Below are positions 1 to 44,176 of a stretch of 44,176 nucleotides of DNA, piece by piece. The stretch lies in assembly GCF_001990265.1 (NCBI RefSeq), contig NZ_LYVN01000019.1:1-44176 (forward strand). Direction: 5' to 3'. Within the stretch, counting starts at the first letter, position 1. Every line of letters starts with the position of its first letter. The notes under the pieces were generated by a model. It made no database searches and was not told where the DNA came from. It saw nothing but the letters and a program-made list of their open reading frames with translations. The translations under genes and the position numbers were made by a program. This DNA comes from Sphingopyxis sp. KK2 (lineage in GTDB: Bacteria; Pseudomonadota; Alphaproteobacteria; Sphingomonadales; Sphingomonadaceae).

Positions 1-2
1 AC

Positions 3-1631
3 CTGACGCTCAGCGACGCGGGCGACGCGATCAACGAAGCGGCGGCGCGCAGCCTCGCCGGGACCGGACCGCTCGGCGACCTCGTCCGCAAGCGGCAGGA
101 TGCCGCGCAGGCGGTGGTGTCGCTGACCCAGCGCTATCGCGACCAGTCGCTCGGCAAGGACGAAGCGAAGGCGGCAGCGCTGCGCGCCGAGCTCGATGCG
201 GCGGGAGCCCGCCTCGCTCCGCTCGACGCGCGCATCGCGACCGAATTTCCCGACTATGCGACGCTTGTGACGCCGAAGGCAATCGATGTGGCGGCGGTGC
301 AGGCGCTGCTCGAACCCGACGAAGCCGTGCTGATGCTGCTGCCGTCGGAGGGACATCATTATGTCTTCGCGATCTCGAAGAAGGCGGCCGAATGGCACCG
401 GCTCGACGAGGGCGCCGCGCCGGTCGCCGCCGACGTCGCGCGGCTCAAATGCCGGATCGACGAGGCGACCTGTTCCTTGCCCGATTATGACGCGTCGCTC
501 GCCGCCGAGGACAAGGGCGGGCCGAGCCCGATCGACAAGCGCTATCCGCGCTACGACCGCGCCGCCGCGTACCGCCTTTACCAGCGGCTGATCGCCCCCG
601 TCGCCGATGCGCTTCCCGAAGGCGGGCGCGTCTACACCGTCGCGAGCGGCCCGATCGCCGGGCTGCCGCTCGCCGCGCTCGTCGCCAGCGCGCCGCAGGG
701 CGAGCCCGAGAGCGGCGCCGAGGCCGATCTCGCCGCGACCGATTGGCTTGCCCGCCATTATCGCTTCATCACCCTGCCCTCGGTCAGCGCGCTCGCACTC
801 GCGACACGCGAGGGCGGCCCGGTGCCGGCATCGCGCCGACCCGACCTCGTCGCTTATGGCGCGCCGACGCTCGTGGGCAGCGGCCAGGCGGCGGCGCGCG
901 GCGCCGACGGGACCGTACGAAAACGCGGCGGCGTCGGGGTACGCGGCGCGGGGCTGACCCTCGCCAGCGGCGACAAGACGATGGCGTCGGTCGACAAGCT
1001 CCGCCGCCTCGACCCGCTGCCCGGCACGGTGACCGAACTGACCCGGCTGTCGGCAGCGATCGCGCGCGGCGGCGGCGTCCGGCTCGGGCGCGACGCGACC
1101 GAAACCGCGGTCAAGGCCGACCGCGACCTGCCGCGCGCGATCGCCGTGGTCTTTGCGACCCACGGGCTGCTCCCCGGCGAGATGGGCACCGGGTCCGAAC
1201 CCGGCCTCGTCCTGACCCCGCCGGGCAAGGCGAGCGCCGCCGACGACGGGCTGCTCACCGCGAGCGAGGCCGCGGCGCTGTCGCTGTCGGCGCGCTGGGT
1301 GGTGCTGTCGGCGTGCAACACCGCGACGCCGGGGATCGAGGCTGGCGCCAGCGGCGAATCGCTGTCGAGCCTCGCGCGCAGTTTCCTCTATGCCGGCGCG
1401 GGCAATCTGCTCGCGAGCCACTGGCGCGTCGCCGACGATGCGACTGCGGCGCTAACCGTCGAGGCGCTGGCGAACAAGAGCGCGACCCCCGCGACCGCGC
1501 TGGCGATGGCGATGGAAGCCGTGCGCACGGGCAAGCGCGCCGACGGCTCGGCGGTCGAGGGATGGCAACCGCATTGGGCGCATCCCGCGAGCTGGGCGCC
1601 CTTCACCTTGGTCACCAATCGCGATCGCTGA
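3..1631 (+). CDS. CHAT-domain protein, C-terminal part (5' end outside window)
   Basis: The open frame runs in from the left edge (first codon read at base 3, LTLSDAGDAINEAAAR), so the start and any N-terminal repeats are missing; 542 residues are visible. The C-terminal half is a CHAT domain (caspase/HetF-associated, clan CD peptidase fold). The presumed catalytic His is in VVFATHG (codon 1161-1163) and the presumed Cys in VVLSACNT (codon 1314-1316), followed by the typical SLARSFLYAGAGNLLASHW strand-turn region. The visible N-terminal part is Ala/Arg-rich and helical; family members usually carry TPR repeats there, which I infer but cannot see. CHAT proteins act as proteases in stress, cell-death or defence pathways, or as degenerate scaffolds; the intact His/Cys pair argues for an active one. 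The gene ends 9 bases before a convergent gene. The family is clear, the substrate unknown. Confidence 0.85.
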   Translation: MTLSDAGDAINEAAARSLAGTGPLGDLVRKRQDAAQAVVSLTQRYRDQSLGKDEAKAAALRAELDAAGARLAPLDARIATEFPDYATLVTPKAIDVAAVQALLEPDEAVLMLLPSEGHHYVFAISKKAAEWHRLDEGAAPVAADVARLKCRIDEATCSLPDYDASLAAEDKGGPSPIDKRYPRYDRAAAYRLYQRLIAPVADALPEGGRVYTVASGPIAGLPLAALVASAPQGEPESGAEADLAATDWLARHYRFITLPSVSALALATREGGPVPASRRPDLVAYGAPTLVGSGQAAARGADGTVRKRGGVGVRGAGLTLASGDKTMASVDKLRRLDPLPGTVTELTRLSAAIARGGGVRLGRDATETAVKADRDLPRAIAVVFATHGLLPGEMGTGSEPGLVLTPPGKASAADDGLLTASEAAALSLSARWVVLSACNTATPGIEAGASGESLSSLARSFLYAGAGNLLASHWRVADDATAALTVEALANKSATPATALAMAMEAVRTGKRADGSAVEGWQPHWAHPASWAPFTLVTNRDR

Positions 1632-1640
1632 GATGAAGGC

Positions 1641-2090
1641 CTAACCGTGCGCGGCGTGGCGGAGCGGTTCGCCGAGCCGTTCGGCGGCCGGATAGAGTTC
1701 GCTCTCCTCGCGCTCCATCCGCATCGCGATCGCGTCGAGCACCGCTTCGGTTTCGCGGCAGAAACCCGGCCAGTCGGCCGCAACCTGCGGCTCACCCCAA
1801 TGCGCGTCATAGGCGACAAAATCGTCGGCCAGATGCCCCATCTCATGGACGAATTCGCCGGCCAGCCGGGTCAACTCGCGATCGCCGCTCGCCTTGAGCC
1901 GCGGATAGAGGACCCAATCCTCGCATTTCAGGTGGCGGACCAGCGTGTCGCGAAACATGCCGCGCACCGCCGCGAGTTCGGTCGGACGCGGCGGCGCGGG
2001 CGCGGCGACGATATCCATCAGGAAACGCGACAGGGTGGCAAGGGCCGCATGTTCGGCGCGCAATCGCCGCATTTCATGGACCATATGCAT
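1641..2090 (-). CDS. hemerythrin-like (HHE domain) protein
   Basis: The 149-residue all-helical protein has the layout of an HHE cation-binding domain, which binds a di-iron centre for O2, NO or iron handling in the cytoplasm. Visible elements are an early His in RAEHAAL, an HxxxE in RHLKCEDWVLYP and His residues in EFVHEMGHL. The last helix reads RMEREESELYP where the family normally has HxxxE before the LYP, so the usual His appears replaced by Arg or Met. This may mean an altered metal site. Met1, Met3 and Met7 are all possible starts; the first is taken. It is convergent with the CHAT gene and divergent from the PepSY/TonB-receptor unit, so it may share control with iron genes, but nothing in the sequence proves this. 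Confidence 0.8.
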   Translation of the reverse strand: MHMVHEMRRLRAEHAALATLSRFLMDIVAAPAPPRPTELAAVRGMFRDTLVRHLKCEDWVLYPRLKASGDRELTRLAGEFVHEMGHLADDFVAYDAHWGEPQVAADWPGFCRETEAVLDAIAMRMEREESELYPAAERLGEPLRHAAHG

Positions 2091-2204
2091 AGGACCACCC
2101 CGTATCGAATGGTCCCCTGCACACGCTTTTAGCCTGCCCCTCTGAAAAGAGGATTAAACCGCATTCGCCATTCGTGACCGCCTTGGAAGTTTCGCCCGAC
2201 CTTT

Positions 2205-2221
2205 GCATCGATAATCATTGC
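2205..2221. promoter_or_regulatory. Fur-like palindrome upstream of the PepSY/TonB-receptor unit
   Basis: The site reads GCATCGATAATCATTGC. It is symmetric as GCA-NN-GAT-N-ATC-NN-TGC and contains GATAATCATT, which is close to the core of the classical Fur box. A second inverted repeat, TGCCA-AAA-TGGCA (2219-2231), overlaps its right end. The site lies 66 bases before the preferred start of the PepSY gene and about 115 bases from the divergent hemerythrin start. Iron regulation fits the downstream genes. The match to Fur is by eye only. Confidence 0.45.
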
Positions 2222-2286
2222 CAAAATGGCAGCACCCGCCTAGGGCGCTATTGATTATTCTTCGCAATAAGATTGTGCCCGACTTC

Positions 2287-3453
2287 ATGCAGCGATCGAC
2301 CATCCGGGTCTGGTTTCTTGTCCACAAATGGACGAGCATCGTCTGCACGGCTTTCCTGCTGATGCTGTGCATCACCGGCCTACCTCTGATCTTCCACGAC
2401 GAAATCGACACCCTGACCGAAGGCACGCCGCAATTCGGCATGCCCGGGGTCGGATCGTCGGGCGAGGCGCCCGGCCTCAAGCCGCTCGACGAGATGCTGG
2501 CGAAAGCGCTCGCGGCGCGGCCCGGCGAAGTGCCGGTGTTCATGGCGTTCGACAACGACCAGCCGTCGATGACGATCACCACCGCGCCGCAGCCCGATTC
2601 CCCTGCCGAGGATATGACGATCCAGAATTTCGATCGTTCGACCGGCCGGGCGCATGGCGAGACCGCCGACGACGGCGTGATGCACTTCCTGCTCCAGCTC
2701 CATACCGACATGTTCCTCGGCCTGCCCGGAATGCTCTTCCTCGGCCTGATGGGGCTGCTCTTCGTGGTCGCGATCGTCTCGGGCGTCGTGCTCTACGCGC
2801 CCTTCATGAAGAAGCTCGATTTCGGCACGCTGCGGACGTCGCGCAGCACGCGGCTCAAATGGCTCGACTATCACAATCTGCTCGGCATCGTCGCGCTCGC
2901 ATGGATGACCGTCGTCGGCGCAACGGGGGTGATCAACGCGCTCGCCACCCCGATCTTCCAATATTGGCAGATAACCGAGCTTGCCGCGATGACGCGGGCC
3001 TATGCCGGCAAGGGCGCGGTGCCGCCCGAAAAATACGGCTCGATCGACAAGGCGATGGCCGCGGCGCGCGCCGAAATCCCCGGCAACAACCCGCAGTTCA
3101 TCGCCTTCCCCGGCGGCGCGTTCAGCAGCAAGCATCATTATGCGGTGTTCTTCCAGGGCGACACGCCGCTCACCGAGCGGCTGCTCACCTCGGCACTGAT
3201 CGATGCCGAGACGGGCGAGTTCACCGACGCGCGCCCGATGCCCTGGTATACCAAGGCGCTCGCGCTGTCGCAGCCGCTCCACTTCGGCGACTATGGTGGG
3301 CTGCCGCTCAAGCTGCTGTGGGCGGTCCTGACGCTCTTCACGATGATCGTCCTTGGCTCGGGCCTCTATCTCTGGCTCGGCAAGCGCCGCAGCGGCACCG
3401 ACGCGCTCGTCCGCGAGGTCGAAAGTGGCGGCGACCTGGTGCCCGCCGAATGA
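2287..3453 (+). CDS. PepSY-TM family membrane protein (iron-uptake associated)
   Basis: The 388-residue protein has about four transmembrane segments: residues about 8-30, two around 140-240, and one near the C-terminus (LWAVLTLFTMIVLGSGLYLW). Large extracytoplasmic loops lie between them. Conserved His residues of PepSY-TM proteins are visible in VHKW, LQLHTDMF, DYHNLLG and LSQPLHFGDYGG. Such proteins are common beside TonB-dependent siderophore receptors and are thought to act as inner-membrane reductases or in heme/siderophore iron release; here the receptor gene follows within about 220 bases. A TTG at 2218 would add 23 residues, but ATG 2287 (MQRSTIRVWF) gives the normal family N-terminus. 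The stop overlaps the next start as ATGA. The family is secure, the biochemical role inferred. Confidence 0.88.
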   Translation: MQRSTIRVWFLVHKWTSIVCTAFLLMLCITGLPLIFHDEIDTLTEGTPQFGMPGVGSSGEAPGLKPLDEMLAKALAARPGEVPVFMAFDNDQPSMTITTAPQPDSPAEDMTIQNFDRSTGRAHGETADDGVMHFLLQLHTDMFLGLPGMLFLGLMGLLFVVAIVSGVVLYAPFMKKLDFGTLRTSRSTRLKWLDYHNLLGIVALAWMTVVGATGVINALATPIFQYWQITELAAMTRAYAGKGAVPPEKYGSIDKAMAAARAEIPGNNPQFIAFPGGAFSSKHHYAVFFQGDTPLTERLLTSALIDAETGEFTDARPMPWYTKALALSQPLHFGDYGGLPLKLLWAVLTLFTMIVLGSGLYLWLGKRRSGTDALVREVESGGDLVPAE

Positions 3454-3629
3454 GCCGGCGCCGGGGCCTCCGTTCGATCTTCGCCGTGCCGCTGCTGCTC
3501 GCGCTCGTCAGCATCGCCGGGCTGGTCGTCGCGCTCACCGGCGACGGCTGGCGCGACGCCGTGGCTTGGGCCGCGCTCGCCATACCTGTTTTCGCCGTCG
3601 GCTGGGCCATGAGGGTCCGCCGCACCTGA
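3450..3629 (+). CDS. small two-helix membrane protein
   Basis: This 59-residue reading frame starts inside the stop codon of the PepSY gene (ATGA overlap), a good sign of translational coupling. It begins with a basic MSRRRGLRS stretch and has two hydrophobic segments (IFAVPLLLALVSIAGLVVAL and AVAWAALAIPVFAVGWAM), ending in basic residues. No known motif is visible. Position between PepSY and the TonB receptor suggests an accessory subunit of the same iron-acquisition unit. The frame and coupling are seen; the role is inference. Confidence 0.7.
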   Translation: MSRRRGLRSIFAVPLLLALVSIAGLVVALTGDGWRDAVAWAALAIPVFAVGWAMRVRRT

Positions 3630-3669
3630 AATTTCGCGCGGGAAAGGCCGCGCCAGAAGGGGAATATCG

Positions 3670-5850
3670 ATGACCAAGTTGAACACCCGCATCGCGATCG
3701 GCCTCGCCGCCGGCGCCTCGATGCTCGCGATCGCCGCGCCCGCCATGGCGCAGGACGCGGCGGGCGACGACGAGATTCTCGTCACCGCGCAGCGCAACAA
3801 CCAGACCAAGGTCACCGCCGGCGGCGACGTCGGCGTCTTCGGCACCAAGGCGGCCGAGGATATCCCGTTCAACATCCGCAGCTATAACGAGGCGCTGATC
3901 CTCAACCAGCAGCCCGACTCGCTCGGCGAAGTGCTCGAGAACGACCCGACGATCCGCACCGCATTGGGCTTCGGCATCGCGGGCGAAGTCTTCGTCATCC
4001 GCGGGTTCGACCTGTCCTCGGACGACGTCGGCTACAACGGCCTCTACGGCATCACCCCGCGCCAGATCGTCGCGCCCGAACTCGTCTCGTCGGTGCAGGT
4101 GATCAACGGCGCCAGCGCCTTCCTCAACGGCGCCGCGCCCGGCGGCAGCGGCATCGGCGGCAGCGTCAACCTGCTCCCCAAAAAGGCCGACCGCGATGTC
4201 ATCCGCGGGACGCTGGGCTATACCTCGGCCTCGCATTTCTCGGGCGCGATCGACGTCGCGCGCCGCTTTGGCGCCGACCGGCAATGGGGCCTGCGCCTCA
4301 ACGCCTCGGCACGCCGCGGCGACATCGCGATCGACGACGAATTCCACTCGAGCTACGTCCTCGGCGCCACGCTCGATTATGACAGCGGCCCGCTGCGCGC
4401 CGCCTTGAGCCTCAACTACCAGCGGCTGAACCAGACATATTGGCGCGGCCAGGTCGGCATCGGCGCGGTGATTCCGCGCGTTCCGGACGCCGACACCAAT
4501 TATTCGCAGCCGTGGAGCCAGATCCTGACCAAGGATTATTTCGGCACCTTCAGCCTCGAATATGACCTGTCCGACGAAGCGATGCTTTATGCCAAGATCG
4601 GCGCGCGCGACGGGCGCGAGGACCAGACGACCGCCAGCATTACCGTCGCCAATCCGGTGACCGGCGCCGCGACGGGCGCGGGCTCCTATGTGCCGCGCGA
4701 AGACAATAATGAATCGGCGACGACGGGCATCCGCATCAAGCTGGCGGGCAGCGGCATCAGCAGTGAGATCAACGCCGGCGTGGCGGTGAACTGGCAGGTC
4801 AACCGCAACGCCTATGACTTCGACTTCGCGGGCTATGCGACCAATCTCTACGATCCGGTCGTCGCCCCGCGCCCGGCGCCGAACCAGTTCGTCGGCGGCG
4901 ATCTCGACGATGTCTTCCCGATCAGCCGCAACCGCCTGTCGAGCGTCTTCGTCTCGAACACGCTCGGTTTCTGGGACGACCGCATCCTCGTCACCGGCGG
5001 CCTGCGCCTGCAGGAAATCAAGACGACCTCGTACAGCTATGCCGATGGCGCGCGCACGGGCGGCTACAAGGAATCGGCGGCGACGCCGGTGTTCGGCATC
5101 GTCATCAAGCCGGTCGAGGGCCTGTCGCTCTACGGCAACCGGATCGAGGGGCTGATCGCGGGTTCGACCGCGCCGGTCGGCTACGACGATGACAACGACC
5201 CGCTCACCGCCCCGCTGCGCGTCGTCAACGCCGGCGCGGCGCTGTCCCCGGTCAAGTCGAAGCAATATGAGGTTGGCGGCAAGCTCAATTTCGGCCGATT
5301 CAACGCCGGCATCGCGCTGTTCCAGATCGACAAGCCCAACGCCTTCGTCGACCCGGTGACGATCGTCTATGGCAATTACGGCACCCAGCGGAACAAGGGC
5401 GCCGAGTTCACGCTCGACGGCGAGCCGGTCGACGGCCTGCGCATCATCTCGGGTCTCACCGTCCTCGACGCCAAGCTGCGCCGCACCGAAGGCGGGGTGA
5501 ACGAAGGCAATGACGCGGTCGGCGTGCCCGAGCTGCTCGCCAACGCCAATGTCGAATGGGACCTGCCCTTCCTGCCCGAACTGACCTTGGTCGGCCGCGT
5601 CGTCCATACCGGCAAGCAGGCGGCGAACGCGACCAACACGCTCGAACTCGATAGCTGGACGCGCTTCGACCTCGGCGCGCGTTATGTCGCGCTGGTCGGC
5701 GAGACCCCGCTCACCCTGCGCTTCAACGTCGATAATGTCGCCGACAAGCGTTACTGGGCGACCGCGTACAACGCCTTCAGCGCGTTCGGCACCCGGCTGC
5801 TCCAGGGCGGCCCGCGCACCTTCAAGGCCTCGGCGTCGATCGAGTTCTGA
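3670..5850 (+). CDS. TonB-dependent (siderophore-type) outer-membrane receptor
   Basis: The 726-residue protein begins with a signal peptide (basic MTKLNTR, hydrophobic core, AMAQ cleavage site about residue 28), followed by a TonB box (DEILVTAQ). The plug domain is next (about 55-190), with the EVFVIRGF segment typical of siderophore receptors. A 22-stranded barrel follows and ends in an aromatic terminal residue (SIEF), as outer-membrane porins do. A clear ribosome-binding site, GAAGGGGA, precedes ATG 3670. The PepSY and small membrane genes lie immediately upstream, so the three probably form one iron/siderophore uptake unit. The ligand (ferric siderophore type) cannot be read from sequence. 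Confidence 0.92.
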   Translation: MTKLNTRIAIGLAAGASMLAIAAPAMAQDAAGDDEILVTAQRNNQTKVTAGGDVGVFGTKAAEDIPFNIRSYNEALILNQQPDSLGEVLENDPTIRTALGFGIAGEVFVIRGFDLSSDDVGYNGLYGITPRQIVAPELVSSVQVINGASAFLNGAAPGGSGIGGSVNLLPKKADRDVIRGTLGYTSASHFSGAIDVARRFGADRQWGLRLNASARRGDIAIDDEFHSSYVLGATLDYDSGPLRAALSLNYQRLNQTYWRGQVGIGAVIPRVPDADTNYSQPWSQILTKDYFGTFSLEYDLSDEAMLYAKIGARDGREDQTTASITVANPVTGAATGAGSYVPREDNNESATTGIRIKLAGSGISSEINAGVAVNWQVNRNAYDFDFAGYATNLYDPVVAPRPAPNQFVGGDLDDVFPISRNRLSSVFVSNTLGFWDDRILVTGGLRLQEIKTTSYSYADGARTGGYKESAATPVFGIVIKPVEGLSLYGNRIEGLIAGSTAPVGYDDDNDPLTAPLRVVNAGAALSPVKSKQYEVGGKLNFGRFNAGIALFQIDKPNAFVDPVTIVYGNYGTQRNKGAEFTLDGEPVDGLRIISGLTVLDAKLRRTEGGVNEGNDAVGVPELLANANVEWDLPFLPELTLVGRVVHTGKQAANATNTLELDSWTRFDLGARYVALVGETPLTLRFNVDNVADKRYWATAYNAFSAFGTRLLQGGPRTFKASASIEF

Positions 5851-5867
5851 AGCGGTCAAGGAACCCC

Positions 5868-5912
5868 TCGCTGCCCCGATCATTTGGACTCCGAATCCAA
5901 AGGGGGCAGCGA
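5868..5912. other. long hairpin in the tonB-receptor/ku gap
   Basis: Outer stem TCGCTGCCCC (5868-5877) pairs with GGGGCAGCGA (5903-5912), and inner stem TTTGGA (5883-5888) pairs with TCCAAA (5896-5901) around the 7-base loop CTCCGAA. A 5-base bulge lies on the left. There is no T-run on either strand, so it is not a classical intrinsic terminator. It ends 11 bases before the Ku start codon, leaving the AAAGGA ribosome-binding site just outside. It could insulate ku from receptor read-through or shape the ku leader. Confidence 0.6.
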
Positions 5913-5923
5913 AAGGAAAAGCC

Positions 5924-6784
5924 GTGGCCGCACGCGCCTATTGGAAGGGACAGATCCGGCTCGCGCTCGTGTCGATCCCGGTCGAAATCTACCCTGCGAC
6001 CAAGTCGGGCGCCGCGATCAGCTTTCGCCAAATCCACGAACCGAGCGGCAAGCCGGTCAAATATGAGAAGGTCGTGCCGGGCATCGGTGCGATCGACACC
6101 GACGATATCGTCAAGGGCTATGAAACCTCGAAGGGCAATTATGTCCTGCTCGACGAGGAGGAGATTGAAGCGGTCAAGCTGGAGAGCAAGCGCACGCTCG
6201 AACTCGTCCAGTTCGTCGACGCGGGCGAGATCGACATCCTCTATTATGCCAAACCCTATTATGTCGTCCCCGCCGACGAGCTTGCCGAAGAAGCCTATAT
6301 CGTGCTGCGCGAGGCGCTGAAGAAATCGAAGAAGGTCGGCCTCGGCCAGCTGTCGGTGCGCGGGCAGGAACAGCTTGTAGGCCTGCGCCCCTGTGGCCGC
6401 GGGCTGGTGCTCGAAGTGCTCCGCTACGCCGACGAGGTGAACAAAGCGGCCAACTATTTCCGCGATGTCGGCAATGCCAAGCCCGATGCCGACCTGCTCG
6501 ACCTCGCCGCGACCTTGATCGACAAGAAGTCGGGCAAGTTCGACGCCGGCGATTATCACAATCATTATGTCGATGCGCTGAAGCGCGTGATCGCCAAGAA
6601 GGCGAAAGCCAAGGGCAAGCGCGTGCTCGAGGATGTCGAAGAGGTGGCGCCGGTGTCGCGCGGGTCGAACGTCATCGACCTGATGGCGGCGCTGAAGGCA
6701 TCGGTCGACGGCAAGAAGAAGGCGCCCGCCGCGGAAGCGAAAAAGCCGCCCGCGAAAAAAGCTCCGGCACGCAAGCGCGCCTGA
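5924..6784 (+). CDS. ku: Ku homodimer protein of bacterial NHEJ
   Basis: The 286-residue protein matches bacterial Ku throughout: ARAYWKGQIRLALVSIPVEIYP at the N-terminus, then the beta-barrel core with VKGYETSKGNYVLL and DILYYAKPYYVVP. It ends in a Lys/Ala/Pro-rich basic tail (GKKKAPAAEAKKPPAKK) as in many bacterial Ku proteins. It binds double-strand break ends and recruits LigD, which is encoded 470 bases downstream. GTG 5924 is chosen as start because AAAGGAAAA precedes it and the family N-terminus begins there; an in-frame ATG far upstream lies inside the receptor gene. The stop overlaps the ATG of the next gene. Length is normal for the family. Confidence 0.95.
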   Translation: MAARAYWKGQIRLALVSIPVEIYPATKSGAAISFRQIHEPSGKPVKYEKVVPGIGAIDTDDIVKGYETSKGNYVLLDEEEIEAVKLESKRTLELVQFVDAGEIDILYYAKPYYVVPADELAEEAYIVLREALKKSKKVGLGQLSVRGQEQLVGLRPCGRGLVLEVLRYADEVNKAANYFRDVGNAKPDADLLDLAATLIDKKSGKFDAGDYHNHYVDALKRVIAKKAKAKGKRVLEDVEEVAPVSRGSNVIDLMAALKASVDGKKKAPAAEAKKPPAKKAPARKRA

Positions 6785-7266
6785 TGGAACTCAACGAAGC
6801 ACTCTGGCTGGAGACGATCGATGTGCAGGTCTTGCTGCGCCTCGGCGTCGCGACCCTGGCCGGTCTGCTGCTCGGCCTTGATCGCGAGTTGAAGGGATAT
6901 GATGCGGGGCTGCGCACCCATGGCCTCGTCGCGCTCAGCGCGTCGTTGATGACGGTCGTTTCGATCGCGCTCTTCCATCAGTTGGGGGGCGCCAAATCGT
7001 CGCTCGATCCGTTGCGCGTGATCGAAGGAATGGCTGCGGCGATCGGTATCATCGCCGCAGGTCTGATCATCGTGAAGGGCGGCGAAGTCCGCAACCTCAC
7101 GACCGCAGCGCATATCTGGCTGACCGCTGGAATCGGAATTGCGAGTGGCGCCGGCTATTTCGCAGTCGTCCTGATCGCTGCGGGGCTGGCGCTTGCGATG
7201 CTTGTGCTGCTGCGCTTCGTCGAGCGCCGGTTGCCCACAGTGGAGGATGCGGATGCGCCGGACTGA
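6784..7266 (+). CDS. MgtC/SapB family membrane protein
   Basis: The 160-residue protein has four to five hydrophobic helices and the signature GLLLGLDRELKGYDAGLRTHG of the MgtC/SapB family. In other bacteria members affect Mg2+ homeostasis, intramacrophage growth or F-type ATPase activity. Only the conserved N-terminal membrane domain is present, with no C-terminal ACT-like extension. It is locked between ku and ligD: its ATG overlaps the ku stop and its end overlaps the ligD start by 14 bases, so the three genes should be co-transcribed. A repair role is not known for the family; co-transcription may be incidental. Confidence 0.85.
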   Translation: MELNEALWLETIDVQVLLRLGVATLAGLLLGLDRELKGYDAGLRTHGLVALSASLMTVVSIALFHQLGGAKSSLDPLRVIEGMAAAIGIIAAGLIIVKGGEVRNLTTAAHIWLTAGIGIASGAGYFAVVLIAAGLALAMLVLLRFVERRLPTVEDADAPD

Positions 7267-9753
7267 CCCTCTGGCCCAATATAACGCCAAGCGCGATTTC
7301 AAGCTGACTCCCGAACCTGCGGGCAAGGTCGCCAAAGGCGCTGGCGACCATTTCGTCGTCCAGAAGCATGACGCGACGCGGCTTCATTACGACTTCCGGC
7401 TCGAGGTCGACGGCGTCCTCAAGAGCTGGGCGGTGACCAAGGGCCCGAGCGCCGATCCCGCCGACAAGCGCCTTGCGGTGCGCACCGAAGACCATCCGAT
7501 GTCCTACGCCGATTTCGAGGGGGTGATCCCCAAGGGCGAATATGGCGGCGGCAGCGTAATGCTGTGGGACCGCGGTACCTGGAAACCCGTCGAGGGCAAG
7601 AGCGCGAAGGACATCGACAAGGGCCATCTCCACTTCATCCTCGACGGCGAGCGGATGAAGGGCGAATGGCTGCTCGTTCGCATGAAGCCGCGCTCCGGCG
7701 AGAAGCGCGAGAACTGGCTGCTGCGCAAGGTCGATGACGCTTTTTCCGGCGGCAGTGACGATCTCGTCGGGCGTCAGCTCACCAGCGTCCTCACCGGCCG
7801 CACCATGGCCGAGATTGCGGGTGACGAAGGCGGCGAACAATCGCTGAAAGGAGCGAAGGGCGCGGCGTTCGCAAAGAAGATGCAGGCCGCTGCCGCACAT
7901 AATAAGGCCGTCGCCAAGCCGGCAAAAATGGGCAAGCCGCCCAAATTCCGCCCGCTCCAGCTTGCAACGCTGGTCGATGCGGTGCCGACGGGCAACGGCT
8001 GGTTCCACGAGATCAAATATGACGGCTATCGCGCCGAAATCGCCGCCGCGGGCGAGAAGGTGCGCGTGTATACACGGAGCGGCCTCGATTGGACCGACAA
8101 ATTCGCGCCGCTCGTGCGTCATATCGCTGCGCTCGACTTGCCGCCCTGCCTGCTCGACGGCGAGATCGTCGCCTATGGCAAGGGCGGCAACCCCGATTTC
8201 TCGTCGCTGCAGGCCGTGCTCAAACGCGGCCACGGAGCGCAGGGCGAGGGCACCCAGCTCCACTTCTTCGCATTCGACCTGCTCGAAGCCGACGGCAAAT
8301 CGCTCGCCAAGCTCGGCAATCTCGAACGCAAGGAACGCCTCGAAGCCCTACTGCGCGACGCCCAGCCTCCGATCGCGGTCGCCGATCATGTCATCGGCTC
8401 GGGTGAGAAGCTCTACGCCGCGATGTGCGGCGCCGCGCAGGAAGGCATCATCTCGAAACGCGCCGACGCGCCATACCTCGGCCGCCGCACCAAGAGCTGG
8501 GTGAAGGTCAAATGCACCCGCCGCCAAGAGTTCATCCTCGTCGGCTGGAACCCCTCTGCGGCAAAGGCGCGCCCTTTCGCCTCCTTTCTCCTCGCGCAGC
8601 GCGAGAAAGGCGAGCTTGTCTACAAGGGCAATGTCGGCACCGGTTTCGACACCGACACCATGACCGAACTTGCAACGAAATTCGCACGGCTCGAACGCAA
8701 GACCGCCCCGCTCGAAATCGACCCCGCCACCGCGCGCAAGGCCCGCTGGATCAAACCCGAGCTCGTCGCCGAAATCGCCTTCGCCGAATTCACCGCGAGC
8801 GGATCGGTGCGCCACGCAAGCTTTCTCGGCCTGCGCAGCGACAAGGAGGCCAAAGCGGTGAAACCCGAAAAGCGGCAACCCGCCCCTGCTGCCCGATCCG
8901 ACGTCACGATCAGCAGCCGCGACCGCATCATCTTTCCCGAAGCGAAGGCGACCAAGGGCGAACTCGCCGATTACTACGCCGCCATCGCGCCGCTGATGCT
9001 CCCGCACGCCGCGCGCCGCCCGATCAGCCTCGTCCGCTGTCCCCAAGGACGCGCGAAGAAATGCTTCTTCCAGAAGCATGACTCAGGCAGCTTCGGCGAT
9101 CATGTGCACCACGTCCCGATCCGCGAGAAGGACGGCGGGCACGAGGATTATCTCTATGTCGACGACGCCGACGGTCTGCTCGCCTGCGTCCAGATGGGCA
9201 CGATCGAGTTCCACGGTTGGGGCAGCCATGTCGGCGCGCTCGAAAAGCCCGACCGCATGGTCTTCGACCTCGATCCCGACGATGGGCTCGCCTTCGCCGA
9301 CGTGAAGAAAGCCGCCGCCGATATCCGCCGCCAGCTCGCCGACATCGGCCTCGCCAGCTTCGCGATGCTGTCGGGCGGCAAGGGTGTGCATGTCGTTGTC
9401 CCGCTCGATCCGGGGCACAGCTGGGACCATCACAAAGATTTCTCGAAACGCTTTGCCGAGGCGCTCAGCCTTGCCGAACCCGACCGCTATGTCGCGACGA
9501 TGAGCAAGGCCAAGCGCAAGGGCAAGATCTTCATCGATTATCTGCGCAACCAGCGCGGCAGCACGGCGATCCTGCCCTATTCGGCCCGGGCCCGCGAAGG
9601 CGCCCCCGTCGCGGTACCGATCGGATGGGACGCGCTCGGCGATGTCGCCAAGGCGGGGGCGTGGTCGATCAAGGATGCCGACGAGCTGCTCGAACGCGCC
9701 GCAGGCCCCGACCTCAAAGGCTGGGGGTTCGCGGCGCAGTCGCTTCCCGGCTT

Positions 9754-9757
<4 letters not shown>
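7253..9757 (+). CDS. ligD: multifunctional ATP-dependent DNA ligase LigD
   Basis: The 834-residue protein has the three-domain order phosphoesterase-ligase-polymerase. The N-terminal 3'-phosphoesterase (about 25-165) shows [26 protein letters not shown] and PKGEYGGG. The adenylating ligase (about 225-520) has motif I KYDGYR with the nucleophile Lys255, then LLDGEIVAY. The AEP polymerase/primase (about 550-834) shows FFQKH, DLDPDD (672-677, catalytic Asp residues) and GGKGVHV. It processes, fills and seals double-strand breaks with Ku. ATG 7253 is preferred over 7247 because GGAGG sits 6 bases upstream of it. The TAG stop overlaps the stop of convergent rutA by 3 bases. Length is normal for the Pseudomonas-type LigD. 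Confidence 0.96.
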
Positions 9758-10812
<1,055 letters not shown>

Positions 10813-10824
10813 GATATTTCCCCT

Positions 10825-11619
10825 TTAGAGCTGTATCGCTTCCAGCCAGCGCAGCACCGGCTCGGTGAAAGCCGCAGGCTCGGTGATGTTGCACGCATGC
10901 CCGCCGCGCGGCAGCAACAGCAATTCGCCATTCGGCAGCCCGCGTGCCAGCCGCCGCGAACAGTCGGACGGCACCAGCATGTCATCCTCGGCCGCGACCG
11001 CGAGCACCGGGCGCATGATCTCGCCTAGCCGCGCATCGATGTCGAAGCGGCGCAGCGCCGCAACCCGCTTGCCAAGATTGTCGGCGCCCTGAAAATCGGC
11101 GAGCTGGGTCTCGAGCTCGTCGTCGAGCGCATCGAGATTCGCCGAGATCCACGCGGCAGGATAGAGAAACAGCGGCTGCGCGCGCAGATAGGCGCGCGGG
11201 CCGCTGTCGCGCAAAATGCCCAGCCGAATGTCGAAACAACGCGCGAAATGCGTGTCGAGCCGCGACCAGCCGTTGACCACGACCAGCTTGTTGACCCGCT
11301 CGGGCGCTTTCAGCGCCAGCGCCAGCGCCGCGACGCCGCCCGCCGCATGGCCGATGAAATTGGCTCGGCGAATGCCCAGCCCGTCCATCAGCGCGATCAG
11401 ATCGTCGGCGAGCGAGTCGACCGACACCACGCCATCGAGATCGCGCGACGACCGCCCGGTGCCACGATGGTCATAAAGGATGACACGGTAATTGACCGCC
11501 AGCGCCTCGATATTGGAACGCCAATATTGGCCCGATCCGCCAAGTCCCGCCGACAGGATCAGCGGCAGGCTTTGCGACTGGCCATGCGCCTCCCAGTAAA
11601 GGCCGTCGATCGCCGTCAT
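10825..11619 (-). CDS. rutD: RutD, alpha/beta-hydrolase-fold protein of uracil catabolism
   Basis: The 264-residue protein has an alpha/beta-hydrolase fold with LILSAGLGGSGQYW, ILYDHRGTGRS, FIGHAAGG and GGHACNITEP. The nucleophile-elbow position reads GHAAGG with Ala rather than Ser; as I recall E. coli RutD likewise has GHALG, so this supports RutD identity rather than damage. Other shared segments are NGWSRLDTHFARCF, AQPLFLYPAAW and FQGADN. RutD helps convert the aminoacrylate/carbamate intermediates of the Rut pathway, probably by accelerating spontaneous hydrolysis. The start ATG 11619 overlaps the rutC stop (ATGA), which fixes the start. Confidence 0.92.
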   Translation of the reverse strand: MTAIDGLYWEAHGQSQSLPLILSAGLGGSGQYWRSNIEALAVNYRVILYDHRGTGRSSRDLDGVVSVDSLADDLIALMDGLGIRRANFIGHAAGGVAALALALKAPERVNKLVVVNGWSRLDTHFARCFDIRLGILRDSGPRAYLRAQPLFLYPAAWISANLDALDDELETQLADFQGADNLGKRVAALRRFDIDARLGEIMRPVLAVAAEDDMLVPSDCSRRLARGLPNGELLLLPRGGHACNITEPAAFTEPVLRWLEAIQL

Positions 11620-11999
11620 CCGATATGCGCCACGGAGGCGATCTCGACGAGGCAGTCCGCCTTCACAAGTTCCGCCTTGATGCAGTAGCGTGCAGGCTTC
11701 GCGCCAGGGAAATATTCGGCATAGACGGCGTTGAAGGCCGCATAATCCGCGAAATCCTTGAGGAAGATATGGTTCATCGCCACGTCTTCGAGCGTCGCGC
11801 CCGCCGCCTCGAGCGTGATCCTGATGACGTCGAGGACATGCCGAGTCTGCGCCGCCGCGTCGCCGACATGCAGCACCACCCCACCCTCGCCGAGCGCGAG
11901 CACGCCCGAGACATAGACAGTGTTCCCCGCCTTCGCCCCCGCCGAATAGGGCGCGATCGGGGTCGGGAATTGCGACGGGTTGATCGGTTCGAAGGGCAT
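11616..11999 (-). CDS. rutC: RutC, RidA-family aminoacrylate deaminase
   Basis: The 127-residue protein is a RidA/YjgF-family member with PSQFPTPIAPYSAGAKAGNT near the N-terminus, YVSGVLALGEGG in the middle, and PARYCIKAELVKADCLVEI at the C-terminus, where the conserved Arg binds the substrate carboxylate. RutC hydrolyses 3-aminoacrylate to malonic semialdehyde. ATG 11999 overlaps the rutB TGA, so that start is preferred over the TTG at 12002. The stop in turn overlaps the rutD ATG. The gene is translationally coupled on both sides. Confidence 0.93.
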   Translation of the reverse strand: MPFEPINPSQFPTPIAPYSAGAKAGNTVYVSGVLALGEGGVVLHVGDAAAQTRHVLDVIRITLEAAGATLEDVAMNHIFLKDFADYAAFNAVYAEYFPGAKPARYCIKAELVKADCLVEIASVAHIG

Positions 12000-12727
12000 C
12001 AACTCTCTCCAACAGGACGCTGGCCGATGCTGCCGCAGAAATCGGCGACATTGCTCACCCAGCCAAAGAATGTCTCGACGTTGTAGATGGTCGCCTCGCG
12101 CACATAATCGGGGCCGAGATGATGCGTCGCATCCTCGATCATCACCGAAAAATATTCGAGGTGGAACGCATCGCGCAGCGTCGATTCGACGCAGACATTG
12201 CTCGCGATGCCGACGAAGACGATCGTGCGGATACCGCGCGAGCGGAGCGTGCTGTCGAGCTGCGAATTGAAGAAGGCCGAATAGCGCGTTTTGTGCAGGC
12301 GGATATCGCCCGGCTGCGGCGCCAGCGCCTCGACCAGCTCATAATCCCAGCCGCCGCGCGCCAATAATTGCCCCGCGAGGTCTGGCCGCGCCCGCATCGT
12401 CTTGAGCGCGTTCGACTTGTGCCAGTTGGGCGAACCAGGCCCGCCCGCCTCGACATAATCACCGTCCCAGCCGTTCTGCAGATAGACGACCGGCATGCCC
12501 GCGCCGCGCGCGACCTCCAGCACTTGCGCGATCCGCCCGATCACCCCGGCGGCGCCCGAAATGTCGAAGCCCGCCAGGTCGACATAACCGCCCTTCGACG
12601 CATAGGCGTTCTGCATGTCGATCACGACGACGGCGGTGGTCGCGGGATCGACGATCAGCGGCTCGGGCCGCGCGGGCAGCGTCACCTTTGCCCCGCCGCC
12701 AAGTGCCGTATCGACCGCGAACGCCAT
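11999..12727 (-). CDS. rutB: RutB, ureidoacrylate amidohydrolase (isochorismatase family)
   Basis: The 242-residue protein has the isochorismatase-like hydrolase triad: Asp37 in [10 protein letters not shown], Lys146 in RLHKTRYS and Cys179 in SNVCVES. The N-terminal [20 protein letters not shown] and the central [12 protein letters not shown] are typical of RutB. It cleaves the ring-opened ureidoacrylate product of RutA to aminoacrylate and carbamate. It is the first gene of the minus-strand cluster; AAGGAGA lies just before ATG 12727, and that ribosome-binding site can pair in a small hairpin (CCTTC/GAAGG, 12735-12749). rutE, rutF, rutG and rutR are not found nearby. Confidence 0.94.
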
Positions 12728-12795
12728 GGGGTCTCCTTCAAAACGAAGGCGGCAGCTTCCCCGAAAGCGGCGAGCGATGCAAGCCGCCCCCGCCC

Positions 12796-12831
12796 AAATG
12801 AAAACCGGCGGCCTTTTGAGGGGCCGCCGGT
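12796..12831 (-). terminator. intrinsic terminator of typA
   Basis: On the minus strand, 8 bases after the typA stop, ACCGGCGGCC pairs with GGCCGCCGGT (12822-12831 with 12804-12813) over an 8-base loop. The stem is followed by TTTTCATTT on that strand. This is a good Rho-independent terminator and separates typA from the rut cluster. Confidence 0.85.
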
Positions 12832-12838
12832 CGATATC

Positions 12839-14671
12839 TTACGCCATTTCCTTCTTGCGCGAGGCCTTCTTGCGCTCATGCGGGTCGAGCAGCGCCTTGC
12901 GGATGCGGATGTTCTTCGGGGTCACCTCGACCATCTCGTCATCGTCGATATAGGCGATCGCCTGTTCGAGCGTCATGCGCTTCGGCGGGGTCAGGCGGAT
13001 CGCGTCGTCCTTGCCCGTCGAACGGAAGTTCGTGAGCTGCTTCGACTTCATCGGGTTGACCTCGAGGTCTTCCGGCTTCGCATTCTCGCCGATGATCATG
13101 CCCTCATAGAGCGCCTCGCCGGGCGAGACGAAGAGGATGCCGCGCTCTTCGAGCGGGCCAAGGGCGTAGGCGACGGCTTCGCCATTGCCGTTCGAGATGA
13201 GGACGCCATTCTTGCGGCCTTCGATCGGACCCTTGTGCGGACCGTACTTCTCGAACAGGCGGTTCATGATGCCGGTGCCGCGCGTGTCGGACAGGAATTC
13301 GCCATGATAGCCGATCAGGCCGCGCGACGGGCCCGAGAAAGTGATGCGCGTCTTGCCGCCACCCGACGGACGCATGTCGGTCAGGTCGGCCTTGCGGATC
13401 TGCATCTTCTCGACAACCGTGCCGCTATGTTCGTCGTCGACGTCGATGACGACGGTTTCATAGGGTTCGGTGCGCTTGCCGGCTTCATCCTCGCCGAACA
13501 GCACCTTCGGGCGGCTGATGCCGAGTTCGAAACCCTCGCGGCGCATCGTTTCGATGAGCACGCCGAGCTGGAGCTCGCCGCGGCCTGCGACGTCGAAGCT
13601 GTCCTTGTCGGCGCTTTCGGTGATGCGGATCGCGACATTGGTCTCGGCTTCGCGCAGCAGCCGGTCGCGGATCATGCGGCTCGTGACCTTGCTGCCCTCG
13701 CGGCCGGCCATCGGGCTGTCGTTCACGGCAAAACGCATCGACAGCGTCGGCGGGTCGATCGGCTGCGCGGCGATCGGTTCGCTGACGCTGGTGTCGGCGA
13801 TCGTGTTCGCAACGGTCGCGTTGGTCAGGCCCGCGATCGCGACGATGTCGCCCGCTTTCGCTTCCTCGACCGGAACGCGGTCGAGCCCACGGAACGCCAG
13901 CAGCTTCGACGCGCGACCGGTTTCGATGACCTTGCCGTCCATGTCGAGCGCGTGGATCGGCTGGTTGACCTTGACCGTGCCCGACTGGACGCGGCCGGTC
14001 AGGATGCGGCCGATGAAGTTATCGCGGTCGAGCAGGGTCGCGAGGAAGGTGAAGGGCGCGTCTTCGTCGAGGCCCGGCGTCGGGACATGGCTGACGATCG
14101 TCTTGAACAGCGGCGTCAGGTCGCCTTCGCGCGCGTCGGGGCTTTCGGAGGCATAGCCGCCGCGGCCCGAAGCGTAGAGGATCGGGAAGTCGAGCTGTTC
14201 GTCATTGGCTTCGAGCGCGAGGAAGAGTTCGAACACTTCGTCGAGCACCTCGGCGGCACGCGCGTCGCTGCGGTCGATCTTGTTGACGACGACGATCGGC
14301 TTGAGCCCGAGCGCGAGCGCCTTGCCGGTGACGAACTTGGTCTGCGGCATCGGGCCTTCGGCGGCGTCGACGAGCAGGATGACGCCGTCGACCATCGAAA
14401 GGATGCGCTCGACCTCGCCGCCGAAGTCGGCGTGGCCCGGGGTGTCGACGATGTTGATGCGCGTCATGTCGGCGCCTTCGCCCCATTCGACGCTGGTGCA
14501 CTTGGCGAGAATGGTGATCCCGCGTTCTTTCTCCAGGTCGTTCGAGTCCATCGCGCGTTCTTCGACGCGCTGGTTGTCGCGGAAGGTGCCCGACTGGCGG
14601 AAGAGCTGGTCGACGAGGGTGGTCTTGCCATGATCGACGTGCGCGATGATGGCGATATTGCGCAGAGACAT
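12839..14671 (-). CDS. typA: ribosome-associated translational GTPase TypA/BipA
   Basis: The 610-residue protein starts MSLRNIAIIAHVDHGKTTL, with the G1 P-loop in HVDHGKTT, G3 DTPGHADF, and G4 NKID. It continues with the EF-G-like domains II, III and V and the TypA-specific C-terminal domain (SGGGKTRITFSGPSRGLIGY). It binds the ribosome and supports assembly and translation under stress such as cold. An in-frame upstream ATG would add 27 residues, but MSLRNIAI is the conserved start. It is divergent from the GbsR-type regulator/cydAB unit and has its own terminator. Confidence 0.97.
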   Translation of the reverse strand: MSLRNIAIIAHVDHGKTTLVDQLFRQSGTFRDNQRVEERAMDSNDLEKERGITILAKCTSVEWGEGADMTRINIVDTPGHADFGGEVERILSMVDGVILLVDAAEGPMPQTKFVTGKALALGLKPIVVVNKIDRSDARAAEVLDEVFELFLALEANDEQLDFPILYASGRGGYASESPDAREGDLTPLFKTIVSHVPTPGLDEDAPFTFLATLLDRDNFIGRILTGRVQSGTVKVNQPIHALDMDGKVIETGRASKLLAFRGLDRVPVEEAKAGDIVAIAGLTNATVANTIADTSVSEPIAAQPIDPPTLSMRFAVNDSPMAGREGSKVTSRMIRDRLLREAETNVAIRITESADKDSFDVAGRGELQLGVLIETMRREGFELGISRPKVLFGEDEAGKRTEPYETVVIDVDDEHSGTVVEKMQIRKADLTDMRPSGGGKTRITFSGPSRGLIGYHGEFLSDTRGTGIMNRLFEKYGPHKGPIEGRKNGVLISNGNGEAVAYALGPLEERGILFVSPGEALYEGMIIGENAKPEDLEVNPMKSKQLTNFRSTGKDDAIRLTPPKRMTLEQAIAYIDDDEMVEVTPKNIRIRKALLDPHERKKASRKKEMA

Positions 14672-14806
14672 GCGAGAGAAGCCTTGGATAGGGAGGGGGC
14701 CGCGCCGGGGGCGCCGCGATTGGCCGCGCCCGTAGCAGAAGCCTTGTTGCATCGCAACGAAATTGCCGAAGTTGGCGAAGGTGCCGCGTAGCGTGACCCC
14801 GCGAGA

Positions 14807-14834
14807 TGAAGTTTCAATAATTATTGAAACTTCA
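14807..14834. promoter_or_regulatory. perfect 28-bp palindrome, likely operator of the GbsR/MarR-type regulator
   Basis: The half-site TGAAGTTTCAATAA (14807-14820) is followed directly by its exact reverse complement (14821-14834). It lies in the typA/regulator gap, 26 bases before the preferred regulator start GTG 14860. A possible -10 (AATAAT, 14816-14821) lies inside it, with GTGACC at 14792-14797 as a weak -35. Occupancy would therefore block the regulator-cydAB promoter. The AT-rich palindrome stands out against the GC-rich background. Confidence 0.75.
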
Positions 14835-14859
14835 GAAACACGCCGCTACACGAGTCGGC

Positions 14860-15480
14860 GTGGAACCATCCCCCACCCCCGACTCCTCGTCTCCGCCGGT
14901 TCGGCTCTCCCCGCTAGCGCAGGCGTTCGTCCTGCACTTCGGCGAGATGGGGAGCCGCTGGGGGATCAACCGCACCGTCGGACAGATTTATGCGATGCTG
15001 TTCCTCGCCGATGCGCCGCGCCATGCCGAGGAGATCAGCGAGGCGCTGGGGCTGTCGCGCGGCAGCGTGTCGATGGGGCTGAAAGAACTCGCAAGCTGGC
15101 GCCTCGTCCAGCTCAAGCACCTGCCCGGCGACCGGCGCGACTATTATGCGACGCCGCGCGACGTCTGGGCGATCTTCCGCACCTTGGTCGAGGAGCGCAA
15201 GAAGCGCGAGATCGACCCGACGTTGACGACGCTGCGTACCTTGCTGATGGAACCCGCGACCGACCCCGGCGACCGCTTCGCGCAGGAGCGCATCGCGGCG
15301 ATGCACGAACAGATCGAGCTGCTCACCGACTGGTATGCCGAGATGGAGCGGGTCGACACCGAGCGGCTGCTCCAGCTTTTGCGGCTCGGCGAGCGTGTGG
15401 TAAAAGCGCTCGAGTTCAAGGACCGCATGCTCGGCCGCGGGAAAGGCCGGACGGAGGAACCGGACGATGGACGCTCTTGA
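14860..15480 (+). CDS. GbsR/MarR-type transcriptional regulator upstream of cydAB
   Basis: The 206-residue protein has a winged-helix domain (about 20-110) with QIYAMLFLADAPRHAEEISE, GLSRGSVSMGLKEL as recognition helix and LVQLKHLPGDRRDYY as wing. A helical dimerisation region ending in Arg/Lys follows. This is the GbsR-like branch of the MarR superfamily. A TTG at 14824 would start inside the 28-bp palindrome, so GTG 14860 (VEPSPTPD) is preferred; no strong ribosome-binding site is visible. The gene overlaps cydA by 14 bases, so regulator and oxidase are one operon and autoregulation through the palindrome is likely. Signal unknown; respiration or redox state are candidates. Confidence 0.85.
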   Translation: MEPSPTPDSSSPPVRLSPLAQAFVLHFGEMGSRWGINRTVGQIYAMLFLADAPRHAEEISEALGLSRGSVSMGLKELASWRLVQLKHLPGDRRDYYATPRDVWAIFRTLVEERKKREIDPTLTTLRTLLMEPATDPGDRFAQERIAAMHEQIELLTDWYAEMERVDTERLLQLLRLGERVVKALEFKDRMLGRGKGRTEEPDDGRS

Positions 15481-16858
15481 CCCGCTGATCCTCGCGCGCA
15501 TCCAGTTTGCGGCGAACATCAGCTTTCACATCCTTTTCCCGACGATCACCATCGCGCTCGGCTGGGCGCTGCTCGGCTTCAAGCTCGCGTACAACCGCAC
15601 GAAAGATGTCGCGTGGATGGATGCCTATCGCCTGTGGGTGAAGGTGTTCGCGCTGAGCTTTGCGATGGGCGTCGTCTCCGGCATCACGATGAGTTTCCAG
15701 TTCGGCACCAACTGGCCGGGCTATATGGAAAAGGTCGGCAATGTCGCGGGGCCCTTGCTCGCCTATGAGGTGCTCACCGCCTTCTTCCTCGAGGCGGTGT
15801 TCCTGGGGATCATGCTGTTCGGGTTCAGCCGCGTGCCCAATTGGGTGCACACGCTCGCGACCTGCCTCGTCGCCGGGGGCACGACCTTGTCGGCCTTCTG
15901 GATCATCGCGCTCAACAGCTGGATGCAGACTCCTGTCGGCTATGAGATCCGCGACGGCATCGTCCATGCGACCGACTGGTGGGCGATCGTCTTCAACCCG
16001 TCGATGCCGTATCGGCTGACGCATATGCTGCTCGCCTCGGCGCTCACCGTATCCTTCCTGATCGCCGGAATGAGCGCCTGGCGCTGGCTGAAGGACGGCG
16101 GCGGCGAAGGCGTGCGGCGCACATTGAAAGCCGCCGTCTATGCCGCCGCGCTGCTGATCCCGGTGCAGATTTTCGTCGGCGACATGCACGGGCTCAACAC
16201 GCTCGAGCATCAGCCGCAGAAGGTCGCGGCGATGGAGGCCAATTGGGAGACGCAGCCGCACACCCCGCTGATCCTGTTCGCGATCCCCGACGAAAAGGCG
16301 CGCACCAACCATCTGGAAGTTGCCGTCCCGTCGGGCGCGAGCCTGATATTGAAGCATGAGGCGGCGGGCGTCGTGCCGGGGCTCAACGATTATCGGGGCA
16401 ATCATCCGCCGGTCGCGCCCTTGTTCTGGGGGTTCCGGATCATGGTCGGGCTGGGCGTGCTGATGCTCGCAATCTCGTGGTTCGGCGCGTTCACGATCTG
16501 GCGGCGCGGGATCGACAGCTTGCCGCGCTGGTATGCGCGCGCGCTCGTCGCGATGACCTTTGCCGGCTGGGTCGCGACGCTTGCGGGCTGGTATGTCACC
16601 GAGATCGGGCGCCAGCCGTGGCTGGTCACCGGGGTGCTCAAGACCGCCGACGCGGTCGGCCCGGTCGGAAGCATGATGGTCGCAAGTTCGCTGACGCTCT
16701 ATCTCGCGGTCTATGCGGTGCTGCTCGCCGCCTATATCGCGGTGCTCTATCGCCTCGCGCGGCTCGGCAAGGCGGCCCCCGACGACAAGGCGATGTTCCC
16801 GATCCCCGGCGCGGCGCCCGGCCCCGCCGCACCGCTCGAAGAGGGGGTGACGCCATGA
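15467..16858 (+). CDS. cydA: cytochrome bd-type (CIO) quinol oxidase subunit I
   Basis: The 463-residue, about nine-helix inner-membrane protein has the conserved CydA features. These are the axial heme His near the N-terminus (His21 in NISFHILFPT), FALSFAMGVVSGI, FFLEAVFLG, the second His in MPYRLTHMLLAS and the EIGRQPW motif. The periplasmic Q-loop is short, as in the cyanide-insensitive (CIO) type of Pseudomonas and alphaproteobacteria. It oxidises quinol and reduces O2 with subunit II. The gene begins inside the regulator gene and its TGA overlaps the cydB ATG. Confidence 0.95.
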   Translation: MDALDPLILARIQFAANISFHILFPTITIALGWALLGFKLAYNRTKDVAWMDAYRLWVKVFALSFAMGVVSGITMSFQFGTNWPGYMEKVGNVAGPLLAYEVLTAFFLEAVFLGIMLFGFSRVPNWVHTLATCLVAGGTTLSAFWIIALNSWMQTPVGYEIRDGIVHATDWWAIVFNPSMPYRLTHMLLASALTVSFLIAGMSAWRWLKDGGGEGVRRTLKAAVYAAALLIPVQIFVGDMHGLNTLEHQPQKVAAMEANWETQPHTPLILFAIPDEKARTNHLEVAVPSGASLILKHEAAGVVPGLNDYRGNHPPVAPLFWGFRIMVGLGVLMLAISWFGAFTIWRRGIDSLPRWYARALVAMTFAGWVATLAGWYVTEIGRQPWLVTGVLKTADAVGPVGSMMVASSLTLYLAVYAVLLAAYIAVLYRLARLGKAAPDDKAMFPIPGAAPGPAAPLEEGVTP

Positions 16859-17862
16859 CGCCGTTCATCGATCCGTGGTGGCTGCCGGTGATTTTCGCCG
16901 GGCTGATGGGGCTGTCGATCCTGCTCTATGTCGTCCTCGACGGCTATGACCTGGGGGTCGGCATGCTGACGCGGCTCGAGAAGGACGCGAATCGCGACCT
17001 GATGGTCGCGTCGATCGGCCCCTTCTGGGACGCGAACGAGACCTGGCTGGTGCTCGGCATCGGACTGCTGCTCGTCGCCTTTCCGGTCGCGCACGGGCTG
17101 ATCCTGACGCAGCTTTACCTGCCCGTCGTGCTGATGCTCGTCGCGCTGATCCTGCGCGGGGTGAGCTTCGAATTTCGCGCCAAGGCACCGCCCGAGCAGA
17201 AGCATCGCTGGGACGCCGCCTTTTTCTATGGCTCGCTGATCACCGCGCTGTGCCAGGGCTATATGCTCGGCGCCTATGTGCTGGGGTTCGATCAGAGCCT
17301 GTCGTCGATACTCTTCTGCCTGCTCGCCGCCTTGGGCCTCGTCGCGGGCTATCTGTTCGTCGGGGCGTGCTGGCTGGTCTACAAGGTCGAGGGCGATTTG
17401 CAGAAGCGCGCGGTGCGCTGGGCCGAAGTGACCTTGTGGCTGACCGCGCTGGCGATGGCGATCATCTCGATCGCGACGCCCTTGCTGTCCGAGCGTATTT
17501 TCGCCCGCTGGTTCCGCCTGCCAGAAATCATCGCGCTGTTGCCGATCCCGATCGCCTCGGCGACCTTGTTCGCGGGGCTCGCGATCTTCCTGCGGCGGCC
17601 GCTGCGCGAAAAGGATGAATTGTCATGGGTGCCGCTGGCGACCGCAGGCATCTTGTTCGCGCTGGGGTTCGTAGGGATCGCGTACAGCTTTTACCCCTAT
17701 CTGATCGCCGACCGGCTCGACATCTGGCAGGCGGCGGCCAGCCCCGAATCGCTGAGCATCATCCTGATCGGCGCGCTGTTCGTGCTGCCGGTGATTCTGG
17801 GATATTCGGTGCTGGCGCATTGGATTTTTAGGGGGAAGGCGACGCATTTGAGTTATGAGTGA
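16855..17862 (+). CDS. cydB: cytochrome bd-type (CIO) quinol oxidase subunit II
   Basis: The 335-residue, eight-helix membrane protein has LYVVLDGYDLGVGMLTRL in the first helix and GPFWDANETWLVLG, both hallmark CydB motifs, then FEFRAKAP and FCLLAALGLVAGYLF. It pairs with CydA in the O2-reducing quinol oxidase used at low O2 or under respiratory stress. The ATG overlaps the cydA stop. No CydX-like small subunit is seen after the stop, and no cydDC exporter is in the window; both can be elsewhere. Confidence 0.95.
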   Translation: MTPFIDPWWLPVIFAGLMGLSILLYVVLDGYDLGVGMLTRLEKDANRDLMVASIGPFWDANETWLVLGIGLLLVAFPVAHGLILTQLYLPVVLMLVALILRGVSFEFRAKAPPEQKHRWDAAFFYGSLITALCQGYMLGAYVLGFDQSLSSILFCLLAALGLVAGYLFVGACWLVYKVEGDLQKRAVRWAEVTLWLTALAMAIISIATPLLSERIFARWFRLPEIIALLPIPIASATLFAGLAIFLRRPLREKDELSWVPLATAGILFALGFVGIAYSFYPYLIADRLDIWQAAASPESLSIILIGALFVLPVILGYSVLAHWIFRGKATHLSYE

Positions 17863-17902
17863 GGGCGCTGATGTCGGCTTTGGGGTGGTTAGCGGACGCG
17901 CC

Positions 17903-18433
17903 CTAGCTGCAATCAATGCCGCGAAGTCGGAGTGCGCCGCATACGCGGTCTAGCACCCCTTCATTATCGGATTCGGCAACGAAATATTGTCCGGCTTCGT
18001 AAGCGGTCAGCCCCGAAGGCAGCGCGAATACGACATCCGCAATATTTTTGACCGTGCCATCGAGATAGTATCCGTAAGCTTCGCGGCCATCATGCTTCCG
18101 TTCCCAAATTGCTGGGCTTTCATTGATCCAAGCTTGGAAGCGCTTGCGTAGACGCTCAAGTGCAGGAAATTCCTTCGATTTATAAATGAAGTGGACCTCG
18201 CCCACGGTCCAAAGTGCGCCTCGCCGAACCTTCGGGAAGAAGATCGAAACAATCGGTGATCTTGAAGGGTCGAAGCTCCCATCGGCGTTTTGAGCCAACG
18301 CGCCGAACTGGCAATAATGCAGCAGCACTCGCACCTCGTTCGAATGTTTTTCTGCCGTTTCGGTCTGAGACCGAAACCAGTCCAACACACCGTGATCGTT
18401 GGGGGCTGATAGAAAATAATATGTGGCTGCCAT
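17903..18433 (-). CDS. orphan protein of unknown function, lower GC than neighbours
   Basis: The 176-residue soluble protein (MAATYYFLSAPNDHGVLDWF) has no signal peptide, membrane helix or motif that I recognise. It is rich in aromatic residues and has the composition of a compact alpha/beta domain. Its codons are visibly more AT-rich than the surrounding genes, with frequent T and A at third positions, which suggests recent acquisition. It sits alone on the minus strand between the convergent cydB end and a REP pair, with a weak ribosome-binding site. Such small orphans are sometimes immunity or accessory proteins, but nothing here shows that. Confidence 0.65.
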   Translation of the reverse strand: MAATYYFLSAPNDHGVLDWFRSQTETAEKHSNEVRVLLHYCQFGALAQNADGSFDPSRSPIVSIFFPKVRRGALWTVGEVHFIYKSKEFPALERLRKRFQAWINESPAIWERKHDGREAYGYYLDGTVKNIADVVFALPSGLTAYEAGQYFVAESDNEGVLDRVCGALRLRGIDCS

Positions 18434-18487
18434 TTAACGCTGCTTATCACGCGGCGAGATGTCCGCAATCGGTCGGTTTCCAGACCT

Positions 18488-18562
18488 TCGTCATGCCGGA
18501 CCTGATCCGGCATCCATAGCGGCGCCGAAGTCATGGACCCCGGATCAAGTCCGGGGTGACGA
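18488..18562. repeat. pair of REP-like inverted units
   Basis: Two 28-base units face each other: 18488-18515 and the reverse complement of 18535-18562. Each forms a hairpin: ATGCCGGA/TCCGGCAT with loop CCTGA, and CCCCGGA/TCCGGGG with loop TCAAG. The outer TCGTCA and TCC ends are identical, and most differences between the units are paired so that both hairpins are kept. The second unit contains the stop codon of the M15 peptidase gene. Confidence 0.8.
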
Positions 18563-19207
18563 TGGGGGATGTGTCGTCAGGCACGGCGACGATGCCGCGT
18601 GATAGTCGGCGCCCCAGCGGCGGTAGCCGGCGGTGTCGATGTGGAAGCGCGTGATCGTGTAGATGCCGAGGCCGACGTCGAAGCGCGCGCCGGTGCGGGC
18701 ATGGAGCGGGCAGAGCTTCGCTATGAGTTCGGCGCGCGACAGCGGTTCGACCGGGGTCAAGTCGAGCGCGGCGAAGCGGAGGTGCCGGCTCGCCTTTGCG
18801 CCCTTGAAACATGCATTGGCGACGGGGTCGCGGTAGCCCGAGACGACACGCACCGGGCCGGTGACCGGGACCAGTTCGTCGCGGATATAGCGCAGCGTCG
18901 GCACCATCGCGGGCCAGAGGCTGCGCGGCGGGACGGCGAAGGGCTGGCCCGCCTTGCACGTCCGCCAGCGCGCGTCGCTGCGCAAGATGTCGGCGAGCGG
19001 GAGGATGTCGGCGACGCCTTCCTGCGTCAGATAGGCCTCGATCGCCGCGACATCGTCCTTCGCCGCGCCGAGGCGCCAAGCGGCGAAGAGGTCGGCGTCG
19101 CGCTGCGGCGCGACTTGTACGATCGGGGCGACCGATCGGGCGAGCAGCAGCCAGACGGCACCGCCCGCGAGGGCGAGGAGCAGCGCGGCGACGAGCGCGC
19201 GCTTCAC
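18545..19207 (-). CDS. M15-type D-Ala-D-Ala carboxypeptidase-like protein, membrane-anchored
   Basis: The 220-residue protein has an N-terminal hydrophobic segment (ALVAALLLALAGGAVWLLLA) that anchors or exports it. A zinc peptidase domain of the M15 family follows, with VVSGYRDPVANACF, SRHLRFAALDL (His and Asp ligands) and TRFHIDTAGYRRWG (third His ligand). It should trim peptidoglycan peptides in the periplasm; endolysin-like or VanY-like roles are alternatives. The last five residues and the stop codon are encoded by a REP unit, so the C-terminus looks remodelled by the repeat. The start ATG overlaps the stop of the upstream nucleosidase gene. Confidence 0.82.
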   Translation of the reverse strand: MKRALVAALLLALAGGAVWLLLARSVAPIVQVAPQRDADLFAAWRLGAAKDDVAAIEAYLTQEGVADILPLADILRSDARWRTCKAGQPFAVPPRSLWPAMVPTLRYIRDELVPVTGPVRVVSGYRDPVANACFKGAKASRHLRFAALDLTPVEPLSRAELIAKLCPLHARTGARFDVGLGIYTITRFHIDTAGYRRWGADYHAASSPCLTTHPPSSPRT

Positions 19208-19869
19208 AGCATCGCGACCAGTCGTTCGACCTCCTGCCCCGCAGCCCGCGCGGCGCGGAGGAGGTTCGCCTGGAAATCGCCGCCGCTCGCGTCATTGGCA
19301 TCGTCGGTCACCGCCTTGATCGCGGCCCAAGGCTTGCCGAGACGCGCCGCGACCTGCGCGACCGCGCCGACCTCCATATCGACGAGGGTGGCGCCGAGAT
19401 TGGCCTTGAGGTCGGCGGCGGCATCCGGGCAGGCGATAAAGCTGTCGCCGCTGGCGATGCGCGCGTGCGGCAGGCCGAGGCCTGGGTCGGGCATCGCGGC
19501 GAAATGCGCACCAGACGCTTCTTGGCCGACCTCGCCCATCGGCCAGTCGCCGGCGCGGTAGCGGCGGAAAAGGCCGGGTTCGTTCGCGCCATAATCATGC
19601 TGCACCGCCTCGGCGAGCCAATAGGCACGCCCCGGCTCGGCGCCGAGCGCGCCGCAGGTTCCCGACATGAGGAGCAGGTCGGCGTCGGCCGCAAGGAGGC
19701 CGGCGGCGAGCGCGGCGTTGACCTTGCCCAGCCCGCAGGTGGCAATGGCGATCGCATGGCCGTGCGCGGTGAGGCGGCGGACGGGGAAGGCGCCATGGAT
19801 CGGGGTGCTGGTGCCGGGGAAGAGGGCGTCGGCCTCTTCGGCGAGGGCGGCGAGGATGAGGAGGTTCAT
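19204..19869 (-). CDS. 5'-methylthioadenosine/S-adenosylhomocysteine nucleosidase-like
   Basis: The 221-residue protein belongs to the PNP/UDP nucleoside phosphorylase superfamily. Visible elements are LAALAEEADAL at the N-terminus (acidic residue near the catalytic water), LLMSGTCGALG, VDMEVGAVAQVA (ribose-binding Met-Glu) and AVTDDAND (catalytic Asp). This pattern fits MTA/SAH nucleosidase, which recycles by-products of methylation and polyamine synthesis in the cytoplasm; another purine nucleosidase is possible. The stop overlaps the ATG of the M15 gene, so the two unrelated genes are coupled. The 5' region runs into the repeat cluster. Confidence 0.82.
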   Translation of the reverse strand: MNLLILAALAEEADALFPGTSTPIHGAFPVRRLTAHGHAIAIATCGLGKVNAALAAGLLAADADLLLMSGTCGALGAEPGRAYWLAEAVQHDYGANEPGLFRRYRAGDWPMGEVGQEASGAHFAAMPDPGLGLPHARIASGDSFIACPDAAADLKANLGATLVDMEVGAVAQVAARLGKPWAAIKAVTDDANDASGGDFQANLLRAARAAGQEVERLVAML

Positions 19870-19897
19870 GGGGCGTTATCTAACTCCCTCTCCGTTT

Positions 19898-19959
19898 GTG
19901 TCGAGCGAAGTCGAGACACGGTGGCGCGGCGCTGGGCGTCCCTCGACTTCGCTCGGGAC
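19898..19959. repeat. inverted pair of short palindromic units
   Basis: The unit at 19898-19919 (GTGTCGAGCGAAG...GACAC) and the unit at 19938-19959 (GTCCCTCGACTTCG...GGGAC) are inverted copies. They share TCGAGCGAAGTCGA-type cores but have different, internally complementary arms (GTGTC/GACAC against GTCCC/GGGAC). Each can form its own hairpin. They lie between the divergent nucleosidase and symporter genes. Confidence 0.75.
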
Positions 19960-19975
19960 GAGCGGGCCTATTACT

Positions 19976-20106
19976 CCTCCCTGTCGCGAAGCGATGGGGA
20001 GGTGGCAGCGCGGAGCGCTGACGGAGGGGCAATGACGCAGCGTCGCGGCCCCTCCACCATCGCCTGCGGCGACGGTCCCCCTCCCCATGGCTTCGCCACA
20101 GGGAGG
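19976..20106. repeat. 131-base composite inverted repeat, REP/BIME-like
   Basis: The left unit (from 19976, CCTCCCTGTCGCGAAGCG) and the right unit (20080-20106, read on the minus strand CCTCCCTGTGGCGAAGCC) are near-identical inverted copies. The C/G differences are paired so that the GCGAAGC hairpin survives in both. Between them GGAGGGGC and GCCCCTCC blocks continue the symmetry. The element fills most of the intergenic region before the symporter gene and leaves that gene without an obvious ribosome-binding site. Confidence 0.78.
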
Positions 20107-20153
20107 ATCTTTGGCGGCTTGCCAAGCACCGCTTCCCCCGCCATCGCCTTTCC

Positions 20154-21113
20154 ATGCTCTCCCGCATCTTTCCCGATCGCTTCGTTCCGCTCCTTCTCGC
20201 GACGATATTGCTTGCCAGCCTCCTCCCCGTGCGGGGCGCGATGGTGCCCGTCGCGCAGGGGATTTCGACCGCGGCGATCGTCTTTCTTTTCTTTCTCAAC
20301 GGGGTGCGGCTGCCGCGGGGCGAAGTGCTGCACGGCATCCGCAACTGGAAGTTGCAGGGCGGCGCGCTCGCTTTCTGTTTCGGGTTCATGGCCTTGTTCG
20401 GGCTCGGCGCGCAGGCGGCGACCGCGGCCTTCCTGCCCACGACGCTGGCGCTGGGTTTCCTGTTCCTCGGCATCCTGCCCTCGACGGTCCAGTCGGCGAC
20501 CGCGGCGAGTGGACTCGCGGGCGGCAATGTCGCGGCGAGCGTCGTCGCGGCGGCGCTGCTCAACCTGATCGGGGTCGCGGCCTCGCCCCTGCTCTTCGCC
20601 GCGCTCGCGGGGAGCGCGGGCGAGATCCATGGCGAGGCGGTGCTGCGCATCGTCGCGATATTGCTGCTGCCCTTTATCGCCGGACAGCTGGTCCAGCGCT
20701 GGCTGCGCCCGTGGGTGCTTGCGCACAAGGGGCTGGCGACGGTGATGGACCGTAGCGCGATCGCGATCGCGGTCTATGTCGCCTTTTCGGCCGCGGTCGT
20801 CGCGGGGATCTGGCAATGGCTCGACGCGCGCGAGATCGCCATCGTCCTTGCCGTCGTCGGCGTGCTGCTGGCGCTCGCATTCGGCGGGGCGTGGGGGTTC
20901 GGCGCGCTGCTGAAGCTGGCGCGCGCCGACCGGATCACCCTGCTCTTTTCGGGCGCACAGAAAAGCATCGCGGTCGGCGCGCCGCTCGCCGCGACGCTGT
21001 TTCCGCCCGCGGTCGCGGGCATGGTGCTGGTGCCGATCCTTGTCTATCATATGGCGCAGCTGATCCTGTCGGCCTGGCTCGCGCCGGTGCTGAACGGGGC
21101 AGATCGAGTGTGA
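20154..21113 (+). CDS. bile acid:sodium symporter family protein
   Basis: The 319-residue protein is almost entirely hydrophobic with about ten helices and matches the SBF-like family (PF13593 type): FLNGVRLPRGEVL in an early loop, LGILPSTVQSATAASGLAGGN in the crossing-helix region, and FSGAQKSIAVGAPLAATLF near the end. Family members carry organic anions or steroid-like compounds with Na+. The substrate here is unknown. It is followed by the telA gene after 63 bases, with a weak promoter candidate between, so it may or may not belong to the flotillin operon. No strong ribosome-binding site precedes ATG 20154. Confidence 0.85.
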   Translation: MLSRIFPDRFVPLLLATILLASLLPVRGAMVPVAQGISTAAIVFLFFLNGVRLPRGEVLHGIRNWKLQGGALAFCFGFMALFGLGAQAATAAFLPTTLALGFLFLGILPSTVQSATAASGLAGGNVAASVVAAALLNLIGVAASPLLFAALAGSAGEIHGEAVLRIVAILLLPFIAGQLVQRWLRPWVLAHKGLATVMDRSAIAIAVYVAFSAAVVAGIWQWLDAREIAIVLAVVGVLLALAFGGAWGFGALLKLARADRITLLFSGAQKSIAVGAPLAATLFPPAVAGMVLVPILVYHMAQLILSAWLAPVLNGADRV

Positions 21114-21116
21114 TGC

Positions 21117-21147
21117 TTGAATAACACAGTGCCGCATGCCATATAGG
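21117..21147 (+). promoter_or_regulatory. possible promoter of the telA-flotillin-TIR operon
   Basis: TTGAAT (21117-21122) is followed by CATATAGG (21140-21147), giving a 17-base spacer to CATATA or 19 to TATAGG. A hairpin GTGCCG/CGGCAC (21129-21156) overlaps the spacer and the -10. The telA start follows at 21177 with GGAAGGAAG as ribosome-binding site. Matches are partial, so this is a weak call. Confidence 0.35.
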
Positions 21148-21176
21148 TATCGGCACGGGGCCCGGAAGGAAGACGA

Positions 21177-22388
21177 ATGAGCGAAGTGACCGCAACCGCG
21201 ACGGCGACCGACGAACTGAAGCTGACCCCGCCCGATCCCGTACCCGTGGTGTCGCCCGAAAAGGCCGCGGGCCTCGTCTCGCTGTCGACCGAGCAGAAAT
21301 CGAAGCTCGAGGAACGCGTCGACGGTTTCATCGACGACCTCGTCGCGCAGGACGAGAACAGCCCCGAATTCGGCCAGCGCATCGACCAGATCACCAATAT
21401 GGGCCGCAAGGAAATGCTCGAGGCGGCGAACCAGTCGAACCGCTTCCTCGACCGGCCGGTGAAGGCGATGGACCGCGACAGCGACATCGGCATGAACCTG
21501 ATCGAGCTGCGCAACACCGTCGAGCGGCTCGACCCGTCGGCGAACGGGAAACTGCTGTCGAAGCGCGGTTTCCTCGACAAGATTTTCGGGAGCAGCGTCA
21601 CCAATTATTTCGCGCAATATCGCAGCGCGCAGTCGCATATCAGCGGCGTGCTCACCGCCTTGTCGAACGGCAAGGACGAGTTGCTGATGGACAATGCGGC
21701 GATCGACGTCGAGCGCCGCAAGCTGTGGGAGGCGATGGGCAAGCTCGAGCAGATGATCCATATCGCGCAGACGCTCGACCGGCGGCTCGAGGACAAGGCG
21801 ATCGAACTCGACGGCACCAATCCCGCCAAGGCGAAGGTGCTGCGCGAGAATGCGCTCTTCTATGCGCGGCAGCGGACGCAGGACCTGCTCACGCAGATGG
21901 CGGTGACGGTGCAGGGCTATCTCGCGCTCGACCTCGTCAAGAAGAACAATATCGAGCTGGTGAAGGGGGTCGACCGCGCCTCGACCACCACCGTCGGCGC
22001 GCTCAAGACCGCGATCACCGTCGCGCAGGCGATGACCAACCAGAAGCTGGTGCTCGAACAGATCACCGCGCTCAACACGACGACCGCGAACATCATCGAC
22101 GGCACGTCGAAGATGCTCAAGGACAATACCGCGCGCATCCACGAACAGGCCGCGTCGAGCACGATCCCGATGGAGACGCTGAGCCGCGCGTTCCAGAATA
22201 TCTATGACACGATGGACGCGATCGACACCTTCAAGCTGAAGGCGCTCGACAGCATGAAGACCACGGTCCAGTCGCTCGAGGGCGAGGTCGCGAAGTCGAA
22301 GGGCTATATCGCGCGCGCCGAGGGTGCGAGCCAGGCGCAGGCGAGCGTCGGCGGCGCCGACAGCCCGCTCGCCTCGCTCGAAGCATGA
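21177..22388 (+). CDS. TelA-family toxic anion resistance-like protein
   Basis: The 403-residue soluble, helix-rich protein matches the TelA family: FIDDLVAQDENSPEFGQRIDQI near the N-terminus, SNRFLDRPVKAMD, then a long coiled-coil-like region with MAVTVQGYLALDLVKKNNIELVKGV and TVAQAMTNQKLVLEQI. TelA proteins were named for tellurite resistance and occur in general stress and envelope-related gene sets; their mechanism is not settled. The stop overlaps the ATG of an XpaC-like membrane protein, the usual TelA partner. This is the first gene of the five-gene flotillin/TIR locus. Confidence 0.9.
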   Translation: MSEVTATATATDELKLTPPDPVPVVSPEKAAGLVSLSTEQKSKLEERVDGFIDDLVAQDENSPEFGQRIDQITNMGRKEMLEAANQSNRFLDRPVKAMDRDSDIGMNLIELRNTVERLDPSANGKLLSKRGFLDKIFGSSVTNYFAQYRSAQSHISGVLTALSNGKDELLMDNAAIDVERRKLWEAMGKLEQMIHIAQTLDRRLEDKAIELDGTNPAKAKVLRENALFYARQRTQDLLTQMAVTVQGYLALDLVKKNNIELVKGVDRASTTTVGALKTAITVAQAMTNQKLVLEQITALNTTTANIIDGTSKMLKDNTARIHEQAASSTIPMETLSRAFQNIYDTMDAIDTFKLKALDSMKTTVQSLEGEVAKSKGYIARAEGASQAQASVGGADSPLASLEA

Positions 22389-23110
22389 CGACGATGACGA
22401 TGAGCGAGGTCGACAAGATCAGCGCGCTGGGCAATGCCGCGATCGAACGATCGCGCGAACGGCGGCGCCCGATCGGGACTAAGAGCGTCGCGCTGCGCCG
22501 CCAGCATCTTTACAGGAAGCTCGGCCGGATGCTGATCGCGGGCGGCGTGGTGCTGCTCGGCGCCGCGGTGTTCGGGCTGCTGATCCAGCCGCTCGGCTTC
22601 GTCGGGCTGCTCGCGCTGCTCGTGCTGCTGGTCGGGGTCGCGGTGCTGTTCGGGCGCTCGCCCTTCCCCGAGCCGCAGCAGGCCGATTTGCCCAAGACCG
22701 ACCTCAAGCAGCTCGCGGGGCGGACCGAAATCTGGCTCGAGGCGCAGCGCCCCGCGCTGCCCGCGCCGGCGCGCCAGCTGGTCGACGGGATCGGGGTACA
22801 GCTCGACCTGCTCGCGCCGCAGCTCCAGACGCTCGACGCGTCGAGCCCCGCCGCGGCGAATATCCGCAAGCTCGTCGGCGAGGATCTGCCCGAGCTGGTC
22901 GCCGGCTATCAGCGCATCCCCGCGGGGCTGCGCGGCGAGGCGCATGCCGGGCGCACCCCCGACGAGACGCTCGTCGGCGGGCTGAAAACGCTCGAGAGCG
23001 AGATCGGCCATGCCGCACGCAGCCTCGCGGCGGGCGAGCTCGACAAGCTGGCGACGCGCGAGCGTTACCTGCAGCTCAAATATCAGGGGCTGGACGGCGT
23101 CGACAGCTGA
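22385..23110 (+). CDS. XpaC-like membrane protein coupled to telA
   Basis: The 241-residue protein has a basic N-terminal region (RSRERRRPIGTKSVALRR), two adjacent transmembrane helices (about 48-66 and 71-91), and a cytoplasmic helical domain of about 140 residues ending RERYLQLKYQGLDGVDS. The architecture, and the C-terminal pattern of Leu-rich helices with LESEIGHAARSLAAGELDKL, resemble XpaC-family proteins often paired with TelA. Sequence identity by eye is modest. The ATG overlaps the telA stop, so the two proteins are probably made in fixed ratio and may interact at the membrane. Confidence 0.72.
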   Translation: MTTMTMSEVDKISALGNAAIERSRERRRPIGTKSVALRRQHLYRKLGRMLIAGGVVLLGAAVFGLLIQPLGFVGLLALLVLLVGVAVLFGRSPFPEPQQADLPKTDLKQLAGRTEIWLEAQRPALPAPARQLVDGIGVQLDLLAPQLQTLDASSPAAANIRKLVGEDLPELVAGYQRIPAGLRGEAHAGRTPDETLVGGLKTLESEIGHAARSLAAGELDKLATRERYLQLKYQGLDGVDS

Positions 23111-23125
23111 CGCCAGAACAGCGCG

Positions 23126-23749
23126 ATGTTCGACCAGCTGCTTGCTTCCGAAAATGTGATCTTCAGCGCCGCGCTACTGCTGATGCTGCTGATCGGCGCG
23201 GTGCAGGCGCTCGGCATCGTCGGCGATGTCGATGGCGACGTGGGCGGGCATGACGGCGACGCCGGCGCGGCCGAGGCGCTGCTCGCCTGGGCCGGGATCG
23301 GGCGCGTGCCGCTGCTGATGTGGCTCGTCGTCTTCCTCGCGCTGTTCGGCACGCTGGGGCTGGGATTGCAGCAATTGGTGACGGCGCTGACCGGCGGCCC
23401 GGCGACGAGCCTGCTCGCCGCGCCGGTCGCCGCGGTCGCCGCCTTGCCCCCGACCGGCGCCGCGTCGCGGGTGATCGCGCGGGTGTTCCCGAGCATCGAG
23501 ACCACCGCGATCGACCGCGACGAACTGATCGGCACGCGCGCGACGATCACGATCGGCACCGCGACGCCGGGCAATCCCGCGCCCGCCAAATGCATCGACC
23601 GCCACGGCCATCCGCACCAGATCATGGTCGAGCCCGACAGCGCCGACCAGACGTTCCAGACCGGCGAGACGATCCTGCTGGTCAAGCGCGAAGGCGAAAT
23701 ATTCAAAGGCTTTTCAAACGGCGATTTCTATTTACCCCGCCTAGACTGA
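23126..23749 (+). CDS. YqiJ-like membrane protein with C-terminal OB-fold domain
   Basis: The 207-residue protein has hydrophobic helices near residues 10-33, 68-92 and about 95-112. A beta-rich C-terminal domain follows (about 130-207: ELIGTRATITIGTATPG, GHPHQIMVEPDS, GETILLVKREGEIF). This is the layout of YqiJ, an NfeD-relative usually encoded beside a flotillin (YqiK). E. coli YqiJ has about the same length. The Asp/Gly-rich loop VGDVDGDVGGHDGDAG between helices might bind cations. The flotillin gene starts 68 bases downstream, as expected for a YqiJ-YqiK pair. Confidence 0.85.
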   Translation: MFDQLLASENVIFSAALLLMLLIGAVQALGIVGDVDGDVGGHDGDAGAAEALLAWAGIGRVPLLMWLVVFLALFGTLGLGLQQLVTALTGGPATSLLAAPVAAVAALPPTGAASRVIARVFPSIETTAIDRDELIGTRATITIGTATPGNPAPAKCIDRHGHPHQIMVEPDSADQTFQTGETILLVKREGEIFKGFSNGDFYLPRLD

Positions 23750-23817
23750 CCCTAATATCGATGCGGGCGGCTTTCCAAAACCGGAAGCCGAATCGCAGAA
23801 ACAGGGCAGTTTAATCC

Positions 23818-25530
23818 ATGATTGAAATCGCGATTTACGCCGGAGTCGGCTTGGCCGTCCTCCTGATACTCGGTCTGATCATCACGCGGCTGTATCGCCG
23901 CGCGACGAAAGAAATCGCTTTTGTCCGCACCGGCTTTCGCGGCGAGCGCGTGATCATGAACGGCGGCGCGCTGGTGCTGCCGGTGCTCCACGAAACCATG
24001 CCGGTGAACATGAACACGGTGCGGCTGGCGGTCGAACGCAAGAATGTCGACGCGCTGATCACGCTCGACCGCCTGCGCATCGACGTGAAGGCCGAATTTT
24101 ACGTGCGTGTCCGGCCCGACGCGGGCGCGATCGGGATGGCGGCGCAGACCCTGGGCCTGCGCACGATGAACCCCGAGGCGCTGAAGGATCTGGTCGAGGG
24201 CAAGTTCGTCGACGCGCTGCGGTCGGTCGCGGCGGGCATGACGATGAACCAGCTGCACGAACAGCGCGCCGATTTCGTCCAGAAGGTGCAGCAGGTCAGC
24301 TCGAACGATTTGTCGATGAACGGGCTAGAGCTCGAATCGGTGTCGCTGACCGGGCTCGACCAGACCTCGATCGAGCATTTCAACGCCAACAACGCCTTCG
24401 ACGCCGAGGGCCTGACCAAGCTGACCGAGCAGATCGAGCTGCGCAAGAAGGCGCGCAACGACATCGAACAGGACACCCGCGTCCAGATCGAGACCAAGAA
24501 TCTGGAGGCCGACCAGCGCAGTTTCCAGATTTCGCGCGACAATGAATTCGCGCGGCTGGAGCAGGAACGCGAGGTCGAGATGCGCCGCGCCGCCCAGGCG
24601 GCCGAAATCGCGCGCGAACAGGCACAGCGCAACCAGGAGGCCGAGGGCGCGCGCATCCAGGCCAAGCAGCTGGTCGACGCCAAGCAGATCGAGGCCGATC
24701 GTGCGATCGAGGAAGCGCGCATCGCGCAGGAACAGGCGATCGAACTGGCGCGGCAGGAACAGCAGATCCTGATCCAGAACAAGAGCCGCGAGGAAAGCCA
24801 GGCGCGCGGCGAGGCCGACGAGGCGCGCGCCGTCGCGGTCGCCGCCGAGGAACAGGTGGCAACCGCACGCGAGACCGAGATCGCCGAGCGATCGAAGCGC
24901 ATCGAACTGATCGAAGCGGCCAAGGAAGCCGAGCGGCAGGCGATTTCGGTCAAGGTGCAGGCCGAGGCGGAGAAAGAGGCGGCATCGAACCGCGCCGCCG
25001 CGCTGCGCTTCGAAGCCGAGGGCGAGGCCGACGCCGAGAAACTGCGCGCCGAGGCCGCACGCGTCCGATTCGAGGTCGAGGCGGCGGGCCAGCGCGCGAT
25101 CAACGAAGCGGCGAATATCCTGTCGTCGAACCAGATTTCGCTGCAGACCAAGATGGCGCTGCTGAAGGTGCTGCCCGAGGTGGTGCGCGAGGCGGCGAAG
25201 CCGATGGAGGCGATCGATTCGATCAAGATCGTTCAGGTCGACGGCATCACGCAGAATGGTGGCGGCGCGGCGGGCGGCGGCGGATCGGTCGACGGCGGCA
25301 ACCTCGCCAGCAATGCGGTCGCGGCGGCGCTGTCGTATCGCGCGCAGGCGCCGGTGATCGACGGGCTGATGAAGGAGCTGGGCTTCGACGGCGGGTCGCT
25401 CGACGCGCTGATCGGCGGCGCGACTGCCGAAGCGGCGCCTGCCACTGCGGCTGCCCCGGCGCCGCGGAGCAACCGCAAGCCGCGCCCGGCCGCGACCGAG
25501 GCGGTCGAAACCGACGACGACGAAAGCTGA
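23818..25530 (+). CDS. flotillin/YqiK-family membrane scaffold protein
   Basis: The 570-residue protein has one N-terminal membrane segment (about 3-22), an SPFH/PHB domain (about 30-200) with GGALVLPVLHETMPVNMNT and VKAEFYVRVRPD, a long Glu/Ala/Gln/Arg-rich coiled coil (about 205-420), and a C-terminal oligomerisation region rich in Gly and Ala. Flotillins form large membrane cages that organise lipid microdomains. The upstream YqiJ-like gene is the usual partner. The TIR-WD40 gene follows after 57 bases, an unusual neighbour. The family assignment is firm. Confidence 0.94.
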   Translation: MIEIAIYAGVGLAVLLILGLIITRLYRRATKEIAFVRTGFRGERVIMNGGALVLPVLHETMPVNMNTVRLAVERKNVDALITLDRLRIDVKAEFYVRVRPDAGAIGMAAQTLGLRTMNPEALKDLVEGKFVDALRSVAAGMTMNQLHEQRADFVQKVQQVSSNDLSMNGLELESVSLTGLDQTSIEHFNANNAFDAEGLTKLTEQIELRKKARNDIEQDTRVQIETKNLEADQRSFQISRDNEFARLEQEREVEMRRAAQAAEIAREQAQRNQEAEGARIQAKQLVDAKQIEADRAIEEARIAQEQAIELARQEQQILIQNKSREESQARGEADEARAVAVAAEEQVATARETEIAERSKRIELIEAAKEAERQAISVKVQAEAEKEAASNRAAALRFEAEGEADAEKLRAEAARVRFEVEAAGQRAINEAANILSSNQISLQTKMALLKVLPEVVREAAKPMEAIDSIKIVQVDGITQNGGGAAGGGGSVDGGNLASNAVAAALSYRAQAPVIDGLMKELGFDGGSLDALIGGATAEAAPATAAAPAPRSNRKPRPAATEAVETDDDES

Positions 25531-25549
25531 TCTTTCCGGGCTTTCCAAT

Positions 25550-25582
25550 CCCCGCTGCCTGACTTAGCGTCGCGCAGCGGGG
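25550..25582 (+). promoter_or_regulatory. hairpin covering the ribosome-binding site of the TIR gene
   Basis: CCCCGCTGC (25550-25558) pairs perfectly with GCAGCGGGG (25574-25582) over a 15-base loop. The only purine-rich ribosome-binding site before ATG 25588 is the G-run at 25579-25583, nearly all of it in the right arm, 4 bases from the start codon. The hairpin would therefore hold translation of the TIR protein low unless opened. There is no T-run, so it is not an intrinsic terminator. Confidence 0.6.
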
Positions 25583-25587
25583 GCAAC

Positions 25588-27759
25588 ATGACGACAGCGA
25601 TCAGCGAGATTGACGAAGAGGCGCGCTACCGCGCCTTCTTCAGCTACGCCCGCGCCGACGGCAAGCTCGCCGCCAAGCTTCATCGCTTCCTCGACAGTTA
25701 CAAGGTGCCCAAGGCGCTGCAGGGCATGGCGGGCAAGCGCGGGCCGGTGCCCGCGACGCTGCATCCGATCTTTCACGACCGCGAGGATCTGGCGGGCGGC
25801 GGCGAGCTCGGCGACCGGCTGCGCGCCGCGCTCGAATCGAGCGAGGCGCTGATCGTACTATGTACCCCCAATTCGGCGCGGAGCCATTGGGTCGACGAGG
25901 AAGTGCGGCTGTTCCGCGCGAAGAACGGCAATGACGCGATCTTTCCCGTCATCGGCGACGGCGACCCCGACAGCGACGACCCCGAGGTCCAGTGCATGCC
26001 GCCGGCGCTCCGCGAGACGTCGGTGCTCGCCGCCGACCTGCGCGATATCCGCAAGGAGACGGGGCACATCATCGGCGACGGCGCGGCGGGCGGACGGCAG
26101 AAATTGCTCGCCGGGCTGCTCGGGCTCGACCTCGACCAGTTGCGCCGGCGCGAGGATGCGCGGCGGCGGCGGCAGATGATCGCGATGGCGGGGGCGCTGA
26201 TATTGTTCGTCGCGCTGGCCGGCGTCGCGACCGCGCTGGGTTTCGCGGCCCGAAGCAGCGCGCGCGAGGCCGAACGGCAGCGCGTCATCGCCGAGGCGCA
26301 AGCGGTCCGCGCGCAAAAGGGCGAGGCGCTGGCGCGGCAACGCGCCGAGGCCGAGGCACTCGCGCGGTCGCGCGAGAGCGCCGCGCGCCAGCTCGCCGAC
26401 GAGCAGCGCAAGCTGGCCGAGCAGCAACGTGCGCTCGCGCTCGCCAATGCCGCCGAGGCGCAGCGCCAGGCGGGGATCGCGCGCAGCAACGCGACGCGCG
26501 CCGAGGCGCAATATGCGCGCGCGCAGGAGGCGCTCGCCGACAGCTTCGCGCAGCGCGGGCTGGCCGCCGCCGATGCGGGACGAAACGACCTCGCGCTGCG
26601 CTACGCGCTCGCGGGGGCGCAGATTTCGCCCGCAAGCACGGGACGCCAGCGCGTGCTGCTGGCGCGGCTGACCAGCGCCCCGACGCAGCGCACGATGCTG
26701 ACCATCGACACCAATTCGATCAGCTTCCTCGCGATGAGTCCCGACGGGACGCGCGTGATGACATCGGGGCTCGACAAGGTTGCGCGGCTGTTCGACGCGG
26801 CGAGCGGCGAGCGCATCGCGCTGACCGGCGGCGCGATGAAGGGGCAGACCGGATCGCGGCCGCCCAACACGCGCGGGATGAACGCCGACCCGACCATCGG
26901 CGGCACCAAGCTGACCAACAATTGGTTCAACGCCGATTCAACGCGCTTCCTGATGACACTGGCCGATGGCAGTTTCGAGCTGCGCAATGCGCAGACGGGG
27001 TCGGCGGTGACCAAGATCGGCGGGCATCGCGGCGCGGTGCTGTCGGGCAGCTTCAACCCCGACGGCGACCGGGTGCTGACGGGCTCGCTCGACGACACGG
27101 CGCGCATCTGGTCCCTGGCGACGCGCAAGGAGATCGAGGCGGCGCGGATCGCGGTGCCGAGGCTGCGATCGGCGGCGTGGGCGGCCGACGGCGAGGGCGT
27201 CGTGACCATGTCGCTCGACCAGGGACTGCAATTATGGCGCGGCGGCCGCGTGGTCGCGACGCTGCCGCCGCGCGACGCGAACAAGGGCGCGCTGGCGATC
27301 ACCGCCGACGGGACACAGGCGATCGAGATCGACGAGGCCGGGGTGATCCGCCTGTCGCGGATGGGCGATGGCGAGACCGAGGTGAAGCTGGAGACGCGCG
27401 ACGTCGCGCGCGGCGCCTTTGCGATCAGCGCCGATTCGCGCTTCGTCGCGGTCGGGCGCACCGACGGCCATGTCGTGGTGTGGGACATATCGTCGCGCCA
27501 GCCGGTCGCCGATTTCGCGGCACATGGCGCGGCGATCTCGGCGCTGAGCCTGAGCCCCGACAATCGCCAGCTCGCGACCGCGACCAATGGCGGCGAGGTG
27601 CACCTGTGGGATCTGCTGCCGCTGTTCGCGCCGTTCGACGTGCTGGCGGACGCCGCGTGCCGGAAGCTGGGGTCCGACGCGCGGGCGTTCAGCAGCGACG
27701 AACGCGCGGGCGATCCGCTGATCGGGGCGGTTTGGGGGGCGAAGGCGGTTTGCCGATAG
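25588..27759 (+). CDS. TIR domain-transmembrane-coiled coil-WD40 protein
   Basis: The 723-residue protein opens with a TIR domain (about 12-150): RAFFSYARADGKLAAKL, FHDREDLAGGGEL, EALIVLCTPNSARSHWVDEE. Glu104/Glu105 in SHWVDEEVRLF is at the position of the catalytic Glu of NADase TIRs. A basic stretch (RRREDARRRRQ) and one membrane helix (about 197-218) follow. Next are a Gln/Arg/Ala/Glu coiled coil (about 220-330) and a WD40-type propeller (about 360-700; ISFLAMSPDGTRVMTSG, VLTGSLDDTARIW, RFVAVGRTDGHVVVW, RQLATATNGGEVHLWD). Positive-inside logic puts TIR in the cytoplasm and the propeller in the periplasm. Such proteins are candidate sensors that trigger NAD+ cleavage or signalling; activity here is inferred. 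It ends the flotillin locus. Confidence 0.9.
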   Translation: MTTAISEIDEEARYRAFFSYARADGKLAAKLHRFLDSYKVPKALQGMAGKRGPVPATLHPIFHDREDLAGGGELGDRLRAALESSEALIVLCTPNSARSHWVDEEVRLFRAKNGNDAIFPVIGDGDPDSDDPEVQCMPPALRETSVLAADLRDIRKETGHIIGDGAAGGRQKLLAGLLGLDLDQLRRREDARRRRQMIAMAGALILFVALAGVATALGFAARSSAREAERQRVIAEAQAVRAQKGEALARQRAEAEALARSRESAARQLADEQRKLAEQQRALALANAAEAQRQAGIARSNATRAEAQYARAQEALADSFAQRGLAAADAGRNDLALRYALAGAQISPASTGRQRVLLARLTSAPTQRTMLTIDTNSISFLAMSPDGTRVMTSGLDKVARLFDAASGERIALTGGAMKGQTGSRPPNTRGMNADPTIGGTKLTNNWFNADSTRFLMTLADGSFELRNAQTGSAVTKIGGHRGAVLSGSFNPDGDRVLTGSLDDTARIWSLATRKEIEAARIAVPRLRSAAWAADGEGVVTMSLDQGLQLWRGGRVVATLPPRDANKGALAITADGTQAIEIDEAGVIRLSRMGDGETEVKLETRDVARGAFAISADSRFVAVGRTDGHVVVWDISSRQPVADFAAHGAAISALSLSPDNRQLATATNGGEVHLWDLLPLFAPFDVLADAACRKLGSDARAFSSDERAGDPLIGAVWGAKAVCR

Positions 27760-27790
27760 CAGCCGCCCCCCGGAACGGGGAGGCTGCTAT
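27756..27790. terminator. bidirectional hairpin between the TIR gene and the ECF cassette
   Basis: ATAGCAGCC (27756-27764) pairs with GGCTGCTAT (27782-27790), with inner CCCC/GGGG pairs around a short loop. The element contains the end of both convergent genes' stop codons. It has no clear T-run on either side, but its position and stem length suggest it separates the two transcription units. Confidence 0.55.
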
Positions 27791-28110
27791 GCGCGCAGCC
27801 TCTGCGTGCCGCCGAACCAGAGCAGCAGGATCAGCAGCAGCGGCGGCGCGACACCCCATTGGGCGGGCCCGGCGAGCGGAGCGAGCATGGGGGTGCCCGA
27901 GAGCAGCCAGAGGCCGGCGAGCAGCGCCATCACGGCCAACGTCTCAAAGGCGAAGCTGGTCCAGAAGCGCGATCGGGCGCGGGCATAGGCCGCCTGCGCA
28001 TCGATCGCACGGTCGACCTGCACCGCAAAGGTGCGGTCGCCGGCACGCGCCGGCGGCGCAAGCATCGAAGCCAGCATGGCGTCCATCGCGCTGTCGTCCG
28101 AGCCGGTCAT
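27787..28110 (-). CDS. small two-helix membrane protein coupled to the ECF sigma factor
   Basis: The 107-residue protein has an N-terminal cytoplasmic part (MTGSDDSAMDAMLASML) and two hydrophobic helices (about 50-73 and 83-99), ending in basic residues. Its ATG overlaps the sigma-factor stop (ATGA), the usual place for an anti-sigma factor. No zinc-binding HxxxCxxC motif of the ZAS class is visible. It may be a membrane anti-sigma of another class or an accessory protein. The frame and coupling are seen, the role is inferred from position. Confidence 0.7.
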   Translation of the reverse strand: MTGSDDSAMDAMLASMLAPPARAGDRTFAVQVDRAIDAQAAYARARSRFWTSFAFETLAVMALLAGLWLLSGTPMLAPLAGPAQWGVAPPLLLILLLWFGGTQRLRA

Positions 28111-28640
28111 GCCGCGCCTCCTTCGCCGATCAGTTTCTGCGCCTTTGCCCGGCCGCGCAAGACCAGAGATTTGAGCGTGCCGAGCGGCACGCCCATGATC
28201 TCGGCGGCCTCGCCATGCGACCAGCCATGGCCGAAACAGAGGGTGAGCGCGGCGCGTTCCTGTGCCGACAGGCCCGCGAGCAACCGGTCGGCGTCGATCG
28301 CGGCGTCGGTCGCACCATGCGGGTTGCTGCTGGTAACGCCATCCTCGTCCTGCGCAGCGAGAGATTCGCGGCGCTTCGCGGTGCGGCGCTGGTCGAGGAA
28401 GAGGCGCCAGCCGATCCCCATGACCCACGCTGCATAGCTGCCCTGCCCCCGATAATCGCCGGCGCGGCGCCAGGCGCGGACGAACGCCTCCTGCGCGAGG
28501 TCGTCGCCGTCGGCGTCGCTGCCCGCAGCGCGCGACAGGAAGGCGCGCAATCGCCCCTCGTGCCGCAGCACGAGGAGCTGGAAAGCGGCGCGGTCCCCCC
28601 CGGCGACGCGCTGGTTGAGGGCAAAGTCCTCATCGGCCAC
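28107..28640 (-). CDS. ECF-family RNA polymerase sigma factor
   Basis: The 177-residue protein has sigma region 2 (about 15-85; DADGDDLAQEAFVRAWRRAGDYRGQGSYAAW split over the 2.1-2.4 helices) and sigma region 4 (about 115-170; LSAQERAALTLCFGHGWSHG and PLGTLKSLVLRGRAKAQ). Region 1 and 3 are absent, as in ECF factors. It directs RNA polymerase to an unknown regulon. The gene begins 4 bases after an upstream membrane-protein gene and overlaps a small membrane protein gene, so three genes form one unit. The sandwich of the sigma factor between two membrane proteins is unusual. Confidence 0.92.
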   Translation of the reverse strand: MADEDFALNQRVAGGDRAAFQLLVLRHEGRLRAFLSRAAGSDADGDDLAQEAFVRAWRRAGDYRGQGSYAAWVMGIGWRLFLDQRRTAKRRESLAAQDEDGVTSSNPHGATDAAIDADRLLAGLSAQERAALTLCFGHGWSHGEAAEIMGVPLGTLKSLVLRGRAKAQKLIGEGGAA

Positions 28641-28644
28641 GCTT

Positions 28645-29262
28645 TCATCCGAGGTCCGCGGCGCGTTCCTCGGCGGCCGCGGCGCGCGCCATGCGGCGGC
28701 GGACCAGCAGTGCGATGCCGACGAAGGCGGGGAAGAGCGCGGCGCCGGCGGCCTCGCGAATCATCTGCTCCTCGCCCTGGATCAGCCCGAAGCCGGCCAT
28801 GGCGAGACCGATCGCGAGCAGGACGAGGCCGTTGCGATCCTCGTTGCTGGTGCCGGTGCCGGTGCCGCCGAACTTCCACGTGCCGAGATGCTCATAGGGT
28901 TTGTTGAGCTTTTCGATCAGCGGGTTGACCGACTCCGACTTGGCGTCGAGCGCGCGACGGATCGAGCGGTGCATCATCCACGCATGGAGCAGCCGTGACA
29001 GCAGGAAGAAGCCGACCACGAACAGCGCGACCATCGTGATATTTTCCATCAGGCGGAAAAAGCTGTCGCTGACCGCGACGAATTCGGTGGTCGGCGGCGG
29101 CGGCGGCATGAAGCGCGCGATTTCGCCTGGGTCGATCTGCGCGGCGACGTCGGACGCGCTGATCACCTGCGCGGGGATCGTTTGCGCGGGCACCGCGACC
29201 GCGGCGGCAGGCGCCGTCGCCGTCGGGATCGCCGCGGTGGCATTGGCCAAAATCTGGAACAT
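28645..29262 (-). CDS. membrane protein of unknown function, first gene of the ECF cassette
   Basis: The 205-residue protein has an N-terminal hydrophobic/Ala-Pro-rich segment, a Pro run (FMPPPPPTTEF), and one helix at about 76-98 (ENITMVALFVVGFFLLSRLL). A basic cytoplasmic stretch and a C-terminal helix pair (about 150-190) ending RRRMARAAAAEERAADLG follow. It may belong to the DUF6249-type group, but that is from memory only. ATG 29262 is taken over ATG 29265 because GGAGGG then lies 5-6 bases upstream. It is followed within 4 bases by the sigma factor gene. Confidence 0.7.
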   Translation of the reverse strand: MFQILANATAAIPTATAPAAAVAVPAQTIPAQVISASDVAAQIDPGEIARFMPPPPPTTEFVAVSDSFFRLMENITMVALFVVGFFLLSRLLHAWMMHRSIRRALDAKSESVNPLIEKLNKPYEHLGTWKFGGTGTGTSNEDRNGLVLLAIGLAMAGFGLIQGEEQMIREAAGAALFPAFVGIALLVRRRMARAAAAEERAADLG

Positions 29263-29390
29263 CATTTCCCTCCCTGCATGCCCGGGGCATGGTGAAACCA
29301 CAGGCGGCGACCGCGGGCAAGGCCGGTCGGGCGGGGGCGCCCCGGGGAGAGCGGATGCCGCCGACGGACCGCTTCGCGGCCGCCGCAAGA

Positions 29391-29409
29391 ACCGGCTTTT
29401 CGGGCCGGT
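29391..29409 (-). terminator. possible terminator hairpin of the RND efflux operon
   Basis: On the minus strand, about 70 bases after the outer-membrane factor stop, ACCGGC pairs with GCCGGT around CCGAAAA, followed by TTCTTG. The stem is short. A separate 15-base inverted repeat (CATGCCC/GGGCATG, 29277-29291) lies just upstream of the ECF cassette start. The rest of this 214-base gap holds nothing recognisable. Confidence 0.35.
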
Positions 29410-29476
29410 CAGGGAGTAGACGGTACGGGGTGCCGGTTTGGATGCGAGGGGCGGAAGAAAAAATATTCGCGCCGCG

Positions 29477-30880
29477 TCAGCGCGCGTCCCACCGCCCGCC
29501 GAGCGCGCGGAAGAGGTCGACCTGCGCGTCGGCGATCCTCGCATCCGCCAGCGCAAGCGCGCCCTCGGCCTCGGCGAAGGTGCGTTCGGCGTCGAGCGCG
29601 GCGAGGCCGTCGATCGCGCCCTCGCGCTGCTGCGCGCGGGTGATCTTCACCGCGATCCCCGCTTCGTCGCGCGCCGACTGCAACGCGGTGCGGCGATCGA
29701 GCATATGCGCGTAGCCCGAAAGCGCGGTCTCGGTCTCCTCGAGCGCGCGGAGCACGGTGCCGTCGAAGGTCGCGAGCGCGGCCTGCGTGTCGGCCTCGGC
29801 GCCGTCGATGCGCGCGCGCGTGCCTTCCTGGTTGAGGAAATTCCAGCTGATCAGCGGACCGAGCAGCCAGCGCAGCGGGCCGCCGCCGAAGAGGTCGCCG
29901 AGGCCCGAACTGGTCTGGCCGACCGAGGCGCCGAGCGTGACCTTGGGATAAAGGTCGGCGGTCGCGACCCCGATGCGCGCGGTCGCGGCGGCGAGGCGGC
30001 GTTCGGCGGCCGCCACGTCGGGGCGGCGGGCGAGAAGCGCGGCGCCGTCGCCGACCGGAATCGGCTGGTCGAGGCGCAAGGTCGTCGTGCGCGCCGCCGC
30101 GATCGGCGGCAGGTCGGCGGGGGCGCGGCCGGTGAGCGTCGCGAGGCGAAAAAGCGCGGCGTCGCGCTCGGCGGCGATCGCGGGGATGTCGGCGGCGCGC
30201 TGGTTGCGCAAGGCGGCGACGCGCGCGGTGTCGAGCCGCGTCGTCAGCCCGACCTCGGCGCGGCGCGCGGTGAGCTTCACCGACTGGTCGAGCAGCGACA
30301 CGATGCGTGTCGCGACCCCGAGGCGCTCGGCCGAGGAGGCCGCATCGGCATAGGCGCGCGCGGTTTCGGCGGCGACGGTGACGCGCACCGCGTCGGCGTC
30401 GGCCTCGGCAGCGGCGACGTCGCCGCGCGCGGCTTCGACGCCGCGGCTGACGCGGCCGAAGAGGTCGACCTCATACCCGACGGTGAGGCCGGCATCGACC
30501 TGCCACCCCTCGCGGTCGGCGCCCGCAGGCACCTGCCCTTCGCTGACGCGGCCGTAATTCGCGCCGGCGCTGAGGTTGGTGCTCGGCAAGCGGTCGCCGC
30601 GCACTTCGCGCAAGGACGCGCGCGCCTTGGCGATGCGCGCCACCGCGACGCGGACGTCGGTGTTCGCGGCGAGCGCGTCGGTCACCAGCCCGTCGAGCAC
30701 GGGGTCGTTGTAGAGCCGCCACCAGTTGGCGTCGGCGGGCGCGGTGGTGGTGACCCCCGCTTTCGTCGAGAGGAAGGCACCGGCCGCGGCCTGCGGGGGC
30801 GCGGGCGGGGCATAGTCCGGCCCGACCGCGCAGGCGGCGAGGGTGAGCGCGGAGACGGTGGCGATGAGAAAATTGCGCAT
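29477..30880 (-). CDS. NodT-family outer-membrane lipoprotein of RND efflux
   Basis: The 467-residue protein starts with a lipoprotein signal (MRNFLIATVSALTLAACAVG; lipobox LAAC, Cys17). Two TolC-like repeats follow, with TRLDTARVAALRNQRA and QREGAIDGLAALDAERTFAEAEG in the long helices. It should form the trimeric outer-membrane channel for the RND pump encoded 11 bases upstream. It is the last gene of the minus-strand efflux operon. Length is normal for the family. Confidence 0.95.
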   Translation of the reverse strand: MRNFLIATVSALTLAACAVGPDYAPPAPPQAAAGAFLSTKAGVTTTAPADANWWRLYNDPVLDGLVTDALAANTDVRVAVARIAKARASLREVRGDRLPSTNLSAGANYGRVSEGQVPAGADREGWQVDAGLTVGYEVDLFGRVSRGVEAARGDVAAAEADADAVRVTVAAETARAYADAASSAERLGVATRIVSLLDQSVKLTARRAEVGLTTRLDTARVAALRNQRAADIPAIAAERDAALFRLATLTGRAPADLPPIAAARTTTLRLDQPIPVGDGAALLARRPDVAAAERRLAAATARIGVATADLYPKVTLGASVGQTSSGLGDLFGGGPLRWLLGPLISWNFLNQEGTRARIDGAEADTQAALATFDGTVLRALEETETALSGYAHMLDRRTALQSARDEAGIAVKITRAQQREGAIDGLAALDAERTFAEAEGALALADARIADAQVDLFRALGGRWDAR

Positions 30881-30891
30881 GGGCTTTCTCC

Positions 30892-33800
30892 TTATTCGGC
30901 GGGCTGGAGCACGGGATCGGCCGAGCCGCCGCGCTGCGCTCGGCGGGCGGCGAGGCGGTCGCCGAGCGTGCGGCAGACGACATAGAAGCTGGGCGTGTAG
31001 ACGAGCCCGAAGAAGGTGACCCCGATCATCCCGTAGAAGACCGCGGTGCCGAGCGCCTGGCGCAGCTCGTAACCGGGACCCGAGGCCCAGACGAGCGGCG
31101 CGACGCCGAGGATGAAGGCGAAGCTGGTCATCAGGATCGGGCGGAGACGCGCGCGCGCCGCCGCGACCGCCGCCTCGACGATGCTCGCACCGCGTTCCTC
31201 GGCCTGCTTGGCGAATTCGACGATCAGGATCGCATTTTTCGCCGCGAGCGCGATCAGCACGATGAGCCCGATCTGGGTCAGGATATTGTTATCGAGACCG
31301 CGCAAATTCACCCCCGCCATCGCGGCGAGCAGGGTCATCGGCACGATCAGGATGATCGCGAGCGGCAGCGTCAGGCTTTCGAACTGCGCGGCGAGCACGA
31401 GGAAGACGAAGACCACCGACAGCGCGAAGATCAGCGCGGCGACATTGCCCGCCGCCTTCTGCTGGAAGGCGAGGTCGGTCCATTCGGCCGAGAAGCCCGC
31501 GGGCAGGTCTTCGGCCACCTTGTCCATCACCGAGATCGCCTGGCCGGTCGAGAAACCCGGCGCCGTCTCGCCATCGACCTCGACCGCAGGGAAGAGGTTG
31601 TAGCGGGTGACACGATAGGGGCCGGTCCGGTCGCTGAAGGTTGCAACCGCGCCGAGCGGCACCATCTCGCCGCTGTTCGACCGCGTCTTGAGCTGCGCGA
31701 TGTCCGACGGATCGTCGCGCGAGGCGGCATCGGCCTGCGCGGTGACGCGGAAGGTGCGCCCGAGCAGGTTGAAGTCGTTGACATAGGCCGAGCCGAGATA
31801 GACCTGCAGCGCCTCGAACACGCGCGCCGGCGGGACCCCGAGCATGTCGGACTTGGCGCGGTCGATGTCGGCGTACACGCGCGGGGTCGCGGTGTTGTAG
31901 AGCGTGAAGACATTGGCGAGCTCGCGCTGCTGGTGCGCGGCGCCGATGAGCTGGCCGCCCGCCTGTTCGAGCGCCTGGTAACCGGCATCGCTGCGGTCCT
32001 GCACGATCATGCGGTAACCGCCGCCATTGCCGATGCCCTGGATCACCGGCGGCGGGATGACGAAGACGAAGGCGTCGTTCACGTCGGCGAGCGCCGCGCG
32101 CATGTCATTCTCGATATTCGCCTCGGTCCGGTCGGTGCCCGCGCGTTCGGCAAAGGGCTTGAAGGTGACATAGGCGGCGCCGGCGTTCGACGCCTGCGTG
32201 CCCGAGGCGCCGTCGAAGCCGGCGAACATCACCGCCGCCTCGGTGCCGGGCACGTCGAGCAGTTTCTTCACCACCTTCTTGAGCACTTCGTCGGTCTGCT
32301 GGATCGAGCTGCCCGGGGGAAGCTGGATCGCGGCGAGCGCATAGCCCTGGTCCTGCGCGGGGACGAAGCCCGCGGGGGTGGCCCAGAAGATCGCGGCGGT
32401 CGCTGCGATCAGTCCGCCATAGGTAATGAAGGCCTTGCGCGGCGCGGCGACGACGCGGCGCACGGTTGCGGCATACCAGTCGCTGAGCCGGTCGAAGCTG
32501 CGATTGAAACGGTTGCCCGCCTGCCAGGCGTAGCGCCGCCAGCCCGACGCGGGGGCTTCGGTCGCGCGCGGGCGCAGCAGCATCGCGGCGAGCGCGGGCG
32601 ACAGGGTGAGCGAGAGGATCAGCGAGATCACGGTGGCGGTGGCGATCGTCACCGCGAACTGGCGATAGAATTCGCCGGTGATCCCGGTGAGGAAGGTCGT
32701 CGGCACGAACACCGCGCAGAGCACGAGCACGATCGCGACGAGCGCCCCCGACACCTCGTCCATCGAGGTGTGCGCGGCTTCGCGCGGGGACAGGCCATGC
32801 TCCATATTGCGTTCGACATTCTCGACGACGACGATCGCGTCGTCGACGACGATGCCGATCGCGAGCACCAGCCCGAACATCGACAGCGTGTTGAGCGAAT
32901 AGCCGAGGCCTGCGAGCACCGCGAAGGTGCCGATCAGCGACACCGGTATGGCGATGACCGGGATGATCGCGGCGCGCCAGCTCTGCAGGAAGATCAGGAT
33001 GACGAGGACGACGAGGACCATCGCCTCGAGCAGCGTCTTTTGCACCGCGGTCATCGATTCGCTGATGAATTCGGTGGGGTTCCAGATGATCCGGTATTCG
33101 AGCCCCTTGGGGAAGCTCTTCGACGCTTCGGCGAGCTCGGCCTTGATCCCTTCGGCGGCGGCGAGCGCGTTGGTGCCCGGCCGCTGGGTGATGCCCATGA
33201 TGATCGAATCCTGGCCCGACAGATAGGCGTTCACGCCATAATCCTCGGCCCCCAGTTCGACGCGCGCGACGTCGCTGAGCCGCGTGATCGCGCCGTCGGG
33301 CGCGGTGCGCACGATGATGTTCGCGAACTCGCCCGCAGTCTTGAAACGGCCCTGCGTCTCGACGCTGAGCTGGTGCGCGGCGCCGGTGTCGAACGGCGGC
33401 TGGCCGACGGTGCCCGCGGCGACCTGGACATTCTGTTCGCGCAGCGCGGTGACGATGTCGCCCGCGGTGAGGTTCAGCGCGGCGGCGCGGCCGGGGTCGA
33501 TCCACACGCGCATCGCATAGTCGCGCGCGCCGAAGACCTGGACGTCGCCGATGCCGTCGACGCGGGTCAGCCGGTCCTTGAGCTGGGTCAGCGCATAGTT
33601 GGAGACATAGCTGCGATCGAGCGAGCCGTCGGGCGACAGCACGTTGACCGCCATCAGCCACGAGGGCGAGGTCTTGCGCACGACGACGCCCTGTCGCCGC
33701 ACTTCCTCGGGCAGGCTGGGTTCGGCGAGCGCGACGCGGTTCTGGACGAGCACCTGCGCGGTGTCGAGGTCGGTGCCGAGCTTGAAGGTGACGGTGATCG

Positions 33801-34071
33801 TCACCCGCCCGTCGCCGGTCGATTGCGACGACTGGTAGAGCATATTGTCGACGCCGTTGATCTGTTGCTCGATCGGCGCGGCGACGGTGTCGGCGACGGT
33901 CTCGGCCGAGGCACCGGGATAGTTGGTGCTGACCGTCACCGTCGGCGGGACCACCGCGGGGAATTGCGACACCGGCAGCCCGAAATAGGCGAAGGCGCCG
34001 ACGATCGTGATGATGATCGCGATCACGCCCGCGAAGATCGGGCGGCGGATGAAGAAATGGCTGAGACGCAT
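30892..34071 (-). CDS. HAE1/AcrB-type RND efflux pump
   Basis: The 1059-residue inner-membrane protein has 12 predicted helices and two large periplasmic loops. It begins MRLSHFFIRRPIFAGVIAI, and the proton relay Asp-Asp pair is visible in IGIVVDDAIVVVENVER; the helix-10 Lys is in IALAAKNAILIVEFAKQ. It exports hydrophobic drugs or toxic compounds by proton antiport. An upstream ATG would add 11 residues, but MRLSHFF is the conserved start with GAGGAGG before it. It lies 92 bases after the adaptor gene and 11 before the outer-membrane factor. Confidence 0.97.
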   Translation of the reverse strand: MRLSHFFIRRPIFAGVIAIIITIVGAFAYFGLPVSQFPAVVPPTVTVSTNYPGASAETVADTVAAPIEQQINGVDNMLYQSSQSTGDGRVTITVTFKLGTDLDTAQVLVQNRVALAEPSLPEEVRRQGVVVRKTSPSWLMAVNVLSPDGSLDRSYVSNYALTQLKDRLTRVDGIGDVQVFGARDYAMRVWIDPGRAAALNLTAGDIVTALREQNVQVAAGTVGQPPFDTGAAHQLSVETQGRFKTAGEFANIIVRTAPDGAITRLSDVARVELGAEDYGVNAYLSGQDSIIMGITQRPGTNALAAAEGIKAELAEASKSFPKGLEYRIIWNPTEFISESMTAVQKTLLEAMVLVVLVILIFLQSWRAAIIPVIAIPVSLIGTFAVLAGLGYSLNTLSMFGLVLAIGIVVDDAIVVVENVERNMEHGLSPREAAHTSMDEVSGALVAIVLVLCAVFVPTTFLTGITGEFYRQFAVTIATATVISLILSLTLSPALAAMLLRPRATEAPASGWRRYAWQAGNRFNRSFDRLSDWYAATVRRVVAAPRKAFITYGGLIAATAAIFWATPAGFVPAQDQGYALAAIQLPPGSSIQQTDEVLKKVVKKLLDVPGTEAAVMFAGFDGASGTQASNAGAAYVTFKPFAERAGTDRTEANIENDMRAALADVNDAFVFVIPPPVIQGIGNGGGYRMIVQDRSDAGYQALEQAGGQLIGAAHQQRELANVFTLYNTATPRVYADIDRAKSDMLGVPPARVFEALQVYLGSAYVNDFNLLGRTFRVTAQADAASRDDPSDIAQLKTRSNSGEMVPLGAVATFSDRTGPYRVTRYNLFPAVEVDGETAPGFSTGQAISVMDKVAEDLPAGFSAEWTDLAFQQKAAGNVAALIFALSVVFVFLVLAAQFESLTLPLAIILIVPMTLLAAMAGVNLRGLDNNILTQIGLIVLIALAAKNAILIVEFAKQAEERGASIVEAAVAAARARLRPILMTSFAFILGVAPLVWASGPGYELRQALGTAVFYGMIGVTFFGLVYTPSFYVVCRTLGDRLAARRAQRGGSADPVLQPAE

Positions 34072-34163
34072 GGCGAGCCTCCTCGGCCCGCGAAGGGCCG
34101 GCAAGATAGAGCAAACGGGTTGAAGCGGTGCCGCGCCGGACGGGGCCGGCGCGGCGCGCGGAT

Positions 34164-35459
34164 TCAGGGCGCGAGCGTCGCCTGCGACGCGGCGGGCGCC
34201 TGGCCGGCGCCGGTCGGCGCGGCGGGCGCGGCCTTGGGCCGGATCATAGTCGGTTTAGCCGTCACCTTGCCACCCGGCTGGGCGAACTGGATGCCCTGCA
34301 CGATCACCCGGTCGTCCGCCTTCAGCCCCGAGCGGATGACGCGCAGCCCCGCGACGAGCGGTCCGGTCTCGACCGGCCGCGCCGCGACGGTGCCGTCCTT
34401 GCCGACCACGAACAGCTGCTTGCGCGCCTGATCGGTGCGCACCGCGGCGTCGGGGACGAGCAACGCCGACACGGTGCCGCCCTGCGCAAGGCGCATATTG
34501 CCGAACATGCCGGGGGTCAGGAAATTGTCGGGATTGTCGATCACCGCGCGGACGCGCAGCGTGCCCGAATTGCCGTTGATCGCATTGTCGGAGAAATCGA
34601 CGCGGCCCTTCCAGCGATAGTCGCTTTCATCTTGCAGACGGATCTCGACCTGCTGCGCCGCGCCGCCGCCGGCCTGGCGCTCGCGCTGCCCCTTGAGGAA
34701 CAGCGCCTCCGAACTGTCGAAGTTGAAATAGATCGGATCGAGCGCGTTGATCGTGGTGAGCAGGCTGCCGCCCGGGCCCTCGCCCGCGGCGACGAGATTG
34801 CCCGCATCGACGCGGCGGTCGGAGATGCGGCCGCTGATCGGCGCACGAACCTGCGTGAATTCGACGTCGAGCGAGCGCGAGCGGACGCGGGCATCGGCGG
34901 CGGCGAGCGCCGCCGAGGCGGCGCGCACCCTGGCGTTCAACTGGTCGAGGTCGCTTTGCGAAATCGCCTCGTCGGCGATCAAGCGGTTGGCGCGCGCGAG
35001 GTTGACGCGCGCGAGTTCGAGGTCGCTGCGCGCGCTCGCGGCGTCGGCACGCGCCTCGGCGAGCGCGGCGTTGAACGGGCGCGCGTCGAGGGTGAAGAGC
35101 AGCTGGCCCTTGCGGACGATCTGGCCGTCGGTGAAGTGGACGCCGACGAGTTCGCCCGAGACGCGCGGACGCACCTCGACCGCGCGGCTCGCCTCGAAGC
35201 GGCCGACATAATCGTCCCATTGGGTGATGTCGCGCACCAGCGGCGCGGCGACGGTGACGACCGGGATCGGCGGCGCGGCGACCGCGGCATTGTCGCGGCT
35301 GGCGAGGGCGTAGCCGCCGGCGACGACGAGCGCGAGCGGCAGGCCGACGGCGAGGCCGCGACGCCAGCGGTTCGGGGCTTTTCCGGGGGCAGCGGCCGTA
35401 CCGGGGACGAGTTCGACCTCCCGCGCTTTCGCGCGGTCGAAGGGGGAGAGCATGTTCAT
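34164..35459 (-). CDS. RND periplasmic adaptor (membrane fusion protein)
   Basis: The 431-residue protein has a membrane anchor (about 34-52: GLAVGLPLALVVAGGYALAS), then biotinyl-lipoyl and alpha-hairpin regions (VEVRPRVSGELVGVHFTDGQ; LFTLDARPFNAALAEARADA; coiled coil to about 200), then beta-barrel and membrane-proximal domains (APISGRISDRRVDAGN; NFDSSEALFLKGQ; GMFGNMRLA). The C-terminus is Ala/Pro-rich. It bridges the RND pump and the outer-membrane factor. Met1 (35459) or Met3 may be the start. The upstream 137-aa gene ends 5 bases before it, so they are one transcript. Confidence 0.95.
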   Translation of the reverse strand: MNMLSPFDRAKAREVELVPGTAAAPGKAPNRWRRGLAVGLPLALVVAGGYALASRDNAAVAAPPIPVVTVAAPLVRDITQWDDYVGRFEASRAVEVRPRVSGELVGVHFTDGQIVRKGQLLFTLDARPFNAALAEARADAASARSDLELARVNLARANRLIADEAISQSDLDQLNARVRAASAALAAADARVRSRSLDVEFTQVRAPISGRISDRRVDAGNLVAAGEGPGGSLLTTINALDPIYFNFDSSEALFLKGQRERQAGGGAAQQVEIRLQDESDYRWKGRVDFSDNAINGNSGTLRVRAVIDNPDNFLTPGMFGNMRLAQGGTVSALLVPDAAVRTDQARKQLFVVGKDGTVAARPVETGPLVAGLRVIRSGLKADDRVIVQGIQFAQPGGKVTAKPTMIRPKAAPAAPTGAGQAPAASQATLAP

Positions 35460-35464
35460 TGTCG

Positions 35465-35878
35465 TTACTTTCGGAAGAGGCGCGTGCTGAGCACTTCGGC
35501 AATGCGGCGGCCGAGCAGGTCATAATGGTCGGCGCTGAAACCGGCGGCGAAGAAATCGTCGATCTGCACGATCGTCACGGCATAGCCATGGTGCCAGGTG
35601 AGCACCGCCATGCGGCGCAGCGCCTCGAGCTTCGGGTCGGCGAGCCGGCGGTTGTAGCTTTCGCCGAAGATCGCGCCGAGCAGCTTGCCGACGCGGCCGG
35701 GCTCGCGGAGCGATGATGGCCGGTCGTGACGCGCAAGCATCACGACCGACCATTCGAGCGCCGTAAAGCCAGCGGGTTTGGCTTTGGGCGCTGCGGGGGC
35801 CGCCACGGGGGCAAGGGCGGCGACCCGGGAGGGAGCAAGCGCGAAGTCGAGCGCTTCGTTGACGGCAAGATAGGCCAT
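35465..35878 (-). CDS. unknown 137-aa protein, first gene of the RND operon
   Basis: The protein has an Ala/Pro-rich N-terminal third (residues 15-40) and a folded C-terminal part: FTALEWSVVMLARHDRPSSL, AIFGESYNRRLADPKLEALRR and HYDLLGRRIAEVL. It has no signal peptide or membrane helix. AAGGAGG precedes ATG 35878. It is the first gene after the operon promoter and is 5 bases from the adaptor gene. I do not recognise the family. A cytoplasmic regulator or substrate-linked factor is possible, but nothing shows it. Confidence 0.75.
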   Translation of the reverse strand: MAYLAVNEALDFALAPSRVAALAPVAAPAAPKAKPAGFTALEWSVVMLARHDRPSSLREPGRVGKLLGAIFGESYNRRLADPKLEALRRMAVLTWHHGYAVTIVQIDDFFAAGFSADHYDLLGRRIAEVLSTRLFRK

Positions 35879-36125
35879 GGCGGGTCCTCCTTGGATGGGG
35901 GTGCCGGGCGCAAGGGGGCTCAGGCCCCGGGACGCTTGCGCCCGGCGAGGGGAGATTTCGGATGAGCGGAAGGGTTCGTCCGCCGCGTGAAAACGGGGTC
36001 CGTCGCCTGTCCGTGAATGTCTGCTTGTTTGCCCGGGTGGTCCCTAGGCGGTTCTACATGTCCGTTTGCGCATCGGCGTTCCCTTCGCGTCATCGCAGCC
36101 GGTCGAACCGTCCAGCCACCTTCTG

Positions 36126-36139
36126 TACTGTCCGGTATA
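36126..36139. promoter_or_regulatory. operator candidate B (overlaps RND operon -10)
   Basis: TACTGTCCGGTATA, read on the minus strand as TATACCGGACAGTA, shares 11 of 14 bases with site A (TATACCGCGCGGTA). It overlaps the -10 of the RND operon promoter, where a bound TetR repressor would block transcription. Confidence 0.55.
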
Positions 36140-36163
36140 TAACCCGGATCAGCCTTGCGTCAA
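36136..36163 (-). promoter_or_regulatory. sigma-70-type promoter of the RND operon
   Basis: On the minus strand TTGACG (36158-36163) is followed after 16 bases by TATATA (36136-36141). Transcription would start near 36128 and run through a leader of about 250 bases to the 137-aa gene. Operator candidates A and B flank or overlap it. Confidence 0.7.
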
Positions 36164-36169
36164 GAGTTT

Positions 36170-36183
36170 TATACCGCGCGGTA
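36170..36183. promoter_or_regulatory. operator candidate A, palindromic
   Basis: TATACCGCGCGGTA contains the perfect 12-bp palindrome TACCGCGCGGTA (36172-36183). It lies just upstream of the RND operon -35 and is the most symmetric of three related sites around the efflux regulator, as expected of a TetR dimer site. Confidence 0.6.
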
Positions 36184-36228
36184 CGAAATATTTTTAATCG
36201 GGCGTTCAGCCAGGCTTTCAGGCGCCCG

Positions 36229-36852
36229 TCAGGGGCTGGGCCACAAGGTCATGCTGGTATCGACCAGACGTTCGAGCTCGGCGCGGGTCGCGCCGGCGCC
36301 CGCCTGTACCGTGATGCCCTGGAGCAGCGCATAGAGCACGCTGGTCAGCCCCTCGGCATCGACATGCGCGGGGATGTCGCCTTCGGCCTTGGCGCGTTCG
36401 AAGCGCTCGACGAGCAGGCGCTGCGACGAGGCGCGGCGGCGCACGACATCGGCCTTGATCGACTCGGCCTCGGGGCTGCACGCGAGCGACGAGATCAGCC
36501 CCATGCACCCCTTGGGATCGCTGGTGCCGCCATGGACGTCGATCGCGCCATGCAGATAATATTCGGCGACCTTGCGCGCCGTCGGCTGTTCGAGCGCGGC
36601 GCGGCCATATTCGAGCTTTTCCTGCTCGTACAAATCCAAAGCCTTGTGAAACAGCGCTTCCTTGTTGCCGAAGGCGGCGTAGAGGCTGGGCTTGGTGATG
36701 CCCATCGCCTCGGTCAGGTCGGTCATCGACGCGCCGTCATAGCCCTTCGCCCAGAAGACGTGGAGCGCCTCGGCGAGCGCCTGATCGACGCAGAATTCGC
36801 GCGGGCGACCCTTTTGCCCGGAGGCCGGGGCGGAGATGACATCCTGTTCCAT
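36229..36852 (-). CDS. TetR-family repressor, probable regulator of the RND operon
   Basis: The 207-residue protein has a TetR N-terminal DNA-binding domain (about 20-75) with a clear helix-turn-helix, SMTDLTEAMGITKPSLYAAF, followed by GNKEALFHKALDLYE. The C-terminal ligand domain (YYLHGAIDVHGGTSDPKGCMG) resembles the AcrR-like, YxiZ/TetR_C_11 type group. The gene lies upstream of and in the same direction as the efflux operon but has its own promoter. Its start codon is about 3 bases from the predicted transcript start, so the mRNA may be leaderless. Operator candidate C overlaps its promoter, suggesting autoregulation. Confidence 0.92.
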   Translation of the reverse strand: MEQDVISAPASGQKGRPREFCVDQALAEALHVFWAKGYDGASMTDLTEAMGITKPSLYAAFGNKEALFHKALDLYEQEKLEYGRAALEQPTARKVAEYYLHGAIDVHGGTSDPKGCMGLISSLACSPEAESIKADVVRRRASSQRLLVERFERAKAEGDIPAHVDAEGLTSVLYALLQGITVQAGAGATRAELERLVDTSMTLWPSP

Positions 36853-36865
36853 AACGGTCGGTATA
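36852..36865. promoter_or_regulatory. operator candidate C at the tetR start
   Basis: TAACGGTCGGTATA, on the minus strand TATACCGACCGTTA, shares 11 of 14 bases with site A. It lies between the tetR -10 and its start codon, a usual place for autorepression. Confidence 0.5.
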
Positions 36866-36889
36866 TAATAAGCCGGCCACGAAAGTCCA
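36862..36889 (-). promoter_or_regulatory. promoter of the tetR gene
   Basis: On the minus strand TGGACT (36884-36889) is followed after 16 bases by TATATA (36862-36867). The same -10 and spacer are used by the RND operon promoter. The predicted start point falls about 3 bases before the ATG. Confidence 0.5.
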
Positions 36890-36912
36890 GAGGGGGGTCG
36901 CGACCTTTGGCT

Positions 36913-36934
36913 CCCCTCCCGCAGGCGGGAGGGG
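36913..36934. repeat. GC-rich hairpin after the FAD-protein gene
   Basis: CCCCTCCCG pairs with CGGGAGGGG over CAGG. It lies 14 bases after the stop of the minus-strand FAD/NAD(P)-binding gene and has no T-run. It may help end transcription, or be one more REP-type hairpin like those near 20 kb. Confidence 0.5.
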
Positions 36935-36948
36935 AAAGGGGGAAGCGC

Positions 36949-38352
36949 CTAAAGCCCCTCGCCCCCCGTCCAGTGCGCGTTGACCAGCCGCCGCGCGAGC
37001 GCGCTGACCTGGGTGCGGATGTCGGGGACCGCGACGACTTCCCACAGGTCGCCGCGCGTCATCGGGCCGATCGCGAGGATATGTTCGGCGGGGCGGCCGT
37101 CGCGGTTCATGACATGGCCGTCGCGATCGATGTCGAGCCCGAGGCGCAGCGCGTCGGGGCGGATCAGCCCCTGCTTGAGCAGCCGGCGGACGAGCGGATC
37201 GGTCGCGCGCAGCAGGTCGCCCTGCGGCCCGGTGCAATTGACGATGCGCGCCACGTCGAGCCGCTGGCGGCGATCCTCGCCGCGCGGGCGCCAGTGGACC
37301 GCGACGCTGTCGACGCTGCCCGCGACCTCCTCGATCTTGCCGGCGCGGAAGACCAGCCGGCGCTCGGCGATCAGCGCGTCGATGCGGTCGGCGACCGGCG
37401 GCGCGAGCCGGTGGCGGTGGACGTCCCAGAAGGGGCGGAGGTGGCGCAGGAACCGCTGGCGCTTTTCGGCGTCGGCCGACGCCCACATCATCTGGGTGAT
37501 CGGGCGGATCGAATCGACCGTCAGGCGCCAGTCGTCCTCTGCCGCGCCGGTGCGCGCCCAGCGCACGAGTTCGGAGAGTTCGGGCGCGGGCTTGGCGAGG
37601 ATCGGGCGGACCGGCGCGAGGCCGTCGACATGGCGGTGCGGACGCAGCCCGCGGCGCGACATCGCGACGATGCGCCCCGCAAAACCGTTCGACACGAGCC
37701 GCAGTACGACGTCGACCGCGGTCAGCCCGGTGCCGACGACGAGCACCATATCGTCGGGCTTCAGCCCCTCGGCGAGCGGCCCCGTCCAGGGATCGCCGAC
37801 ATAGTGGAGCGGCGCGAGTCCGGCGCGCGCGATCGCGGGATGGTCGTGCGGCGGCAGATTGCCGATCGCGAGCGCGACCCTGTCGGCCTCGATCAGCCCG
37901 CCGTTGACGAGCCCCAGCGTGACCTTGCCGCCATGTTCGGCGATGTCGAGCACCTCGTCGTCGACCAGTTGCAGCCGCCGGCCATATTTTTCCATCGCCT
38001 GCCCCAGCGTCTCGCGCAGGTAGCGGCCATAGGTCGCGCGGCTGACGAAGGCCTTGTCGCAGCCGAGGCCGCGTGCCGCGAGCCAGTCGCAGAAATGGTG
38101 CGGACGGTCGGGGAAGGCGCTCATATTTCCGGCGCGGACGTTGAGCAGGTGGTCGGCGTCGGGGCTGCTGTAGGCGACGCCGGCGCCCATGCGCTGGCGG
38201 TCGCGCTCGATCAGCAGCACCTCGACGTCATCCTGTTCGAGCAGGTTGATCGCGAGCAAAGTCCCCGAAAAGCCCGCGCCGACGATCGCGACGCGGGTCG
38301 CGGTGCGAAAACGCGGGCGCGGGCCCTGCAGCATCGTGCCGTCGAACTTCAT
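36949..38352 (-). CDS. FAD/NAD(P)-binding oxidoreductase coupled to a TauD-type gene
   Basis: The 467-residue protein has an N-terminal Rossmann motif (VAIVGAGFSGTLLAINLL) for FAD, YSSPDADHLLNVRAGNMSAF, and a second dinucleotide site near the middle (VLVVGTGLTAVDVVL). Late elements are RIVNCTGPQGD and ILAIGPMTRGDLWEVVAVPD. It resembles the FAD-NAD(P)-binding PF13454-type proteins of unknown substrate. ATG 38352 (MKFDGTML) overlaps the stop of the upstream dioxygenase gene, so the two are translationally coupled and probably act on the same substrate. The substrate is unknown. Confidence 0.85.
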   Translation of the reverse strand: MKFDGTMLQGPRPRFRTATRVAIVGAGFSGTLLAINLLEQDDVEVLLIERDRQRMGAGVAYSSPDADHLLNVRAGNMSAFPDRPHHFCDWLAARGLGCDKAFVSRATYGRYLRETLGQAMEKYGRRLQLVDDEVLDIAEHGGKVTLGLVNGGLIEADRVALAIGNLPPHDHPAIARAGLAPLHYVGDPWTGPLAEGLKPDDMVLVVGTGLTAVDVVLRLVSNGFAGRIVAMSRRGLRPHRHVDGLAPVRPILAKPAPELSELVRWARTGAAEDDWRLTVDSIRPITQMMWASADAEKRQRFLRHLRPFWDVHRHRLAPPVADRIDALIAERRLVFRAGKIEEVAGSVDSVAVHWRPRGEDRRQRLDVARIVNCTGPQGDLLRATDPLVRRLLKQGLIRPDALRLGLDIDRDGHVMNRDGRPAEHILAIGPMTRGDLWEVVAVPDIRTQVSALARRLVNAHWTGGEGL

Positions 38353-39242
38353 CGTCTGACCACGTCGCCCGACACGGTGACGCGTTCGAGCGCGCGATAT
38401 TCGGGCCAATAGTCGCCGACCGCATAATGCTGGGTCGAACGATTGTCCCAGATGCCGATCGCATTGGGGGTCCAGCGGAAGCGCACCTGATATTCGGGCA
38501 CCTTGATCCGGTCGAAGAGCAGGCGGAGCAGGCTGTCGCTCTCCTCCTCCGGGATGTCGACGATGCGGCTGGTGAAGGTGTAGTTGACGTAGAGGATCTT
38601 TTCGCCCGTTTCGGGGTGGGTACGCACCACCGGGTGGCGCACCGGCGGGAAGTCGCGCGCGAGCTGCGCCCGCTTTTCCTCCGAGACGCGGCCGCCGAAG
38701 CTGCGCACGATGTCATGCTCGGCCTCGAGCCCCGCGATGCGGTCCTTCACCGGTTGCGGCAGCCCGGCGTATGCCGCGGCGGTGTCGGCCCACATCGTGT
38801 CGCCGCCGAGCGGCGGCAATGTCCGCGCGCGCAGGATCGAGGCGATCGACGGCCGCTGGCGGAAGGTCACGTCGGTGTGCCATTTGTTATAGGCCTGGAA
38901 GGGCGCGAGCGTCTCGGCGGTGAGTTGCACGCCCTCGACGCCTTCGATCCGCAGGATTTCGGGATAGCCCTCGACATGCGGGATCACCGGATGGCCCTCG
39001 AGCTCGCCGAACAATTCGCCGAGCCGGACATGGCCGTCGTAGCTGATGTCCTGGTCGCGGAAGAAGACGACCTTGAAGCGCAGCCAGGCGGCGTGGAGCC
39101 ATTCGGCCTCGGCATCGGTCAGCGGGCGGTCGAGGTCGAGCCCGGCGATCTCGGCGCCGAGCGTCGGGGTCGAGGGCGACAGGACGATGCCCAGCGAGTG
39201 GGCCTGTTCGAAAATGTCGGGTGTCTGCGGCAAACTGGCCAT
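38349..39242 (-). CDS. TauD/TfdA-family Fe(II)/2-oxoglutarate dioxygenase
   Basis: The 297-residue protein has the facial triad: His122 and Asp124 in KWHTDVTF and His272 in STQHYAVGDY; Arg287 in ALERVTVSGD binds 2-oxoglutarate. Full length is normal for the family, whose members hydroxylate taurine, sulfonates, sulfate esters, aryloxyacetates or amino-acid derivatives. ATG 39242 (MASLPQTP) is the conserved-length start; an upstream ATG would add 25 unlike residues. The gene is first in a two-gene unit with the FAD-binding protein. The substrate cannot be read. Confidence 0.92.
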   Translation of the reverse strand: MASLPQTPDIFEQAHSLGIVLSPSTPTLGAEIAGLDLDRPLTDAEAEWLHAAWLRFKVVFFRDQDISYDGHVRLGELFGELEGHPVIPHVEGYPEILRIEGVEGVQLTAETLAPFQAYNKWHTDVTFRQRPSIASILRARTLPPLGGDTMWADTAAAYAGLPQPVKDRIAGLEAEHDIVRSFGGRVSEEKRAQLARDFPPVRHPVVRTHPETGEKILYVNYTFTSRIVDIPEEESDSLLRLLFDRIKVPEYQVRFRWTPNAIGIWDNRSTQHYAVGDYWPEYRALERVTVSGDVVRR

Positions 39243-39384
39243 GGCGCGATCCTTCTGGTCGATGGACTGGAAAGCGGTCGATTCGTGTCGTCCCGACAGC
39301 CCGCGATCATAATTCAACCAGTTTGATTGACAAGGGTTGCGCGACAGCCCGCGCGAAAGCCACGACTGGTCGCAGAATCGATGG

Positions 39385-39849
39385 TCAGGCGATCGGCAGC
39401 GCGCTGGTCGACTTGATTTCGGACAAGGCGACGGTCGAGTTGATTTCCTGCACGCCCGGAAGCTTGCTCAGCCGGTCGAAGAAGAATTTCTCATAGGCGT
39501 CGATATCCTTCGCGACGATGCGCAGCATGAAATCGGTGCTGCCCATCAGCACGAAACAGTCGAGCACTTCGGGAAAGCCCTGAATCGCGGCGCCGAACTC
39601 GTCGAGATTGGCGCGGCCATGCGCGTTCAGCTTCACCTGCGCGAAGATATGCGCGTTGAGCCCGACCTTGCGCCGATCGACGAGCGCGACGCGGGCGCGG
39701 ATATAGCCCTCCTGCTCGAGCCGGTTGATCCGCCGCCAGCAGGGGGTCGCCGACAGCCCGACACGCTCGGCGAGTTCGGCGGTGGTCAGGCTCGCGTCCG
39801 CTTGCAATTCGCGGAGGATTTTCTTCTCGAAGGGGTCAAGGTCGGTCAT
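39385..39849 (-). CDS. Lrp/AsnC-family transcriptional regulator
   Basis: The 154-residue protein has an N-terminal helix-turn-helix (LTTAELAERVGLSATPCWRR) and a C-terminal RAM domain (about 70-150; VKLNAHGRANLDEFGAAIQG, DFMLRIVAKDIDAYEKFFFD). It is divergent from an amino-acid dehydrogenase gene, its probable target, as for many BkdR/Lrp-type local regulators. The 119-base gap is AT-rich and should hold both promoters. The effector is probably an amino acid. Confidence 0.93.
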   Translation of the reverse strand: MTDLDPFEKKILRELQADASLTTAELAERVGLSATPCWRRINRLEQEGYIRARVALVDRRKVGLNAHIFAQVKLNAHGRANLDEFGAAIQGFPEVLDCFVLMGSTDFMLRIVAKDIDAYEKFFFDRLSKLPGVQEINSTVALSEIKSTSALPIA

Positions 39850-39968
39850 ACCTTCTCATATTATCGTGATTTCGAGATTATTTAACCCATATCGGCGATT
39901 TTTCCAGCCATTTGGGGCAAGTTTCTCCCCGCCCGCCCCGCCATAAGCGGCGGGCAAGGAGATTTCCC

Positions 39969-41021
39969 ATGGTCGTACAAGTTTCGCGCCTGACACCCGC
40001 CGCCGAGGTCGTGCGCCTCGAAGACAAGGCCGCCGGCCTCGACGGGGTCATCGTGATCCATTCGACCCGGCTCGGCCCCGGCGCCGGCGGCTGCCGTTTC
40101 TGGCATTATCCCGACCTCGCCGCCGCGAGTGCCGATGCCTTCCGGCTCGCCGAGGGCATGAGTTACAAAAATGCGATGGCGGGCCTGCCCTTCGGCGGCG
40201 CCAAGGCGGTGCTCCGCCGTCCCGCCGGCGATTTCGACCGCGAGGCGCTGTTCCGCGCCTTTGGCCGCGCGGTCGCCGCGCTCGGCGGCTCCTATGTCAC
40301 CGCCGAGGATGTCGGCACCAGTGTCGCCGACATGCGCAGCGTCGCCGCGGAGACTCGCCACGTTTCGGGGATCGAGGCCGATGCGCGGCGCGCCGGCGGC
40401 GATCCGTCGCCCTGGACCGCGCAGGGTGTGTTCGACGCGATGGCGGCGGGTGCCGCGCACGCCTTCGGATCGAGCCTGAAAGGGCTGACCGTCGCGGTGC
40501 AGGGCACGGGCAATGTCGGCGCCGAACTGTGTCGCCGCCTCGCCGATGCGGGCGCCGAGCTGGTGATCGCCGACGTGAGTCCCGACCGCCGCGACCGGCT
40601 GGAAAAGATCCTCGGCGCGCGGGTCGTCGATGTCGCCGACATCCACAGGGTCGAGGCCGACATCTTCGCGCCGTGCGCGCTCGGCGGCGCACTGACCCCC
40701 GAGAGCGTCGGCGCGATGAAGGCGCGGCTCGTCTGCGGCGGCGCGAACAACCAGCTCGCCACCCCCGAGGTCGCCGAGCTGATGGTGAAGCGCGGCATCG
40801 CCTATGTCCCCGACTATGTCGCCAATGCCGGCGGGATCATCAGCGTGTCGGCCGAATATCTGGGCGAGAATCGCGCGCATGTCGTCGCGCGCGTCGCGCA
40901 GATCGGCCCGCGCGTCGCCGCGCTGCTCGAAGAGGCGGCGGGATGCCGCCTGTCGCCCGCGCTGGTCGCCGACCGCATGGCCGAGCGGCTGATCAGCGGC
41001 GTCGACCGGGTCGCGGCTTGA
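39969..41021 (+). CDS. Leu/Phe/Val-type amino-acid dehydrogenase
   Basis: The 350-residue protein belongs to the Glu/Leu/Phe/Val dehydrogenase family. Lys67 and Lys79 lie in GMSYKNAMAGLPFGGAKA, the first for carboxylate binding and the second catalytic. TAEDVGTSVADM and the NAD-binding motif VQGTGNVGAEL follow. It oxidatively deaminates an amino acid with NAD+ to the 2-oxo acid. Length fits leucine or phenylalanine dehydrogenases better than glutamate dehydrogenase. ATG 39969 has AAGGAG upstream. The stop overlaps the TTG of the small ACT-like gene. Confidence 0.92.
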   Translation: MVVQVSRLTPAAEVVRLEDKAAGLDGVIVIHSTRLGPGAGGCRFWHYPDLAAASADAFRLAEGMSYKNAMAGLPFGGAKAVLRRPAGDFDREALFRAFGRAVAALGGSYVTAEDVGTSVADMRSVAAETRHVSGIEADARRAGGDPSPWTAQGVFDAMAAGAAHAFGSSLKGLTVAVQGTGNVGAELCRRLADAGAELVIADVSPDRRDRLEKILGARVVDVADIHRVEADIFAPCALGGALTPESVGAMKARLVCGGANNQLATPEVAELMVKRGIAYVPDYVANAGGIISVSAEYLGENRAHVVARVAQIGPRVAALLEEAAGCRLSPALVADRMAERLISGVDRVAA

Positions 41022-41260
41022 GCCAGCGCTTCGAAATCTGGATGCAGGACGACCCGCAGGCGCTGCTCCGCGTCGTCGGGCTGTTCGCGCAGCGTTCGCT
41101 GGTGCCCGAGGCGCTCACCGCCGAACGCGCCGATGACGGGCTGCGAATCATGGTCGAGGTCGCGGGGGTCGACGCGAAGGGCGCCGACATATTGGTCGCG
41201 CGGCTGCGCGAAGCCGTGCTGGTGATCGACGCCGGGCGGCGCGAGGCAACGCCCGCCTGA
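41018..41260 (+). CDS. small ACT-like protein coupled to the amino-acid dehydrogenase
   Basis: The 80-residue frame reads SQRFEIWMQDDPQALLRVVG after the start and continues VMVEVAGVDA-like strands, matching a single ACT fold (beta-alpha-beta-beta-alpha-beta). The first strand needs the TTG start at 41018, which overlaps the dehydrogenase TGA; ATG 41042 would cut it. ACT domains bind amino acids, so it may sense the substrate of its partner. The coupling is seen; the role is inferred. Confidence 0.75.
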   Translation: MSQRFEIWMQDDPQALLRVVGLFAQRSLVPEALTAERADDGLRIMVEVAGVDAKGADILVARLREAVLVIDAGRREATPA

Positions 41261-41267
41261 CGCCTAT

Positions 41268-41927
41268 TTAGCGAGCACGCGCGGGGGTACGGCGGCGGCT
41301 GCGTTTGCGGTCGCTGCGCCCCAAGACCCGCGCGCCGATCGCCGCCGCCGCGATGGTGAGCAAAGCCACGACCACGCCCATGCCGAGCAGATGCGCCTCG
41401 GTCACATGCTCGACCGAGCCGAGGCTCTTCACCGCGAAATAGCCGGGCGCGAACATCACCGGCACCCACAGGATCGCCGAGGTGACATTGGCGATCTGGA
41501 ACCGGCGGTGCTGCATGTCCATGACCCCGGCGACGAGCGGGATCGTCGCACGGACCGGACCGAGAAAGCGCCCGGCAAAGATCGACAGAAAGCCGTAACG
41601 GCGAAAGAAGAGCCGCGCCCGCGCCACCATCTGGCGGTGCCGGTTGAGCGGCCAGCGCCGATAGACCGACGGGCCGATCCGGCGCCCGAGCGCATAGGAT
41701 ATCCAGTCGCCGAGACAGGCACCGACGATCGCCCAGCCGATGATCCACAAAGGTTCGACCGCGCCCATGCCGATCAAGCCGCCAACCGCGATCATCAGCG
41801 CGGTCGCCGGAATGAAAAGCCCGACGAGGGCGAGCGATTCGCCGAAAGCGAGAAGGCCGACGATCGGCCCCGCCCACATCCCGTGTTGCGCGATAAACGC
41901 CGTCGCGCGCGGGATCAGATCGTCCAC
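41268..41927 (-). CDS. DedA-family membrane protein
   Basis: The 219-residue protein has about five hydrophobic segments and the DedA signature GRFLGPVRATIPLVAGVMDM, with FGESLALVGLFIPATALM near the N-terminus. Members are thought to be lipid flippases (undecaprenyl phosphate or phospholipid) needed for envelope integrity. The C-terminal tail is strongly basic. It is convergent with the ACT-like gene after 7 bases, with no visible terminator between them. Confidence 0.92.
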   Translation of the reverse strand: MDDLIPRATAFIAQHGMWAGPIVGLLAFGESLALVGLFIPATALMIAVGGLIGMGAVEPLWIIGWAIVGACLGDWISYALGRRIGPSVYRRWPLNRHRQMVARARLFFRRYGFLSIFAGRFLGPVRATIPLVAGVMDMQHRRFQIANVTSAILWVPVMFAPGYFAVKSLGSVEHVTEAHLLGMGVVVALLTIAAAAIGARVLGRSDRKRSRRRTPARAR

Positions 41928-42044
41928 ATATCCTCCTGTCGGGCACCCGAAGACGATGCCGCCGCGCCGACTATAGCGGGCGGCGGCATCGCGCCGATGA
42001 CGGCGTCATTCGGATCGTCGCACGAATGCCACGGCCCGTGCGGC

Positions 42045-42761
42045 CTATTCCTCGCGCTGCCCCATGAGATTGAGCAGCATCTGGAACAGGTTCACGAAGT
42101 TCAGATACAGCGAGAGCGCCCCGAAGACCGCAAGCTTGCTGTTGGTTTCATGGCCATGATGGGCGGCATATTGCGACTTGATGTTCTGCGTGTCCCACGC
42201 GGTCAGGCCGGTGAAGACAATCACGCCGACGATCGACACGACCAGTTGCAACGCGCCCGACTGGAGAAACAGGTTGACGAGGCTCGCGAGCACGACGCCG
42301 ATCAGGCCCATCACCAGGAAGCTGCCGACCTTCGACAGGTCGCGCCCGGTCGTATAGCCATAGAGGCTCATCGACAGGAACATCACCGCGGTGACGAAAA
42401 AGGTCTGCGCGATGCTGGCGCCGGTGAACACGAGGAACACCGAGGCGAGCGACAGCCCCATCAGGCCCGAGAAGACCCAGAAGAGCGTCTGGGCGGTCGA
42501 CGCCGACATCTTCTCGATCCGGAAGGAAAAGAGGAAGACGAAGGCCAGCGGCGCGAGCATCACCACCCATTTGAGCGGGGTGCCGAAGATCGGCTGGTAG
42601 AGCGCGGGCGTCGAGGCGACGAGCAGCGCGACGATGCCGGTGAGCAGGACGCCCGACGCCATATAATTATAGACGCTGAGCATATGGCGCTTGAGCCCGG
42701 CATCGAACGCGGCGGTATCGGCCGCACCGCGCGCCGGGTTGAGAGAGTGTTGTTCGAACAT
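42045..42761 (-). CDS. Bax inhibitor-1/YccA-family membrane protein
   Basis: The 238-residue protein has seven hydrophobic helices and the BI-1 family pattern: FDAGLKRHMLSVYNYMASG at the N-terminus, FFVTAVMFLSMSLYGYTT, and TGLTAWDTQNIKSQY with LSLYLNFVNLFQMLLNL at the end. Members are linked to calcium leak and membrane stress. ATG 42761 is chosen over 42767 because GAGG is then 6 bases upstream. An upstream non-ATG start at 42785 is not needed. It is preceded by a palindromic hairpin. Confidence 0.92.
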   Translation of the reverse strand: MFEQHSLNPARGAADTAAFDAGLKRHMLSVYNYMASGVLLTGIVALLVASTPALYQPIFGTPLKWVVMLAPLAFVFLFSFRIEKMSASTAQTLFWVFSGLMGLSLASVFLVFTGASIAQTFFVTAVMFLSMSLYGYTTGRDLSKVGSFLVMGLIGVVLASLVNLFLQSGALQLVVSIVGVIVFTGLTAWDTQNIKSQYAAHHGHETNSKLAVFGALSLYLNFVNLFQMLLNLMGQREE

Positions 42762-42823
42762 ATCCATCCTCGTTGATCGATCCAACGAGCAGCGCGCACA
42801 GGTTCAACGAACTGAGATAGAAA

Positions 42824-42854
42824 GGACCTGCATCGAGCATGCTCGATGCGGTCC
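42824..42854. promoter_or_regulatory. 20-bp perfect palindrome with extended stem upstream of BI-1
   Basis: GCATCGAGCA (42830-42839) is followed by its exact reverse complement (42840-42849). With a single bulged T the symmetry extends through GGACC/GGTCC (42824-42854). It lies about 65 bases upstream of the BI-1 start and may be an operator or a leader hairpin. No T-run follows on either strand. Confidence 0.55.
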
Positions 42855-42999
42855 GACATCACGACCGTCCGAAGATCGATCGCCAGAGGGGCCCGGCCCG
42901 CATGTCCGATAATTAGCGATCGATCGTGAAAGATCAATGAAGGATTGGTCGCGGGCGGAGAGCGCCGAACCGGATGTCGCAGGACTGGATGGGGAAGTC

Positions 43000-43073
43000 T
43001 GGATGCCCCGCGAGGATTCGAACCTCGATAGGCGGTATCAGAAACCGCAGTCTTACCATTAGACGACAGGGCA
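43000..43073 (-). tRNA. tRNA-Gln(CTG)
   Basis: On the minus strand the 74-base gene folds as a cloverleaf. The acceptor is TGCCCTG/CGGGGCA with discriminator T and encoded CCA. The D arm is GTCT/AGAC, the anticodon arm GCGGT/ACCGC with loop TTCTGAT, and the T arm CGAGG/CCTCG with loop TTCGAAT. Position 34-36 is CTG, reading CAG (Gln). The U1-A72 pair also fits tRNA-Gln. The CCA is in the DNA. Confidence 0.95.
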
Positions 43074-43087
43074 CCAGAGGCGGGCGC

Positions 43088-43114
43088 ATTATGATTCGGG
43101 ACGCGCGCTGTCAA
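43088..43114 (-). promoter_or_regulatory. promoter of tRNA-Gln
   Basis: On the minus strand a perfect TTGACA (43109-43114) is followed by CATAAT (43088-43093) after 15 bases, short but usable. The tRNA 5' end follows about 15 bases later. Confidence 0.55.
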
Positions 43115-43230
43115 GACCGTTGCGGCCTGTTGATCGCTCCCCCTTGCCCTGCCGCAAATCGCCGCTAGCATCGCCCGCATAATGAACAGGGGGCCGCGCC
43201 CCGCGCGGACACCCCGAAGGAGTGGGCTGA

Positions 43231-44176
43231 ATGCGTCATGTCGCGATCGTCGGTTCGGGTCCGGCCGGCTATTACACCGCCGAAACATTGCAGAAGGCAG
43301 AGGATATCGCGGTCGACGTCATCGACCGCCTGCCCGTCCCCTATGGGCTGATCCGCACCGGGGTCGCCCCCGATCACCAGTCGATCAAGGCGGTGTCGCG
43401 CCGTTACGAGGGCGTCGCGCTGACCGACAATGTCCGCTTCGTCGGCCATGTCGCGGTCGGCACCGACGTGACGATCGACGAGCTCGTCGAGCTTTACGAT
43501 GCCGTGGTGCTCGCGACCGGGGCGCCGAACGATCGACCGCTCGACATTCCGGGGGCCGAGCTGCCGGGGGTGATCGGCAGCGCCGCCTTCGTCGGCTGGT
43601 ACAACGGCCATCCCGATTTCGCCGGGCTCGACCCGCAGCTCACCGCGCCCGGCGTCGCGGTGATCGGCAACGGCAATGTCGCGCTCGACGTCGCGCGCAT
43701 CCTCGCCAAGACGCCCGGCGAATTTTCGGGCAGCGACATCGTCGCGCATGCGCGCGCTACGCTCGCCGACAGCGCGGTGCGCCAGATCCACATCCTCGGC
43801 CGCCGCGGCCCGCACCAGATCGCGATGACGCCGAAGGAGCTCGGCGAGCTCGGCCATCTCGAACGCGCCTCCCCGCGCGTCGACCCCGCCGACCTGCCGC
43901 CCGAGGGCGACGACGCGCTGCTCGAACCCGGCATGCGCAAGTCGGTGACGCATCTGCGCGCCTTCGCCGCCAACCCCGTCGCCAAGCCGGTGACGATCGA
44001 TTTTGATTTCTTCGCGATGCCGGTGGCGATCGAGGGCGCCAAAGAAAATGGGGGCCGCGTCCAGCGCGTGATCGTCGAACGCACCGCGCTCGACGCCGAA
44101 CTGCGCTCGGTCCCGACCGGCGAGACCTATGCGATCGAGGCGGGGCTGGTCGTCAGCTGCATCGGTTACCAGACCC
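43231..44176 (+). CDS. ferredoxin/adrenodoxin-NADP+ reductase-like FAD enzyme, 5' part
   Basis: The visible 315 residues match the FprA/adrenodoxin reductase family. The FAD motif VAIVGSGPAGYYTAETL is at the N-terminus, then PVPYGLIRTGVAPDHQSIK, ATGAPNDRPLDIPG, the NADP site AVIGNGNVALDVARIL, and ILGRRGPHQIAMTPKEL. It passes electrons from NADPH to a ferredoxin for P450 or iron-sulfur systems. AAGGAG lies 8 bases before ATG 43231. The frame is open at the right edge, about two-thirds of the family length. Confidence 0.93.
   Translation, partial: MRHVAIVGSGPAGYYTAETLQKAEDIAVDVIDRLPVPYGLIRTGVAPDHQSIKAVSRRYEGVALTDNVRFVGHVAVGTDVTIDELVELYDAVVLATGAPNDRPLDIPGAELPGVIGSAAFVGWYNGHPDFAGLDPQLTAPGVAVIGNGNVALDVARILAKTPGEFSGSDIVAHARATLADSAVRQIHILGRRGPHQIAMTPKELGELGHLERASPRVDPADLPPEGDDALLEPGMRKSVTHLRAFAANPVAKPVTIDFDFFAMPVAIEGAKENGGRVQRVIVERTALDAELRSVPTGETYAIEAGLVVSCIGYQT

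What the first reader, a model, noticed from the sequence alone, without database searches (positions are those of the whole stretch)
21117..27790. Five-gene TelA-XpaC-YqiJ-flotillin-TIR/WD40 locus: candidate membrane-linked immune or stress system
Five same-strand genes are packed with overlaps or short gaps: telA-like and XpaC-like (ATGA overlap), YqiJ-like (15 bases on), flotillin (68 bases on) and a TIR-TM-coiled coil-WD40 protein (57 bases on). TelA/XpaC and YqiJ/flotillin are each known pairs; joining both to a TIR protein is not a combination I know. Flotillin could scaffold membrane microdomains, TelA/XpaC could respond to envelope damage, and TIR could be the effector (NAD+ cleavage). 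The gene order and domains are seen; a joint function is inference.
Basis: partly seen in the sequence, partly recalled or inferred. Interest (0 to 1): 0.72.

Follow-up and report, generated by a model that had tools for sequence, protein, structure and literature searches.

The report
Rare TIR receptor gene beside flotillin
Five neighbouring bacterial genes are real but do not look like one conserved machine: a widespread core pair was joined by a flotillin pair and, in one small group of Sphingopyxis relatives, by a gene for a membrane protein that probably senses something outside the inner membrane and may cut NAD inside the cell.

Summary
Pfam confirms TelA, YqiJ, flotillin, TIR and WD40; "XpaC" is not confirmed. 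A five-gene system is not supported. In Sphingopyxis, telA-xpaC is the core (55 of 55 sites viewed, window included); yqiJ-flotillin is added in 14 of 55, the TIR gene in 3, and in 3 of 80 genus genomes. One of those three lacks yqiJ-flotillin; a fourth genome keeps only a scar of the TIR gene. All four lie in one six-genome clade. None of 40 more distant TIR relatives viewed sits near the other four genes. The TIR protein belongs to a broad group of TIR-TM-sensor proteins with an invariant Glu, E105 (43 of 43). Charge bias (41 of 43) and an even cysteine count after the TM (39 of 43; before it 22 of 43) suggest a cytosolic TIR and a periplasmic sensor, as in Toll receptors. Best reading: an autonomous envelope-sensing TIR receptor that entered an envelope-stress operon. 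Joint function with flotillin is possible but unproven.

The parts
20154..21113 (+). SBF-like transporter; conserved first gene of the unit in the genus
   Evidence: PF13593 E 4.3e-80; upstream of telA in 54 of 55 genus sites viewed, window included
21177..22388 (+). telA
   Evidence: PF05816 E 2.5e-90; 59 of 60 genus and 105 of 119 family genomes
22385..23110 (+). small helical membrane protein called XpaC-like; follows telA at every genus site viewed
   Evidence: 55 of 55 sites; no PF10112 match; single-sequence model almost wholly helical (mean pLDDT 73.7)
23126..23749 (+). yqiJ (NfeD-like partner of flotillin)
   Evidence: YqiJ_N and YqiJ_OB; upstream of flotillin in 30 of 30 family loci examined, window included (30 of the 40 flotillin genomes)
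23818..25530 (+). flotillin (Band_7 + Flot)
   Evidence: 17 of 60 genus, 40 of 119 family genomes
25549..25583 (+). hairpin in the 5' leader of the TIR gene; its 3' arm holds the G-run before the ATG
   Evidence: -25.4 kcal/mol, z -4.9 for 43 nt, but z -1.2 for the G130 leader and z -1.3 for 90 nt of the window; 2 of 9 pairs change on both sides among 4 sequences, 31 of 500 shuffles reach that
25588..27759 (+). TIR-TM-coiled coil-WD40 protein, 723 aa
   Evidence: TIR_2, WD40; model; propeller matches WD40 chains
25624..26052 (+). TIR domain (about residues 13-155)
   Evidence: and alignments
25900..25902 (+). codon of E105, predicted catalytic Glu
   Evidence: invariant in 43 of 43; aligned with the Glu of plant TIRs
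26194..26250 (+). single TM helix (about residues 203-221)
   Evidence: hydrophobic window 2.36 and charge +3 before, +1 after; helix in model
26284..26574 (+). long coiled coil (residues 233-329)
   Evidence: one long helix in the model; coiled coil by eye
26683..27615 (+). WD40 propeller (residues 366-676), fast-evolving sensor candidate
   Evidence: dN/dS 0.41 against 0.09 for the TIR domain
27658..27753 (+). span between the codons of C691 and C722, the only two cysteines after the TM
   Evidence: both kept in G130; G172 has two cysteines with the same 31-residue spacing at its C-terminus

Best explanation
A layered locus, not one machine. Shown: SBF-telA-xpaC is the core in the genus; yqiJ-flotillin is an accessory pair that lies beside telA-xpaC in five genera; the TIR gene is found in one small Sphingopyxis clade, behind a conserved leader. 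Inferred: it entered that site once, at the base of the clade, and was later lost in part of it. Inferred mechanism: the TIR protein is a single-pass receptor of the inner membrane. Its TIR domain, with predicted catalytic Glu105, faces the cytosol; its coiled coil and WD40 propeller face the periplasm, closed by a C-terminal disulfide (C691-C722). A periplasmic ligand or envelope damage would bring receptors together, the TIR domains would assemble and cleave NAD+, stopping growth or signalling. Flotillin/YqiJ and TelA may supply co-expression and perhaps a membrane platform under envelope stress, but the receptor is unlikely to depend on flotillin, since one relative keeps it without that pair.
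For: telA-xpaC at 55 of 55 sites, yqiJ-flotillin at 14, TIR at 3. TIR gene in 3 of 80 genus genomes. G130 has TIR without yqiJ-flotillin; its TIR leader follows xpaC directly. G144 keeps the leader fused to the last 50 bp of the TIR gene (local score 75, highest of 200 shuffles 33). All four lie in a six-genome clade, support 0.999. Purifying selection against G130: dN/dS 0.09 TIR, 0.41 propeller. E105 in 43 of 43. Charge before TM larger than after in 41 of 43; cysteines after the TM even in 39 of 43 (31 of the 35 that have any), before the TM 22 of 43; 5 of 6 even in further relatives, two of those five with none. 40 of 40 distant relatives viewed stand apart from the four other genes.
Against: All three close orthologues and the scar follow telA-xpaC, so linkage to that pair is complete in the little that exists. 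Gaps are short and no terminator was seen, so one transcript is likely. dS of the TIR gene against G130 (0.58) exceeds that of its neighbours (0.34-0.39), so exchange rather than plain descent is possible. Five of 43 TM candidates fall below a hydrophobicity of 1.6. Cysteine parity is counted on related proteins: by clusters it is 5 of 5 (p 0.03), 8 of 10 (p 0.055) or 22 of 26 (p 0.0003) for three cut-offs. NADase activity, topology and phage protection are untested.
Confidence: 0.55

Rival explanations
1. One reading: flotillin scaffolds a membrane domain, TelA and its partner sense envelope damage, and TIR is the dedicated effector; all five act together.
For: Tight same-strand packing; all close TIR orthologues follow telA-xpaC; telA-xpaC and yqiJ-flotillin join more often than chance (7 of 40, 0.25 expected).
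Against: TIR absent from 12 of 14 sites with flotillin and 52 of 55 with telA-xpaC; G130 has TIR and no flotillin match; 40 of 40 distant relatives viewed apart.
Confidence: 0.13
2. The site is simply a permissive slot behind xpaC; TIR is neutral or unrelated cargo that is read with its neighbours by chance.
For: The same slot holds yqiJ-flotillin, a GGDEF gene with a weak MASE1 match (G172, G176; only the G176 copy was scanned), an unidentified gene (G130, and a gap of the same size in G161), or nothing.
Against: TIR gene is under purifying selection; several slot genes are membrane or signalling genes.
Confidence: 0.2
3. The TIR protein is anchored by its TM but the propeller is cytosolic and senses an internal signal.
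For: WD40 propellers are mostly cytosolic (recalled); the stretch after the TM is still positive (+1).
Against: Charge bias 41 of 43 and cysteine parity 39 of 43 against 22 of 43 before the TM.
Confidence: 0.25
4. The TIR domain only assembles partners and does not cleave NAD+.
For: Some TIR domains are adaptors (recalled).
Against: E105 invariant in 43 of 43 and aligned with the Glu of plant TIRs.
Confidence: 0.15

Closest known systems
YqiJ/YuaF (NfeD) - flotillin (SPFH2) operons, PMC2636767 (passages read)
   Same: yqiJ directly before flotillin, same domains
   Different: The main text has no occurrence of 'TelA' or 'TIR'; here both pairs are joined
Flotillin + YqiJ + AAA+-coiled coil-beta-propeller operons of PMC11237479 (passages read)
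   Same: A coiled coil and beta-propeller protein is encoded with flotillin and YqiJ
   Different: Here the third protein carries TIR and one TM; residues 1-365 match TIR families only. No PspA among the 25 of 33 Pfam families shown for 30 other window ORFs
XpaC-TelA (lmo1966-lmo1967) pair of Listeria, PMC12791056 (passages read)
   Same: A small gene beside a TelA gene, linked there to envelope-active antimicrobials
   Different: The second protein here does not match PF10112
Thoeris ThsB TIR proteins
   Same: ThsB_TIR profile matches 43 of 43 members at 0.001, the window protein above Pfam's cut-off (24.3 against 21.2 bits)
   Different: Window protein reaches only E 0.001 in PADLOC; no PADLOC model, ThsA included, in 30 other window ORFs at 1e-5
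TIR-TM-TPR proteins of the same family of bacteria
   Same: TIR and TM regions about 40% identical
   Different: TPR in place of WD40; other neighbours

Membership tests
TIR NADases | TIR fold profile | tested here: met
   TIR_2 E 3.7e-11, above curated cut-off
TIR NADases | Catalytic Glu (position recalled) | tested here: met
   E105 in 43 of 43; alignment with plant TIRs
TIR NADases | NAD+ cleavage | not testable with these tools
   needs a biochemical assay
Thoeris | ThsB-type TIR | tested here: inconclusive
   ThsB_TIR above Pfam's cut-off for residues 1-365, but PADLOC ThsB only E 0.001
Thoeris | Adjacent ThsA-type effector | tested here: not met
   0 PADLOC families in 30 other window ORFs at 1e-5
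YqiJ-flotillin operon | NfeD/YqiJ gene directly before an SPFH2 flotillin | tested here: met
TelA family | PF05816 profile | tested here: met
   E 2.5e-90
XpaC family | PF10112 profile | tested here: not met
   no match in the window protein or 7 homologues at E<=10, none in the genome at E<=10
PSP-type flotillin/AAA-propeller operon | AAA+ ATPase in the coiled coil-propeller protein | tested here: not met
   residues 1-365 match three TIR families only at 0.01; the rest matches propellers in the 25 of 39 families shown
Five-gene TIR system | Conserved five-gene order | tested here: not met
   2 of 55 genus sites hold all five, one of them (G172) with a GGDEF gene between

The most novel reading that the evidence does not exclude
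A bacterial class of Toll-like receptors: single-pass proteins with a cytosolic NAD-cleaving TIR domain and a periplasmic, disulfide-closed TPR or WD40 sensor. In one Sphingopyxis clade such a receptor was wired into a telA-xpaC-yqiJ-flotillin envelope-stress operon, so that membrane damage or phage attack at the envelope triggers NAD+ loss from a flotillin platform.
Probability: 0.25. Interest if true: 0.75.

Novelty: new variant of a known kind. Interest (0 to 1): 0.42.

Why it matters
If the sensor really lies in the periplasm, these proteins would be bacterial TIR receptors with the topology of Toll receptors, which could be tested at once with reporter fusions. The recurrent join of telA-xpaC to yqiJ-flotillin is a separate link, above chance, between two poorly understood envelope modules. 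The finding also shows how a tight operon in one genome can mislead: across relatives it splits into a core, an accessory pair and a rare addition.

Tried and rejected
Defence island: PADLOC gave nothing at 1e-5 in 30 other window ORFs of my choice (not every window ORF was scanned) and only weak ThsB matches in the TIR protein. Mobile-element carriage: 44 plasmid records matched, none over 80% of the query; the 20 listed match from residue 335 or later, that is by the propeller. XpaC identity: tested by Pfam at E<=10 and by PF10112 in the whole genome, no match. Remnant of the TIR gene in G176, G119 and G161: no score above the shuffles. Wider survey: flotillin matched 23 of 190 class genomes but telA only 3 of 190, all in the same family, so the join of the two outside the family could not be tested. 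The A5 profile in 385 class genomes gave 7 genomes with a match, own included; six stretches of 4-8 kb fetched around these matches hold none of the other four genes (L197 is cut by the contig end inside the TIR gene); the seventh genome, G014, is in the family set. The genome-contig scan used two short peptide patterns only and found 3 loci, so its sensitivity is limited. Hairpin: strong in short stretches of three of four leaders, weak in G130 and in 90 nt, weak covariation; kept as a side note.
Full report
Observation. The window holds five same-strand ORFs with exactly the overlaps and gaps reported. Pfam confirms TelA, YqiJ, flotillin and a protein with TIR and WD40 repeats. The second gene has no Pfam match at 0.01 and does not match the XpaC family PF10112 at E<=10, in the protein, seven homologues or the whole genome. 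A single-sequence model of it is almost wholly helical. An SBF-like transporter gene lies 63 nt upstream of telA.

Where it is. 

Comparison within the genus. telA is in 59 of 60 genomes searched, flotillin in 17 of 60, the TIR gene in 3 of 80. I viewed the telA site in 54 genomes plus the window (recounts the 54 loci); four genomes with telA (G133, G148, G151, G159) were not fetched and G136 has no telA match. At these 55 sites telA is followed by the xpaC-like gene in 55, preceded by SBF in 54, followed by yqiJ-flotillin in 14 and by the TIR gene in 3. Three further flotillin genomes (G131, G152, G169) carry yqiJ-flotillin away from telA. In 21 sites the xpaC-like gene is followed at 14-181 nt by the same opposite-strand gene that lies after the TIR gene in the window; one of these 21 is the scar of G144. 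Two sites (G172, G176) hold an ORF between xpaC and yqiJ, a GGDEF protein in the copy scanned (G176); G130 holds an unidentified 387-codon gene behind the TIR gene, and G161 a gap of the same size. At the other sites without flotillin the downstream side was not analysed.

History of the TIR gene. In G130 the leader of the TIR gene follows xpaC directly and no flotillin match is present. In G144 the leader is fused to the last 50 bp of the TIR gene, a deletion scar (score 75, highest of 200 shuffles 33). Window, G130, G172 and G144 fall in one clade of six genomes with support 0.999 (FastTree on SBF, telA and xpaC, genes of the locus itself; 54 of the 55 sites, G135 left out). One arrival and later losses is the simplest account. 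Against G130, dN/dS is 0.09 for the TIR domain, 0.17 for the coiled coil part, 0.41 for the propeller and 0.20 for telA: the gene is kept, and the propeller changes fastest. dS is higher in the TIR gene (0.58) than in its neighbours (0.34-0.39), so exchange between strains is possible.

Comparison beyond the genus. In 119 family genomes flotillin is in 40, telA in 105 and a TIR relative in 35. From the coordinates, telA and flotillin lie within 10 kb in 7 of the 40 (G000, G042, G095, G087, G023, G108, G046; five genera); about 0.25 is expected by chance, genomes taken as independent. In a flotillin tree of 30 of these 40 and 15 genus loci the linked ones fall in several places. The join is thus recurrent, or old and often lost. 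Of the 40 family TIR places other than the window I fetched the surroundings of 39, and one more from the genus search: 0 of 40 stretches hold telA, xpaC, yqiJ or flotillin at 1e-6. Some stretches are cut by contig ends. In G101 the TIR relative is 14 kb from telA on one contig, beyond the stretch fetched.

The protein. TIR relatives share about 40% identity over the TIR and TM parts and differ after it: TPR_2 matches 21 of 43, WD40 3 of 43. E105 is in 43 of 43 and aligns with the Glu of plant TIR domains (weak but significant matches). A model (mean pLDDT 67) shows TIR, TM helix, a long helix of 97 residues and a propeller; the propeller matches WD40 chains such as 5yzv and WDR5. Net charge is higher before the TM than after in 41 of 43; 38 of 43 TM candidates reach a hydrophobicity of 1.6. 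The number of cysteines after the TM is even in 39 of 43 (28 have exactly two, 8 none), before the TM in 22 of 43; of the 35 with any, 31 are even. By clusters the signal is 5 of 5, 8 of 10 or 22 of 26 (p 0.03, 0.055, 0.0003). In six further relatives it is even in 5, two of them without cysteine, and charge agrees in 6. C691 and C722 are kept in G130, and G172 has a pair of the same spacing. I read this as a cytosolic TIR and a periplasmic sensor; it is an inference.

Literature. PMC11237479 (passages) describes operons of flotillin, YqiJ and an AAA+-coiled coil-propeller protein; PMC2636767 (passages) describes YqiJ-flotillin operons; PMC12791056 (passages) describes the Listeria XpaC-TelA pair. 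PMC7075850, PMC7159879 and PMC10907252 (passages) deal with TIR domains and conflict systems; the passages do not show a TIR-TM-WD40 protein, and PMC10907252 predicts periplasmic sensor domains for other proteins. A search for TelA, XpaC and flotillin together gave one unrelated paper. Searches for bacterial TIR with WD40, TPR or periplasmic terms listed 2, 12 and 5 papers, of which I read passages of three; by title and abstract start the others do not treat this architecture. The library is open-access only, so absence from print is not shown.

Searches were run for it: one search shows that residues 1-365 match TIR families only, with ThsB_TIR above its cut-off.

Verdict. A rare, conserved TIR receptor was added behind an envelope-stress operon. 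Its likely topology is the most interesting part.

Noticed in passing
L109:11607-13340 (-), and 17 more TIR neighbourhoods among L101-L141: 18 of 41 TIR-relative neighbourhoods hold a related gene whose one scanned member matches guanylate cyclase and TPR-S; 14 of 41 hold a related gene whose one scanned member is Crp-like. A possible recurrent TIR-cyclase-Crp set. Neighbour genes were picked by a base-composition rule.
   Followed up: partly
L104:11171-12949 (-); also near the TIR genes of L108, L110, L112, L120: 5 of 41 TIR neighbourhoods hold a related protein; two members scanned match DUF4231 weakly, below its cut-off, and the start resembles SLOG proteins by eye (label recalled).
   Followed up: no
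L087:11489-12919 (-) and L068 about 4850-6570: A GGDEF protein with weak MASE1 match sits between xpaC and yqiJ in G176, with a similar ORF in G172, so the slot takes different signalling genes.
   Followed up: partly
L067:11006-12166 (-): Unidentified 387-aa gene between the TIR gene and the opposite-strand block in G130; no Pfam match at 0.01; G161 has a gap of the same size there.
   Followed up: no
L101:8099-10933 (+): G130 has a second, diverged TIR/WD40 gene about 11 kb downstream of the first.
   Followed up: partly
window 27787-29154 (-): Sigma-factor-like gene with flanking small genes on the opposite strand marks the right border of the variable slot in many genus genomes.
   Followed up: partly
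G130:C55:139077, G161:C1:2065206, G148:C13:32267, G143:C7:203474, G149:C14:23464: Five of 60 genus genomes carry a second TelA at 34-37% identity, two of them with a stop inside the match.
   Followed up: no
window 25549-25583: Hairpin before the TIR start codon whose 3' arm overlaps the G-rich stretch upstream of the ATG; could limit translation. Support is weak.
   Followed up: partly
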